This document shows positions 1 through 50,872 of a stretch of 50,872 nucleotides of DNA, in pieces. The DNA lies in NCBI RefSeq assembly GCF_003313395.1, contig NZ_QNFZ01000290.1, positions 1 through 50,872 of the forward strand. The letters are read 5' to 3'. A program made the translations under genes and the position numbers. The stretch is from Nonomuraea lactucae. Its GTDB lineage: Bacteria > Actinomycetota > Actinomycetes > Streptosporangiales > Streptosporangiaceae. A model generated the notes under the pieces. The model was not told where the DNA came from and ran no database searches. It saw nothing but the letters and a program-made list of their open reading frames with translations. Every line of letters starts with the position of its first letter. Positions within the stretch are counted from its first letter, which is position 1.

Positions 1-498
1 GGTCTCCTGGTCACCGCGGCCGCGCGTCTCCACCTCGCCGCGGCGCCGCTGCCCGCGCGAGCCCGGCTCCCGCTGCCCCGGACCCGGCTGCCCCTGGCCG
101 GGGTGCCCCTGGCCGGGGTGCCCCTGACCAGGGTGTACCTGACCGGGGGGTCCCTGACCGGGCAGCCCATGGCCGGGCGCTCCTTGGCCGGGCCGACCCG
201 GGTAGGGCTGTCCCTGGTCGCGCGACCCCGGGGCGGCGGCTCTGGGCGGTGTGGCAGGCCCTGGCTCGTACGACTGCGCGGCCATCGCGCCCGTCTGCTC
301 GTAGGCGGCTTCCGGACGACGTGGAGGCTCCGCCGTGCTCCAGCCGGACTCGGCGGTTTGCGGCGCGGACCCGTGGGGAACGGAACGAGACGAGCTGGAG
401 CGACGGCGCCTCCCCGGGCGGGCCGTCCCCTCGTTGCTGCTGTAACTCACACGTCCTCGCATCGTCGTCGGATAGAACGGCGGTTGGGCGTGAGACAC
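1..498 (-). CDS. Penicillin-binding protein, N-terminal part (partial at left edge)
   Basis: Only the first 166 codons lie in the window; the frame is open through base 1. The visible protein has no catalytic domain. It is a basic, Ser/Arg-rich stretch followed by a Gly/Pro/Gln-rich tail with tandem GQGHP-type pentapeptides (bases about 80-140), as expected for the cytoplasmic N-terminus of an actinobacterial class A penicillin-binding protein (glycosyltransferase/transpeptidase of cell-wall synthesis). I chose the GTG at 498 because GAAGG lies 7 nt upstream (506-510). An ATG at 462 in the same frame has no Shine-Dalgarno. The functional name rests on conserved gene order: a penicillin-binding protein gene sits divergent to the padR-ino1 pair in Streptomyces. 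The catalytic domains are outside the window, so the name is inferred. Confidence 0.6.
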   Translation of the reverse strand, partial: MSHAQPPFYPTTMRGRVSYSSNEGTARPGRRRRSSSSRSVPHGSAPQTAESGWSTAEPPRRPEAAYEQTGAMAAQSYEPGPATPPRAAAPGSRDQGQPYPGRPGQGAPGHGLPGQGPPGQVHPGQGHPGQGHPGQGQPGPGQREPGSRGQRRRGEVETRGRGDQET

Positions 499-1035
499 CC
501 CGCCGCCTTCGGTCGTGACGGTCGGCCGGCGAGGTCCGGCGGTCCGTTGCCGAGGACGAACGAGACCGTCAGATGGTGCCAAGGAGAACCTTGGCAGACC
601 CCGACGAGGCTCACACGGAACTCGTCGTAATCATGAGCCATCCTGACCAGATCTGACGCGACCTTTGCACGACCGGCATGGCGTGCCCGGAGATCCCCGT
701 GAACATAGGTCGCGCCGGTGAAGTTCTCACGTCCGTACACCGGGCAGAGGCGTCCGGATGGCGCGCCGGAACGGCGGGCCACCCGGAGGAGGCAGGGCTG
801 TGCGGCACAGATGTTCAGGTGCGGGGCGCGCCGGGCACGCGAGGAGCGGACCACCGCTCTTGTCGCGAGGGCGTCATCCACCACCTTTCTCTGTGAACAC
901 ATGAGCGCCAGACTACGGCTTTTTGCCCACTCCTCCCAACGCCTTGGTGAAGTCGCTGATTGCCGCGATATAGCGAGCCGACGTATCCTCAAGATGTATC
1001 GGCTCGATACATCAACGCGAGAGGGGGCGGTTCCT
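499..1035. other. Divergent intergenic region between the pbp gene and padR
   Basis: This 537-bp gap should carry promoters for both divergent genes. Apart from the palindromic operator at 994-1012 I see no gene, repeat or RNA. Short open frames here have no ribosome-binding site and no recognisable protein. Confidence 0.5.
994..1012. promoter_or_regulatory. PadR-type operator, perfect inverted repeat
   Basis: ATGTATCG, GCT, CGATACAT: 8-bp perfect arms around a 3-bp centre. It contains the ATGT/ACAT half-sites typical of PadR-family operators and ends 23 bp before the padR start. Autoregulation is the simplest reading. Confidence 0.75.
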
Positions 1036-1620
1036 GTGGGCGGCGGGCAGGGCAGAGTCCTGGAACTGGCCGTGCTCGGGTCACTCCACGAAACGCCGCT
1101 TCACGGCTACGAGCTGCGCAAACGGCTCAACGCTCTGCTGGGGATGTTCCGTGCGTTCTCGTACGGGTCGCTCTATCCCTGCCTGCGATCACTGCTGCGG
1201 CAGGGCCTCATCGCGGAGGAGCAGCCGGCGGCCACCACCATCGTGGGCGGCCGGTCGAAGATCGTCTACAAGCTGACCGCCGAGGGCAAGGAGCGGCTCC
1301 AGGAGCTGCTCACCCAGGCGGGCCCGTCCGCGTGGGAGGACGAGAGCTTCGGCGTCCACTTCGCCTTCTTCAGGCACACGGAGGCCGAGGTGCGCCTGCG
1401 CATCCTCGAAGGCCGCCGCAGCCGGCTGGAGGAGCGGCTCGACAGTGTGCGCACCGCCCTGGCCCGCACCAGGGAGCGCCTCGACAGCTACACGCTGGAG
1501 CTGCAGCGTCACGGTCTCGAATCGGTCGAACGCGAGGTGCGTTGGCTGAACGAGCTGATCGCGACGGAGAGACGGGCCTCGCAAGAGCCCGACAGAGATA
1601 TCACCTCAACTGATGAGTAA
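1036..1620 (+). CDS. PadR-family transcriptional regulator
   Basis: 194-residue regulator. The N-terminal winged helix-turn-helix (about residues 7-90) has the PadR signatures HGYELRKRL and [10 protein letters not shown]; the C-terminal half (about 110-190) is Arg/Glu-rich and predicted coiled-coil, as in the dimerisation domain of the family. The start is GTG 1036, preceded by a GAGGGGG purine run; the frame stays open far upstream but that part has no PadR similarity. The stop overlaps a possible ATG (1613) of ino1, and the likely ino1 start is 14 bp further on, so the two genes are probably cotranscribed. The palindrome at 994-1012 is a likely target. The ligand is unknown. The same padR-ino1 pair is found in Streptomyces. 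Confidence 0.9.
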
Positions 1621-1633
1621 GGGAGCGAGTGCG

Positions 1634-2713
1634 ATGGGTTCGGTTCGCGTGGCCATTGTCGGTGTCGGCAACTGCGCGGCGTCGCTGGTCCAGGGCGTGC
1701 ACTACTACAGGGACGCCGACCCGGCCGCACGGGTGCCCGGCCTGATGCACGTGAGGTTCGGCGACTACCACGTCGGCGACGTCGAGTTCGTCGCCGCGTT
1801 CGACGTGGACGCCAAGAAGGTCGGCCGCGACCTGTCCGAGGCGATCGTCGCCAGCGAGAACAACACCATCAAGATCGCGGACGTGCCGCCGACGGGGGTG
1901 ACCGTGCAGCGCGGCCACACCTTCGACGGATTGGGCGAGTACTACCGCGAGATCATCGAGGAGTCCGACGAGGCGCCCGTCGACGTGGTCAAGGTGCTGC
2001 GCGACAACCGGGTGGACGTCCTGGTCTCCTACCTGCCCGTGGGCTCGGAGGAGGCCGACAGGTTCTACGCGCAGTGCGCCCTCGACGCGAAGGTGGCGTT
2101 CGTCAACGCGCTTCCGGTGTTCATCGCCTCGGACCCCGAGTGGGCCGAGAAGTTCACCCAGGCGGGCGTGCCGATCGTCGGCGACGACATCAAGTCGCAG
2201 GTCGGCGCCACGATCACGCACCGCGTCATGGCCAAGCTGTTCGAGGACCGCGGGGTCGAGCTGCTGCGCACCTACCAGCTCAACTTCGGCGGCAACATGG
2301 ACTTCATGAACATGCTGGAGCGCACGCGCCTCCAGTCGAAGAAGATCTCCAAGACCCAGTCGGTCACCTCGCAGATCCCGCACGAGATGCGCAAGGCCGA
2401 CGTGCACATCGGCCCGTCGGACCACGTGCCGTGGCTCGACGACCGCAAGTGGGCCTACGTCCGCCTGGAGGGCCGCTCGTTCGGCGACACCCCGCTCAAC
2501 CTCGAGTACAAGCTAGAGGTCTGGGACTCGCCCAATTCGGCGGGCATCATCATCGACGCGGTCCGCGCCGCCAAGATCGCCCTCGACAGGGGCATCGGCG
2601 GCCCCATCCTGAGCGCGTCGTCGTACTTCATGAAGTCGCCGCCGGTCCAGCACTCGGACGACGACGCCCGCGACTACGTGGAGAAGTTCATCCGCGGCGA
2701 GGTGGAGCGGTAA
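1634..2713 (+). CDS. ino1: Inositol-3-phosphate synthase
   Basis: 359-residue cytosolic NAD-dependent enzyme converting glucose-6-phosphate to 1L-myo-inositol 3-phosphate, the entry point to inositol phospholipids and mycothiol in actinobacteria. The dinucleotide-binding GVGNCAAS is at residues 10-17. Other family blocks are [15 protein letters not shown], the GGNMDF stretch and the C-terminal SYFMKSPP. I prefer ATG 1634 to ATG 1613: AAGGGAG sits at a good distance before 1634, and the protein then begins [10 protein letters not shown] as in Streptomyces orthologues. It probably shares a transcript with padR and ends at a strong hairpin (2733-2756). Control by the upstream PadR protein is inferred from that arrangement. 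Confidence 0.96.
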
Positions 2714-2732
2714 CCCCATCCGGGGAGACGGC

Positions 2733-2756
2733 GGCTGACCCCGTGGGGGGTCAGCC
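2733..2756. terminator. Bidirectional hairpin between convergent ino1 and idi
   Basis: Perfect 10-bp stem GGCTGACCCC / GGGGTCAGCC with a GTGG loop, between the ino1 stop (2713) and the end of idi. The right arm covers the idi stop codon. Its symmetry suits termination in both directions. Confidence 0.75.
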
Positions 2757-3350
2757 CGCGCCGTGGCTCACGCGGGCGGCCGGAGGAAGGCCGCTCTCGT
2801 CGGCCGGGGTCCAGGCCAGCGGGTCGGGGCCCAGCTCCATGAGGAGCGGCACCTGCTCCGCGCACCAGGGCGAGACGGCGAGGGCGTGGCTGAGCACCCC
2901 GTCGACGAACTCCTTCCACGGCAGCCACAGGGCCTCGCCGACCTCGTCGGGATTGGGCACGGCCAGGGCGTCGACCGTGACGCGATAGACCGGGCACAGC
3001 TCGTGCTCGACGACGCCGTTGCCCATGACCGCGCGGTAGGCGAAAGCCGGGAGCATGAGGTCGGCGGGCGCGGCCGGCAGGCCGAGCTCGTAGGAGAGCC
3101 GGCGCGTGACCGCGCGGTCGAGCGGCTCGCCGGGCAGCGGGTGGCCGCAGCAGCTGTTGGTGAGCACTCCGGGCCAGGTGACCTTGTGCGCGGCCCGCCT
3201 CGTGAGCAGCACGCGCCCGTCGTGGTCGAAGACATAGCTGGAGAACGCCAGGTGAAGCGGGGTCTCCTGACCGTGCACCGACGACTTGCGCGCGGTGCCG
3301 ATCGCGTGGCCCTCTTCGTCTACGAGCACCACGAGTTCATCAGACGTCAC
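2751..3350 (-). CDS. idi: Isopentenyl-diphosphate delta-isomerase, type I
   Basis: 199-residue Nudix-fold enzyme interconverting isopentenyl and dimethylallyl diphosphate for terpenoid and polyprenyl-carrier synthesis. The NSCCGHP block puts the catalytic Cys at residue 67 or 68, and the metal-binding EHELCPVY block (Glu115, Glu117) is intact. His32 in the TPLHLAF stretch is also present. Length is typical for bacterial type I enzymes. The start is GTG 3350; no strong Shine-Dalgarno is visible, so it could be leaderless or begin slightly differently. The gene is convergent with ino1 and shares its terminator. Confidence 0.94.
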   Translation of the reverse strand: MTSDELVVLVDEEGHAIGTARKSSVHGQETPLHLAFSSYVFDHDGRVLLTRRAAHKVTWPGVLTNSCCGHPLPGEPLDRAVTRRLSYELGLPAAPADLMLPAFAYRAVMGNGVVEHELCPVYRVTVDALAVPNPDEVGEALWLPWKEFVDGVLSHALAVSPWCAEQVPLLMELGPDPLAWTPADESGLPPAARVSHGAG

Positions 3351-3495
3351 GCTATGAAGCGTACGTGATCATGAGAGTGGTTCGGACCACGATCGCGACC
3401 TGCGGCGCCAACCTTTGGCGGGCGCCTCCGGCAAGCGGCCGCACCCCTCCCCGCCGGTGCCCCGGCCTCTCGCGCGCCGGCGGCCGGATGCCCGG

Positions 3496-3501
3496 CTAGG
3501 C
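3496..3501 (+). promoter_or_regulatory. Possible -10 element for a leaderless MFS mRNA
   Basis: TAGGCT (TANNNT type) lies 7 nt before GTG 3509, so transcription would begin at or next to the start codon. No Shine-Dalgarno is present. No convincing -35 box was found. Confidence 0.4.
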
Positions 3502-3508
3502 TGGCTGC

Positions 3509-4789
3509 GTGTCGTTCGTCGCCGATCTCCGCGTGGTCCTGGAAGGCCGGGATTTCCGCCGGCTGTTCAGCACGCGACTGGTCTCGCAGTTCTCCGACGG
3601 GATCTTCCAGTTCGGCGTGACGAGCTTCGCGTTCTTCAGCCCCGAGCGGCAGACCACCGCCCTGGCCGTTGCCACGGGGCTGGCCGTGCTGCTGCTGCCG
3701 TACAGCGTGCTGGGGCCGTTCGTCGGGGTGTTCATCGACCGCTGGTCGCGGCGGCAGATCCTGGTGATCGCGCCGATCGTGCGCGGCGCGCTGCTGCTGG
3801 CGGCTGCCGCGCTGGTCGCGGCAGACATGCCTGATCAGGTGTTCTACGGGGCCGCGCTCGGCGTGCTGGGGGTCAACCGGTTCTTCCTGGCCGCGCTCGG
3901 CGCCTCGCTCCCGCACGTGGTGCCGGCCGACCGCCTGATGGCGGCCAACGCTGTCACGCCGACCTCGGGCACGGTGCTGACGTTCGTCGGCGCGGGGGTG
4001 GGGTTCCTGCTGCGCGAGGTGTTCGGCGGCGGTGACTCGGGCACGGCGCTGTTGCTCGTCATCTCCGGCGTGGTGTTCGGCCTCAGCGCGCTGATCGCCC
4101 GCACGATGGAGCGCTCGCTGCTCGGCCCCTCCTACGACCCCGACCGGCCGCAGGCCCGCGAGGCCGTGCGCAACGTGCTGGTCGGCCTGGTCGACGGGGC
4201 GAGGCACCTGGTCCACCACCGCATCGCCGCCGCCACGATGGGCGCGATGGCCACCCACCGGTTCCTGTACGGCATGGCGACCGCCCTGGGCATCATCCTC
4301 TACCGCTACTACTTCACCGGCGGCGATCCCGACGCGGCGCTGCGCGGGAGCAGCCTGGTGCTCGCCACCTCCGGCGTCGGCTACTTCCTCGCCGTGATCG
4401 TCACGCCGTGGGCGACGGAGCGGTTCACGATCGAGAGGTGGGTGACCATCGCGCTGGCGTCGGCGGGTGTGCTCGCCGGGGTGGTGGTGATGCCGTTCCA
4501 GGAGTGGGGGCTGCCGGTGGCCGGGTTCGTGCTGGGCCTCGCCGGGCAGAGCGTCAAGATCTGCGCTGACACGACCGTGCAGCGCGACGTGGAGGACGCC
4601 TACCTGGGCCGGGCGTTCTCGATCTACGACATGCTGTTCAACGGCATGTACGTGCTGGCCGCCGCGCTCTCGGCGATGATCCTGCCGCCTGACGGCAAGT
4701 CCTACCTGGCCGTGGCGATCATCACGGTGGGCTATCCGGTGGGCGCCCTGGCCTACCGGATGATCACCACGCAGCGGGTGAAAGCGTAA
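3509..4789 (+). CDS. MFS transporter
   Basis: 426-residue integral membrane protein with about 12 hydrophobic segments and the MFS loop signature GVFIDRWSRRQ (about residues 75-85) after transmembrane segment 2. A charged central loop (MERSLLGPSYDPDRPQ region) separates the two six-helix halves. The substrate cannot be read from sequence. The GTG at 3509 is very close to a -10-like TAGGCT and lacks a Shine-Dalgarno, consistent with a leaderless transcript. It is convergent with cca, whose stop is only 11 bp away. An MFS gene at this place is conserved in Streptomyces oriC regions. Confidence 0.85.
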   Translation: MSFVADLRVVLEGRDFRRLFSTRLVSQFSDGIFQFGVTSFAFFSPERQTTALAVATGLAVLLLPYSVLGPFVGVFIDRWSRRQILVIAPIVRGALLLAAAALVAADMPDQVFYGAALGVLGVNRFFLAALGASLPHVVPADRLMAANAVTPTSGTVLTFVGAGVGFLLREVFGGGDSGTALLLVISGVVFGLSALIARTMERSLLGPSYDPDRPQAREAVRNVLVGLVDGARHLVHHRIAAATMGAMATHRFLYGMATALGIILYRYYFTGGDPDAALRGSSLVLATSGVGYFLAVIVTPWATERFTIERWVTIALASAGVLAGVVVMPFQEWGLPVAGFVLGLAGQSVKICADTTVQRDVEDAYLGRAFSIYDMLFNGMYVLAAALSAMILPPDGKSYLAVAIITVGYPVGALAYRMITTQRVKA

Positions 4790-4800
4790 GGCGCGGGCCG

Positions 4801-6243
4801 TCAGGGGGCCGGGACGCCGTTGTCGCGCGCCCAGCCGAGGAGCGCCTCCGTGGCTGCGTCCTTGCCGATGAGGCCCTTGTCCAGGCGCAAGTCCAGCAGG
4901 AACTTGTACGCCTTGCCCACGACCGGACCCGGCCCGACGGCCAGAACGCGCTGGATCTCGTTGCCGTCGAGCTCCGGGCGGATCTTGGCCAGCTCCTCCT
5001 CCTCGGCCAGCCGGGCGATGCGCTGCTCCAACTGGTCATAGGTGCGCGACAGGGCCGTGGCCTTGCGCTTGTTGCGCGTCGTGCAGTCGGCCCTGGTCAG
5101 CTTGTGGAGGCGGGCCAGCAGGTGCCCGGCGTCGCGGACGTAGCGGCGCACGGCGCTGTCGGTCCACTCCCCCGTGCCGTAGCCGTGGAAGCGCAGGTGG
5201 AGCTCCACCAGCCGCGACACGTCGGCCACGACGTCCTTGGGGAACCTGAGCTCCGTCATGCGCTTCTTGGTCAGCTGCGCGCCCACCACCTCGTGGTGGT
5301 GGAAGGAGACGCGCCCGCCCGGCTCGTGGCGCCGCGTCTTGGGCTTGCCGATGTCGTGCATGAGCGCCGCCCAGCGCAGGACGCGGTCGGGCTTGCCGTC
5401 CTCCTCCTGCGCGATGGCCTGGTCGAGCACGGTCAGCGTGTGCTCGTAGACGTCCTTGTGGCGGTGGTGCTCATCGATCTCCAGGCGGAGCCTGGGCAGC
5501 TCGGGGAGCACGTGGGCGGCGAGCCCGGTCTCGACCAGCAGGCCGAGGCCCTCTCGGGGGTGGACCGCGCAGACCAGCTTGTCGAGCTCGTCGCGGATGC
5601 GCTCGGCGGAGACGATCTCGATGCGCCCGGCCATCGCGGTCATCGCCTCGATCACGGCTCCGTCGACCGTGAAGCCGAGCTGGGCGGCGAACCTGGCCGC
5701 GCGCAGCATGCGCAGGGGGTCGTCGTCGAAGGACCGCTCGGGCGTGCCGGGGGTCCGCAGCCGCCTGGCGGCCAGATCGGTCAGGCCGCCGTAGGGGTCG
5801 ACGAACTCGTGGCCGGGCAGCCGCACGGCCATCGCGTTGACGGCGAAGTCGCGCCGCTCCAGGTCGGCCTCGAGGGTCTCGCCGTACATCACCTCGGGCT
5901 TGCGCGACTTGGGGTCGTAGGACTCGCTCCGGTAGGTGGTGATCTCGATCTGCCAGCCGCCCTTGCGGACTCCCACCGTGCCGAAGTCGATGCCTATCGT
6001 CCACACCGAGTCGGCCCAGTCGCGCACCATTTCGAGCACGCGCTCGGGGTGTGCGTCGGTCGTCAGGTCGAGATCGTTGCCCGCGCGGCCGAGGAGGATG
6101 TCGCGCACGGGACCGCCGACGAGGGCGAGCTCGTGGCCCTGGGCGGCGAACAGGCGGCCGAGCTCGTCGGCCACGGGGGCGATCTTTCGAAACAGGTCTC
6201 TCATGGCCCGTTGCTGGTTGTCGGTCAGATTTGAATCGGACAA
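4801..6243 (-). CDS. cca: CCA tRNA nucleotidyltransferase
   Basis: 480-residue enzyme that adds or repairs the 3' CCA end of tRNA, or the poly(A) polymerase-type paralogue of the same family. The polymerase-beta-like head has LVGGPVRDILLGR (about residues 41-53) with the metal-binding DLD at 57-59, and RRDFAVNAMA follows. A central HD domain contains HHRHKDVYEH and LMHDIGKP. I chose TTG 6243, with AAGGA 10 nt upstream, which matches the usual length; the frame stays open to TTG 6312. The gene is divergent from the YbaK-like gene and convergent with the MFS gene. Confidence 0.93.
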   Translation of the reverse strand: MSDSNLTDNQQRAMRDLFRKIAPVADELGRLFAAQGHELALVGGPVRDILLGRAGNDLDLTTDAHPERVLEMVRDWADSVWTIGIDFGTVGVRKGGWQIEITTYRSESYDPKSRKPEVMYGETLEADLERRDFAVNAMAVRLPGHEFVDPYGGLTDLAARRLRTPGTPERSFDDDPLRMLRAARFAAQLGFTVDGAVIEAMTAMAGRIEIVSAERIRDELDKLVCAVHPREGLGLLVETGLAAHVLPELPRLRLEIDEHHRHKDVYEHTLTVLDQAIAQEEDGKPDRVLRWAALMHDIGKPKTRRHEPGGRVSFHHHEVVGAQLTKKRMTELRFPKDVVADVSRLVELHLRFHGYGTGEWTDSAVRRYVRDAGHLLARLHKLTRADCTTRNKRKATALSRTYDQLEQRIARLAEEEELAKIRPELDGNEIQRVLAVGPGPVVGKAYKFLLDLRLDKGLIGKDAATEALLGWARDNGVPAP

Positions 6244-6350
6244 GCTGGGTAGGTCCTTCGATTCCGGAACATATCCCCCGGGCCATATGAGGTCCGGGTT
6301 ACCGTCGGTCAAACAGGACCGTCGGGGGCCAAGGAACGAAGGAGCGTGTT

Positions 6351-6872
6351 ATGAAGGACGCCCTCGCGATCCACCGCTGGCTCCTCGCACACCAGGTCCA
6401 CCATGAGATCGTACGCCTTCCGCGTCCCATCACCGGCGCGGACGAACTGCCCGAGACGATCTCCGCGCCGCCCGAGAGGTGCGTGGCGGTCACGGTTCTC
6501 GAGGCCACCACCAGGATAGGCGACGCGGTCATCGCCGTCGTCTCCACGGTAGCGGCCCAGCCCCGGCCCGGGGCCGTGGGCGGCCTGCTGGGCGTGCGGA
6601 AGGTCCGCCCCGCCACCGCCTTCGCGGTCAACTCCGCCACCGACTACGCCGACGGGCTGGTGTGCCCGCTCCTGCTGCCCGTCCAGCTCCAGGTTCTGAT
6701 CGACGACAGGCTCCAGCCCGACACTGAGCCGATCTTCACGGCCACCGGAGAACGACACACGGCACTCAGCCTCCGTGCCCTTGACCTGCTGTCTCTCCTC
6801 TCAGGCAAGACCGTGGACCTGAGGATTCCCCGGCCAAGAGGATCTCGTGAGGCGGTCGCGTTGCGGCACTGA
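6351..6872 (+). CDS. YbaK/EbsC-type aminoacyl-tRNA deacylase-like protein
   Basis: 173-residue single-domain protein resembling the YbaK/prolyl-tRNA editing fold, whose members hydrolyse mis-acylated tRNA in trans. The GxRKVRPATAF block, with Lys and the following small residues, and the D-x-x-x-G-x-V-x-P-L stretch fit the family, but overall similarity is loose and the substrate is unknown. The ATG at 6351 has AAGGAG 7 nt upstream. It is divergent from cca, a tRNA-maturation gene, and the pairing is common in actinobacteria. Confidence 0.7.
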   Translation: MKDALAIHRWLLAHQVHHEIVRLPRPITGADELPETISAPPERCVAVTVLEATTRIGDAVIAVVSTVAAQPRPGAVGGLLGVRKVRPATAFAVNSATDYADGLVCPLLLPVQLQVLIDDRLQPDTEPIFTATGERHTALSLRALDLLSLLSGKTVDLRIPRPRGSREAVALRH

Positions 6873-6877
6873 GCCCG

Positions 6878-6923
6878 TACCATTGCGGGCGTGCGCCGTA
6901 CTCCAGACCGGGCGGACACGTGA
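6878..6923 (+). promoter_or_regulatory. -10-like element and leaderless 10-codon upstream frame
   Basis: TACCAT at 6878-6883 lies 7 nt before GTG 6891, which opens a 10-codon frame ending in TGA at 6921-6923. That TGA overlaps the GTG (6920) of the next gene as GTGA. The large gene has no Shine-Dalgarno, so coupling from this frame is a plausible way to start it. Confidence 0.45.
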
Positions 6924-9097
6924 TCCGTAAGGCCACGCTGTTCGCCGCTCTCTCCGCCGCGTTCCTCACGCCCATGGCCGTGACGACGCCCGGCACGGCT
7001 GCCACCACTGACACCCGCGCCACCACGGCCACCACGGCCACCACCGCCACTCCCGCGGGGACCGAGGCCGCCAGGCAGGGGCTCAGCCTCACGGTGTCGC
7101 AGATCACGCCCGAGTGGGCCAAGGGGCAGGCGGACGAGATCAAGATCTCGGGCACGATCCGCAACGACACCGGCGCGGCCCTGGCCAACCTGCGCGTCCG
7201 GCTGCGCTACTCAGCGCAGCGGTTCACCGGCCGCGCCGCCATGGAGGCCTACCAGGCCGACCCGAACGTCGGGACGCTCCCGCCCAGTGTGTCCAGCCAG
7301 TCGAGCGCCTACATCCCCTCCCTGGCGGCGGGCGCGTCGGCGCCGTGGGAGTTCACGCTGACGGCCGCCCAGCTCACCCATCCGGCCGTGCCGTCCTTCG
7401 GCGTCTACCCGATCGCGGTCGAGGTGCAGCAGGACTGGCGTTCGCTGGCCGCGGAGCGCACGTTCCTCACCTACGTGCCCCCGGCCCAGCCCAAGCTCCC
7501 ACGCAACCGCATCGCCGTGGCCCTGCCGGTCATCGACCAGCCGCACCGCGCCGACGACACCAAGTTCGCCGACGACGAGCTGAGCGCCGCGCTGACCGGC
7601 AAGGGCAGGCTCGCCGACCTGGCCCGCATCGCCAAGACGGCGCCCAAGAGCGTCACCTGGTTCGTCGATCCCGCGCTCCTCGACGACGTGAACGCGATGG
7701 TGAAGGGCTACACGGTCGCCACCAAGGACGGCCCGGAGAAGAAGCCCGCCGACAGCGGCGCGGCGCGGTGGCTGGCCGAGATGCGCTCGGCCCTGGCCGC
7801 CTCCCCCGTCGTGGCCACACCGTACGCGGACCCCGACGTGGCCGCCCTCGCCCACCAGGGCCTCGACCCCCAGACCGGCAGGGCGCTCGAGCTGGGCGCC
7901 CAGAAGGCCCGGCTGCTGCTCAAGCCCGACGTCCAGACGGACGTCAACTGGCCCGCCGCGGGCCTGATCGACGCCGACGCGCTGGACCTGCTCTCCGTCG
8001 GCAAGGGTGACATCAAGGTCCGCAAGGTCCTGCTCAACTCCACCAACCTGCCGCCCCAGCCGCCCGTCGCGGTCACCCCCGACGCCGCCGCCACGCTCGA
8101 CAGCGTCAACGGCCCGGTCACCGCGCTGGTCGCCGACGCCGGGCTGAGCCGGATGTTCGAGCCCGACGCCTCGCGATCGGTCCTGCTGAGCAGGCAGCGC
8201 TTCGTCGCCGAGACCGCGATGATCGCCGCCGAGCCGGGCCAGACGGCGCCGCGGTCGCTGGTCGTCGCCCCGTCACGACGCTGGGACCCCAGCCCCACCC
8301 TCGTCTCCACCCTCCTGAAGACCGCGGACCGCCTGCCCTGGCTCACCCTCACCCCGCTCGGCTCGATCAAGCCCGCCAAGGTCCAGGTGCCGCGGGCCGG
8401 CCTGACCTACACCGAGCAGGACCTCAAGGAGGAGCTCAGCGCCAAGTACCTCGGCCCGGTCGAGAACGTCTGGGAGAAGGCGCAGCTCACCAGCCTCATC
8501 ACCAGCGACAGGCCGCCGTCCGCGTTCGACTCCGCCGTGCTCAGGCTGGCCTCGTCCGCCTGGCGCAACCAGACGCGGGCCGGGCGCGCGGTCACCAAGC
8601 TGGTGGACGCCGAGGTCCAGGGCACCATGAACCAGATCTCGATCACGGGGGCCGACCCCGACCGGCCGCGCACCCTGGCGGGGTCCAACGGCGTGGTGCC
8701 CATCAGCGTCAAGAACACCATGGACGCCGAGGTCACGGTCGACGTCGAGGTGACCTCCAACAACCCCCGGCTGCTGCGGGTCGAGCCCCAGCCGTCCACC
8801 CGGTTGGTGATCGGCGGCAACGGGCAGAGCGGTACGCTTCAGGTCCCGCTGACGGCGACGACGAGCGGCAGCGGCGACTCCACGGTGACCGTCCAGCTCA
8901 AGACGTCCGACGGCCGGCCGTACGGCAAGCCCGTCGAGCTGACCATCCGGACCACGGGCTACACCGGGATCGCCCTGGTGATCGTCGGAGCGGCGCTGAC
9001 GGTCATGCTCGCCGCGGTCGTGACGCGGGTGCTGAGGCGCAGATCGCAGCGACGGCTCGCGCGGGCTGCCAGGACACGGGAAAGTGAGACCGTATGA
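6920..9097 (+). CDS. Secreted, membrane-anchored protein of the DUF6049 type
   Basis: 725-residue protein with an N-terminal signal peptide (hydrophobic residues 5-20, then a Thr/Ala-rich low-complexity stretch), a large extracytoplasmic region and one C-terminal transmembrane helix (about 685-708) followed by an Arg-rich cytoplasmic tail. This is the layout of the conserved membrane protein found immediately upstream of murJ across actinobacteria (DUF6049). Function is unknown; its fixed place suggests a role in envelope assembly with the lipid II flippase. It overlaps murJ by 4 bp (ATGA), so the two are translationally coupled. GTG 6920 has no Shine-Dalgarno and overlaps the stop of a tiny upstream frame. 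Confidence 0.8.
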   Translation: MIRKATLFAALSAAFLTPMAVTTPGTAATTDTRATTATTATTATPAGTEAARQGLSLTVSQITPEWAKGQADEIKISGTIRNDTGAALANLRVRLRYSAQRFTGRAAMEAYQADPNVGTLPPSVSSQSSAYIPSLAAGASAPWEFTLTAAQLTHPAVPSFGVYPIAVEVQQDWRSLAAERTFLTYVPPAQPKLPRNRIAVALPVIDQPHRADDTKFADDELSAALTGKGRLADLARIAKTAPKSVTWFVDPALLDDVNAMVKGYTVATKDGPEKKPADSGAARWLAEMRSALAASPVVATPYADPDVAALAHQGLDPQTGRALELGAQKARLLLKPDVQTDVNWPAAGLIDADALDLLSVGKGDIKVRKVLLNSTNLPPQPPVAVTPDAAATLDSVNGPVTALVADAGLSRMFEPDASRSVLLSRQRFVAETAMIAAEPGQTAPRSLVVAPSRRWDPSPTLVSTLLKTADRLPWLTLTPLGSIKPAKVQVPRAGLTYTEQDLKEELSAKYLGPVENVWEKAQLTSLITSDRPPSAFDSAVLRLASSAWRNQTRAGRAVTKLVDAEVQGTMNQISITGADPDRPRTLAGSNGVVPISVKNTMDAEVTVDVEVTSNNPRLLRVEPQPSTRLVIGGNGQSGTLQVPLTATTSGSGDSTVTVQLKTSDGRPYGKPVELTIRTTGYTGIALVIVGAALTVMLAAVVTRVLRRRSQRRLARAARTRESETV

Positions 9098-10707
9098 GCC
9101 GCTTGCTCCGGGCCAGCGCAGTGATGGCCGCGGGCACCATGGTGTCGAGGGTCACGGGCTTCGTACGGACCATGGTCCTGGCGTACGCGGTCGGCACCGC
9201 GGCCCTGGGCGACGCCTACAACGCGGCCTACGCCATCCCCTACAGCATCCTCGACCTGCTGCTGCTCGGCGTGCTGAGCAGCGTCGTGGTGCCGATGATC
9301 GTCAGGGCGCAGAAGGAGGACCCCGACGGCGGCCGGGCCTACGAGCAGCGCCTGCTGACGATCGCCGCGGTCGCGCTGGTCGTCGTCGCCGTGCTGGCCG
9401 TGCTCGCCGCGCCGTTCCTCATCGACCTCTACACCACCGGATGGGCCCCGGGCAGCCGCAAGTTCGAGGTGGCGGTGATGCTGGCCAGGCTCATCCTGCC
9501 GCAGCTCGCCTTCTTCGGCGTCGGCGCGGTCGCCGGCGCCATACTCAACACCCGCGACCGCTTCGCCGCGCCCATGTGGGCGCCGGTGGTCAACAACCTG
9601 GTGGTCATCTGCGTGCTGCTGGGGTACGCGGTGGTGACCGGCGGGACCCAGGGCGACCTGGCGCGCGTCACCGACTCCCAGCTCGTCCTGCTGGGCCTCG
9701 GCACCACGGCGGGCATCGTGGCGCAGGCGGCCGTCCTGATGCTCGCGCTGAAGCGGGCCGGGTTCGACTTCACGCCCCGCTTCGACGTGCGCAACGCCCG
9801 GCTCGGCGAGATGGGCAGGGCGGGCGTCTGGACGATCGGCTACGTGGTGGTCGGCCAGCTCGGCTTCATGCTGACCACCAACCTCGCCAGCGCGGCGGGC
9901 GACGCGGTGCCCGGCCACGGCATCACGCCCTACACCTTCGCCTTCCAGCTGTTCCAGCTGCCGTACGGGGTCATCGGGGTCTCGGTGATCACGGCCATGC
10001 TGCCGCGGATGAGCCGCGCGGTGAGCGAGAACCGGCTCGGCGACGTGCGCGGGGAGTTCGGGTCGAGCGTGCGCCTCATCGGCTCGGTGATGGTGCCGGT
10101 GTCGCTGCTGCTGATGGTCCTCGGCCCGGCGATCACCGTGCCGATCTACGCGCACGGCGCCACCTCCGTGGCGGACGCCGTCTACATCGGCAACGTGCTG
10201 CAGGTCTACGGACTGGCGCTGGTGCCGTTCGCGATCTTCCAGCTCCTGCTGCGCGTCTTCTACAGCTTCGGCGACACCCGCACGCCGGTTTACGTCGGCG
10301 CGACCACGACCGCGGTGAACGCGCTACTCATGTGGATCTTCTACCAGGCGCTGCCACCGGCCTACACCGTGATGGGGCTGGCCTTCGCCTACGCGGTCAC
10401 CTATGCTCTCGGCGCGGTGGCGGCCTGGTGGCTGGCGAGCCGCCGGGCCGGCGGGCTGGGCGGCTGGCAGATCGGCATGGCGCTGACCAGGATGTACCTC
10501 GCCGCGCTGCCCACGGCGGGGCTGGCGCTGGCCGTGGTCTGGGTCGTCCAGAGCGCCTTCGGCGGGCTCGACTTCGTCAACTCGTTGATCATTCTGGCCA
10601 TCGGCGGAGGGCTGGGCATGGTGCTGTACCTGGGTGTCGCCCACCGGATGCGCATCCCGGAGGTCAACTCGATCGTTGGGATGGTTGCCGGGCGGGTAGG
10701 CCGGTAA
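9094..10707 (+). CDS. murJ: Lipid II flippase MurJ (MviN)
   Basis: 537-residue polytopic membrane protein of the MOP superfamily that flips lipid II across the membrane for peptidoglycan synthesis. The N-terminus has the family pattern with the VSRVTGFVRT loop (about residues 17-26) and the AAYAIPY segment; about 14 hydrophobic segments are evident. Unlike mycobacterial MviN, it ends after the membrane domain and carries no fused pseudokinase; that function is in the next gene. The start overlaps the preceding stop (ATGA). A hairpin over its own stop codon (10693-10725) probably reduces read-through into the pseudokinase gene. Confidence 0.95.
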   Translation: MSRLLRASAVMAAGTMVSRVTGFVRTMVLAYAVGTAALGDAYNAAYAIPYSILDLLLLGVLSSVVVPMIVRAQKEDPDGGRAYEQRLLTIAAVALVVVAVLAVLAAPFLIDLYTTGWAPGSRKFEVAVMLARLILPQLAFFGVGAVAGAILNTRDRFAAPMWAPVVNNLVVICVLLGYAVVTGGTQGDLARVTDSQLVLLGLGTTAGIVAQAAVLMLALKRAGFDFTPRFDVRNARLGEMGRAGVWTIGYVVVGQLGFMLTTNLASAAGDAVPGHGITPYTFAFQLFQLPYGVIGVSVITAMLPRMSRAVSENRLGDVRGEFGSSVRLIGSVMVPVSLLLMVLGPAITVPIYAHGATSVADAVYIGNVLQVYGLALVPFAIFQLLLRVFYSFGDTRTPVYVGATTTAVNALLMWIFYQALPPAYTVMGLAFAYAVTYALGAVAAWWLASRRAGGLGGWQIGMALTRMYLAALPTAGLALAVVWVVQSAFGGLDFVNSLIILAIGGGLGMVLYLGVAHRMRIPEVNSIVGMVAGRVGR

Positions 10708-10725
10708 CGAGCACTGGCCTACCCG
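10693..10725 (+). terminator. Hairpin over the murJ stop codon
   Basis: CGGGTAGGCC pairs with GGCCTACCCG (10-bp perfect stem); the 13-nt loop, which can partly pair further, contains the murJ TAA. There is no U-tract, so it may attenuate rather than fully terminate. Confidence 0.55.
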
Positions 10726-10734
10726 GCGCGGCAC

Positions 10735-10740
10735 TAGCAT
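10735..10740 (+). promoter_or_regulatory. Possible -10 element for the pseudokinase-sigM-rsmA unit
   Basis: TAGCAT just after the murJ hairpin and 124 bp before the next start codon would place a promoter here. No clear -35 box. Confidence 0.3.
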
Positions 10741-10864
10741 GGTGCCCACACGCGAATGGAAGCAGGAGGGGCGTGGGCGGATCCACCCGGCATAGCGTGC
10801 CTACGTGGGACATGACCACGCAGGTGAGTCGAGTCATGAGCACGCCCACGAGCGGAGTGAGTCA

Positions 10865-12367
10865 GTGAGCACGTCGGCGGTCGAACCCGGCACCCGCCTC
10901 GCCGAGCGCTTCCGTCTCGAGGATCGTGTCACCGAGTCCGACGGCGCCACCCTGTGGAAGGCGATCGACGAGATCCTCGCCCGCCCCGTCGCCGTCCTCA
11001 CCTTCGCCCCCGACTTCCCCCGCGTCCACGAGGTCGTCACCGCGGCCAGGGCCGCGAGCCGGCTCACCGATCCGCGGCTGACCCAGGTGTTCGACGCGGC
11101 CGAGGACGACGACCACTCCTACGTGGTCAGCGAGTGGGTCACCGGTGACTCGCTGTCCGACCTGGTCGCGGCCGGCCCGATGGAGCCTGAGCGGGCGGCC
11201 GGGCTGGTCGCCGAGGCGGCCGAGGCCATCGCGCACGCCCACGAGGCCGGCCTCCACCACCTGTGCCTGCGCCCCTCCCACCTGATGTGGACGACCGGCA
11301 ACACGGTCAAGGTGCTCGGCGTCGCGGTCGACGCCGCCCTGTCCGGGCTCACCACCGACCAGCCCGCGCTCGACGACGCCGAAGGGCTCGGCAGACTCCT
11401 CTACGCGGGGCTGACCGGCCACTGGCCGGGCGACGAGGAAGACGACGGCCTGCCCGCCGCGCCCATGGACGACGGGCACTTCTGCACGCCCCGCCAGGTC
11501 ACCGCCGGCGTGCCCGGCTATCTCGAGTCGGTCACGGTGCGGGCGTGCCTGCCCGAGTCGCGCAGGGGGCAGAGCGCGCTGGCCAGCCCCGCCGAGGTCG
11601 CCGAGTCGCTGGCCGACGTGGCCAGGCCCATGCCGATCGCGCTGCCCTACCCCTCGACGCCCGCGGTGACGTCCGCGTCCCACTCCGAGGGTCCCCGCAC
11701 CGACCGGCACCCCACCGCCACCGCCCACCGCCCCACCATGCAGGGCCCCGCCGTGGCGCCCCGGTCCGGCATGGTCAACCGGGTGCTGATGACCGTGGTG
11801 GTGCTGCTCGTCATCGCGGCGGTCGGCGTCGGCGCCTGGACGATCGGACGGAGCCTGGGCAGCCCGCGCACGCCAGAGGCCAAGGGCACGCCCGCGGTGT
11901 CCAACACCCCGACGCTGGCGCCGCAGGCCGTCAAACCCAAGAAGGCCACCGCGTTCGACCCGCTGGGCGACAAGGAGGAGAACGAGGGCGCCGAGCTCGC
12001 CCTCGACGGCAAGCCCAGCACGCTCTGGAAGACCGACAATTACACCAGCGCCGACCTGGGCAACCTCAAGGACGGCGTCGGGCTGCTCCTCGACATGGGT
12101 AAGTCCATGCAGATCAGCGACGTGGTGGCTACGCTGGCCGATGCGCCCGGGGCGAGCGTCGAGCTCAAGGTCGGAGACCAGCCCGAGCTCTCCGCGCTGA
12201 AAACCGTGGCGCGCGACAAGGACGCCTCTGGCAAGATCACGTTGGCGCCCGAGCAGCCGGCAAGCGGCCAGTACGTTTTGATCTGGTTTACGAGACTTCC
12301 GGCGGACACGGGTGGGTTTCATGGCACCATCTATGAAGTAGTGGTGCACTCTCCCGGATCGGCATAA
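10865..12367 (+). CDS. Membrane pseudokinase with extracytoplasmic discoidin-like domain
   Basis: 500-residue protein. Residues 6-265 resemble a bacterial Ser/Thr kinase, but key residues are gone: the VAIK lysine is Leu45 in PVAVLTF, the HRD loop reads HLCLRPSH, and there is no DFG. One transmembrane helix (about 300-325) leads to an extracytoplasmic domain (about 355-495) like the F5/8-type C (discoidin) fold. In mycobacteria the equivalent pseudokinase is fused to MurJ and binds the FHA protein FhaA when phosphorylated; here it is a separate gene after murJ. GTG 10865 is chosen because GGAG lies 7 nt upstream. Confidence 0.85.
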   Translation: MSTSAVEPGTRLAERFRLEDRVTESDGATLWKAIDEILARPVAVLTFAPDFPRVHEVVTAARAASRLTDPRLTQVFDAAEDDDHSYVVSEWVTGDSLSDLVAAGPMEPERAAGLVAEAAEAIAHAHEAGLHHLCLRPSHLMWTTGNTVKVLGVAVDAALSGLTTDQPALDDAEGLGRLLYAGLTGHWPGDEEDDGLPAAPMDDGHFCTPRQVTAGVPGYLESVTVRACLPESRRGQSALASPAEVAESLADVARPMPIALPYPSTPAVTSASHSEGPRTDRHPTATAHRPTMQGPAVAPRSGMVNRVLMTVVVLLVIAAVGVGAWTIGRSLGSPRTPEAKGTPAVSNTPTLAPQAVKPKKATAFDPLGDKEENEGAELALDGKPSTLWKTDNYTSADLGNLKDGVGLLLDMGKSMQISDVVATLADAPGASVELKVGDQPELSALKTVARDKDASGKITLAPEQPASGQYVLIWFTRLPADTGGFHGTIYEVVVHSPGSA

Positions 12368-12382
12368 TCAGGAATCCCTCTT

Positions 12383-13018
12383 GTGAACTCCCCACCCGAG
12401 ACACCTTCATCAGCGGATCGGCCGGCGGTCAGCGACGCCGAGCTGCTGACCGCGCACATCAATGGGGATCCACACGCGTTCAGCGAGATCGTCAAGAGGC
12501 ACCGCGACCGCATGTGGGCCGTCGCCCTGCGCACCCTGGGCGACCCCGATGAGGCGGCCGACGCCGTCCAGGACGCCTTCGTCTCCGCCTACCGCAAGGC
12601 GAGCACGTTCCGCGGTGAGGCCGCCGTCACCACCTGGCTCCACCGCATCGTCGTCAACGCCTGCCTCGACCGGATGCGCCGCAAGTCGATCCGGCCGGTC
12701 GCCGACGACGAGCTCATCGAGGCGGCCGAGCGCGAGACACCGCTGCCCGACCAGACGGGTGAGCGCGAGGTCTCCATGGAGGTCTCGGCCGCGCTGAAGC
12801 TGCTGCCCGCCGACCAGCGGGCGGCGCTGGTGCTCGTCGACATGATGGGCTACTCGGTCGAGGACGCGGCTCAGGTGCTCGACGTGCCCAGCGGCACGGT
12901 GAAGAGCCGCTGCGCCCGAGGCCGTGCGAAACTCGCCCCAATTCTTTCGCATCTGCGGAACCGTTCGGACTTCACTCGCGTCTCATCCGCGAAGGGAGCA
13001 GAACTTCGTGACGGGTGA
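12383..13018 (+). CDS. sigM: ECF sigma factor SigM
   Basis: 211-residue extracytoplasmic-function sigma factor. Region 2 (about residues 28-100) contains DEAADAVQDAFVSAYR and the promoter-opening helix; region 4 (about 135-190) contains LPADQRAALVLVD and the GTVKSRCARGRAKL recognition helix. The C-terminus overlaps the start of the anti-sigma gene by 11 bp. The order sigM-rsmA-trxB-trxA is the same as in mycobacteria, which supports the name. The start is GTG 12383, 15 bp after the pseudokinase stop. The regulon is not readable from sequence. Confidence 0.92.
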   Translation: MNSPPETPSSADRPAVSDAELLTAHINGDPHAFSEIVKRHRDRMWAVALRTLGDPDEAADAVQDAFVSAYRKASTFRGEAAVTTWLHRIVVNACLDRMRRKSIRPVADDELIEAAERETPLPDQTGEREVSMEVSAALKLLPADQRAALVLVDMMGYSVEDAAQVLDVPSGTVKSRCARGRAKLAPILSHLRNRSDFTRVSSAKGAELRDG

Positions 13019-13901
13019 TACGCACTACGATCTGGACATCCTCGCCGATCTGGCCGAGGGTCTCCTGGACGCCGGCCCGGCCCGCCAGGTCCGCGAGCAT
13101 CTCGCGGTATGCGACCCGTGTGGGGAGCTACTGGCCGACCTGGCAGCGGTTCGCGAGGTGCTCGCGGCGACCCCGACTCCGGCAATGCCGATGGGCGTCG
13201 CACTGCGCATAGACAAGGCGCTCGCCGTCGAGGCCGAGTCCCTGCGGGGAGGTGCGAGCCTGGCGAGAACACCCGACTGGGATGAGCTCATGCGGGACGC
13301 CCCCTGGGAGTCTCCGGTCGAGGAGCCCGCACGCCTCGGGGTGGTCTCCGACGACGGCACCATCGTCCCGGCTCTCGCAGTCGCCGAACGGCGTCGGGTG
13401 TCCCGGCGGCGCCGGTGGGCCATGCCCGCCGTGGCGGCGGCAGCGGCGGCGGCCGTCGTGGGCACCGCCGTGGCGTCGACCAGCCTCCTGGCCTCCGGGT
13501 CCGGCTCTGGAGGGTCGAGCGGGGGCGGCGGGCAGCAACTGGCCCAGCCGAAGCCGTCCACGGCCACCAGGGTTCCGCAGAAGACCCCGAAGTACGCGCT
13601 GACGGACAGCGGCCACAACTACAGCGACGCCGAGCTCCGCCAGCCCCTGGAGCGATTCTTCGCCCCGGCCCCCATCCTGGAGGGCGGCTCGTCGGACGCC
13701 GCCCAGGTGGCCACGTGTGCGCGCGAGGTGTCCAGCCGCACCAAGCTCAAGATCTTCGCGGTGGACCAGGGCCACTACAACGGCCAGGAGGCCATCATCA
13801 TGGCCTCGCGCAAGAGCGAGGCCGCCAAGAGGATCCGCCTGGACATCGTCGACCCGTTCAAGTGCGGCAACCTGCGCAAGCCGATGATCGGCCGCTGGTA
13901 G
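13008..13901 (+). CDS. rsmA: Anti-sigma factor, zinc-binding (RsmA-like)
   Basis: 297-residue protein with an N-terminal anti-sigma domain carrying the H-x3-C-x2-C motif (His31, Cys35, Cys38), one hydrophobic helix around residues 138-165 and a Gly/Ser-rich linker to an extracytoplasmic domain of about 100 residues. It should hold SigM inactive at the membrane; the Cys pair could make release redox-sensitive, which would fit the adjacent thioredoxin genes (inference). GTG 13008 has AAGGGAG about 10 nt upstream and overlaps the sigM stop. A strong terminator follows at 13921. Confidence 0.88.
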   Translation: MTGDTHYDLDILADLAEGLLDAGPARQVREHLAVCDPCGELLADLAAVREVLAATPTPAMPMGVALRIDKALAVEAESLRGGASLARTPDWDELMRDAPWESPVEEPARLGVVSDDGTIVPALAVAERRRVSRRRRWAMPAVAAAAAAAVVGTAVASTSLLASGSGSGGSSGGGGQQLAQPKPSTATRVPQKTPKYALTDSGHNYSDAELRQPLERFFAPAPILEGGSSDAAQVATCAREVSSRTKLKIFAVDQGHYNGQEAIIMASRKSEAAKRIRLDIVDPFKCGNLRKPMIGRW

Positions 13902-13920
13902 CCATCACCGTTCCCGCGTC

Positions 13921-13950
13921 AGAGCCCGCTCCGGCGGGCTCTTTCGCTTT
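13921..13950 (+). terminator. Terminator after rsmA
   Basis: AGAGCCCGC / GCGGGCTCT perfect 9-bp stem with a TCCG loop, followed by TTCGCTTT. Confidence 0.75.
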
Positions 13951-14039
13951 CCGGCGGTGTCGCGCGTACGGGCTGGGAATGGCGGCGGCCTAGGATCTGT
14001 TGACGCCACTGGCAACAGCAGACGAGGAGGCGTGGGACG

Positions 14040-14972
14040 TTGAGCGACGTTCGTAACGTGATCATTATCGGGTCCGGGCCCGCCGGCTACACCGCGGCCC
14101 TCTACTCCGCGCGCGCCGAGCTGAAGCCGCTGGTGTTCGAGGGTTCCGTCACCGCCGGGGGCGCCTTGATGAACACCACCGACGTGGAGAACTTCCCCGG
14201 TTTTCCCGACGGCATCATGGGCCCAGACCTCATGGACAACGTCCGCAAGCAGGCCGAGCGGTTCGGCGCCGAGCTGGTCGCGGACGACGTCGTCGAGGTG
14301 GATCTGGAGGCCAACCCCAAGGTCGTCAAGACCTACACCGACACCTACTACGCCAAGTCGGTCATCCTGGCGATGGGCTCCGGTTACCGCGAGCTCGGCG
14401 TGCCGAACGAGAAGCGGCTCTCCGGCCGCGGCGTGTCGTGGTGTGCCACGTGTGACGGCTTCTTCTTCCGCAACAAGGACATCGTGGTCGTCGGCGGCGG
14501 CGACACGGCGATGGAGGAGGCCACGTTCCTCACCCGGTTCGGCCGCATGGTCACCGTCGTGCACCGGCGCGATACGCTCCGGGCCAGCAAGATCATGCAG
14601 GAGCGGGCGCTGGCGAACGAGAAGATCCGCTTCGTCTGGGACACCGAGGTCGTCGACGTCCTCGGCGACAGCCGGGTCGAGGCGGTGAAGCTGCGCAACG
14701 TCAAGTCGGGCGAGGAGTGCGAGCTGGCCGCCGACGGGCTGTTCATCGCCATCGGCCACGACCCGCGCAGCGCGCTGGTCAAGGGGCAGATCGACCTCGA
14801 CGACGAGGGCTACGTCAAGGTCGCCGCGCCCACCACGGCCACCAACATCGACGGCGTGTTCGCCGCGGGCGACCTCGTCGACCACACCTACCGTCAGGCC
14901 GTCACCGCGGCCGGCACCGGCTGCTCGGCGTCGCTCGACTCCGAGCGCTGGCTGGCCAAGAACGAAAGTTAG
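14040..14972 (+). CDS. trxB: Thioredoxin reductase
   Basis: 310-residue FAD/NADPH flavoenzyme that reduces thioredoxin. The FAD-binding [14 protein letters not shown] is at residues 11-24, the redox pair is Cys135-Ala-Thr-Cys138, the NADPH-binding GGGDTAMEE follows, and the C-terminal FAD block with AAGDLVD is intact. The start is TTG 14040 behind a strong GAGGAGG. A TAGGAT -10-like element at 13991 suggests its own promoter after the rsmA terminator. trxA begins 9 bp after the stop, so the two form an operon. Confidence 0.97.
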
Positions 14973-14981
14973 GAGCGCACC

Positions 14982-15296
14982 GTGAAGGCAGTAACCGACG
15001 CCACGTTCGAGGCGGAGGTCCTCAAGAGCGAGAAGGCCGTTCTGGTCGACTTCTGGGCCGAGTGGTGCGGCCCGTGCCGTCAGGTCGCGCCCATCCTGGA
15101 GGAGATCGCCAAGGAGCACGGCGACAAGCTGGAGATCGTCAAGCTCAACATCGACGAGAACCCGATCGTCCCCCGCGACTACGGTGTGCTCCAGATCCCC
15201 ACGATGAACGTCTTCAAGGGCGGTGAGGTGGTCAAGCAGATCATCGGCGCCAAGCCGAAGGCCATGCTGCTTCGCGAGCTCGACGGCATCATCTAG
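14982..15296 (+). CDS. trxA: Thioredoxin
   Basis: 104-residue cytosolic thioredoxin with the canonical active site W28-C29-G-P-C32 and the cis-proline loop QIPTMNVF. It reduces protein disulfides using electrons from the adjacent TrxB. GTG 14982 has AGGAG upstream. It is followed by a terminator hairpin and is convergent with the GNAT gene. Confidence 0.97.
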   Translation: MKAVTDATFEAEVLKSEKAVLVDFWAEWCGPCRQVAPILEEIAKEHGDKLEIVKLNIDENPIVPRDYGVLQIPTMNVFKGGEVVKQIIGAKPKAMLLRELDGII

Positions 15297-15315
15297 GCCG
15301 GTCCCGCGCCTTGCC

Positions 15316-15348
15316 CGGAGGTCCTCTGCGTCACGCAGGGGGCCTCCG
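15316..15348 (+). terminator. Terminator after trxA
   Basis: A 15-nt arm beginning CGGAGG pairs with an arm ending CCTCCG around a TCA loop. The stem is complete except for two G-U wobbles. Confidence 0.7.
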
Positions 15349-15367
15349 CGCGTAACGGGGTCACCCG

Positions 15368-15387
15368 GAGACCTCTCAAAAGGTCTC
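15368..15387 (-). terminator. Hairpin at the end of the GNAT gene
   Basis: GAGACCT / AGGTCTC 7-bp perfect stem with a 6-nt loop, overlapping the GNAT stop codon. Confidence 0.45.
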
Positions 15388-16003
15388 AGACGGGCCTGAG
15401 GGCGCGTTCCGGACTCATGGACCCCAGGAGCCGTTCCAAGGCCACCTCGACGTCCTCACGCCACGAGACGGCCGTCTTGAGCTCCAGCCGCAACCGGGGA
15501 AACCTCAGATGCGGCCGGACCGTCTTGAACCCCACCGAGAGCAGATACTCGGCCGGCACCACACAGGTGGGCTCCTCCCACTTCAGATCGCCGAACGCCT
15601 CGATGGCCTTCACCCCGCGCCGGGTGAGGTCCTTCGCGACGCCCTGGATCAGCATCCGGCCCAGCCCGCCACCGGAGAACTCGGGGACGATGTGCGCCGT
15701 CATGAGCAGGACCGCGTCCGCGCTGACCGGCGAGGTGGGGAACGCCACCGAACGCGGCGTGTAGAGCGGCGGGCTGTAGAGGACGAATCCGGCGGGCACT
15801 CCGTCGACATAGGCGATCTTCCCGCAGCTCCCCCATTCGAGCAGCGTGCCGGAGATCCACGCTTCCTTCTCCAGGCCGGGATCGCCCGATTTGACGGCCC
15901 GCTCCCCACTGACCGGATCGAGCTCCCAGAAGACGCACCGCCGGCAGCGGCGCGGGAGATCATCAAGATTGTCCAGGGTGATATTGACCAGCCGGCGCGA
16001 CAA
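15386..16003 (-). CDS. GNAT-family N-acetyltransferase
   Basis: 205-residue protein with the acetyl-CoA-binding Q/R-x-x-G-x-G/A-like motif in SGGGLGRMLIQG (about residues 109-120). A short Cys pattern, CRRC followed by VFWEL (about 20-28), sits near the N-terminus and recurs in a GNAT subfamily kept near oriC in actinobacteria. The substrate is unknown. The start is TTG 16003; only a weak AGGGG lies upstream. The gene is convergent with trxA and divergent from the aminotransferase gene. Confidence 0.82.
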   Translation of the reverse strand: MSRRLVNITLDNLDDLPRRCRRCVFWELDPVSGERAVKSGDPGLEKEAWISGTLLEWGSCGKIAYVDGVPAGFVLYSPPLYTPRSVAFPTSPVSADAVLLMTAHIVPEFSGGGLGRMLIQGVAKDLTRRGVKAIEAFGDLKWEEPTCVVPAEYLLSVGFKTVRPHLRFPRLRLELKTAVSWREDVEVALERLLGSMSPERALRPV

Positions 16004-16178
16004 CTACGGCCCCTATCGTCGACCCGAAAAGCGCGGGAAAACCGCGTCCCCAGCTGGCATCGTAGCCCAGTGACAGCTCCGCCAGCGGGTACCACGGCGC
16101 TCAGGCCCGGTCACGGGCGACATGTCCGACTGGCGTAACCTGTTATTCCAGGTCTCCATGACACCTAGGAGGTGGACC

Positions 16179-17504
16179 GTGACGAAAGAGCAGGATCACG
16201 GTCAGACGCCCGCGACCCAAGGGTCGCGCATCGACGCCTACGTCGATCGGTACGCAGCGCGAGCTGCCGGGATGGTCGCCTCCGAGATCCGAGCTCTGTT
16301 CGCCGTCGCGTCGAGGCCCGAGGTGGTCTCGCTCGCCGGCGGCATGCCGTACGTCACCGCCCTTCCCCTCGACATGGTCGGCGAGCTCGTCTCCGACCTG
16401 GTGACCAGGCGCGGCCCGGTCGCGCTGCAGTACGGCTCAGGGCAGGGCGACCCGCACCTGCGCGAGCAGATCTGCGAGGTCATGCGGCTGGAAGGAATCC
16501 ACGCGGGGGCCAACGACGTCGTCGTGACCGTAGGCTCCCAACAGGCCCTCGACCTCATCACCCGGATCTTCATCGACCCGGGTGACGTCGTCCTGGCCGA
16601 GGGCCCCTCGTACGTGGGCGCCCTGGGCACCTTCGCCGCCTACGAGGCCAAAGTCGTGCACGTGGCCATGGACGATCAGGGCATCGTGCCGGAGTCCCTG
16701 GCCCAGACCATCTACGCCCTGGAGACCGCCGGGGCGCCGATCAAGTTCCTCTACACCATCCCGACCTTCCACAACCCGGCCGGGGTCACGCTCAACCTGG
16801 CCCGCCGCCAGCAGGTGCTCGACATCTGCCAGCGGGCCGGCGTACTGATCGTCGAGGACAACCCGTACGGGCTGCTCGGCTTCGACGGCGAGCCGATGCG
16901 CGCGCTGCGGGCCGACAACCCCGACGGCGTCGTCTACCTGGGGTCGTTCTCCAAGACTCTCGCCCCCGGCTTCCGCGTCGGCTGGGCCCTCGCCCCGCAC
17001 GCCATCCGCGAGAAGCTGGTGCTGGCCATGGAGTCGGCCGTGCTGTCGCACTCGTCGTTCACCCAGCTCGCCGTCGGCCAGTACCTCGCCACGCAGCCGT
17101 GGCGGGAGCAGATCAAGACGTTCAGAGAGCTCTATCGCGAGCGGCGCGACGCGCTGCTGGAGGCCCTGGAGGCGCTGATGCCGCCGGAGGTCACCTGGAC
17201 CCGGCCCGCAGGAGGCTTCTTCGTCTGGGCCTCGCTTCCCGAAGGGCTCGACTCCAAGGCGATCCTGCCGCGGGCGGTGGCCGAGCGGGTGGCGTTCGTG
17301 CCCGGCACGGGGTTCTTCTCCGACGGGAGCGGGGCCCGGCAGATGCGGCTGTCCTTCTGCTACCCGGAGCCCGAACGGATCCGCGAAGGAGTGCGGCGGC
17401 TGGCCGGGGTGATCGAACAGGAGATCCAACTCCGCGACACGTTCGGCACCGGCACCACCCGCGGCCACGCCGGCGTCGACACCCCTGGACCGGACCTCGC
17501 CTGA
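16179..17504 (+). CDS. PLP-dependent aminotransferase, class I/II (2-aminoadipate aminotransferase-like)
   Basis: 441-residue fold-type I enzyme of the group that includes LysN/2-aminoadipate and aromatic aminotransferases. The PLP-binding lysine is Lys259 in GSFSKTLAPGFRVGW; VEDNPYG and the substrate-binding RLSFCYPEPE arginine are also present. There is no DNA-binding domain, so it is not a MocR regulator. GTG 16179 has a near-perfect AGGAGG 6 nt upstream; an in-frame start at 16122 has none. A Gly/Thr-rich tail of about 25 residues follows the catalytic fold. Which amino acid it uses cannot be told from sequence. Confidence 0.88.
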   Translation: MTKEQDHGQTPATQGSRIDAYVDRYAARAAGMVASEIRALFAVASRPEVVSLAGGMPYVTALPLDMVGELVSDLVTRRGPVALQYGSGQGDPHLREQICEVMRLEGIHAGANDVVVTVGSQQALDLITRIFIDPGDVVLAEGPSYVGALGTFAAYEAKVVHVAMDDQGIVPESLAQTIYALETAGAPIKFLYTIPTFHNPAGVTLNLARRQQVLDICQRAGVLIVEDNPYGLLGFDGEPMRALRADNPDGVVYLGSFSKTLAPGFRVGWALAPHAIREKLVLAMESAVLSHSSFTQLAVGQYLATQPWREQIKTFRELYRERRDALLEALEALMPPEVTWTRPAGGFFVWASLPEGLDSKAILPRAVAERVAFVPGTGFFSDGSGARQMRLSFCYPEPERIREGVRRLAGVIEQEIQLRDTFGTGTTRGHAGVDTPGPDLA

Positions 17505-17558
17505 GGCCCGTTCACCACGAGGCCCGTTCACCACGAGTACGGTTCGCCACGAGTACGG
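17503..17558. repeat. 16-bp tandem repeat
   Basis: GAGGCCCGTTCACCAC at 17503-17518 is repeated exactly at 17519-17534. A third diverged copy (GAGTACGGTTCGCCAC) and a half copy follow. The first unit overlaps the aminotransferase stop codon. Confidence 0.85.
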
Positions 17559-17583
17559 CCGGCGCGCCTCGCGCCGGCCGTAC
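17553..17583 (+). terminator. Terminator hairpin after the aminotransferase gene
   Basis: GTACGGCCGGCGCG / CGCGCCGGCCGTAC, a perfect 14-bp stem with a CCT loop. No U-run follows. Confidence 0.7.
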
Positions 17584-17738
17584 CCATGCCACCCACCACC
17601 TCACCACTCGCGCGAGGCAAGGGCACACGACCTCCCCCGTTCCCCGCACCCTCGACCGCAACGCGCGGCCTCCACGGCGCCGTCTGCCCCGTTCCGGCCT
17701 GCCTTGTTCCGGCGCGGTGGTGCGGTCATGCTTCGGGG

Positions 17739-18385
17739 ATGAAGCGACTGACCGTCTTGGTGACCGTGACCGTGATCGTGGCCGTGGTCGGTGCTCTGGC
17801 GGTCGCGTGCGTGGTGTTCGCGCCCGCCTGGATCATTGGCCATGATCTTGGAGTCGGCGGCCGGTCGTCGTTATCCGCGGGCGATCGGCTCAAGGCGGTC
17901 ACTGATGTCCGTTCGACGCTCATGCAGGGGCTGGCCACGGTTGTCGCCGTCGGCGGGGGGCGTCTATGCGCTGGAGCAGATCGCCGAGGTGGCCCCGCAC
18001 TACCGCGGTCATGTCGCAGCTCTGCTGGCCTCGTTCGTCAGGCTGCAGGCGCCGTGGCCGCCGTCGCGGCCGATGCGGGAGGTGGACGCTGAGCGGCGGC
18101 GTTACCACGGCGGGCTCCGCGATGACATCGGCGGTGCGCTGGCGGCCCTCGGCCGACGTGCGATGATCCCGTCCGGCGTCGGCATCGAGCTGGAGAAGGT
18201 CGACCTGCGCGGTGCCGATCTGGCCTGGGCAGCACCTGAGCAGGTTCTGCTTCGCCGATTCCAACCTTGACGGCGCCATCCTGGCTGGATGCGATCTGTC
18301 GGAGACGAGCTTCGCAGGGGCGAGCCTGAGGAAACGCCGACCTGACCGGCGCGGTGCTCACGGAGCCGACTTCGCCCACCCCGCA
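17739..18385 (+). pseudogene. Decayed pentapeptide-repeat membrane protein gene
   Basis: The coding potential is spread over three frames. The first part starts at ATG 17739 and has an N-terminal transmembrane helix (MKRLTVLVTV onwards, about 25 hydrophobic residues). It continues one frame later after a six-G run at 17955-17960, through VYALEQIAEV to KVDLRGADLAWA. It shifts again near 18228-18236 into NLDGAILAGCDLSETSFAGASL, and again near 18325-18335 into NADLTGAVL. The A(D/N)Lxx pattern is the pentapeptide-repeat signature. Each break needs one extra base. The intact protein would have been membrane-anchored with a short repeat domain. The first break could be a homopolymer sequencing error; three together point to a real pseudogene. 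Confidence 0.72.
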
Positions 18386-18538
18386 GCCGCCCACCCCGGA
18401 GAGGCCCGCCGCCTCCCTCGCTCCTCGGGGCCCACCCCTCCCCTGGCCGACTCGCGGCGGCTGCCCGCGGGCCTGCGGTACACCCGCACCTCCCACGCCG
18501 GTACCGTTGGACAGCGTGCGATCAGCTGAGGAGATGTG

Positions 18539-19495
18539 ATGAGCGATGTCGGGCACGTGCTCGTGCTGGCCGGGGGCCTCTCCTACGAGCGGGAGGTGTC
18601 CCTGCGCTCTGGCCGCCGCGTGAGCGAGGTGCTGCGCGCGGCGGGCATCGACGTGGAGACCCGCGACACGGACGCGTCCCTCGTGCCATCGATCCTCGCC
18701 GACCCACCGGACGCCGTCTTCGTCACCCTCCACGGAGGCGCGGGCGAGGACGGCGCGATCCGTTCAGTGCTTGAGCTGCTGAACGTGCCGTACGTGGGCG
18801 CCGACCCCGACGCCTGCCGGGCGGCCTTCGACAAACCGACCGCCAAGGCCGCCGTGCGGTCGGTCGGGCTGCCCACACCGGAGTCGGTGACGCTGCCCAA
18901 GGAGACGTTCCACGACCTCGGCGCCACCGTCGTGCTGGGGCGCATCGTGGAGCGGCTCGGCCTGCCCCTCTTCGTCAAGCCCGCCCGGGGCGGCTCCGCG
19001 CTGGGCGCCTCCATGGTTCGCACCGCCGAAGAGCTGCCCGCTGCGATGGTGGGCTGCTTCGCGTACGGTGACACGGCGCTCATCGAGCGTTACGTGGAGG
19101 GAGTCGAGGTCGCGCTCTCAGTAGTTGACTACGGCAACGGTCCGGTCGCGCTGCCCGCTGTGGAGATCGTTCCTGACGGGGGCGTCTACGACTACGCCGC
19201 CCGTTACACCGCCGGGCGCACCGAGTTCTTCGCCCCGGCCCGCCTCTCCCCCGAGGCCGCGGCCGCCTGCGCGGAAGCCGCCGTGACGGCCCACACCGCG
19301 CTGGGCCTGCGCGACATCTCCCGCACCGACCTCATCGTCGATGCCGCCGACCAACCGCACTTCCTGGAGGTGAACGTGGCTCCCGGCATGACGGAGACGA
19401 GCCTGTTCCCGATGGCTGTGGAGGCGGCGGGTCAGGATCTCGGCGACCTCTGCCGCACCCTCCTCCGCAACGTCGCCAACCGCGCCACCCGCTAG
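18539..19495 (+). CDS. D-alanine--D-alanine ligase family protein
   Basis: 318-residue ATP-grasp enzyme. Visible blocks are the N-terminal LAGGLSYEREVSLRSG loop, HGGAGEDG, the ATP-binding VKPARGGSALGAS, the omega-loop VYDYAARY (the Tyr linked to D-Ala-D-Ala rather than D-Ala-D-lactate specificity is kept) and the metal-binding FLEVNVAPGMTETSLFP. The predicted reaction is ATP-dependent joining of two D-alanines for peptidoglycan precursors. It is somewhat shorter than typical Ddl, so it may be a second ligase or act on another dipeptide. ATG 18539 has GAGGAG 5 nt upstream; the GTG one codon earlier is less well spaced. Confidence 0.82.
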   Translation: MSDVGHVLVLAGGLSYEREVSLRSGRRVSEVLRAAGIDVETRDTDASLVPSILADPPDAVFVTLHGGAGEDGAIRSVLELLNVPYVGADPDACRAAFDKPTAKAAVRSVGLPTPESVTLPKETFHDLGATVVLGRIVERLGLPLFVKPARGGSALGASMVRTAEELPAAMVGCFAYGDTALIERYVEGVEVALSVVDYGNGPVALPAVEIVPDGGVYDYAARYTAGRTEFFAPARLSPEAAAACAEAAVTAHTALGLRDISRTDLIVDAADQPHFLEVNVAPGMTETSLFPMAVEAAGQDLGDLCRTLLRNVANRATR

Positions 19496-19778
19496 CCCCG
19501 GCCCCTGGAAGACACGCAGCCGCATCGCGCAGGTAGCGCCCGGCCCGGGAGCCATGCCACTCTCCCGGGCGTCCCGACTGACCGGGATGTCCCATGGACC
19601 ACGCCGACGGCCCGAACCCCGAACTGACCCGGACAGCCCCACCACGCCCACAAGCCCACAGCCGGTGCCCGGGACTGACCAGGACGGACGACCCTGCGCC
19701 CCGAGCTCACGGCCACCCCCACCAGGAACCAGCCACCTCCCATGCGCGCACCACCCCAGCTCCCGGGTGGGTTGTAAG

Positions 19779-19784
19779 TAGCCT
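19779..19784 (+). promoter_or_regulatory. Possible -10 element for a leaderless mRNA
   Basis: TAGCCT lies 6 nt before GTG 19791, and no Shine-Dalgarno precedes that start. The preceding 295-bp gap (19496-19790) shows no gene or notable structure. Confidence 0.4.
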
Positions 19785-19790
19785 TGCGGT

Positions 19791-20837
19791 GTGCCGATCG
19801 ATTCGACCTATCCCAAGAGCTTCGCCAGCGACAACCACGCGGGCGTCCATCCGGCCATCCTCGAAGCCATCGCGGCGGCGAACGACGGCGACGCCCCCGC
19901 CTACGGCGACGACCGCTGGACCGCTGCCTTCGAGCGCCGGACCAAGGAGGTCTTCGGTGACAGGGCGGAGGGGTTCGTCGTGCTCAACGGCGCCGGAGCC
20001 AACATGGTCGGGCTGGCCCTGATGCTGGGTCGGTACGACTCTGTCATCTGTGCCGACAGCGCCCACATCGCGACGCACGAGACCGGTGCGGCCGAGCGAC
20101 TCCTGGGCGTGAAGCTCGTCACGGTTCCCACACCGGACGGCAAGCTGCGCCCGAACGACATCACCAGCCGCCTGGACGCCATTGGCACGCACCATGAGCC
20201 TCAGCCGCGCGTCGTCTCCGTCTCGCAGGTCACCGAGTTCGGCACTTGCTACTCCCCCGCCGAACTGGCGGAGCTCGCCGAAGTGGCCCACCGCTCGGGA
20301 ATGCGCCTCCACGTCGACGGGGCCAGGCTGGCCAACGCCGCCGCGTACCTCGACTGCGACCTCCGGGCGATCACCACGGAGGCCGGGGTGGACGTCTTCA
20401 GCTTCGGCGGCACCAAGAACGGCGCCCTGGCCGCCGAGGCGGTGGTCGTCCTCGACGACACCCTCCTGCACGCCGTTCCGTTCCTGCGCCGACAGTCCCT
20501 TCAGCTCGCCTCCAAGATGCGGTTCGTCGCGGCACAGCTCTGCGCGCTTCTGACCGACGACCTCTGGCGCCACAACGCCGCCCACGCCAACCAGATGGCC
20601 AGGCGCCTCGCCGCCGGCGCCGCCGAGATGGCCGGGGTACGGGTCGTCCACCCCGTCGAGTCGAATGCCGTCTTCGCCGTCCTACCGGAGCCTGTCGTCG
20701 CGGCCCTGAAGCAGCGCTATCTCTTCGAATACTGGGACAGGACAGCCGGACTCGTCCGTTGGATGACCGCGTACGACACGACGCCGGATCACGTGGACGA
20801 CTTCCTCGACGACCTCCGCAAGGCTCTCATGCCCTAA
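19791..20837 (+). CDS. Low-specificity L-threonine aldolase (beta-eliminating lyase family)
   Basis: 348-residue PLP enzyme of fold type I, predicted to cleave L-threonine or allo-threonine to glycine and acetaldehyde. The N-terminus has the family stretch SFASDNHAGVHPAILEAI; LHVDGARLANAA supplies the PLP-ring Asp, and Lys209 in SFGGTKNG is the Schiff-base lysine. Length fits the family. The start codon abuts a -10-like TAGCCT, so translation is probably leaderless. The gene ends 10 bp before the first parS site of the partition locus. Confidence 0.9.
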   Translation: MPIDSTYPKSFASDNHAGVHPAILEAIAAANDGDAPAYGDDRWTAAFERRTKEVFGDRAEGFVVLNGAGANMVGLALMLGRYDSVICADSAHIATHETGAAERLLGVKLVTVPTPDGKLRPNDITSRLDAIGTHHEPQPRVVSVSQVTEFGTCYSPAELAELAEVAHRSGMRLHVDGARLANAAAYLDCDLRAITTEAGVDVFSFGGTKNGALAAEAVVVLDDTLLHAVPFLRRQSLQLASKMRFVAAQLCALLTDDLWRHNAAHANQMARRLAAGAAEMAGVRVVHPVESNAVFAVLPEPVVAALKQRYLFEYWDRTAGLVRWMTAYDTTPDHVDDFLDDLRKALMP

Positions 20838-20840
20838 GCC

Positions 20841-20870
20841 GCGCCCATGTTTCACGTGAAACATGGGCGC
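20841..20870. promoter_or_regulatory. parS site 1 inside a 30-bp perfect palindrome
   Basis: TGTTTCACGTGAAACA (20848-20863) is a perfect ParB-binding centromere site. Here the symmetry extends 7 bp further on each side, giving a 30-bp palindrome. Confidence 0.95.
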
Positions 20871-20893
20871 CGTGGGGCGAGCGAGCCAACATG

Positions 20894-20907
20894 GTTTCAC
20901 GTGAAAC
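20894..20907. promoter_or_regulatory. parS site 2
   Basis: Perfect 14-bp core GTTTCACGTGAAAC. Confidence 0.95.
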
Positions 20908-20944
20908 ACGGCATCGGCTCACCTGCTGTCAGCGTGCCGGAGAT

Positions 20945-20958
20945 GTTTCACGTGAAAA
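20945..20958. promoter_or_regulatory. parS site 3 (one mismatch)
   Basis: GTTTCACGTGAAAA: the last base of the 14-bp core is A instead of C. Probably a weaker site. Confidence 0.8.
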
Positions 20959-21000
20959 CAAGGCGAGAGTCATGGGCGTGCGCCTGATCCGTAGGATCCA

Positions 21001-21016
21001 TGTTTCACGTGAAACA
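21001..21016. promoter_or_regulatory. parS site 4
   Basis: Perfect TGTTTCACGTGAAACA, 38 bp from the parB stop codon. Confidence 0.95.
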
Positions 21017-21053
21017 CGACGAGCGAGTGCTGCGCTCCCGGAACGCGTCCCGA

Positions 21054-22013
21054 TCAGTCTGTGGCTTCTCGCATGGCGCGGGCAGCCTCGGGGGCCATGG
21101 TGCCGATGATGCGCTCAAGGTCGTCGATCGTGGCGAACTCCACCACGATCCGCCCCTTGCGCCGCCCGAGGTCCACCTTGACCTTGGTCTCGAAGTGATC
21201 GGACAGTCGATCCGCCAGGTGGGTGAGGCCGGGGGCGGTGGGCCTGACGGGGCGGCGCTCACGCGGAGGCTTCTGCGCCGCCTGAGCGCTGCCCATGGAG
21301 ACGATCTCCTCGACCGCCCGCACGGAGAGGAGCTCGGCGATGACCCGCTTCGCCAGCTGGATCTGCTCCTCAGGGCTTTCGAGCCTGAGAATGGCGCGGG
21401 CATGACCCGCGCTGATGGTACCGGCGGCGACGGAGAGCTGGACTTCGGGCGGGAGGTTGAGCAGGCGCAGCGTGTTGGTGATGTGAGAACGGGAGCGACC
21501 GACCTTCTGCGCCAGTTGCTCGTGCGTGGCCCGGAAGTCGTCGAGCAGCTGCTGGTAGGCGGCCGCCTCCTCCAGCGGATTGAGCTGCTCGCGCTGGAGG
21601 TTCTCGATGAGGGCGTCACGGAGGAGATCGTCGTCCTGGGTGTTGCGAACGATCGCCGGGACCGGGTCGAGCCCTACGAGCTTGCAGGCCCGCCAGCGCC
21701 GCTCCCCCATGATCAGCTCGTACTGGCCGCCTCCCACCGAACGCACCACGATCGGCTGCAGGAGCCCCACCTCGCGGATGGACGCGGCGAGCTCGTCGAG
21801 GCGCTCCTCGTCGAAGACGTCACGCGGCTGGCGCGGGTTCGGCACGATGGCGCTGAGGGTGACCTCCTTGAAGTACGCCCCGGCGATCGGCATGGGACCG
21901 GTCTCCGCCGCCGAACCGTTGGCGGGGGCCACCGTCCCCGTGCCGTCAACGATGGGACCGGTCGGGATGAGCGCCCCGAGCCCCTTGCCCAATCCCCGCC
22001 GCTGCTGACTCAC
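21054..22013 (-). CDS. parB: Chromosome-partitioning protein ParB
   Basis: 319-residue CTP-dependent clamp that loads at parS and spreads on DNA to form the segregation complex. The N-terminus begins [16 protein letters not shown], the ParA-interacting end. The CTP-binding [13 protein letters not shown] block and [19 protein letters not shown] follow, then the helix-turn-helix [20 protein letters not shown] that reads parS, and a C-terminal dimerisation domain. I chose GTG 22013, with a GAGGGAGA Shine-Dalgarno 6 nt upstream and the expected N-terminus, although the frame stays open to 22097. Four parS sites lie just past its 3' end. Unusually, parA is not adjacent: an ECF42/YCII pair and two repeat arrays lie between them. 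Confidence 0.96.
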
Positions 22014-22972
22014 TGCGTCTCCCTCATCCACCCGGTAGATTCCGGTCACTCCAGGAGAGGTTACCGTCGTCGACGCAACCGGGTGCCTCCTCGCCACACG
22101 CGCTTGTGTCGGATTTACACCACCACGGCGTACACACCCTTCGCGCCACCGCTCCGTACTGAGACGACCCCGCCCTCACCAGACACAGCCGAATGGACCC
22201 TCCCGGAAGACCGACCCCAGGAGCCGGGCCTCGGCAGGCCGGGCGCACGAGACCCGCCCCCGGAAGAGCCGCCCTCCGGCAGGCCGGGCTCCGGCAGACC
22301 GACCCCGGAAGACCCACACCAGGAGTCCCACACCAGGAGGACCGGCCCAGGAGGAGCGGCCCAGGAGGACCGGCCCAGGAGGAGCGGCCCAGGAGGACCG
22401 GCCCAGAAAACCGGGGCGCAGGAGAACTGACCCCGGAAGAGCCGCCCTCCGGCAAGCCTGGCTCCGGCAGACCCGCCCGAGGAGACCCACCCCAAGAGAA
22501 CCGGCCCGGAAGACCCACACCAGGAGAACCGGCCCAGGAGACCCACACCAGGAGACCCACACCAGGAGACCCAGGCCCAGGAAGACCCGCCCGAGGAGAC
22601 CGGGCGCAGGAGACCCTGCCTGAAGTGTGAACGGACATGAGGAACTCCGGGTGGATGGACATGGACATCCTGTTTCGCGGACAGCCGTTCTCCAGGTACA
22701 CGGCCATGCGGTCCTCGGTCCTTCGGACATCGGGGATGCCGACCTTGCGACAAGGGGGCTGCAGCGACCGGGGCCTCACGATCGCCTAGGGGTGACCGGC
22801 GTACGGCGATGGCTGGGGCGATCGGCGCCGCAGGGCCCCTTCGCCGGTCAGGTTGCGATCCGCCCTGGTCAGGACGGTTCCACTTGGAACTGACCAAGAG
22901 CAACGGCGTCAGTCCGATCCGGGCGGAGCATCGGCTGACTGACGCACCGCCCGGAACGGAGACATGCCGCAG
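22014..22972. other. Intergenic region between parB and the ECF42 gene
   Basis: Contains the 14-bp minisatellite array (about 22200-22620). The flanks (22014-22200, 22620-22972) show no gene or RNA; the upstream side should hold the parB promoter. Long open frames across the array are products of its low-complexity composition. Confidence 0.6.
22200..22620. repeat. 14-bp minisatellite array A
   Basis: The best-preserved block is 22335-22404: five 14-bp units alternating AGGAGGACCGGCCC and AGGAGGAGCGGCCC. Further right the period continues with ACACCAGGAGACCC units, and at 22602-22615 with GGGCGCAGGAGACC, which is the exact unit of array B near parA. The 14-bp period does not preserve a reading frame. 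Confidence 0.9.
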
Positions 22973-24235
22973 TCATCGGTCGGAGGCGAGCTCCTGGCGG
23001 CGGCGCTGCAGGAAGGCGCGCTCGGCCGCGTTCTGCGTGCGGGCCGTCGCCGCCTCGTAGGCCCGTGCCGCCTCAGCGCCGCGGCCCAGGCGGCGCAGCA
23101 GGTCGGCGCGGATGGCGTGGTACAGGTGGTAGCGGTCCATGGCCCGATCCACGGCCCGGTCCGAGACCAGGGCGTCGACCAGGGGCAGCGCCGCCTGCGG
23201 CCCGTCGACCTCGGCGACGGCGACCGCGCGGTTGAGCGCCACGACAGGGCTCGGATCCAGGGTCAGGAGGAGGTCGTACAGCTGCAGGATCTGCCGCCAG
23301 TCGGTGGCGGCGGCGTCCGGGGCGGCGCTGTGGACGGCGTTGATCGCCGCCTGGACCTGGTACGGGCCGGGGCGGCCGCGCCGCAGGCATGCCCGCACCA
23401 GGGCCTGGCCCTCGGCGATCAGGCCATGGTCCCAGCGGGCGCGGTCCTGGTCTCCCAGCGGCACCAGGCCGCCGTCCGGCCCGGTACGGGCGGCCCGCCG
23501 CGACTCGATGAGTAGCAGGAGCGCCAGCAGCCCCAGGACCTCCGGCTCGTCGGGCATGAGCTCGGCCAGCAGCCGAGCCAGGCGGATCGCCTCGGCGCAC
23601 AGGTCCTCGCGGCCCAGCCGCTCGCCAGAGCTGGCCGTGTGGCCCTCGGTGAAGATCAGGTAGACCACGGCCAGCACAGACCGCAGACGGTCCGGCAGGT
23701 CGGCCTCGCGCGGGACGCGGTAGGGGATCGAGGCGTCGCGGATCTTGTTCTTGGCCCGGACCAGCCGCTGGGCCATCGTCGGCTCGGGCACCAGGAACGC
23801 GTGCGCGATCTGCGCCGTGGTGAGCCCGCCCAGCAACCGCAGCGTCAGCGCGACGCGGGCAGCGGGGGCCAGCGCCGGATGGCAGCAGGTGAACAGCAGG
23901 CGCAACCGGTCGTCACGCACGGGACCCTCCTCGGCCGGTTCGTCGCGCGTGTGCAGCAGGACGGCCTGGGCGTACCGGTCCGCCCGCGAGGCCTCCCGCC
24001 GGTGACCGTCGACGGCCCGGTTGACGGCCGTGGTGATGATCCAGCCCGCCGGGCTCGGCGGCGGTCCTTGGGCCGGCCAGTGCCGCAGCGCCGCGGCGAA
24101 CGCCTCCTGGACCGCCTCCTCGGCGGCGTCGATGTCACCGAAGCGGCGGACCAGAACGGCGACGGCACGGCCGTACTCCTCACGGAAGACGCGCTCGATC
24201 TCCGCGGCGGACAGGTCCGGTACGGCGGGTGTCAT
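22973..24235 (-). CDS. ECF42-type RNA polymerase sigma factor with C-terminal TPR-like domain
   Basis: 420-residue sigma factor. Region 2 (about residues 12-80) has the [16 protein letters not shown] helix; region 4 (about 110-165) ends in an [15 protein letters not shown] recognition helix. A long helical C-terminal extension (about 190-420) contains [10 protein letters not shown] and repeat-like helices typical of the ECF42 group, where that extension is needed for activity. There is no anti-sigma gene; the neighbour is a YCII/DGPF-type protein, the usual ECF42 partner. I take ATG 24235; the frame is open to TTG 24301. Neither start has a strong Shine-Dalgarno. Confidence 0.9.
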
Positions 24236-24319
24236 CGCGGCCCCCGCCGGTGCAGCGCCGGCAGCCGCGGCCGACGGCGGCCCGGGAAGACGGCTTCGCA
24301 ACGGATGTACATGTGACCC

Positions 24320-24682
24320 CTACGGCAGGTGGTCACCCGGCTCGCCCTGGAACGGACGCACCTCCACCGGGAGCGTGGTCGCCCGGGCGAGCTTGCGTCC
24401 CCATTCCAGCGCGGCGTCCAGATCGGGGGCCGCGATTACGGACAGGCCGCCGACGTGCTCCTTGCCCTCGGCGTACGGACCGTCGGTGATGAGCACCTCC
24501 TCGTCGCGGACCCGCACCACGGTGGCCGTGCCCGGGTCGTGCAGCCCTCCGGCGAAGACCCACGCGCCGGCGGCCCGGAGTGCGTCGTTGAAGGCTTTCA
24601 CGTCCCGCATGATCGGCTCCAGGACCTCAGGCGCGGGCGAGCCGCCGTCGGGCTGCTGGATGCTGAGCAGGTAGTGCTTCAT
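24320..24682 (-). CDS. YCII/DGPF-domain protein, partner of the ECF42 sigma factor
   Basis: 120-residue protein with the YCII-related (DGPF) fold: it starts MKHYLLSIQQPDG and carries ITDGPYAEGKEHVGG, a DGPY variant of the DGPF motif. Such proteins are encoded next to ECF42 sigma factors and are often in their regulon; the biochemical role is unknown. ATG 24682 has AAGGAGG 8 nt upstream. The sigma gene follows 84 bp downstream on the same strand, so they probably form a unit. Confidence 0.88.
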   Translation of the reverse strand: MKHYLLSIQQPDGGSPAPEVLEPIMRDVKAFNDALRAAGAWVFAGGLHDPGTATVVRVRDEEVLITDGPYAEGKEHVGGLSVIAAPDLDAALEWGRKLARATTLPVEVRPFQGEPGDHLP

Positions 24683-25517
24683 CTTCCTGGCCTCCTTGAT
24701 GAGCCGGACGTCGCGGCCGGCATTCACCGGCCTCTCACCACCTACACGAACGGCCTCCCCCTGGATCGACAAAGGTACGCCGTAAAAGTCGGCGGGTCGT
24801 GATCAAACGCGGACGCCGTGCGTCCTGGCGGCCAGGCGCACGAGCCTCCCGGCATCGCGTCTCGGGGGGAGGGGGCTGCGGGACGACATCGAGTTCCCCG
24901 AGATCAACAACGGCATCGGGTGGGTCCGAGGCAGGCCGTCCAGGTGGAGCCGACCCAAGCCGTCATAACCACCGCCCACCAGGATTTCTCATGACCAGCC
25001 ACCTGGAATCGCGTGGCCACCCACCTGCCACATGGTGTCCGCTGACCAGGACTTCCTGGTGGCCGCCTACACAGAAGACCGGGCGCAGGAGACCGGGCGC
25101 AGAAGACCGGACGCACGAGACCGGGCGCAGGAGACCGGACGCAGGAGACCCTGGCAGAAGACCAGCATCAGGCAAGCCCATAAGAGCGGGCCGAGGAAGC
25201 GGCCCAGAGATCCGCCCGAGGAGATCCGCCCGAGGAGATCCGCCCGACCAGACGGCCTCAGTAGCCCCGGCCCCGGGAGACGGCGGATCCAGGAGAAGCA
25301 GACCTCGCGGCCGTACAGCGGCGACCACGCAGACCCTCCCGGGCCAGGAGCACGCCAGGCGGCAGCCGGTGCGGGCTCCCCCAGGTGCCACACGCGCGAC
25401 GGTCGCAGGTGGACGGAGGCGTGTTGCCCGGAGCCACAGGCGTGTTCGCCGGCCGCGGGAGGAACGGTTCCAGGCCAGGCGAGAGAGGCGGAGACCGGGC
25501 GGGCGAAGGATCAGGGG
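24683..25517. other. Intergenic region between the YCII gene and parA
   Basis: Contains minisatellite array B (25067-25164) and two to three further 14-bp units of the form CGCCCGAGGAGATC near 25213-25245. Nothing else gene-like was found in the 835 bp. Confidence 0.6.
25067..25164. repeat. 14-bp minisatellite array B
   Basis: Seven 14-bp units. The five at 25081-25150 are variants of GGGCGCAGGAGACC, and two are exact. The same unit occurs in array A at 22602-22615. Confidence 0.92.
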
Positions 25518-26441
25518 TCAGACGAGGGCGCGGTGGGCGATCTCGCGGGCCGCGTCCATGTAGGCCATCGCCCCGCTGGAGCCCGGGTCGTACGTCATGA
25601 CCGACTGGCCGTAACTGGGCGCCTCCGACAGGCGGACGCTGCGCGGGATGACCGTGTTCAGCACCGTGTCACCGAAGTGCGCCCGAACCTCCTCGGCCAC
25701 CTGCGACGCAAGTCGGGTGCGGCCGTCGTACATGGTGAGGACGATGGTGGACAGGCGGAGCGTCGGGTTCAGGTGGGCCTTGATGAGGTCGACGTTGCGC
25801 AGCAGCTGGCCCAGGCCTTCCAGGGCGTAGTACTCGCACTGGATGGGGATCATGACCTCGTCCGCGGCGACCAGGGCGTTCACGGTGAGCAGGCCCAGTG
25901 ACGGCGGGCAGTCGATGATGATGTAGTCGAGGTCGAGTGCGCTGTAGGCGTTGAGCGCTCGGCGCAGGCGGGCTTCGCGGGCCACCAGCGACACGAGCTC
26001 GATCTCGGCCCCGGCGAGGTCGATCGTGGCGGGAGCACAGTAGAGCCCCGGCATGTCGGGCACCTGCTTCACGATGTCGGCCATGGGCAGATCATCGACG
26101 AGCACCTGATAGACGTCCGGGACATCACCGCGATGCTCCGTGGCCAGCGCCGTGGACGCGTTGCCCTGGGGGTCCAGGTCGACTACGAGCACTCGCTGGC
26201 CGTTCATGGACAGCGCCGCCGCGATGTTCACAGAGGTCGTGGTCTTGCCCACACCACCCTTCTGGTTGGCCACCGCGATCACTCTGCACTTGGACGGCCT
26301 CGGCCAGGCACCCTCGCCACCACCGGACGTCTCCCCCTGCTGGGTGGCTGTCTGAGTCGCAGATGTTTCACGTGAAACCACGGAGCTGAGTGCCTCTCGT
26401 ACCAAGGGTGAATCGCCGGGGTTCAGTGGGGTCTGGGTCAC
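25518..26441 (-). CDS. parA: Chromosome-partitioning ATPase ParA
   Basis: 307-residue Walker-type ATPase that moves ParB-parS complexes. The deviant Walker A motif KGGVGKTT is at residues 61-68, VVDLDPQGNAS follows, and YIIIDCPPSLGLLTVNAL is the Walker B region. The N-terminal 50 residues are low-complexity, and residues 22-26 (VSRET) are encoded by a perfect parS site. I chose GTG 26441, with AAGGA 8 nt upstream; ATG 26450 in the same frame would place that Shine-Dalgarno at the start codon, and the frame continues to 26591 without support. It is separated from parB by about 3.5 kb. Confidence 0.95.
   Translation of the reverse strand: MTQTPLNPGDSPLVREALSSVVSRETSATQTATQQGETSGGGEGAWPRPSKCRVIAVANQKGGVGKTTTSVNIAAALSMNGQRVLVVDLDPQGNASTALATEHRGDVPDVYQVLVDDLPMADIVKQVPDMPGLYCAPATIDLAGAEIELVSLVAREARLRRALNAYSALDLDYIIIDCPPSLGLLTVNALVAADEVMIPIQCEYYALEGLGQLLRNVDLIKAHLNPTLRLSTIVLTMYDGRTRLASQVAEEVRAHFGDTVLNTVIPRSVRLSEAPSYGQSVMTYDPGSSGAMAYMDAAREIAHRALV
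26365..26378. promoter_or_regulatory. parS site 5, inside the parA coding region
   Basis: Perfect core GTTTCACGTGAAAC, translated as part of the VSRET segment near the ParA N-terminus. Confidence 0.93.
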
Positions 26442-26587
26442 GATGGCCATCCTTTCAACCAGAGGCATGCCGGTGCCGGGAATTCGCTGTCGCGACACGC
26501 CCATTTCGGGCCAGCCAACCCCCGAGGGACTCTCGGACAGAGGCCCGTCAGGCCAGCCGAGACCGCATGACGCGACTGGCACAACCG

Positions 26588-27259
26588 TCACCTCCTTCGT
26601 CGCCGCCTACCGAGCTCCGGCGCACGGCCTGCTACCACCCGAACCAATGTTGCAGGCGGCTCGACCTTACCGCGCCCAACGGTGACAAGCTCGGCCGTCC
26701 GCGCTCCGCTGGCCCGCAGCTGGGGTTCGGCCTCCGCGAGCTCTTCGGCGGCGCGCTCCCCCTTCATGGCGATCAGCTCGCCGCCTTCGCGAAGGAGCGG
26801 CATGGCCCACTTCAGCAGCCGGTCAAGGGGCGCGACGGCGCGAGCGCAGGCGACGTCGAACTCGCGCTTGCCCGCCAGCTCCTCCGCCCTGCCGCGCAGC
26901 ACCTCGACGTTCTCCAGCTTGAGCACGTCGACGCACTCCTCCAGGAAGACGGTACGGCGAAGCAGGGGCTCCAGCAGCGTGACCCTGAGGTCCTGCCGCA
27001 CGATCGCCAGGACCAGACCCGGCAGCCCGGCACCCGAGCCGATGTCGACCAGGCGCACGCCCTCCGGAACGGCCTCGGCCACCACCGCGCAGTTGAGCAG
27101 ATGGCGGTCCCAGATGCGCGGCACCTCGCGTGGCCCCAGCAGCCCGCGCACGACTCCGGGACCGGCCAGGAGATCGGCGAAGGCGTTCGCCCGGTCCCAG
27201 GCCTCGCCGGTGAAGACGTCCCGTGCGATGTCCGGCGGAGCAGGTAGCTCGTCGCTCAC
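26588..27259 (-). CDS. rsmG: 16S rRNA (guanine-527 N7) methyltransferase
   Basis: 223-residue class I methyltransferase that makes m7G527 in 16S rRNA. The SAM-binding motif is LVDIGSGAGLPGLVLAI (about residues 59-75). The upstream WDRHLLNC block and ARAVAPLDRLLKWAMPLL, with the catalytic arginine region, are typical of RsmG/GidB. I take GTG 27259 (start VSDELPAPP); the frame continues upstream through a tandem repeat that is unlikely to be coded. It lies 147 bp from the parA start. Confidence 0.93.
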   Translation of the reverse strand: MSDELPAPPDIARDVFTGEAWDRANAFADLLAGPGVVRGLLGPREVPRIWDRHLLNCAVVAEAVPEGVRLVDIGSGAGLPGLVLAIVRQDLRVTLLEPLLRRTVFLEECVDVLKLENVEVLRGRAEELAGKREFDVACARAVAPLDRLLKWAMPLLREGGELIAMKGERAAEELAEAEPQLRASGARTAELVTVGRGKVEPPATLVRVVAGRAPELGRRRRRR

Positions 27260-27331
27260 TGGTCGATGGCCCTTTCTCGGGGGTCGGTCTGCTGGATGGT
27301 GCTCGCGAGCACGGGACGGGGCGGCGGGGCG

Positions 27332-27383
27332 GGTTCGTGCGGTGTCCCACCCAAGGCGGTTCGTGCGGTGTCCCACCCAAGGC
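27332..27383. repeat. 26-bp tandem duplication
   Basis: Two exact adjacent copies (27332-27357 and 27358-27383), each beginning GGTTCGTGCGG and ending ACCCAAGGC. Confidence 0.95.
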
Positions 27384-27604
27384 TAGGCATGGGATCACGG
27401 TGGAAGACTAGCGGGCGGTCCTGTACGCGACCTTCGAGTGGCATGCCCCTCCGCCCGCACGAACGATTCGCCGTGACCATCACCCCACCCAGCCCGGGAC
27501 TTCCCCGCCCCACCCAGCCCGGCGGACTTCCCCGCCCCACCGGCCTCCGGGCCGATGCGAGCCCTCCCCCGCCCCGTCTGGCCGCCCGCCCGCCCCGGCT
27601 GGCC

Positions 27605-27676
27605 CGAGTGGGTCGACTGGCCCAGGTGGGTCGGCCGGCCTTAGTTGGTCGACTCGCCCGAGTGGGCCGAGCAGCC
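27605..27676. repeat. 18-bp minisatellite, four units
   Basis: Four diverged units on the pattern CGAGTGGGTCGACTGGCC. Confidence 0.88.
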
Positions 27677-27849
27677 GCACGCCGTACGCCGTACGGAGTC
27701 CAGCACGAGAACTCCGCCGGACGGGTGCAGCACAGGAAGTCCGCCGTACGGGTACAGCTAGACAGCGCAGCGCCCGTACGGGTACGGCATGCGAACGGCC
27801 GCCAGTCCCGGGCACCGGGCTGACGGCCGATCGGAGGGCGCAATTCAGG

Positions 27850-28338
27850 TCAGGCGGGAAAGACCACAACGTAACGCTGAGGCTCCTCGCCCTCGGACTC
27901 GCTACGGAGCCCGGCAGCCGCCACCGCGTCATGTACGATCTTGCGCTCGAACGGGGTCATGGGCTTGAGCGACTTGGGCTCGCCCTTCTCCCTGACCTGG
28001 CTGGCGATCTCGGTGCCGAGTTTGGTCAGCTCCGCGCGCCGCCGCTCACGGTAGCCGGCGACGTCGAGCATCAGTCGCGACCGCTCCCCCGTCTGCCTGT
28101 GGACGGCCAGGCGGGTGAGCTCCTGGAGCGCTTCGAGCACCTCGCCGCCGGGCCCGACCAGCTCGTTGCCCTTGACTCCGACGACGGAGACAAGCGCTCG
28201 GTCACCCTCGACGTCCATGTCGATGTCGCCGTCGATGTCCGCGATGTCGAGGAGGCCCTCGACGTAGTCGGCCGCGATCTCACCCTCCTGCTCGAGAGCG
28301 TTGAGATCAGGAGCCTTGTCCTGCTCGGCCTCGGTCAT
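27850..28338 (-). CDS. jag: KH/R3H RNA-binding protein Jag (KhpB)
   Basis: 162-residue cytosolic protein with an acidic N-terminus, a KH-type domain (about residues 60-100, with VGVKGNELVGPGGEVLEALQ) and a C-terminal R3H domain (about 105-160, with MTPFERKIVHDAV). It binds RNA and in other Gram-positives affects cell elongation and division. It is cotranscribed with yidC (20 bp gap). ATG 28338 has a GAGAGG-type site 6 nt upstream; the frame is open to 28362. Confidence 0.92.
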   Translation of the reverse strand: MTEAEQDKAPDLNALEQEGEIAADYVEGLLDIADIDGDIDMDVEGDRALVSVVGVKGNELVGPGGEVLEALQELTRLAVHRQTGERSRLMLDVAGYRERRRAELTKLGTEIASQVREKGEPKSLKPMTPFERKIVHDAVAAAGLRSESEGEEPQRYVVVFPA

Positions 28339-28358
28339 GGCCGGCCTCTCCTTCGTGT

Positions 28359-29309
28359 TCAAGACTTCTTGCTGCCGGTGCGCTTGCTGCGGGTCTGGCG
28401 GCTCGGCTGCTGCCTGATGATCTTAGGCTCCGGCGGCGCGGGAGGAGCCTGCTCCTCGGGGGTGGCCTTGCGGAACCTGGCCAGCAGGCCAGGCTTGGGC
28501 GTCACGGGGACCACGTTGCCCTTGGCGTCGAACTCGGGCATGGGGTGGCGGCTGTAGAACCAGTGCTGCTGCCCGAGCGTCCACACGTTGGTGGTCACCC
28601 AGTAGAGGATCAGGCCGAGCGGGAAGTTCAGGCTGAAGAAGGCGAACAGCGGCGAGATGTACATGAGGATCTTCTGCTGCTGCGCCATGGGGTTGTCCGG
28701 CATCTGCGCCATCGAGCGGGTGACGCTCTGCCGGACGGTGAGGAACGTGGTGAGCGAGCTGATCGCCACGAAGATGGCCAGCACGATCTTCGTCTGCACG
28801 ACGGTGGCGTCGAAACCCTCGATCTGGGCCGACGACATGAAGAAGCTGGCCGGGAGCGGCGCGCCGAAGATGTGGGCCGAGCGGGCGCTGTCGACGAGCT
28901 CCTGCGTCATGCCGTACTTGGGCTGGCCGTTGGCCATCGCCTGCAGCACGGTGAACATCGAGATGAAGATCGGGAACTGCGCGACGATGGGGAGGCAGCC
29001 GCCGAGGGGGTTGGCGCCGGCGCCCTGGTAGAGCGCCATGACCTCCTGGTTCATGCGCTGCTTGTCGTTCTTGTAGCGCTTGCGCAGCTCCGCGACCTTG
29101 GGAGCGAGCTCCTGCATCTTGCGCGACGAGCGCATCTGCTTGAGGAACAGCGGGAAGATCAGGATCCGCATGAACACGGTCAGCGTGATGATCGTCAGTG
29201 CCCAGGTCAGGCCGCTGTCCGGGTTCAGGACCGTGCTGTACGCGGTATGGATCCAGATGATGACTTGGGCGACGGCTGCATAGAGCCAGTTGAGCCAGGA
29301 CAGCTCCAC
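28359..29309 (-). CDS. yidC: Membrane protein insertase YidC
   Basis: 316-residue insertase with five hydrophobic segments, the FPLFLKQMRSSRKMQELAPKV cytoplasmic coiled region (about residues 52-72), GGCLPIVAQFPIFISMF and a C-terminal basic tail ending in KRTGSKKS. It inserts and folds membrane proteins with or without SecYEG. There is no lipobox, so it is not of the lipoprotein OxaA type. GTG 29309 has AAGGGAG 9 nt upstream. It belongs to the run rpmH-rnpA-yidD-yidC-jag. Confidence 0.96.
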   Translation of the reverse strand: MELSWLNWLYAAVAQVIIWIHTAYSTVLNPDSGLTWALTIITLTVFMRILIFPLFLKQMRSSRKMQELAPKVAELRKRYKNDKQRMNQEVMALYQGAGANPLGGCLPIVAQFPIFISMFTVLQAMANGQPKYGMTQELVDSARSAHIFGAPLPASFFMSSAQIEGFDATVVQTKIVLAIFVAISSLTTFLTVRQSVTRSMAQMPDNPMAQQQKILMYISPLFAFFSLNFPLGLILYWVTTNVWTLGQQHWFYSRHPMPEFDAKGNVVPVTPKPGLLARFRKATPEEQAPPAPPEPKIIRQQPSRQTRSKRTGSKKS

Positions 29310-29313
29310 CGAG

Positions 29314-29592
29314 CTATCTCCCTTGCAATTCGTGGGACCGAACCGGGCGTGGGGGCACCGGGTCTATACCTCCGGGATGGAATGGGTGGCACCGTCCGAT
29401 GCGCCGGACAGTCAGCCAGGTGCCGCGCAATGCTCCGTGTACGGTGATCGCTTCGAGCCCGTAGGCGCTGCACGACGGGTAGAACCGGCAGCGTGGACCG
29501 AGCATCGGGCTGATGAACCCCCGGTAGAACCGGATGGGGACGACGAGTGCCCGAGCGGCGAGGCTCGGCATCCCCTGCGGCTGCTCCGTCAT
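29314..29592 (-). CDS. yidD: Membrane protein insertion efficiency factor YidD
   Basis: 92-residue protein with the hallmark [20 protein letters not shown] and SAYGLEAI, and [10 protein letters not shown]. Small membrane-associated helper of YidC. It overlaps rnpA by 4 bp and ends 4 bp before the yidC start, indicating tight coupling. Confidence 0.95.
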
Positions 29593-29957
29593 CTGTGTCC
29601 ATCCGTCGCGGACTCGCGCCGCCTCAGCAGACGATCCAACGCGAGGTCGAGTTCGGCGGCAAGGTGCTCGTATCGCGCTGACGCGGCCGGTGGATTGGCG
29701 CGTACCACAAGCAGGCTACCTCGCGGCAGCCGGTCGAGACGGTCCCGGATCAGGTGTCGAAGCCGACGCTTGACCTTGTTGCGGACCACCGCGCCGCCTA
29801 CTGCCCGACTCACCACGAATCCGACCCGAGGTGTCTCCTCCCCAGAAATGTCGAGATGCACCACCAAAGTGGGACGACCAGCGCGTTTGCCGCGCTTGAT
29901 GGCCGCCTGGAACTCCTCCCCGCGCCGCATGCGGGATCGTCGGGACAACACCGCCAT
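29589..29957 (-). CDS. rnpA: Ribonuclease P protein component
   Basis: 122-residue basic protein that binds the RNase P RNA in tRNA 5' maturation. The signature [14 protein letters not shown] is at about residues 59-72 and the VSRAVGGAV segment just before it. ATG 29957 is the first start; a GTG one codon later also exists. A hairpin between rpmH and rnpA may adjust the relative output of the two. Confidence 0.94.
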
Positions 29958-30000
29958 CGCACCCTATGCGCCGATTGACACGCCCATTGATGCGCCTATT

Positions 30001-30027
30001 GCCCGCCGGCGAACATCACCGGCGGGC
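30001..30027 (-). terminator. Hairpin between rpmH and rnpA
   Basis: GCCCGCCGG / CCGGCGGGC, perfect 9-bp stem with a 9-nt loop, 22 bp after the rpmH stop. Probably an attenuator or RNA-processing stem. Confidence 0.55.
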
Positions 30028-30049
30028 AGGACTAGCTGGCGCGGGGCGA

Positions 30050-30187
30050 TCAGGCCGACAGCTTCTCGCGGCCCTTGCGGCGACGAGCGGCCAGGATGGC
30101 GCGACCGGCCCGGGTGCGCATCCGCAGCCGGAAGCCGTGGGTCTTCGCGCGGCGACGGTTGTTCGGCTGGAAAGTACGCTTGCTCAC
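30050..30187 (-). CDS. rpmH: 50S ribosomal protein L34
   Basis: 45-residue, highly basic ribosomal protein beginning [19 protein letters not shown] and ending GREKLSA. GTG 30187 has GGAG 8 nt upstream. It is the first gene of the minus-strand cluster and is divergent from dnaA. Confidence 0.96.
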
Positions 30188-30733
30188 GGGTGGGCTCCAG
30201 GCTTGATGGTGCGCCCAGGGGCGCTTAACACACATGGCTGGCCTGCCAGGGAAAGCGAGGGCACGCGAAATAGCCGCCGCGTGGCAAGCCGACCGTCGTA
30301 CGTTACGGGGCAAGCGCCACCTAGGTCAAACCGGAGGGCTCCCCGGAGCCGCCCGAACCTCCGCGGCCCGGCCCCCGCCCGGTCGATCGAGGCCCCTCGA
30401 AGCCGGATCGCACGGGCGTCCCCCGCGCCCGCCGCACGGTTATCCACTAATCCACATGCGAGTTTTCCACCGCCCCGGCCGCGTCCACAGTATGTGCACG
30501 CGCCTACCACTAGGCTGTGGACAACGTCTTGAACACACCTGTGCACAGAGATACTGTCGGCCCTTCCGGACCGCTCCGACGCTGTGGACAGCTTGTGGAT
30601 CTCCTGTGGAGGCCGTGGGCACGGAGCCCGGCTCCCACGCTGTGGACAGGCGGGGTCGATCGTCACGCAGACGGCGCCCGGTGTGGATAAACGATCGCGG
30701 GGGGCCGCGAAGCGAAGGAAGGGGAGCCGCGCC
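30188..30733. promoter_or_regulatory. rpmH-dnaA intergenic region with a DnaA-box cluster
   Basis: 546 bp between divergent genes. DnaA boxes (consensus TTGTCCACA or TTATCCACA): perfect at 30516-30524 (TGTGGACAA) and 30682-30690 (TGTGGATAA); near matches at 30440 (TTATCCACT), 30448 (TAATCCACA), 30481, 30583 and 30641 (both TGTGGACAG) and 30594. A TAGGCT at 30511 may be a dnaA -10 element overlapping the perfect box at 30516. This is consistent with dnaA autoregulation. Confidence 0.75.
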
Positions 30734-32314
30734 ATGAACAGTGTCGACCTCACCACGGTCTGGTCGAGGGCGCTGGACAACTTCCTCAACGAGAACGTCC
30801 CCGTCCAACAGCGCACCTGGCTGTCCATGGTCCGGCCGATCGCCCTGGCCAACGACACGATCGTGCTGGGCGTCCCCAACGACTTCCTCAAGGACCTCAT
30901 CGAGGGCAAGCTGCGCCCCCTCGTCGGCCAAGCACTGTCGCAGGAGCTCGGCAGGCCCATGCGGCTGGCCGTGATGATCGACACGACGGCCCCCGAGCAG
31001 CCGGCGCCCGAGGCTCATCAACAGCCTGGGGGTCAGGGTTATCCCCAGAGTGGGGAATCTCAGCTCCGTTTCGCACAACCCCCGTCCGCCCAGCACTATC
31101 AGGTCTCCGAGCCGCCGCAGTTCTATTCTCCGCAGGCCGAGCCGTCTCAGGTATCCACCGAATATCCACAGGCCGGGTTCTCTTTCGAACAGGCGCAGCC
31201 GTACACACCGCCTGTGGAGAAAGTGCCGGAACCGGCGCCGAACCGGTGGGAGGCGAAGAGCAGCAAACCCAGCGAACCTGCTCGTCTCAACCAGAAATAC
31301 ACCTTCGAGACATTCGTCATCGGGGCCAGCAATCGTTTCGCCCACGCGGCGGCCGTCGCCGTGGCCGAATCCCCCGCGAAGGCGTACAACCCGCTCTTCA
31401 TCTACGGCGACTCCGGGCTGGGCAAGACGCACCTCCTCCACGCCATCGGGCATTACGCGCAGAGTCTGTACGACGGCGCGCGCGTGAGATACGTGAGCTC
31501 CGAGGAGTTCACCAACGACTTCATCAACAGCATTCGCGACCACAAGGCCGACGGGTTCCGCGGCCGCTACCGCGCCATCGACATCCTCCTTGTGGACGAC
31601 ATCCAGTTCCTGGAGGGCAAGGAGCAGACGCAGGAGGAGTTCTTCCACACCTTCAACACGCTCCACAACGCCAACAAGCAGATCGTGATCTCCAGCGACC
31701 GGGCGCCGAAACAGCTGATCACGCTGGAGGACCGGCTCCGCAACCGCTTCGAGTGGGGGCTGATCACGGACGTCCAGCCGCCCGAGCTGGAGACCCGCAT
31801 CGCCATCCTCAGGAAGAAGGCCATCCAGGAGGGCCTGGCCGCGCCGCCCGAGGTGCTCGAGTACATCGCCAGCCGGATCTCCACCAACATCCGCGAGCTG
31901 GAGGGCGCCCTCATCCGGGTCACCGCGTTCGCCAGCCTCAACAGGCAGGGTGTGGATCTCCAGCTCGCCGAGGTGGTCCTGAAGGATCTGATCACCTCGG
32001 AGGACGGGACCGAGATCACGATCGCCACGATCATGGCCAAGACGGCCGAATACTTCGGCATCAGCATCGAGGAGCTGTGCGGCAGCTCGCGTAGCAGGGC
32101 GCTGGTGAACGCCCGGCAGATCGCGATGTACCTCGCCCGGGAGCTGACCGAGCTGTCGCTGCCGAAGATCGGCCAGCAGTTCGGGGGGCGCGACCACACC
32201 ACGGTCATGCACGCCGAGCGCAAGATCCGCTCCCTGATCCCGGAGCGCCGGTCGATGTACAACCAGGTCAACGAGCTGACAATGCGGATCAAGCAGACAA
32301 CGCGCGGGTCCTGA
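30734..32314 (+). CDS. dnaA: Chromosomal replication initiator DnaA
   Basis: 526-residue AAA+ initiator. Domain I is about residues 1-85; a long low-complexity domain II (about 90-190) is rich in Pro, Gln and Tyr; domain III has Walker [10 protein letters not shown] and Walker [10 protein letters not shown]; domain IV ends with the box-reading [18 protein letters not shown] 30734 has GGGAG 8 nt upstream; the frame extends further up only across the DnaA-box region. The domain II coding sequence itself contains DnaA-box-like stretches (near 31154-31167) and has visibly lower third-position GC than the rest. Confidence 0.97.
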
Positions 32315-32830
32315 CCGTCATGCACAGCCTGTGGATAACACTGTGGACCAGGGGAAACGCCCGAGAACGGCGACTCCCCGCCCCGCAATGCCCGGAAATA
32401 TCGCCCACAGCGGCTGGGGATAAGGGTGGGGACATCCTGAGGAGAACTTGGGGACTACCAGTGGATGACTTGTGGACGCCCTGTGAACAGTCTTCCGAGG
32501 GCCGTCGGGCGAGCCGTTTACCCGGTGGACAACCTGTTGAAACCCGGTGGATGACCGGTGGATGAAGGCACCATGATCTGGGGACGGCCTGTGTGCAAAG
32601 ACTCGTCATCCCCAGCCGCCGAAGTTCTCCCCAGGCGTCACCCACACCCCCGGTGGATAAAAATACGCGGCCTGACCTGCGAAAACAGCGGTTGTCCACA
32701 GTATCCACCGCCCCTAGTGTGATGACCACTTATCTCTCTTACAAAGAAACTCAAGACCCATAGAGGGGTTCTCCCGGAACTCAGGTGCGGGAGAGACGAA
32801 ACTTGAAGCAACAACGAGCTCAGGAGGCTG
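32315..32830. other. oriC: Origin of replication oriC
   Basis: 516-bp dnaA-dnaN spacer. Perfect DnaA boxes: TGTGGATAA at 32330-32338 and TTGTCCACA at 32692-32700. Near matches include 32342 (TGTGGACCA), 32415 (TGGGGATAA), 32471 (TGTGGACGC), 32524 (GGTGGACAA), 32652 (GGTGGATAA) and 32701 (GTATCCACC). AT-rich stretches stand out in this GC-rich genome at 32657-32666 and about 32722-32765, the latter next to dnaN and a candidate unwinding element. A TAGTGT at 32715-32720 could be a dnaN -10 element. Confidence 0.92.
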
Positions 32831-32836
32831 ATGACC

Positions 32837-33979
32837 GTGATGTTCCGAATCGAGCGAGACGTCCTCGCTGAGGCGGTGGCATGGACGGCACGCAGCCTCC
32901 CCGCCCGGCCGTCCGTGCCCGTCCTGGCCGGCATGCGCCTGGAAGTCACCGAGGAGCAGCGGCTGAAACTGTCCGGGTTCGACTACGAGGTCTCGGCAGA
33001 GGTGACGCTGGAGCTGCACACGGGCGAGCCCGGCGTCGTCCTCGTCTCGGGCAAGCTCCTCGCCGAGATCACCCGCGCCCTCCCCGCACAGCCTGTGGAC
33101 CTGGTCGTCGACGGCGCGAAGGCGGTCGTCACGTGCGGCAGCGCCCGGTTCACCCTGCTGACCATGCCTGTGGAGGACTACCCGTCACTGCCGGCCATGC
33201 CGCCGGCCGCCGGGCGGGTGGGCAGCGACGTCTTCGCATCGGCCGTCGGTCAGGTGGCCGTCGCGGCGGGCAGGGACGACACGCTGCCCATGCTCACCGG
33301 CGTGCGCATGGAGATCGAGGGCGACGTCGTCACCCTCGCGGCGACCGACCGCTACCGCCTGGCCGTACGAGAGCTGAAGTGGCAGCCGGGGCAGCCCGAC
33401 TTCTCGGCCGTCGCGATGATCCCCGGCAAGACCCTCGCCGACACGGCCAAGGCGCTCGGCGCGACGGGCGCCGAGGTGGAGATCGCGCTCAGCTCCGCGG
33501 GCGGCACCGGAGAGGGCATGATCGGCTTCTCCAGCGCCGGGCGGCGCACCACCACGCGGCTGCTCGACCCCGAGTTCCCCAAGTACCGCTCGCTGCTGCC
33601 GACGGAGTTCTCCGCGCGCGCCGAGTTGTCCACAGGCCCGTTCGTGGAGGCCGTCAAGCGCGTCGCCCTGGTCGCCGAGCGCAACACGCCCGTACGGCTG
33701 GCGTTCCGGAACGGCGAGGTCGTCCTGGAGGCCGGCAGCGGCGACGAGGCGCAGGCCGTCGAGGTGCTGCCCGTCGACTACGACGGCGAGGAGATGAACA
33801 TCGCCTTCAACCACCAGTTCCTGCTGGAAGGGCTGGGCGCCATCGACTCCGACGTCGCGCGCCTGCAGATGACCACCTCCACCAAGCCCGCCATCCTCAC
33901 CGGTGGAAAGCCTGTGGAGGACGACGGCGGCGCCCCCGACTACCGCTACCTGATCATGCCGATCCGTCTTTCGGGCTGA
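32837..33979 (+). CDS. dnaN: DNA polymerase III beta subunit (sliding clamp)
   Basis: 380-residue clamp with three repeats of the beta fold. It begins near MFRIERDVLAEAVAW; the C-terminal partner-binding pocket ends YRYLIMPIRLSG. Start choice: AGGAGG at 32822-32827 is 3 nt from ATG 32831, 9 nt from GTG 32837 and 12 nt from ATG 32840. GTG 32837 has the best spacing. The coding sequence contains a perfect DnaA box at 33626-33634. Confidence 0.96.
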   Translation: MMFRIERDVLAEAVAWTARSLPARPSVPVLAGMRLEVTEEQRLKLSGFDYEVSAEVTLELHTGEPGVVLVSGKLLAEITRALPAQPVDLVVDGAKAVVTCGSARFTLLTMPVEDYPSLPAMPPAAGRVGSDVFASAVGQVAVAAGRDDTLPMLTGVRMEIEGDVVTLAATDRYRLAVRELKWQPGQPDFSAVAMIPGKTLADTAKALGATGAEVEIALSSAGGTGEGMIGFSSAGRRTTTRLLDPEFPKYRSLLPTEFSARAELSTGPFVEAVKRVALVAERNTPVRLAFRNGEVVLEAGSGDEAQAVEVLPVDYDGEEMNIAFNHQFLLEGLGAIDSDVARLQMTTSTKPAILTGGKPVEDDGGAPDYRYLIMPIRLSG

Positions 33980-34052
33980 AAAAGCCGTCAGGAATGATGG
34001 AATCCAGCCAACGGGGGTAGATCACCGTGCGGCTCTCAAGGGGGTGGACACC

Positions 34053-34994
34053 ATGCAGATCGGCATGATCGGGCTCGGCAAGATGGGCGGGAACATGGCC
34101 GAGCGGCTGCGCCGCGGCGGCCATGACGTGGTCGGCTACGACCGCGATCCGGAAATCAGCGACGTGAGCAGCCTGAAGGAGCTGGTCGAACGGCTGGCGG
34201 CGCCGCGCGCCGTGTGGGTCATGGTCCCGGCGGGCGCGCCCACCCAGCACACGATCGACGAGCTGGGACGGGTGCTGAGCGAGGGCGACATCGTCGTCGA
34301 CGGCGGTAATTCACACTATGTGGACGACCAGAAGCATGCCGCCGAGCTGGCCGAGAAGGGCATCGCCTTCGTCGACTGCGGGGTCAGCGGCGGCGTCTGG
34401 GGTCTGCGGAACGGCTACGCGCTCATGTGCGGCGGCGACAAGGCGTCCGTCGAGCGCCTGATGCCCGTCTTCGAGACGCTCAAGCCCGAGGGCGAGGACG
34501 GTTTCGTCCACGCGGGCGACGTCGGGGCCGGCCACTTCGCGAAGATGGTCCACAACGGCATCGAGTACGGCATGATGCAGGCCTTCGCCGAGGGCTGGGA
34601 GCTGCTGGAGGCGTCCGACGTCGTCAAGGACGTCAGGGGCTGCTTCAGCAGCTGGCGCACCGGCACGGTGATCCGCTCCTGGCTGCTCGATCTGCTGGTC
34701 CGGTCGCTGGACGACGACGAGCACCTGGAGGAGCTGCGCGGTTACGCGCAGGACTCCGGCGAGGGCCGCTGGACTGTCCAGGCCGCCGTGGACCACGCCG
34801 TCCCGCTGCCCGTGATCACCGCCGCGCTCTACGCCAGGTTCGCCTCGCGCCAGGACGACTCCCCCGCGATGAAGGTCGTGGCCGCGCTGCGCAACCAGTT
34901 CGGTGGCCACGCGATCGCCGCGACGGAGGGCTCCACGGGCAAGGGCGCCGACTCCCCCGGCGCGGACGTCACGCCGCCACGCGAGGCCGAGTGA
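34053..34994 (+). CDS. gnd: 6-phosphogluconate dehydrogenase, decarboxylating (short form)
   Basis: 313-residue enzyme of the pentose-phosphate pathway, oxidising 6-phosphogluconate to ribulose-5-phosphate. Rossmann GLGKMGGNMA (about residues 7-16), the substrate-binding DCGVSGGVWG block and the catalytic lysine in HFAKMVHNGIEYGMM are present. It belongs to the shorter type (about 300 residues), not the 470-residue form. ATG 34053 with AGGGGGT 7 nt upstream is preferred over GTG 34044. A gnd between dnaN and recF is a conserved actinobacterial arrangement. Confidence 0.93.
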   Translation: MQIGMIGLGKMGGNMAERLRRGGHDVVGYDRDPEISDVSSLKELVERLAAPRAVWVMVPAGAPTQHTIDELGRVLSEGDIVVDGGNSHYVDDQKHAAELAEKGIAFVDCGVSGGVWGLRNGYALMCGGDKASVERLMPVFETLKPEGEDGFVHAGDVGAGHFAKMVHNGIEYGMMQAFAEGWELLEASDVVKDVRGCFSSWRTGTVIRSWLLDLLVRSLDDDEHLEELRGYAQDSGEGRWTVQAAVDHAVPLPVITAALYARFASRQDDSPAMKVVAALRNQFGGHAIAATEGSTGKGADSPGADVTPPREAE

Positions 34995-35012
34995 CACGGC
35001 TGTGAGGGGCCG

Positions 35013-35091
35013 CTGGGGACGCTCGCCCGCCTGGGACGCTCGCCTGGGACGCTCGTCTAGGGCGCTCGTGAGGGGCGCTCGTGAGGGGCGG
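35013..35091. repeat. 13-bp tandem repeat upstream of recF
   Basis: CCTGGGACGCTCG at 35030-35042 and 35043-35055, then diverged units to 35091; one separate earlier copy at 35013. Confidence 0.9.
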
Positions 35092-35139
35092 AGTGACGCC
35101 GCAGCCGCGACGGTCGGTCACGGCCGGGATGGTTCTCCA

Positions 35140-35194
35140 CTTTTCCACAGGGCGCACGCCGGTGGCCACGGTGACGTGCGTGGCCGACTAACCT
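35140..35194 (+). promoter_or_regulatory. recF upstream region: DnaA-box-like site and -10 element
   Basis: TTTTCCACA at 35140-35148 is one mismatch from a DnaA box. TAACCT at 35189-35194 lies 7 nt before GTG 35202, which lacks a Shine-Dalgarno, suggesting a leaderless recF transcript. Confidence 0.4.
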
Positions 35195-35201
35195 TCGTGG
35201 G

Positions 35202-36434
35202 GTGCATGTCGCCCACCTGTCGCTGACCGACTTCAGGTCCTACGCCTCCGTGGAGCTCGGCCTGGAGCCGGGCGTCACGGCGTTCGTGGGGCCCAACGGC
35301 CAGGGCAAGACCAATCTGGTCGAGGCCCTCGGCTACGTCGCGACGCAGTCCAGCCACCGGGTGGCGACCGACACGCCCCTCGTCCGGCGCGGCGCGAGCC
35401 GGGCGATCGTGCGCTGCGCGGTCCACAGGGACGACCGGCGGGCGCTGATAGAGCTGGAGATCAACCCGGGCCGGGCCAGCCGCGCCCGGCTCAACCGCTC
35501 CCCCGTCTCCAGACCTCGCGACGTCATCGGCCTGCTGCGCACGGTCCTGTTCGCCCCCGAGGATCTCGCGCTGGCCAAGGGCGACCCCTCCGAGCGGCGA
35601 CGCTTCCTCGACGACCTGCTGGTGGCCAGGACACCCCGGTTCGCCGGCGTGCGTGCCGACTACGACCGCGTGCTGAAGCAGCGGAGCGCGCTGCTCCGCA
35701 CCGCCGCGCAGGCCCGCAGAGGCGCCAGGAGCGCCCGGCGGGCCGAGAGCGACTCCGGGTTCGCGGCGGCCGGCGCCGGCGACGTGACGAGCACTCTGGA
35801 GGTCTGGGACGCCCACCTGGCGAGGCACGGGGCGGAGCTCCTCCAGGCCCGGCTCGAACTCGTCGACGCGCTGCGCCCGCTGGCCGCCGCGGCCTACGCC
35901 GGGCTCGCCCCCGCGAGCGAGCCCGCGAGCCTCGCCTATCGCAGCACGTTGTCCACAGGTGTGGACGTGGCGGAGGACGAAATCCCCGGTGAGCGCGGAT
36001 CTTCCGAGACGCAGACGTTATCCACAGACTTGGGGAAAACCCTTGAAGAGCGGCTGCGCGAGCGGCTACTGGAGGTCCGCGCGGCCGAGCTGGAGCGGGG
36101 CGTCACGCTCATCGGCCCGCACCGCGACGACCTGATCCTCGGCATCGGCGACATGCCCGCCCGGGGCTACGCCAGCCATGGCGAGTCGTGGTCGTTCGCG
36201 CTCGCGCTGCGCCTGGCCGCCTACGACCTGCTCCGCGCCGAAGGCGGCGACCCGGTGCTCATCCTCGACGACGTCTTCGCCGAGCTCGACAGCCAGCGCC
36301 GGCGTCGCCTCGCCGAGATCGTCGCGCCCGCCGAGCAGGTGCTCATCACGGCCGCCGTGCCCGACGACGTGCCCGCCGAGCTGGCCGGGGCCAGGTTCGA
36401 CGTCGCAGAGGGGAGAGTGACCCGTGTCCGCTGA
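35202..36434 (+). CDS. recF: DNA replication/repair protein RecF
   Basis: 410-residue ABC-type ATPase that helps load RecA at gaps. Walker [10 protein letters not shown] (about residues 30-38), the signature segment [20 protein letters not shown] and Walker [14 protein letters not shown] are intact. An extra linker around residues 245-282 is encoded by DNA with two perfect DnaA boxes (35949-35957 and 36018-36026). The stop overlaps the dciA start by 11 bp. The GTG start immediately follows a -10-like element. Confidence 0.95.
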
Positions 36435-36921
36435 CGACAACCCCACGGCCCGCGGCGCGGCCATGGCGAGGGAGAAGCTCGCCCAGGCCAAGGCCGACGC
36501 CGCCAGACGCGGACAGCTCCCCCGCCGCGAGCCCAGACGCAAGGCGGCCGGGCCACGCAGGGAGAGCGGCGACCCCCAGCTGTTCGGTCGAGCGATCATG
36601 GACCTGCTGGCCGATCGCGGCTGGGAGCAGTCGGCGGCGGTCGGCGGCGTGTTCGGGCGCTGGGCCGACATCGTCGGGTCCGACCTGGCCGCGCACACCA
36701 AGCCGGAGGCGTTCGAGGACGGCGAGGTGATCGTCGCGGCCGACTCGACCGCGTGGGCGACCCAGGTCCGCCTGCTCGCCCGCACGCTCGTACGCCGCCT
36801 CAACGAGGAGCTCGGCGACGGCACGGTGACGAAGGTCAAGGTCAGAGGCCCGCAGCACGCGCCCCGCACGGGCGGGCTCAGGGTGACGGGAAGTAAAGGC
36901 CCAGGAGACACCTACGGCTGA
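36424..36921 (+). CDS. dciA: DciA-family helicase-loading protein (DUF721)
   Basis: 165-residue protein. A basic, Arg/Ala-rich N-terminus (about residues 10-45) is followed by a DUF721/DciA domain (about 55-150) with [20 protein letters not shown] and the [12 protein letters not shown] core. DciA loads or assists the replicative helicase DnaB in bacteria lacking DnaC. It overlaps recF and precedes gyrB, the standard actinobacterial position. Confidence 0.9.
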
Positions 36922-39471
<2,550 letters not shown>

Positions 39472-39504
39472 CGACAGCCGTACATCAGAAAAGGATCTTC
39501 ACAC

Positions 39505-42012
<2,508 letters not shown>

Positions 42013-42015
42013 GTC

Positions 42016-42924
42016 ATGAGCGCCCAGGGCGGCAGCGCCGGCCCGAGGACCAGGGGGTCCCGGGACAACGGGAAGCAGCAGCCTAAGAAACCCAGCGAAG
42101 CCGAGGGCTTCGACCAGCCCGACGAGCAGAACGCCACGGCCGTGCACCCGATGCCCGGCCCCACCGGCGCGGCGCCCAACGGGCCCGCCCCCGGTTCCGG
42201 AGGCCCAGGCGGAGCGGCTCCCACCGGAGCGCCTCAGCCCGGGGCCTCTCCCGCCGGGCCGGCCCCGGGCGGGCCGTCTTCAGGGGGCCCGCCCCCCGGG
42301 AGGTCGGCACCCGCAGGGTCCTCATCCGCGGGTTCCTCACCCGCGGGTCCTGCTTCCGCCGGTCCTGCTTCCGCCGGGCCGGTTTCCGCGGGGGCGGGGG
42401 CTCCCGCGCGAGGCAGGTCCAAGGAGAGGCAGGCACCGTCGGACGGCAATGAGATGGTCGGCCTCCGCCCGTCCCTGACCTCCGAGGCTCCACCACGGGT
42501 GGAACTCCCGAAGAAGAAGTCCGGAAACTCGTCTGGATCCCGACTTCCCCGCAAGGCCCACCTGGTCCTGCGCCGCATCGAGCCGTGGTCCGCCATGAAG
42601 TTCAGCTTCGTGGTGTCGCTGGTCTGCTTCGTGGTGCTCTTCGTGGCGGTGGCCGTCCTGTACGGCGTGCTGTCCGCACTGGGCGTGTTCGACTCGCTCG
42701 TGGACCTGGTCAACCAGCTCGGCAAGGGCGAGCAGGGCCAGCAGTCCCTCCCGATCGACATCGCCTCCTGGTTCGAGCCGGTCCGCATCCTGGGCTACAC
42801 GGCGCTCATCGGCGCGGTCAACGTGGTCCTCATCACGGCCCTGGCCACCCTGGGAGCGGTCATCTACAACGTCGCCGCCGACCTGGTGGGCGGCGTCGAA
42901 GTCACCTTCAGCGAGGCCGAGTAG
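42016..42924 (+). CDS. DUF3566 membrane protein
   Basis: 302-residue protein. Residues 1-180 are Pro/Gly/Ala/Ser-rich with PAGSSSAGSSPAGPASAGP-type repeats; the C-terminal DUF3566 domain (about 185-300) has two transmembrane segments (about 196-222 and 255-285) with the conserved VLRRIEPWSAMKFSF entry. A gene of this family follows gyrA in most actinobacteria (its mycobacterial counterpart is Rv0007). Function is unknown; the position suggests a division or envelope role. It starts 3 bp after the gyrA stop behind GGAGGAG, so it is cotranscribed with gyrA. Confidence 0.88.
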   Translation: MSAQGGSAGPRTRGSRDNGKQQPKKPSEAEGFDQPDEQNATAVHPMPGPTGAAPNGPAPGSGGPGGAAPTGAPQPGASPAGPAPGGPSSGGPPPGRSAPAGSSSAGSSPAGPASAGPASAGPVSAGAGAPARGRSKERQAPSDGNEMVGLRPSLTSEAPPRVELPKKKSGNSSGSRLPRKAHLVLRRIEPWSAMKFSFVVSLVCFVVLFVAVAVLYGVLSALGVFDSLVDLVNQLGKGEQGQQSLPIDIASWFEPVRILGYTALIGAVNVVLITALATLGAVIYNVAADLVGGVEVTFSEAE

Positions 42925-42941
42925 CCGTCCCGGGCCGCTTC

Positions 42942-42978
42942 GCTTGCGCCGCACTCCTGCGATGAGTGCGGCGCAAGC
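42942..42978 (+). terminator. Terminator after the gyrase operon
   Basis: GCTTGCGCCGCACTC / GAGTGCGGCGCAAGC, a perfect 15-bp stem with a 7-nt loop. No U-run. Confidence 0.8.
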
Positions 42979-43061
42979 AGCATCCGGAAGGCTGTAAGCT
43001 TTTCTCGTCCGAACAACCGGTTCGCGTTCCCTGATGGGCATGCGATACGGTCTGTGCTCGC

Positions 43062-43135
43062 GGGGCTATAGCTCAGTCGGTTAGAGCGCTTCCCTGATAA
43101 GGAAGAGGTCCCAGGTTCAAGTCCTGGTAGCCCCA
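43062..43135 (+). tRNA. tRNA-Ile (GAT anticodon)
   Basis: 74-nt cloverleaf: acceptor GGGGCTA / TAGCCCC, D-arm AGCTCAGTCGGTTAGAGC, anticodon stem CTTCC / GGAAG with GAT at 43096-43098, T-arm CAGGTTCAAGTCCTG, discriminator A. CCA is not encoded. It is the expected tRNA after gyrA in actinobacteria and the likely attachment site of the element to its right. Confidence 0.97.
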
Positions 43136-43153
43136 CCCAGTTGACCAGCATCT

Positions 43154-43189
43154 AAGAGTCGCTTTCGAACTAGGAAGCGGCTCTTTTTC
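43154..43189 (+). terminator. Terminator after tRNA-Ile
   Basis: An 11-nt stem (AAGAGTCGCTT against AAGCGGCTCTT, one G-U pair) with a 10-nt loop, followed by TTTTT. It overlaps the end of the integrase remnant. Confidence 0.8.
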
Positions 43190-43740
43190 GCATTGTGGGA
43201 GAAATCTGGGAGACGACCTTGGCCGCCCTCCCCTCCCGCCACTTCGCCAGCTCGGCGTCCAGGAGCGGGATCGCCGAGTCCGGGTAGATCTTGAACCGCT
43301 CGGCCACCGCGTGCTCCCACAGCCGCTGCAGCAACTCCACCAGCTCGACGCGCATGCCCTCGGTCGGGTGGCCGTAGCGCCCTTGCATGCTGGCGTCTTC
43401 GTGGCCCATGCGCTCGACCTTAAGCGCCTTCTTGATCCCGCCGTCGTCCATCCATGTCTGGTGCCCGTGCCGCAGCCCATGCGGCGTGAGCCCGGGCAGC
43501 AGCGGCAGCCACGTCACCAGGTGCGGCCGCACCTCCAACGGCCAGCTCCCCCAGTCCGGGATCCCCCGCCCCACCGGCGGGACGAACACCTCGCCGGCCA
43601 ACGCGCGCGGCCACTTCCACAGCGTCGGCCGCCCGGGCCAGTGCTGTTCGCCGGCGAGGACCTGGCGGCGGCCGCGCTCCGGTGGCGGCCCGTACACCGC
43701 GGCGTCGGCCAGCACCGGCAGCGCTGGCCTGGCTCGCGCG
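43170..43740 (-). pseudogene. Tyrosine recombinase (phage integrase), C-terminal remnant
   Basis: Only the C-terminal catalytic part is recognisable: the H-x-x-R box in LTPHGLRHGHQTWMDDGG and the final H...Y of MGHEDASMQGRYGH. The arm-binding and core-binding domains and the first catalytic arginine are missing. The open frame continues to 43910, but that part is antisense to the methyltransferase gene and looks like a shadow. Transcription runs toward tRNA-Ile, 34 bp from the tRNA end, the usual layout for an integrase using a tRNA 3' end as attachment site. It is probably non-functional. Confidence 0.75.
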
Positions 43741-43780
43741 CCGCTCCTAAGGGTGTACGCGACCCACCAAGGGAGAATCG

Positions 43781-44512
43781 GTGTCCTGGACCCTCCACCA
43801 GGGCGACGCGCTCGCCATCCTGCCCACCTTCCCCGACCAATCCATCGACCTCGTACTCGCCGACCCGCCCTACAACTCCGGCGGCCGAACCAGCAGCGAA
43901 CGCGCCACACAGACCGCCCGTAACAAATACGTTTCCGGGGACGCCAATCACGACCTGGCCAACTTCGCTGGCGACAACCGAGACCAACGATCGTTCGGCT
44001 ACTGGCTCACCCTCGTGCTCAGCGAATGCCTGCGAACCGCCCAGATCGGCGCTTCCTGCCTAGTGTTCTGCGACTGGAGGCAGACCGCCGCCACCAGCGA
44101 CGCGCTGCAGGCCGCGGGCTGGACTTGGCGCGGCATCATCCCCTGGCGCAAGACGATCAGTAGACCCCAGCGTGATGGATTCCGCCGTGAATGCGAGTAC
44201 ATCCTGTGGGGCAGCCACGGCGCTCCCATACGGCACGACACTCCGATCTATCTGCCCGGTCTTGTCGAGGGCTCTCAGCCGCGCGGTCAGCAGCGGCGGC
44301 ACATCACGCAGAAGCCCGTCGAGGTCCTGCGCCAGCTCGTCCGCATCTGCCGGCCGGGCGGGACCGTGCTCGACCCGTTCGCCGGATCCGGATCAACCGG
44401 CGTCGCGGCGCTCGCCGAGGGCCGCGACTTCGTCGGCATCGAGATCACCGACCACTACGCCGCCATCGCCCGCCAACGGCTCGCGGACACCGAGATCGGG
44501 AGGACACCGTGA
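43781..44512 (+). CDS. Site-specific DNA methyltransferase, beta-type motif order
   Basis: 243-residue amino-methyltransferase. The catalytic DPPY (residues 28-31) comes first and the SAM-binding DPFAGSGSTGVAAL follows late (about 197-210), which is the beta-class order; DPPY favours N6-adenine, though N4-cytosine cannot be excluded. No restriction endonuclease gene is adjacent, so it is an orphan as in many actinophages. GTG 43781 has AAGGGAG upstream. The next short frame overlaps its stop. Confidence 0.85.
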   Translation: MSWTLHQGDALAILPTFPDQSIDLVLADPPYNSGGRTSSERATQTARNKYVSGDANHDLANFAGDNRDQRSFGYWLTLVLSECLRTAQIGASCLVFCDWRQTAATSDALQAAGWTWRGIIPWRKTISRPQRDGFRRECEYILWGSHGAPIRHDTPIYLPGLVEGSQPRGQQRRHITQKPVEVLRQLVRICRPGGTVLDPFAGSGSTGVAALAEGRDFVGIEITDHYAAIARQRLADTEIGRTP

Positions 44513-44610
44513 AACTGATTCAGGCCCGCCACTACCACAAGGGCCGTATCGCGCCGATCCGGCTCGTCGTGCTGCAAACGCACTGCCAAGCCGATCTCAA
44601 GCTGCGATAA
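44509..44610 (+). pseudogene. Truncated endolysin start (33 codons)
   Basis: GTG 44509 opens a 33-residue frame beginning MKLIQARHYHKGRIAPIRLVV. This parallels the start of the endolysin at 46009 (MKQIRARHFHVGRISPIRLVV), with 17 of 21 residues identical or similar. The similarity stops just before the first catalytic His region and the frame ends at TAA 44610. It is therefore the beginning of an amidase gene whose body is gone. DNA identity is only moderate, so it is an old or independently acquired copy. Confidence 0.7.
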
Positions 44611-44687
44611 TGAACTGATATTCGAAACCCCGGCGAGTGCTCCAACACTCCCGGGGCCAGGCGACCACCTATGCAGGAGGTGCTCGC

Positions 44688-45200
44688 ATGAGCGAGCGTA
44701 CCCAAGACGTGTCCGGCCAGGAAGCCGAGACGGCCAAGCTTTGCCCTGGATGCGAGCAAGTCAAGCCCCTCACGGCATTCGGGATCCGAAGAGGGCGCGG
44801 GGGCCAGAGGATTCCTCGCTGCCGGGACTGCATGAACGCGGCCAAGCGCGCTTGGTATCAGCGGAACCGTGAAGTTGTGGCCGACTACCAACGCAAATAC
44901 GAGAAACGCACTGGTCGACGTGCCAGCCTCAAGAAGTACGGCCTGAGGCCTCAGGACTTCGATGCTCTCGTGGAGGCACAGAACGGCGTTTGCGCCGCAT
45001 GCAACGAGCCCCAGGCGCAGCACGCAAGCTATCTCGACGTTGACCACTGCCATAAGACCGGCCGTGTTCGCGGCCTGCTGTGTCGTCGGTGCAACAAGAC
45101 GATCGGCCTGGCGAAGGAAGACCCCCTGCTCCTGCTCGGCCTGGCAGCTTACCTCCGAAGGTCCTCTGCGGTCGGCCTGCCCACTGGGAGTGTCCAGTGA
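44688..45200 (+). CDS. Endonuclease VII-like HNH nuclease, one zinc module
   Basis: 170-residue protein. One N-terminal CxxC...CxxC module (Cys19, Cys22, Cys45, Cys48) precedes a recombination endonuclease VII-type domain with AQNGVCAAC, the DVDHCHKTG catalytic block and VRGLLCRRCN. Such enzymes resolve branched DNA in phages. ATG 44688 has AGGAGG 7 nt upstream. It overlaps the following paralogue by 4 bp (GTGA), so translation is coupled. Confidence 0.87.
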   Translation: MSERTQDVSGQEAETAKLCPGCEQVKPLTAFGIRRGRGGQRIPRCRDCMNAAKRAWYQRNREVVADYQRKYEKRTGRRASLKKYGLRPQDFDALVEAQNGVCAACNEPQAQHASYLDVDHCHKTGRVRGLLCRRCNKTIGLAKEDPLLLLGLAAYLRRSSAVGLPTGSVQ

Positions 45201-45964
45201 AGGAGAGCGCCGCCAAGGGAGAGGTCTCCACCCGGACCTGCAAGAGGTGCAAACGGATCCAGCCGCTCGTTGCGTTTGCACGGAATGGCAAGTGGTACCT
45301 CGGCGTATGTAGGTCCTGCGTCAATGCCAGTAGGCGCGCTGCTCGCCCACGCAATCGTCGTCCGGCGCCTCCGGTTGACGCTGTCGAATGGACATGCTGG
45401 AAGTGCGAGACAACGCGCCCCATCGATGCTTTTGCTCGCAAAGGCAGTGGCCGACGCCTCGTGTGCAAGCCCTGCCAGAATCAGCGAGTTCGAGAGCTAA
45501 AGGCGGCGAGCCGTCCTCCGCAGGAACCGAAGGTGAAGGTCTGCATCGGGTGCGACCGGTCCGAGTCGGAGGTGGAATTCCCGCGCCACTCGTCTCTCTG
45601 CCGCTCTTGCAGGAACGCCAAGCGGAGAGTTGAGTATGCCGCCGCGCGAGGTGGTGTGGTCAGATTCCGCTCGGAATCTAACGGGAAGGACCCCGAGCGC
45701 CGGTATCGACTCAAGCAGTATGGGTTGACCCTCGCCGACTACGACCGCATGTTCCAGGCGCAGAACGGCGTCTGCGCAGTGTGCCGGGGTCCGCAGGTCG
45801 AGTTTCGGCGCTTCCTGGATGTGGACCACTGCCACGCAACTGGGAGGGTTCGCGGCCTTCTGTGCGGCACTTGTAATGCGGCCCTAGGGGCCGTAAACGA
45901 CGACCCGGAACTGCTGGAAGCGCTAGCCGCCTACATCCAGCAAGGAGCGCCTGCGAGGCGTTAA
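45197..45964 (+). CDS. Endonuclease VII-like nuclease with three zinc modules
   Basis: 255-residue paralogue of the preceding gene. Three CxxC...CxxC modules precede the nuclease domain: Cys15/18/38/41, Cys67/70/90/93 and Cys116/119/135/138. The nuclease domain (about 168-245) has YGLTLADYDRMFQAQNGVC and DVDHCHATGRVRGLLC. The GTG start overlaps the previous stop; frames further upstream are shadows of gene one. The modules are separated by Arg/Pro-rich linkers, suggesting an extended DNA-contacting arm. Confidence 0.86.
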   Translation: MKESAAKGEVSTRTCKRCKRIQPLVAFARNGKWYLGVCRSCVNASRRAARPRNRRPAPPVDAVEWTCWKCETTRPIDAFARKGSGRRLVCKPCQNQRVRELKAASRPPQEPKVKVCIGCDRSESEVEFPRHSSLCRSCRNAKRRVEYAAARGGVVRFRSESNGKDPERRYRLKQYGLTLADYDRMFQAQNGVCAVCRGPQVEFRRFLDVDHCHATGRVRGLLCGTCNAALGAVNDDPELLEALAAYIQQGAPARR

Positions 45965-46008
45965 CGAGGGGCTTGGCTCCTTCCGGGCTATCTCTGGGAG
46001 GAACCAGG

Positions 46009-46789
46009 ATGAAGCAGATTCGTGCGAGGCATTTCCACGTTGGGAGGATCTCGCCGATAAGGCTGGTCGTGATCCACAGCATGGAGTTCCCGGAGAAGGG
46101 CAGCACCGCGGAGGACTGCGCCCGCATGTTCGCCACCATGACCCGGCAGGCGTCCGCCCATGTGACGGTGGACAGCAACAAGCGTGGTGCGGTGCGTGGC
46201 CGACAAGGACACTGCGTGGGCGGCGCCGGGGGCGAACGCTGACGGCCTCCAAATGGAGCTTGCGGGTTTCGCCAGGCAGAAGCGCGACGACTGGCTGGAC
46301 GCTTACGGCAAGTCCATGTTGAAGCAGGCCGCGGCTGTGGCGGCAGGCTGGTGCAAGCTGTACAAGATCCCCGTCCGGAAGCTGACCAGGGCAGAGCTGA
46401 AGGCTGGCAAGAAGGGGTTCACTACCCACGCTGACGTGTCCGTCGTCTACAAGCGGACCGACCACACCGACCCGGGGACCGGTTTCCCGTGGGATGTGTT
46501 CCTCGGTCTGGTCCGGGACGCCATGGCGGGCGACGACGACGGGGACGACGAGATCGAGATCCCGAAGTGGACGCGCCGCCTCACCTGGCCGCCGGCGACC
46601 AAGGGCGACGAGGTGAAGGTGTGGCAGCGGCAGATGCGCAAGCGCGGCTGGCATATTGACGTGGACGGCTGGTACAGCGAAGCGGACGAGCGGGTGTGCC
46701 AGGCGTTCCAGCAGGAGAAGGGCATCCCTGTCACCGGCAAGGTCGACAAGCGGACGTGGGATGCGGCGTGGACCGCGAAGGTCACCTGA
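46009..46789 (+). pseudogene. Endolysin: N-acetylmuramoyl-L-alanine amidase plus peptidoglycan-binding domain, frameshifted
   Basis: ATG 46009 (GGGAGG upstream) starts MKQIRARHFHVGRISPIRLVVIHSM, the amidase-2 zinc-site strand. The frame breaks at 46177-46184: reading ACAGC instead of ACAAGC restores DSNSVVRCV and an unbroken protein of 259 residues ending at TGA 46789. Downstream are the amidase core (ADKDTAWAAPGAN, ELAGFARQ, FTTHADVSVVYKRTDHTDPG) and a C-terminal peptidoglycan-binding domain (about residues 195-259, with GWYSEADERVCQAFQQEKG). One extra A explains it. It is either a dead lysin or a sequencing error. Confidence 0.8.
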
Positions 46790-46911
46790 TGTGCGATGGC
46801 CTGTGGCTGCGCAACTTCCCGTGGCAGGACCTGCCGCGGTACTCCGAGCCCGTAGACGAGCCTGATGAGACCTCCGGCCGGGTCACCGGCTGGGTGGATG
46901 AGACGAACTGA
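46789..46911 (+). CDS. Small hypothetical protein (40 residues)
   Basis: The ATG overlaps the endolysin stop (TGATG). The peptide is acidic and Trp-rich (begins MCDGLWLRNFPWQDL, ends GWVDETN) with no recognised family. Its place suggests a phage accessory peptide. A 6-bp GC stem (46932-46953) followed by TTTCG may terminate after it. Confidence 0.45.
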   Translation: MCDGLWLRNFPWQDLPRYSEPVDEPDETSGRVTGWVDETN

Positions 46912-46931
46912 CGAGCCCTTTGCGGCTCCCT

Positions 46932-46957
46932 GGGCGGTCCCGAGTGGCCGCCCTTTC
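46932..46957 (+). terminator. Possible terminator
   Basis: GGGCGG / CCGCCC with a 10-nt loop, followed by TTTCGCATTC. Confidence 0.45.
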
Positions 46958-46988
46958 GCATTCCCAATCCCGAGGAGACACCTCAATC

Positions 46989-47525
46989 ATGCGCATCCTC
47001 AAGAGCGCTGCTGCTCTGTTCGCCGTCGTCTTGGCCATCGGCCTGGCCGGTGTCGCGTCGGCCACCTCGACTGCGGACGTGCCCGGTCTGGCGATCACGC
47101 AGGTCGGTTACAACGCCTACGGCGCCGACACCCGCTGGAACCGTAACCAGGAGTTCGTCGACGTCAAGAACACCAGCGCCGCACCGGTCAATGTGAAGGG
47201 GTTGCTGGTGGAGGACCAGTGGGCCAAGAGCCACCGCGACGACAACGACCGCAAGTGCAACACCTTCACCGTGAGCAGCCTGCCCGGCGTCGAGACGGGC
47301 GCGGACGGGTCGGTCATGCTGCCGGCCGGGGCCACGGTGCGTGCCTACAGCGGGTGGGGTCGTCCCGCCGCCTCCGGTTCGGTGCACGCGGTCTACATGA
47401 ACTCCCGGTGCGGCTACAACGGCCACATCTGGGGCAACGGCGGCGACACCGCCTGGATCACGCTCGGCTCCGTGTCGGAGTCGTTCGCGTACGACTTCGA
47501 CAACGGGTACACGGTCAAGCCGTAA
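46989..47525 (+). CDS. Secreted protein, possible lamin-tail-like domain
   Basis: 178 residues with a clear signal peptide (MRILKSAAALFAVVLAIGLA, cleavage after ASA about 25). The mature part resembles a lamin-tail-like beta-sandwich in spacing (LAITQVGYN ... NRNQEFVDVKNTSAAPVNVKGLLVED), a weak match. Two Cys remain in the mature region. It lies between endolysin and holin-like genes with GAGGAG upstream, so it may belong to the lysis cassette or be secreted cargo. Function unknown. Confidence 0.65.
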   Translation: MRILKSAAALFAVVLAIGLAGVASATSTADVPGLAITQVGYNAYGADTRWNRNQEFVDVKNTSAAPVNVKGLLVEDQWAKSHRDDNDRKCNTFTVSSLPGVETGADGSVMLPAGATVRAYSGWGRPAASGSVHAVYMNSRCGYNGHIWGNGGDTAWITLGSVSESFAYDFDNGYTVKP

Positions 47526-47534
47526 GGAGACCTC

Positions 47535-47897
47535 ATGTCCAACAACGAGCTGACGGGCGAGCCCGCCCTGTACGCGACTCTGGTGGCCACAGCGGTGCAG
47601 TTCGCTGCCGCGTTCTGGCTGCCGTGGTCGGATGCGATGGTGGCGGGCGTGAACGCGGCTGTGATCGCCGCGGCGGGCATGTGGGTGGCGTTGTCCACCA
47701 AGAGCGCCGACAACGGCGGCAGCATCAAGGCGGCCATCCTAGGCTTCGTGCAGGCGGCCATCTCGGCGGCCGTGACATTCGGGTGGGACGCTACCCCCGA
47801 GCAGACTGCGGTCATCATGTCGCTGGTCGGCTCGCTGGTGGCGGTGTTCATCCGACAGACCAGCAAGCCGAAGGGTGCCTACAACCTGGCGGCCTGA
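47535..47897 (+). CDS. Holin-like membrane protein
   Basis: 120 residues with three or four hydrophobic segments (about 12-30, 35-53, 65-82, 88-107) and a basic C-terminal tail (RQTSKPKG). Size, topology and position just after the endolysin region suggest a phage holin. ATG 47535 has AAGGAG upstream. Holins have little sequence conservation, so this is inference from features and context. Confidence 0.6.
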   Translation: MSNNELTGEPALYATLVATAVQFAAAFWLPWSDAMVAGVNAAVIAAAGMWVALSTKSADNGGSIKAAILGFVQAAISAAVTFGWDATPEQTAVIMSLVGSLVAVFIRQTSKPKGAYNLAA

Positions 47898-48325
47898 CCG
47901 CTAGCCTGATCTCGTGGTCTGGCCCCGGTGTGGCCGGGTGTCGGGACTGCCCTGCCGTCCTTGTTGGCGGTAGGAGCCGGTGAGAGGTCCAGGGGACCTC
48001 AACACCCGGCCAGTGCCTGCCTCTGCGGGCTGGATCCCCTCGCCCGTGGGCGAGTGCCACCCCTCCCCGGGTGTGCGAAAGCCCTCCGCTTCTGGTCGTC
48101 GAGCCAGAGGCGGAGGGCTGCTTCGCGTTGTGCGGCCTGGCGTCGGCGCCGAGCTATGGGCCGTTCGGCTCGTGGCTGGGATGCCGCCCGGTGAGCGGAA
48201 AGTGAGCGGTTGCCGGGGAATGAGCGGAAAGCGAGCGGTTACTGCCGTGTCGTCTGAGGACATCGCGACCCTACCGTGACGAATTCCAGTCAACAGCTGT
48301 CACCTCCACAGAAGAGGGGTATCCC
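47898..48325. other. Intergenic region with structured element copy 1
   Basis: 428 bp. Holds the three-stem element at 48033-48127. A TGAGCGGAAA-type short repeat recurs at 48192-48233 (AGTGAGCGGTT, AATGAGCGGAAA, GCGAGCGGTT). Confidence 0.55.
48033..48127 (+). ncRNA. Structured element copy 1 (ends in a terminator)
   Basis: From GATC: stem 1 CTCGCCC / GGGCGAG (48039-48054, 2-nt loop as drawn), a conserved segment with a small CACCC / GGGTG stem, then GTGCGAA leading to terminator stem 3 (48080-48119, 16-nt arms with one G-U) and TTCGCG. Related copies lie at 48753 and 50181. Confidence 0.55.
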
Positions 48326-48754
48326 ATGCGCAAAGGAACCAAGGCGGCATTAGTTGCGGCTATCGGAGTGCTCGGCCTCACGGCCGGCGGGGCGGCACAG
48401 GCGAACACGGCGCAGGCTGCGGAAGGCCGCTACAACATCATGATCGCTACCGTGGATGCGGGATTCGTCGCCGACTACTGCCTGCTGACCACGACGAGTG
48501 GAAACGGGCGTGCCGCGTGCAGCGGCAACAAGCCGACCAGAGCCCAATTCCGCCTCGGCGTCCCGTACAACCCCGGCGACAAGGTCTGGATCGACATCAA
48601 CGTGAGGGCGGGAAAGGACCGCAAGGGCATCGACCTCAGGGGCAACCACTACTGCGAAGTCTCGGGGCACCTGCTGGACACCAACGTGTGGTGCTGGAAG
48701 AACTTCGCGGACTCCCGCGAGGGCGGCAAGCCCGGGACCCAGATCTTCGGATGA
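48326..48754 (+). CDS. Small secreted protein, four cysteines
   Basis: 142 residues. The signal peptide ends at about residue 31 (AAQANTAQAAEG). The mature region of about 110 residues has four Cys (in DYCLL, AACSG, HYCEV, VWCWK), suggesting two disulfides, and an NVRAGKDRKG loop. No family recognised. ATG 48326 has GAGGGG 6 nt upstream. Its stop overlaps the beginning of structured element copy 2, which should terminate its message. Confidence 0.65.
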   Translation: MRKGTKAALVAAIGVLGLTAGGAAQANTAQAAEGRYNIMIATVDAGFVADYCLLTTTSGNGRAACSGNKPTRAQFRLGVPYNPGDKVWIDINVRAGKDRKGIDLRGNHYCEVSGHLLDTNVWCWKNFADSREGGKPGTQIFG

Positions 48755-48840
48755 TCGCCCTGTTTCAGGGGTAATCCACCCCTCCCCGGGTGTGCGAAAG
48801 CGCCTGCTCTCCCTTTCGGGAGGGCGGGCGCTTCTTCGCG
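48753..48840 (+). ncRNA. Structured element copy 2 (ends in a terminator)
   Basis: GATC, stem 1 CCCTG / CAGGG (48758-48770), then a segment of at least 26 nt identical to copy 1, GTGCGAAAGC and terminator stem 3 (48800-48831, 14-nt arms, two G-U pairs), then TTCTTCGCG. Confidence 0.55.
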
Positions 48841-48887
48841 TCTACACCTGCATTGCGATAACCACAACGCAAGTTCTCGTGGTTCCA

Positions 48888-49247
48888 TCAGTTATTGGGC
48901 TGGAAGGGCAGGTCGCGGCCAGCCTTCGCTATCGCCACCGTCTCGGCGTCGTAGCAGTCCGGATGATCGACGATCAGATGGATTTGGGCCCGCAGTATGG
49001 CCGAAGAGTCCCAGTCCGTCCTCGCCTGGATGTCCTTGTATGCCTGGTACACCTCGGCGCAGGGATCGACTGGGCGGGCAGGCGTGGAGCCGAGCGGGGC
49101 GGTGTCCCGGCCGAGGAAGAACGCGATGACGATGCTGCTGCCGATGATGATCGTGAAGGCGGTCTTCTTGAGCCAGGCGGGTTCGTGAGGCACGTCAGGT
49201 GATGGCGCAGGCGGCAAGTCGGAAGGCCCGGGGGTCTCTGCTGTCAC
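48888..49247 (-). CDS. Small membrane-anchored hypothetical protein
   Basis: 119 residues from GTG 49247. A Pro-rich cytoplasmic N-terminus, one transmembrane helix (TAFTIIIGSSIVIAFFLG), then an external domain with two Cys (DPCAEVYQAYKDI, HPDCYDAETVAIA). The frame is open to GTG 49376, but that extension overlaps a 38-nt segment shared with noncoding DNA at 48124-48161, so I use the shorter start. No Shine-Dalgarno is obvious at either. No family recognised. Confidence 0.5.
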   Translation of the reverse strand: MTAETPGPSDLPPAPSPDVPHEPAWLKKTAFTIIIGSSIVIAFFLGRDTAPLGSTPARPVDPCAEVYQAYKDIQARTDWDSSAILRAQIHLIVDHPDCYDAETVAIAKAGRDLPFQPNN

Positions 49248-49312
49248 ACGTGTGGGACGCGGTCGCCTGCTGGCGGGTGTACGGCTGGGTCCGGATTGCG
49301 ATGGCCTCTTCT

Positions 49313-49350
49313 CGCGTTGTATGGCCTGGCGCCGGCGCGAAGCTACGGGC
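49313..49350. repeat. 38-nt segment similar to the tail of structured element copy 1
   Basis: 32 of 38 positions match 48124-48161 (both begin CGCGTTGT and contain GGCCTGGCG). Confidence 0.7.
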
Positions 49351-49451
49351 TTCTCGTGCCATACCGGACGGCTCACTGCATTCCCCGATGATCACGCCAG
49401 CACGGCCGCTACCTTGACGCGCGTCCTGTCCCCGCTACCCCAAGGCCGCGC

Positions 49452-50126
49452 ATGCCACCCATCACCGACCGCATCGCCTACTGGGACCACTACGCCACCG
49501 GCGTCGCCAGCGACCACGACGCCACCCCCGAAGCGGCGTTGGAGAACGCCTTCGGCTGGACCCAGTACGAGGGCCACGGCCCTGGCGACGAACTGCTCGC
49601 CGATCCCGCCAGCGCGCTGGAACTCGGCTCCGGCCGCGGCCACGCGGTCGCCGCCCTGGCCACCAAGAGCATCGACGCCACCGGCGTGGATCTCTCACCC
49701 GTCCAAGTGGCCGGCGCACACGCCATGTGGGGCCACCTGCCCAACGCCCACTTCGTCCAGGCCGACGTGCTCGACTTCCTGTCCCATACCGACCGGACCT
49801 GGCAGGCGATCTACAGCATCTTCGGCGCGTTCTGGTTCACCGACCCCGAGCAACTGCTCCCGCGCGTCCGCGAGCGGCTCACGCCGGGCGGCCGGCTCGT
49901 CTTCTCCCAGGCGGAAGCCGTACCCGGCCCCTACGGCGTGCAGGGCATGTACGGGGCGGGCTTCACCGGCCCGCAGAGCTGGGTGTACCGGTGGGCATAC
50001 GAGCCTGACGTGTGGGCGCGCATCCTTGGTGAGCACGGATTCGTGGAGGTGCGGGCCTGGCACGGGCCCGCGCCCGAGCAGGACTATGTCGGCACCCTCA
50101 TCGTGCGTGCCCTCCGCCCCCGGTGA
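49452..50126 (+). CDS. Class I SAM-dependent methyltransferase
   Basis: 224-residue methyltransferase. Motif I is ALELGSGRGHAVAAL (about residues 55-69), followed by VDLSPVQVAGA, QADVLDFL and a post-motif GGRLVFSQAEA. Substrate unknown; the compact size and Trp/Tyr-rich C-terminal half suggest a small-molecule methyltransferase. A TTGACG at 49414 could be a -35 box, but the -10 (TACCCC) is poor. It is divergent from the membrane-protein gene and followed by structured element copy 3. Confidence 0.82.
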   Translation: MPPITDRIAYWDHYATGVASDHDATPEAALENAFGWTQYEGHGPGDELLADPASALELGSGRGHAVAALATKSIDATGVDLSPVQVAGAHAMWGHLPNAHFVQADVLDFLSHTDRTWQAIYSIFGAFWFTDPEQLLPRVRERLTPGGRLVFSQAEAVPGPYGVQGMYGAGFTGPQSWVYRWAYEPDVWARILGEHGFVEVRAWHGPAPEQDYVGTLIVRALRPR

Positions 50127-50180
50127 ACCCGCGGGGCCCGTCCCAGACAGTCGCCAGGGTCGCCTTCGGCTTCTTGCGCT

Positions 50181-50280
50181 GATCCCCTCACTCGCTTCCG
50201 TGGGAGGCGAGTGCCGCCCCGCCCCGGATGATGCGAACGCCCCCGCTCGGTCTACGGACCAGGCGGGGGCTCCTTCGTCG
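50181..50280 (+). ncRNA. Structured element copy 3 (ends in a terminator)
   Basis: GATC, stem 1 of 11 bp (50189-50199 with 50103-type symmetry to 50203-50213; arms CACTCGCTTCC and GGAGGCGAGTG), then the GTGCC-CCC-CCCCGG segment, GATGCGAACGC and terminator stem 3 GCCCCCGC / GCGGGGGC (50239-50270), then TCCTTCG. Sequence differs from copy 1 while the stem is kept. Confidence 0.5.
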
Positions 50281-50329
50281 TGCTCGGGTCCACCTCGTGC
50301 AAGCGGCGGGCGAGCACCCACGCGAGCGG

Positions 50330-50872
50330 TCACACCGCGGCGTGCGAGCGCAGCGGACGGACCTGAGCAAGCGCCGAAGCCGCCTCCTGGCGGACCTCAG
50401 CCAGCACCGCGCGAGCGCGCTGCTCGGAGATCTGGCCGCCTCGGGCGGTCACCGCCTCGACCGCGGCAGGCGCCTTGATGCCTGGGTCGTCCTGGTATGC
50501 GGCGCGGATGATCGACCTCTTCTCAGCCGGGGTGAGATCGCCTCGTTGCGCCTGCTCACCACGAGCCTGTCGCACGGCGCGGGCCTCGGCACGAGCCCTT
50601 CGATCAGCCTCCCTACGCTGGGCCTCGGCCAGGCGCTCTGCCGTCTCACGCTCGGCACGCGCCCGCTCGGCCACCCGCTGCTCGGCCGCCATTCGCTCGG
50701 CCGCCGCCAGCCACTCGGCACGCGCTCGCTCAGCCTCGGCCTGCTCGGCGGCCGCCAGACGCTCACGCTCGGCGCGCTCGACCGCTAGGCGCTCGGTCTC
50801 GGCCAGTTCGGCCGCTGCGGCGCGCTCGGCCTCCGCTCGTACGGCCGCTTGCCGCTCGGCCTCGGCCATCTC
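50330..50872 (-). CDS. Coiled-coil protein, C-terminal part (partial at right edge)
   Basis: The frame is open through the right edge; at least 180 residues are visible. Most of it is an Ala/Glu/Arg-rich helix (AERERLAAAEQAEAERA-type heptads) predicted to form a long coiled coil, followed by a small C-terminal domain (LTPAEKRSIIRAAYQDDPGI, then VEAVTARGGQISEQRARAVLAEV) with helix-turn-helix-like character. Proteins of this layout occur in actinobacterial integrative elements (DUF2637/Spd-like), but the diagnostic N-terminal half is not in the window. Confidence 0.5.
   Translation of the reverse strand, partial: EMAEAERQAAVRAEAERAAAAELAETERLAVERAERERLAAAEQAEAERARAEWLAAAERMAAEQRVAERARAERETAERLAEAQRREADRRARAEARAVRQARGEQAQRGDLTPAEKRSIIRAAYQDDPGIKAPAAVEAVTARGGQISEQRARAVLAEVRQEAASALAQVRPLRSHAAV

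Follow-up and report, generated by a model that had tools for sequence, protein, structure and literature searches.

Among the described systems that come closest to the element reported here is the actinobacterial 6C RNA, in which two hairpins with C-rich loops stand ahead of a terminator. Its mycobacterial form, B11, is described as acting through two C-rich loops on a G tract (PMC10470900), and LhrC of Listeria as an RNA with several copies, UCCC in a loop and a terminator at its end (PMC4132741). With respect to termination itself, the Streptomyces terminators of the TERMITe atlas have 3 to 4 U behind long, stable, covarying hairpins (PMC12207403), and the HS-U-lack ends of the Term-seq study of S. 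clavuligerus are likewise described as having few U (PMC8269248). Actinobacteriophages, for their part, have intergenic motifs such as the 17-bp repeats of cluster O (PMC4351075) and the 50-bp motif of phage Vardy (PMC9671010). A literature search, not a complete one, returned nothing that we recognised as the present element. We regard the latter as a genuine terminator module, repeated and linked to phages, that is ordinary in most respects but has one unusual feature, a small hairpin with a C-rich loop.

The window, by which we mean the whole stretch of 50,872 nucleotides of Nonomuraea lactucae analysed here, contains the host chromosomal genes dnaN (32831-33979), gyrB (37528-39471) and gyrA (39505-42012), with a DUF3566 gene also in the host part. 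Phage-type genes begin after a tRNA-Ile (43062-43137), and include a DNA methylase, two endonuclease VII ORFs, an endolysin with an amidase and a peptidoglycan-binding domain (46184..46789, + strand) and a holin of family phrog_9752 (47535..47897, +; E 6.8e-17); a secreted-looking protein encoded between endolysin and holin has a Pfam LTD match that lies under its cut-off. Two cargo genes follow on the + strand, one for a small secreted-looking protein (48326..48754) and one for a methyltransferase (49452..50126). The former has no family match, gave none in a search of viral contigs and has two related stretches elsewhere in its own genome. The latter has a distant DNA match to methyltransferase genes in 7 Streptomyces phage records; this gene aside, the best match in the phage records searched for close DNA relatives had E 0.3. 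No integrase was seen in the window, and a search for an attachment site found no second occurrence there of the exact tRNA-Ile 3' end. We infer that the region is a prophage adjoining tRNA-Ile, near host gyrB and gyrA. The window has further long exact repeats, for example near positions 90 and 22300.

Three copies of the element, all on the + strand, lie in this region. Copy 1 (48033..48128) starts 135 nt past the holin stop codon and consists of GATCCC, stem 1 (CTCGCC/GGCGAG), a C-rich-loop hairpin (48058-48073), TGCGAA, the terminator stem (48080-48119) and TTCGCG. Copy 2 (48753..48841), which serves as the end of the secreted-looking cargo gene and whose GATC shares 2 nt with the stop codon of that gene, has the C-rich-loop hairpin at 48777-48792, TGCGAA, the terminator stem at 48799-48832 and TTCGCG. 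Copy 3 (50181..50281), the end of the methyltransferase gene, starts 54 nt past the stop codon with GATCCCCTC, and continues with an 11-bp stem 1, a C-rich segment with a weak hairpin, GATGCGAA, the terminator stem (50238-50271) and TTCGTC. Copies 2 and 3 each sit between converging, mechanically called ORFs and copy 1 does not; copy 2 is faced head-on by an ORF at 48888..49376 (- strand, without a Pfam match) and copy 3 by an Ala/Glu-rich ORF at 50330..50869 (- strand, no family match). Much of what a first-pass annotation of this DNA had said of the layout is confirmed: GATC stands at all three starts (48033, 48753 and 50181), a strong GC stem followed by TTCG is seen in each copy, and the C-rich segment, claimed to be identical in copies 1 and 2 over at least 26 nt, is an exact 26-nt match, CCACCCCTCCCCGGGTGTGCGAAAGC, between 48057-48082 and 48776-48801, the counterpart in copy 3 being CCGCCCCGCCCCGGATGATGCGAA. 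A possible decayed fourth copy without the terminator stem lies at 49274..49353 (+), with a local score of 65.5 against a maximum of 51 among 200 letter shuffles, most of it supplied by a 39-nt flank: the 3' flank of copy 1 (48123-48161) is repeated, behind CCGGATTGCGATGGCC, at 49312-49350 with 85% identity. Positions 47931-48012, between the holin and copy 1, fold as a three-way junction and have weak Rfam matches only.

The view that no named family fits was borne out by the Rfam scans. At the gathering score only tRNA was matched in the whole window, and under permissive settings 47900-50400 and 47895-48060 yielded no more than weak matches, the best with E 0.3. For 6C (RF01066) the gathering score of 47 bits was not reached and no match was reported in the window; two matches under the cut-off, the better at 25.4 bits, lie elsewhere in the same genome (150 of 5139 candidates scored). 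Relatives were, by contrast, found with models of the element itself. The model built from the three window copies (R1) exceeds 22 bits in the window only at the three themselves, which it finds because they match by construction, and neither there nor elsewhere in the own genome did it pick up another strong copy. Across genomes, R1 matched 21 of 198 at E <= 0.01, the own genome among them, the best matches beyond the window being in G042, a genome of the same genus (66.7 bits), and G027 (54.3 bits); from 47 bits down, the relatives L031, L032 and L033 are mixed with the generic terminators L029 and L030. In a search of the genus, 12 of 55 genomes, the own genome included, were matched at E 0.02. 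A second model, R2, comprising the R1 set, relatives and L086, which had been found via its holin, matched at E 0.01 98 of 342 family genomes (14 candidates scored per genome). In the class it matched 41 of 246 genomes at that cut-off, of which 6 are the own genome or belong to its family; the two sets overlap. The class genomes served as a control, in which nothing outside the family exceeded 38.7 bits. Since generic terminators reach that score, weaker hits, which are most of the 127 found family-wide, need not share the core, and they may be strong phage terminators and nothing more.

Nine hits outside the window reach at least 41 bits with R2. L105 (G054, 45 bits) and L107 (G397, 42 bits) were dropped, having by eye no C-rich-loop hairpin, and L104 (G318, 45 bits), with a C-rich run and a weak hairpin, is doubtful. 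Sequence patterns were also searched: the first exact pattern had no match in viral contigs and, among 149 genomes, matched the window only, and a pattern of middle hairpin plus GCGAA had 12 matches in genome contigs and 3 in viral ones. Among the 12, L133 of Nonomuraea basaltis is a true relative, L132 of Actinomycetospora (35 bits) is doubtful and was left uncounted, and the remaining 10, without an R2 match at E up to 0.01, were set aside. The 3 viral matches are two distinct elements, L140 (50.8 bits with R2) and L141, which equals L142; at 30.9 bits L141 ranks beneath generic terminators from the control, and it owes its place in the count to its sequence, GATCCCCTCGCC...GGCGAGTGCCACCCTCCCCGGGTGATGCGAA. 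A stem-1 pattern matched 16 viral stretches, namely L141, L142 and 14 others that have no R2 match and were discarded. Eight relatives (L027, L028, L031, L032, L033, L086, L140 and L141), with L104 as a doubtful ninth, are counted as bearing the core, and with the three window copies they make 11 core-bearing elements; counts exclude MAFFT alignments in which the hairpin or frame was misplaced. The relatedness of these elements we regard as established. The terminator of copy 1 is almost the same as that of L027, from another species. To date the element has turned up in viral contigs, in one genus and in the family of that genus, for the most part within phage lysis regions.

The position of the elements we also regard as established. 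In five of the relatives (L028, L032, L086, L140 and L141) the nearest gene on the 5' side encodes a holin of the same family as the window holin. Restricting the count to the eight found independently of the holin, by RNA model or DNA pattern (L027, L028, L031, L032, L033, L104, L140 and L141), four (L028, L032, L140 and L141) come directly after a phrog_9752 holin gene, the stop codon and the middle hairpin being 175 nt apart in L140 and 241 nt in L141. No such holin stands ahead of copies 2 and 3, L027, L031, L033 or L104. L033 is preceded by an endolysin and by a protein of 64 aa whose PHROG matches are weak, L031 by a comparable 64-aa protein together with a frame of 58 codons, and L027 by a short secreted-looking frame among genes of chromosomal appearance. 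L028, L032 and L033 each lie between converging ORFs, again mechanically called. Family-wide, 17 of the 127 R2 hits are located no more than 1.5 kb 3' of a same-strand holin hit (5 are training sequences and 12 are not in the training set), against 0.003 predicted by uniform placement, and none so on the opposite strand; the baseline is lenient, since genes are where terminators are to be expected, at the 3' side. Moreover, of 38 holins found by protein search (37 distinct sequences, two being identical; two of the loci are also represented in the holin alignment), 27 are followed within ~260 nt by a stem of 10 bp or more, against 4.2 in shuffles.

Each copy has at the 3' end of a gene the stable, GC-rich, short-looped hairpin of an intrinsic terminator. 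The stem has 15 to 16 aligned pairs, with at least one mismatch in copy 3. In a nine-sequence alignment laid out by hand, 98.6% of its cells are paired and 15 of 17 pairs have changed on both sides, and in 36 model hits, where the alignment was fitted to the model, 97.3% are paired; this covariation is established. The first 10 nt past the stem hold 4 T in each copy, which is too few for an E. coli-type rule and is inside the 3 to 4 that are reported for Streptomyces (PMC12207403). A consensus terminator scan called none of the three copies, because its rule demands a T run. The mycobacterial polymerase, going by the title of a 2014 study by Czyz, is said to need a U-tract. TTCG is able to pair with CGAA, and the reverse-strand matches of the model are the same three hairpins, as fits a two-way terminator.

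With some flank, all three copy regions fold more stably than their dinucleotide shuffles (z -4.6, -5.6 and -3.0). Stem 1 is another matter. In copy 1 we find it with 6 bp and a 4-nt loop, not the 7 bp given by the first-pass annotation, which would leave a 2-nt loop, and the best fold of the region contains a competing stem; the 5 bp claimed for copy 2 are absent from the best fold of that copy, and the 45 nt that hold them fold no better than shuffles (z +0.7). The stem 1 region is above chance in copy 3 (p 0.017) and borderline in copy 1 (p 0.053), and the 45 nt before the middle hairpin reach p < 0.06 against shuffles in 3 of 11 elements. Only four sequences (copies 1 and 3, L032 and L141) allowed an alignment of stem 1, in which 97% of cells pair and covariation shows no excess, 109 of 500 shuffles being as high; on these two grounds it was rejected as a conserved RNA stem. 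The earlier proposition that stems change in sequence and still pair, taken to suggest selection on an RNA, is well supported for the terminator stem only, and even that stem is a weak sign of a dedicated RNA because such covariation is to be expected in any intrinsic terminator. The covariance model from three copies that had been recommended did find relatives, in which the terminator stem covaries and stem 1 shows no covariation beyond shuffles. The anatomy with the best support has a stem 1 that is optional, followed by the hairpin CACCC-CUCCCC-GGGUG, which is weak in copy 3, and then by UGCGAA, the terminator stem and TTCG; the middle hairpin of copies 1 and 2 had been overlooked at first reading.

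This middle hairpin is the sole part whose covariation a plain terminator leaves unexplained. Of the 11 core-bearing elements, 8 (copies 1 and 2, L027, L031, L032, L033, L140 and L141, the last two from a pattern requiring TCCCC) have UCCCC or CUCCCC as its loop, and L086 has UCUCCCCG; L028 and copy 3, where the hairpin has a C.A mismatch, depart from the C-rich loop form. In the best fold of copy 1, GGAUCCCC lies in a second hairpin, which copy 2 does not share. Overall 88.9% of the hairpin's cells are paired, and 9 show changes of both partners, where shuffles give 2.5, with 0 of 500 as high, and slid versions far fewer; by pairs, both sides have changed in 3 of 6, and 47 of 500 shuffles reach the same. 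Because hand padding was used in the alignment and the majority of its rows came from searches using the C-rich sequence, these counts are biased towards the hairpin, and it is with this caveat that we hold its covariation to be established. Behind the 38 protein-found holins a C-loop hairpin occurs 3 times, against 2.3 in shuffles (118 of 300 sets as high), and was rejected as a general feature of holin ends; the C-rich module is restricted to a subset of these holin-bearing phages.

Taken together, we think it likely that each copy is a transcription-unit end, formed by an intrinsic, U-poor terminator module that belongs to temperate phages of actinobacteria, usually stands behind the holin and is here reused behind two cargo genes. 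The first-pass suggestion of a terminator of repeated cassettes is close to this best-supported reading, each copy lying 3' of a gene and the relatives being concentrated 3' of phage lysis genes. In its usual place, directly behind the holin, the module would close the lysis operon, which is the late one, and would likewise end the two cargo genes of this prophage. The polymerase would transcribe the gene, the 3' trailer and the small C-rich-loop hairpin, then halt at the long GC hairpin, where transcription would terminate. Because GCGAA...TTCGC can extend the long hairpin, transcription of the opposite strand may stop as well, and the element probably acts in both directions. The middle hairpin may aid termination or shield the 3' end. 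A plain terminator does not explain the 26 identical nt that copies 1 and 2 keep beside differing terminator stems.

The near-constant UCCCC or CUCCCC loop, present in 8 of 11 elements on a stem that changes on both sides, is what one might look for in a small RNA, either 3'-UTR-derived or independent, whose C-rich loop pairs with G-rich ribosome-binding sites and whose 3' end is the terminator; multiple copies, C-rich loop and terminator recall LhrC and B11. We nevertheless judge this unlikely. The excess of changed cells is tempered by the pair count that shuffles also reach and by the hand-padded alignment with its C-rich-based searches, and there is no match to 6C or another Rfam family except weak ones. 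The two C-rich loops of 6C have a single counterpart in copies 1 and 2, and in copy 3 the hairpin is mismatched. A consensus scan, which does not cover all promoter types, shows no promoter-like site near the copies, C-loop hairpins are no commoner behind holins than in shuffles, and duplex energies against seven nearby start regions, picked by eye and taken without a shuffle control, give no stand-out target. A bolder form of this idea, which we find still more doubtful, is that lysis-operon trailers might release small RNAs whose UCCCC loop would, late in infection, cover Shine-Dalgarno sequences. Such an RNA would be a functional counterpart of 6C and LhrC, carried by phages and coupled to a terminator, and attachment to each cargo gene would have multiplied it in this prophage.

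Alternatively, the module could be a cassette border, that is, repeated DNA for recombinational gain and loss of cargo genes in which the hairpins are incidental. The presence of three copies, and perhaps a remnant, after different genes, the 26 identical nt beside unrelated stems, the near identity of the terminators of copy 1 and L027, and the recurrence of the copy 1 3' flank at 49312-49350 all speak for such a border, which we still consider very unlikely: the other phage or prophage stretches examined (~7-20 kb each) have a single strong copy, mostly at the lysis end. Integron attC sites have the core sites GTTRRRY and RYYYAAC; these are missing from all three copies, and identity with attC was rejected. 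Finally, the conserved segment, immediately upstream of the hairpin and with a C-rich, G-poor start, might be a control site on nascent RNA or DNA (a Rho, antiterminator or repressor site) that sets read-through. It is, however, just ~20 nt long, we know of no partner protein, and the compensatory changes of the middle hairpin, with their caveats, favour an RNA structure over a DNA site; we hold this to be the most improbable of the readings considered here.

On the preferred reading of a U-poor terminator module, the element makes it easier to tell where the late operon stops in prophages of Nonomuraea and its relatives, and to spot cargo genes with ends of their own. The near-constant C-rich loop on a changing stem offers a directly testable role, terminator helper versus small RNA, and should it turn out to be a small RNA, the C-rich-loop mechanism of 6C and LhrC would have an example in phages. 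Like 6C (RF01066; B11), the element is actinobacterial and has a C-rich-loop hairpin followed by a terminator, but it has one clear C-rich loop rather than two, is not detected by the Rfam model and is located in phages. With LhrC and other UCCC-motif small RNAs it shares several copies, a UCCC loop and a terminator end; it differs in lying in the 3' trailers of genes and in having no promoter by consensus scan. The cluster O and Vardy motifs are, as described, also short repeats of phage genomes, many of them intergenic and thought to regulate expression, but the former are short inverted repeats and the latter a promoter-bearing motif, whereas the window elements end genes and form long hairpins. 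The I-shaped, U-poor terminators described for Streptomyces and GC-rich bacteria (PMC8269248, PMC12207403) resemble it in their long GC stem, short loop, ~4 U in 10 nt and covariation; unlike those terminators as described, it carries a 5' module, the C-rich-loop hairpin and UGCGAA, that is common to the copies and to the phages.

A 129-nt RNA-like sequence lies between the holin gene and the terminator module of viral contig L141 (L141:3374-3502, minus strand), and the same sequence is present in viral contig L142. It combines a long closing stem with a GGTTCAGGTCC arm. A relative that is 94% identical occurs 3′ of a holin gene in another genus (L075:1917-2045, genome G405), and genome G401 holds a partial third copy at 86%. 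Scanned against Rfam, the sequence gave weak matches only (E up to 2). In the window, the interval between the holin gene and the first terminator module includes a stretch (47931-48012) whose predicted fold is a three-way junction closed by a stem of 11 bp; for this stretch, too, the Rfam scan returned only weak matches.

Two endonuclease VII ORFs follow one another in the window (44637-45200 and 45080-45964), with repeated DNA between them, and a secreted-looking, lamin-tail-like protein is encoded between endolysin and holin (46980-47525). Judged by eye, a similar protein stands ahead of the holin in L141, and another, likewise by eye, begins 3′ of the holin in stretch L094. The gene ended by the second terminator module (48326-48754) encodes a secreted-looking protein for which 99 other genomes of the family yielded no match at E 0.001; elsewhere in its own genome, two stretches (G000:C987:13648-14404, minus strand) encode relatives at 43-44% identity. 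Ahead of this gene, at 48179-48236, a 29-nt direct repeat containing TGAGCGGAAAGNGAGC occurs in two imperfect copies.

The holin of viral contig L140 is followed, immediately 5′ of the terminator element, by a tRNA-like sequence whose middle is enlarged and which ARAGORN does not call. tRNA genes occupy the position between holin and terminator in stretch L059 (L059:4408-4487) and that between a phage gene and the terminator in the doubtful relative L104 (L104:1068-1142).
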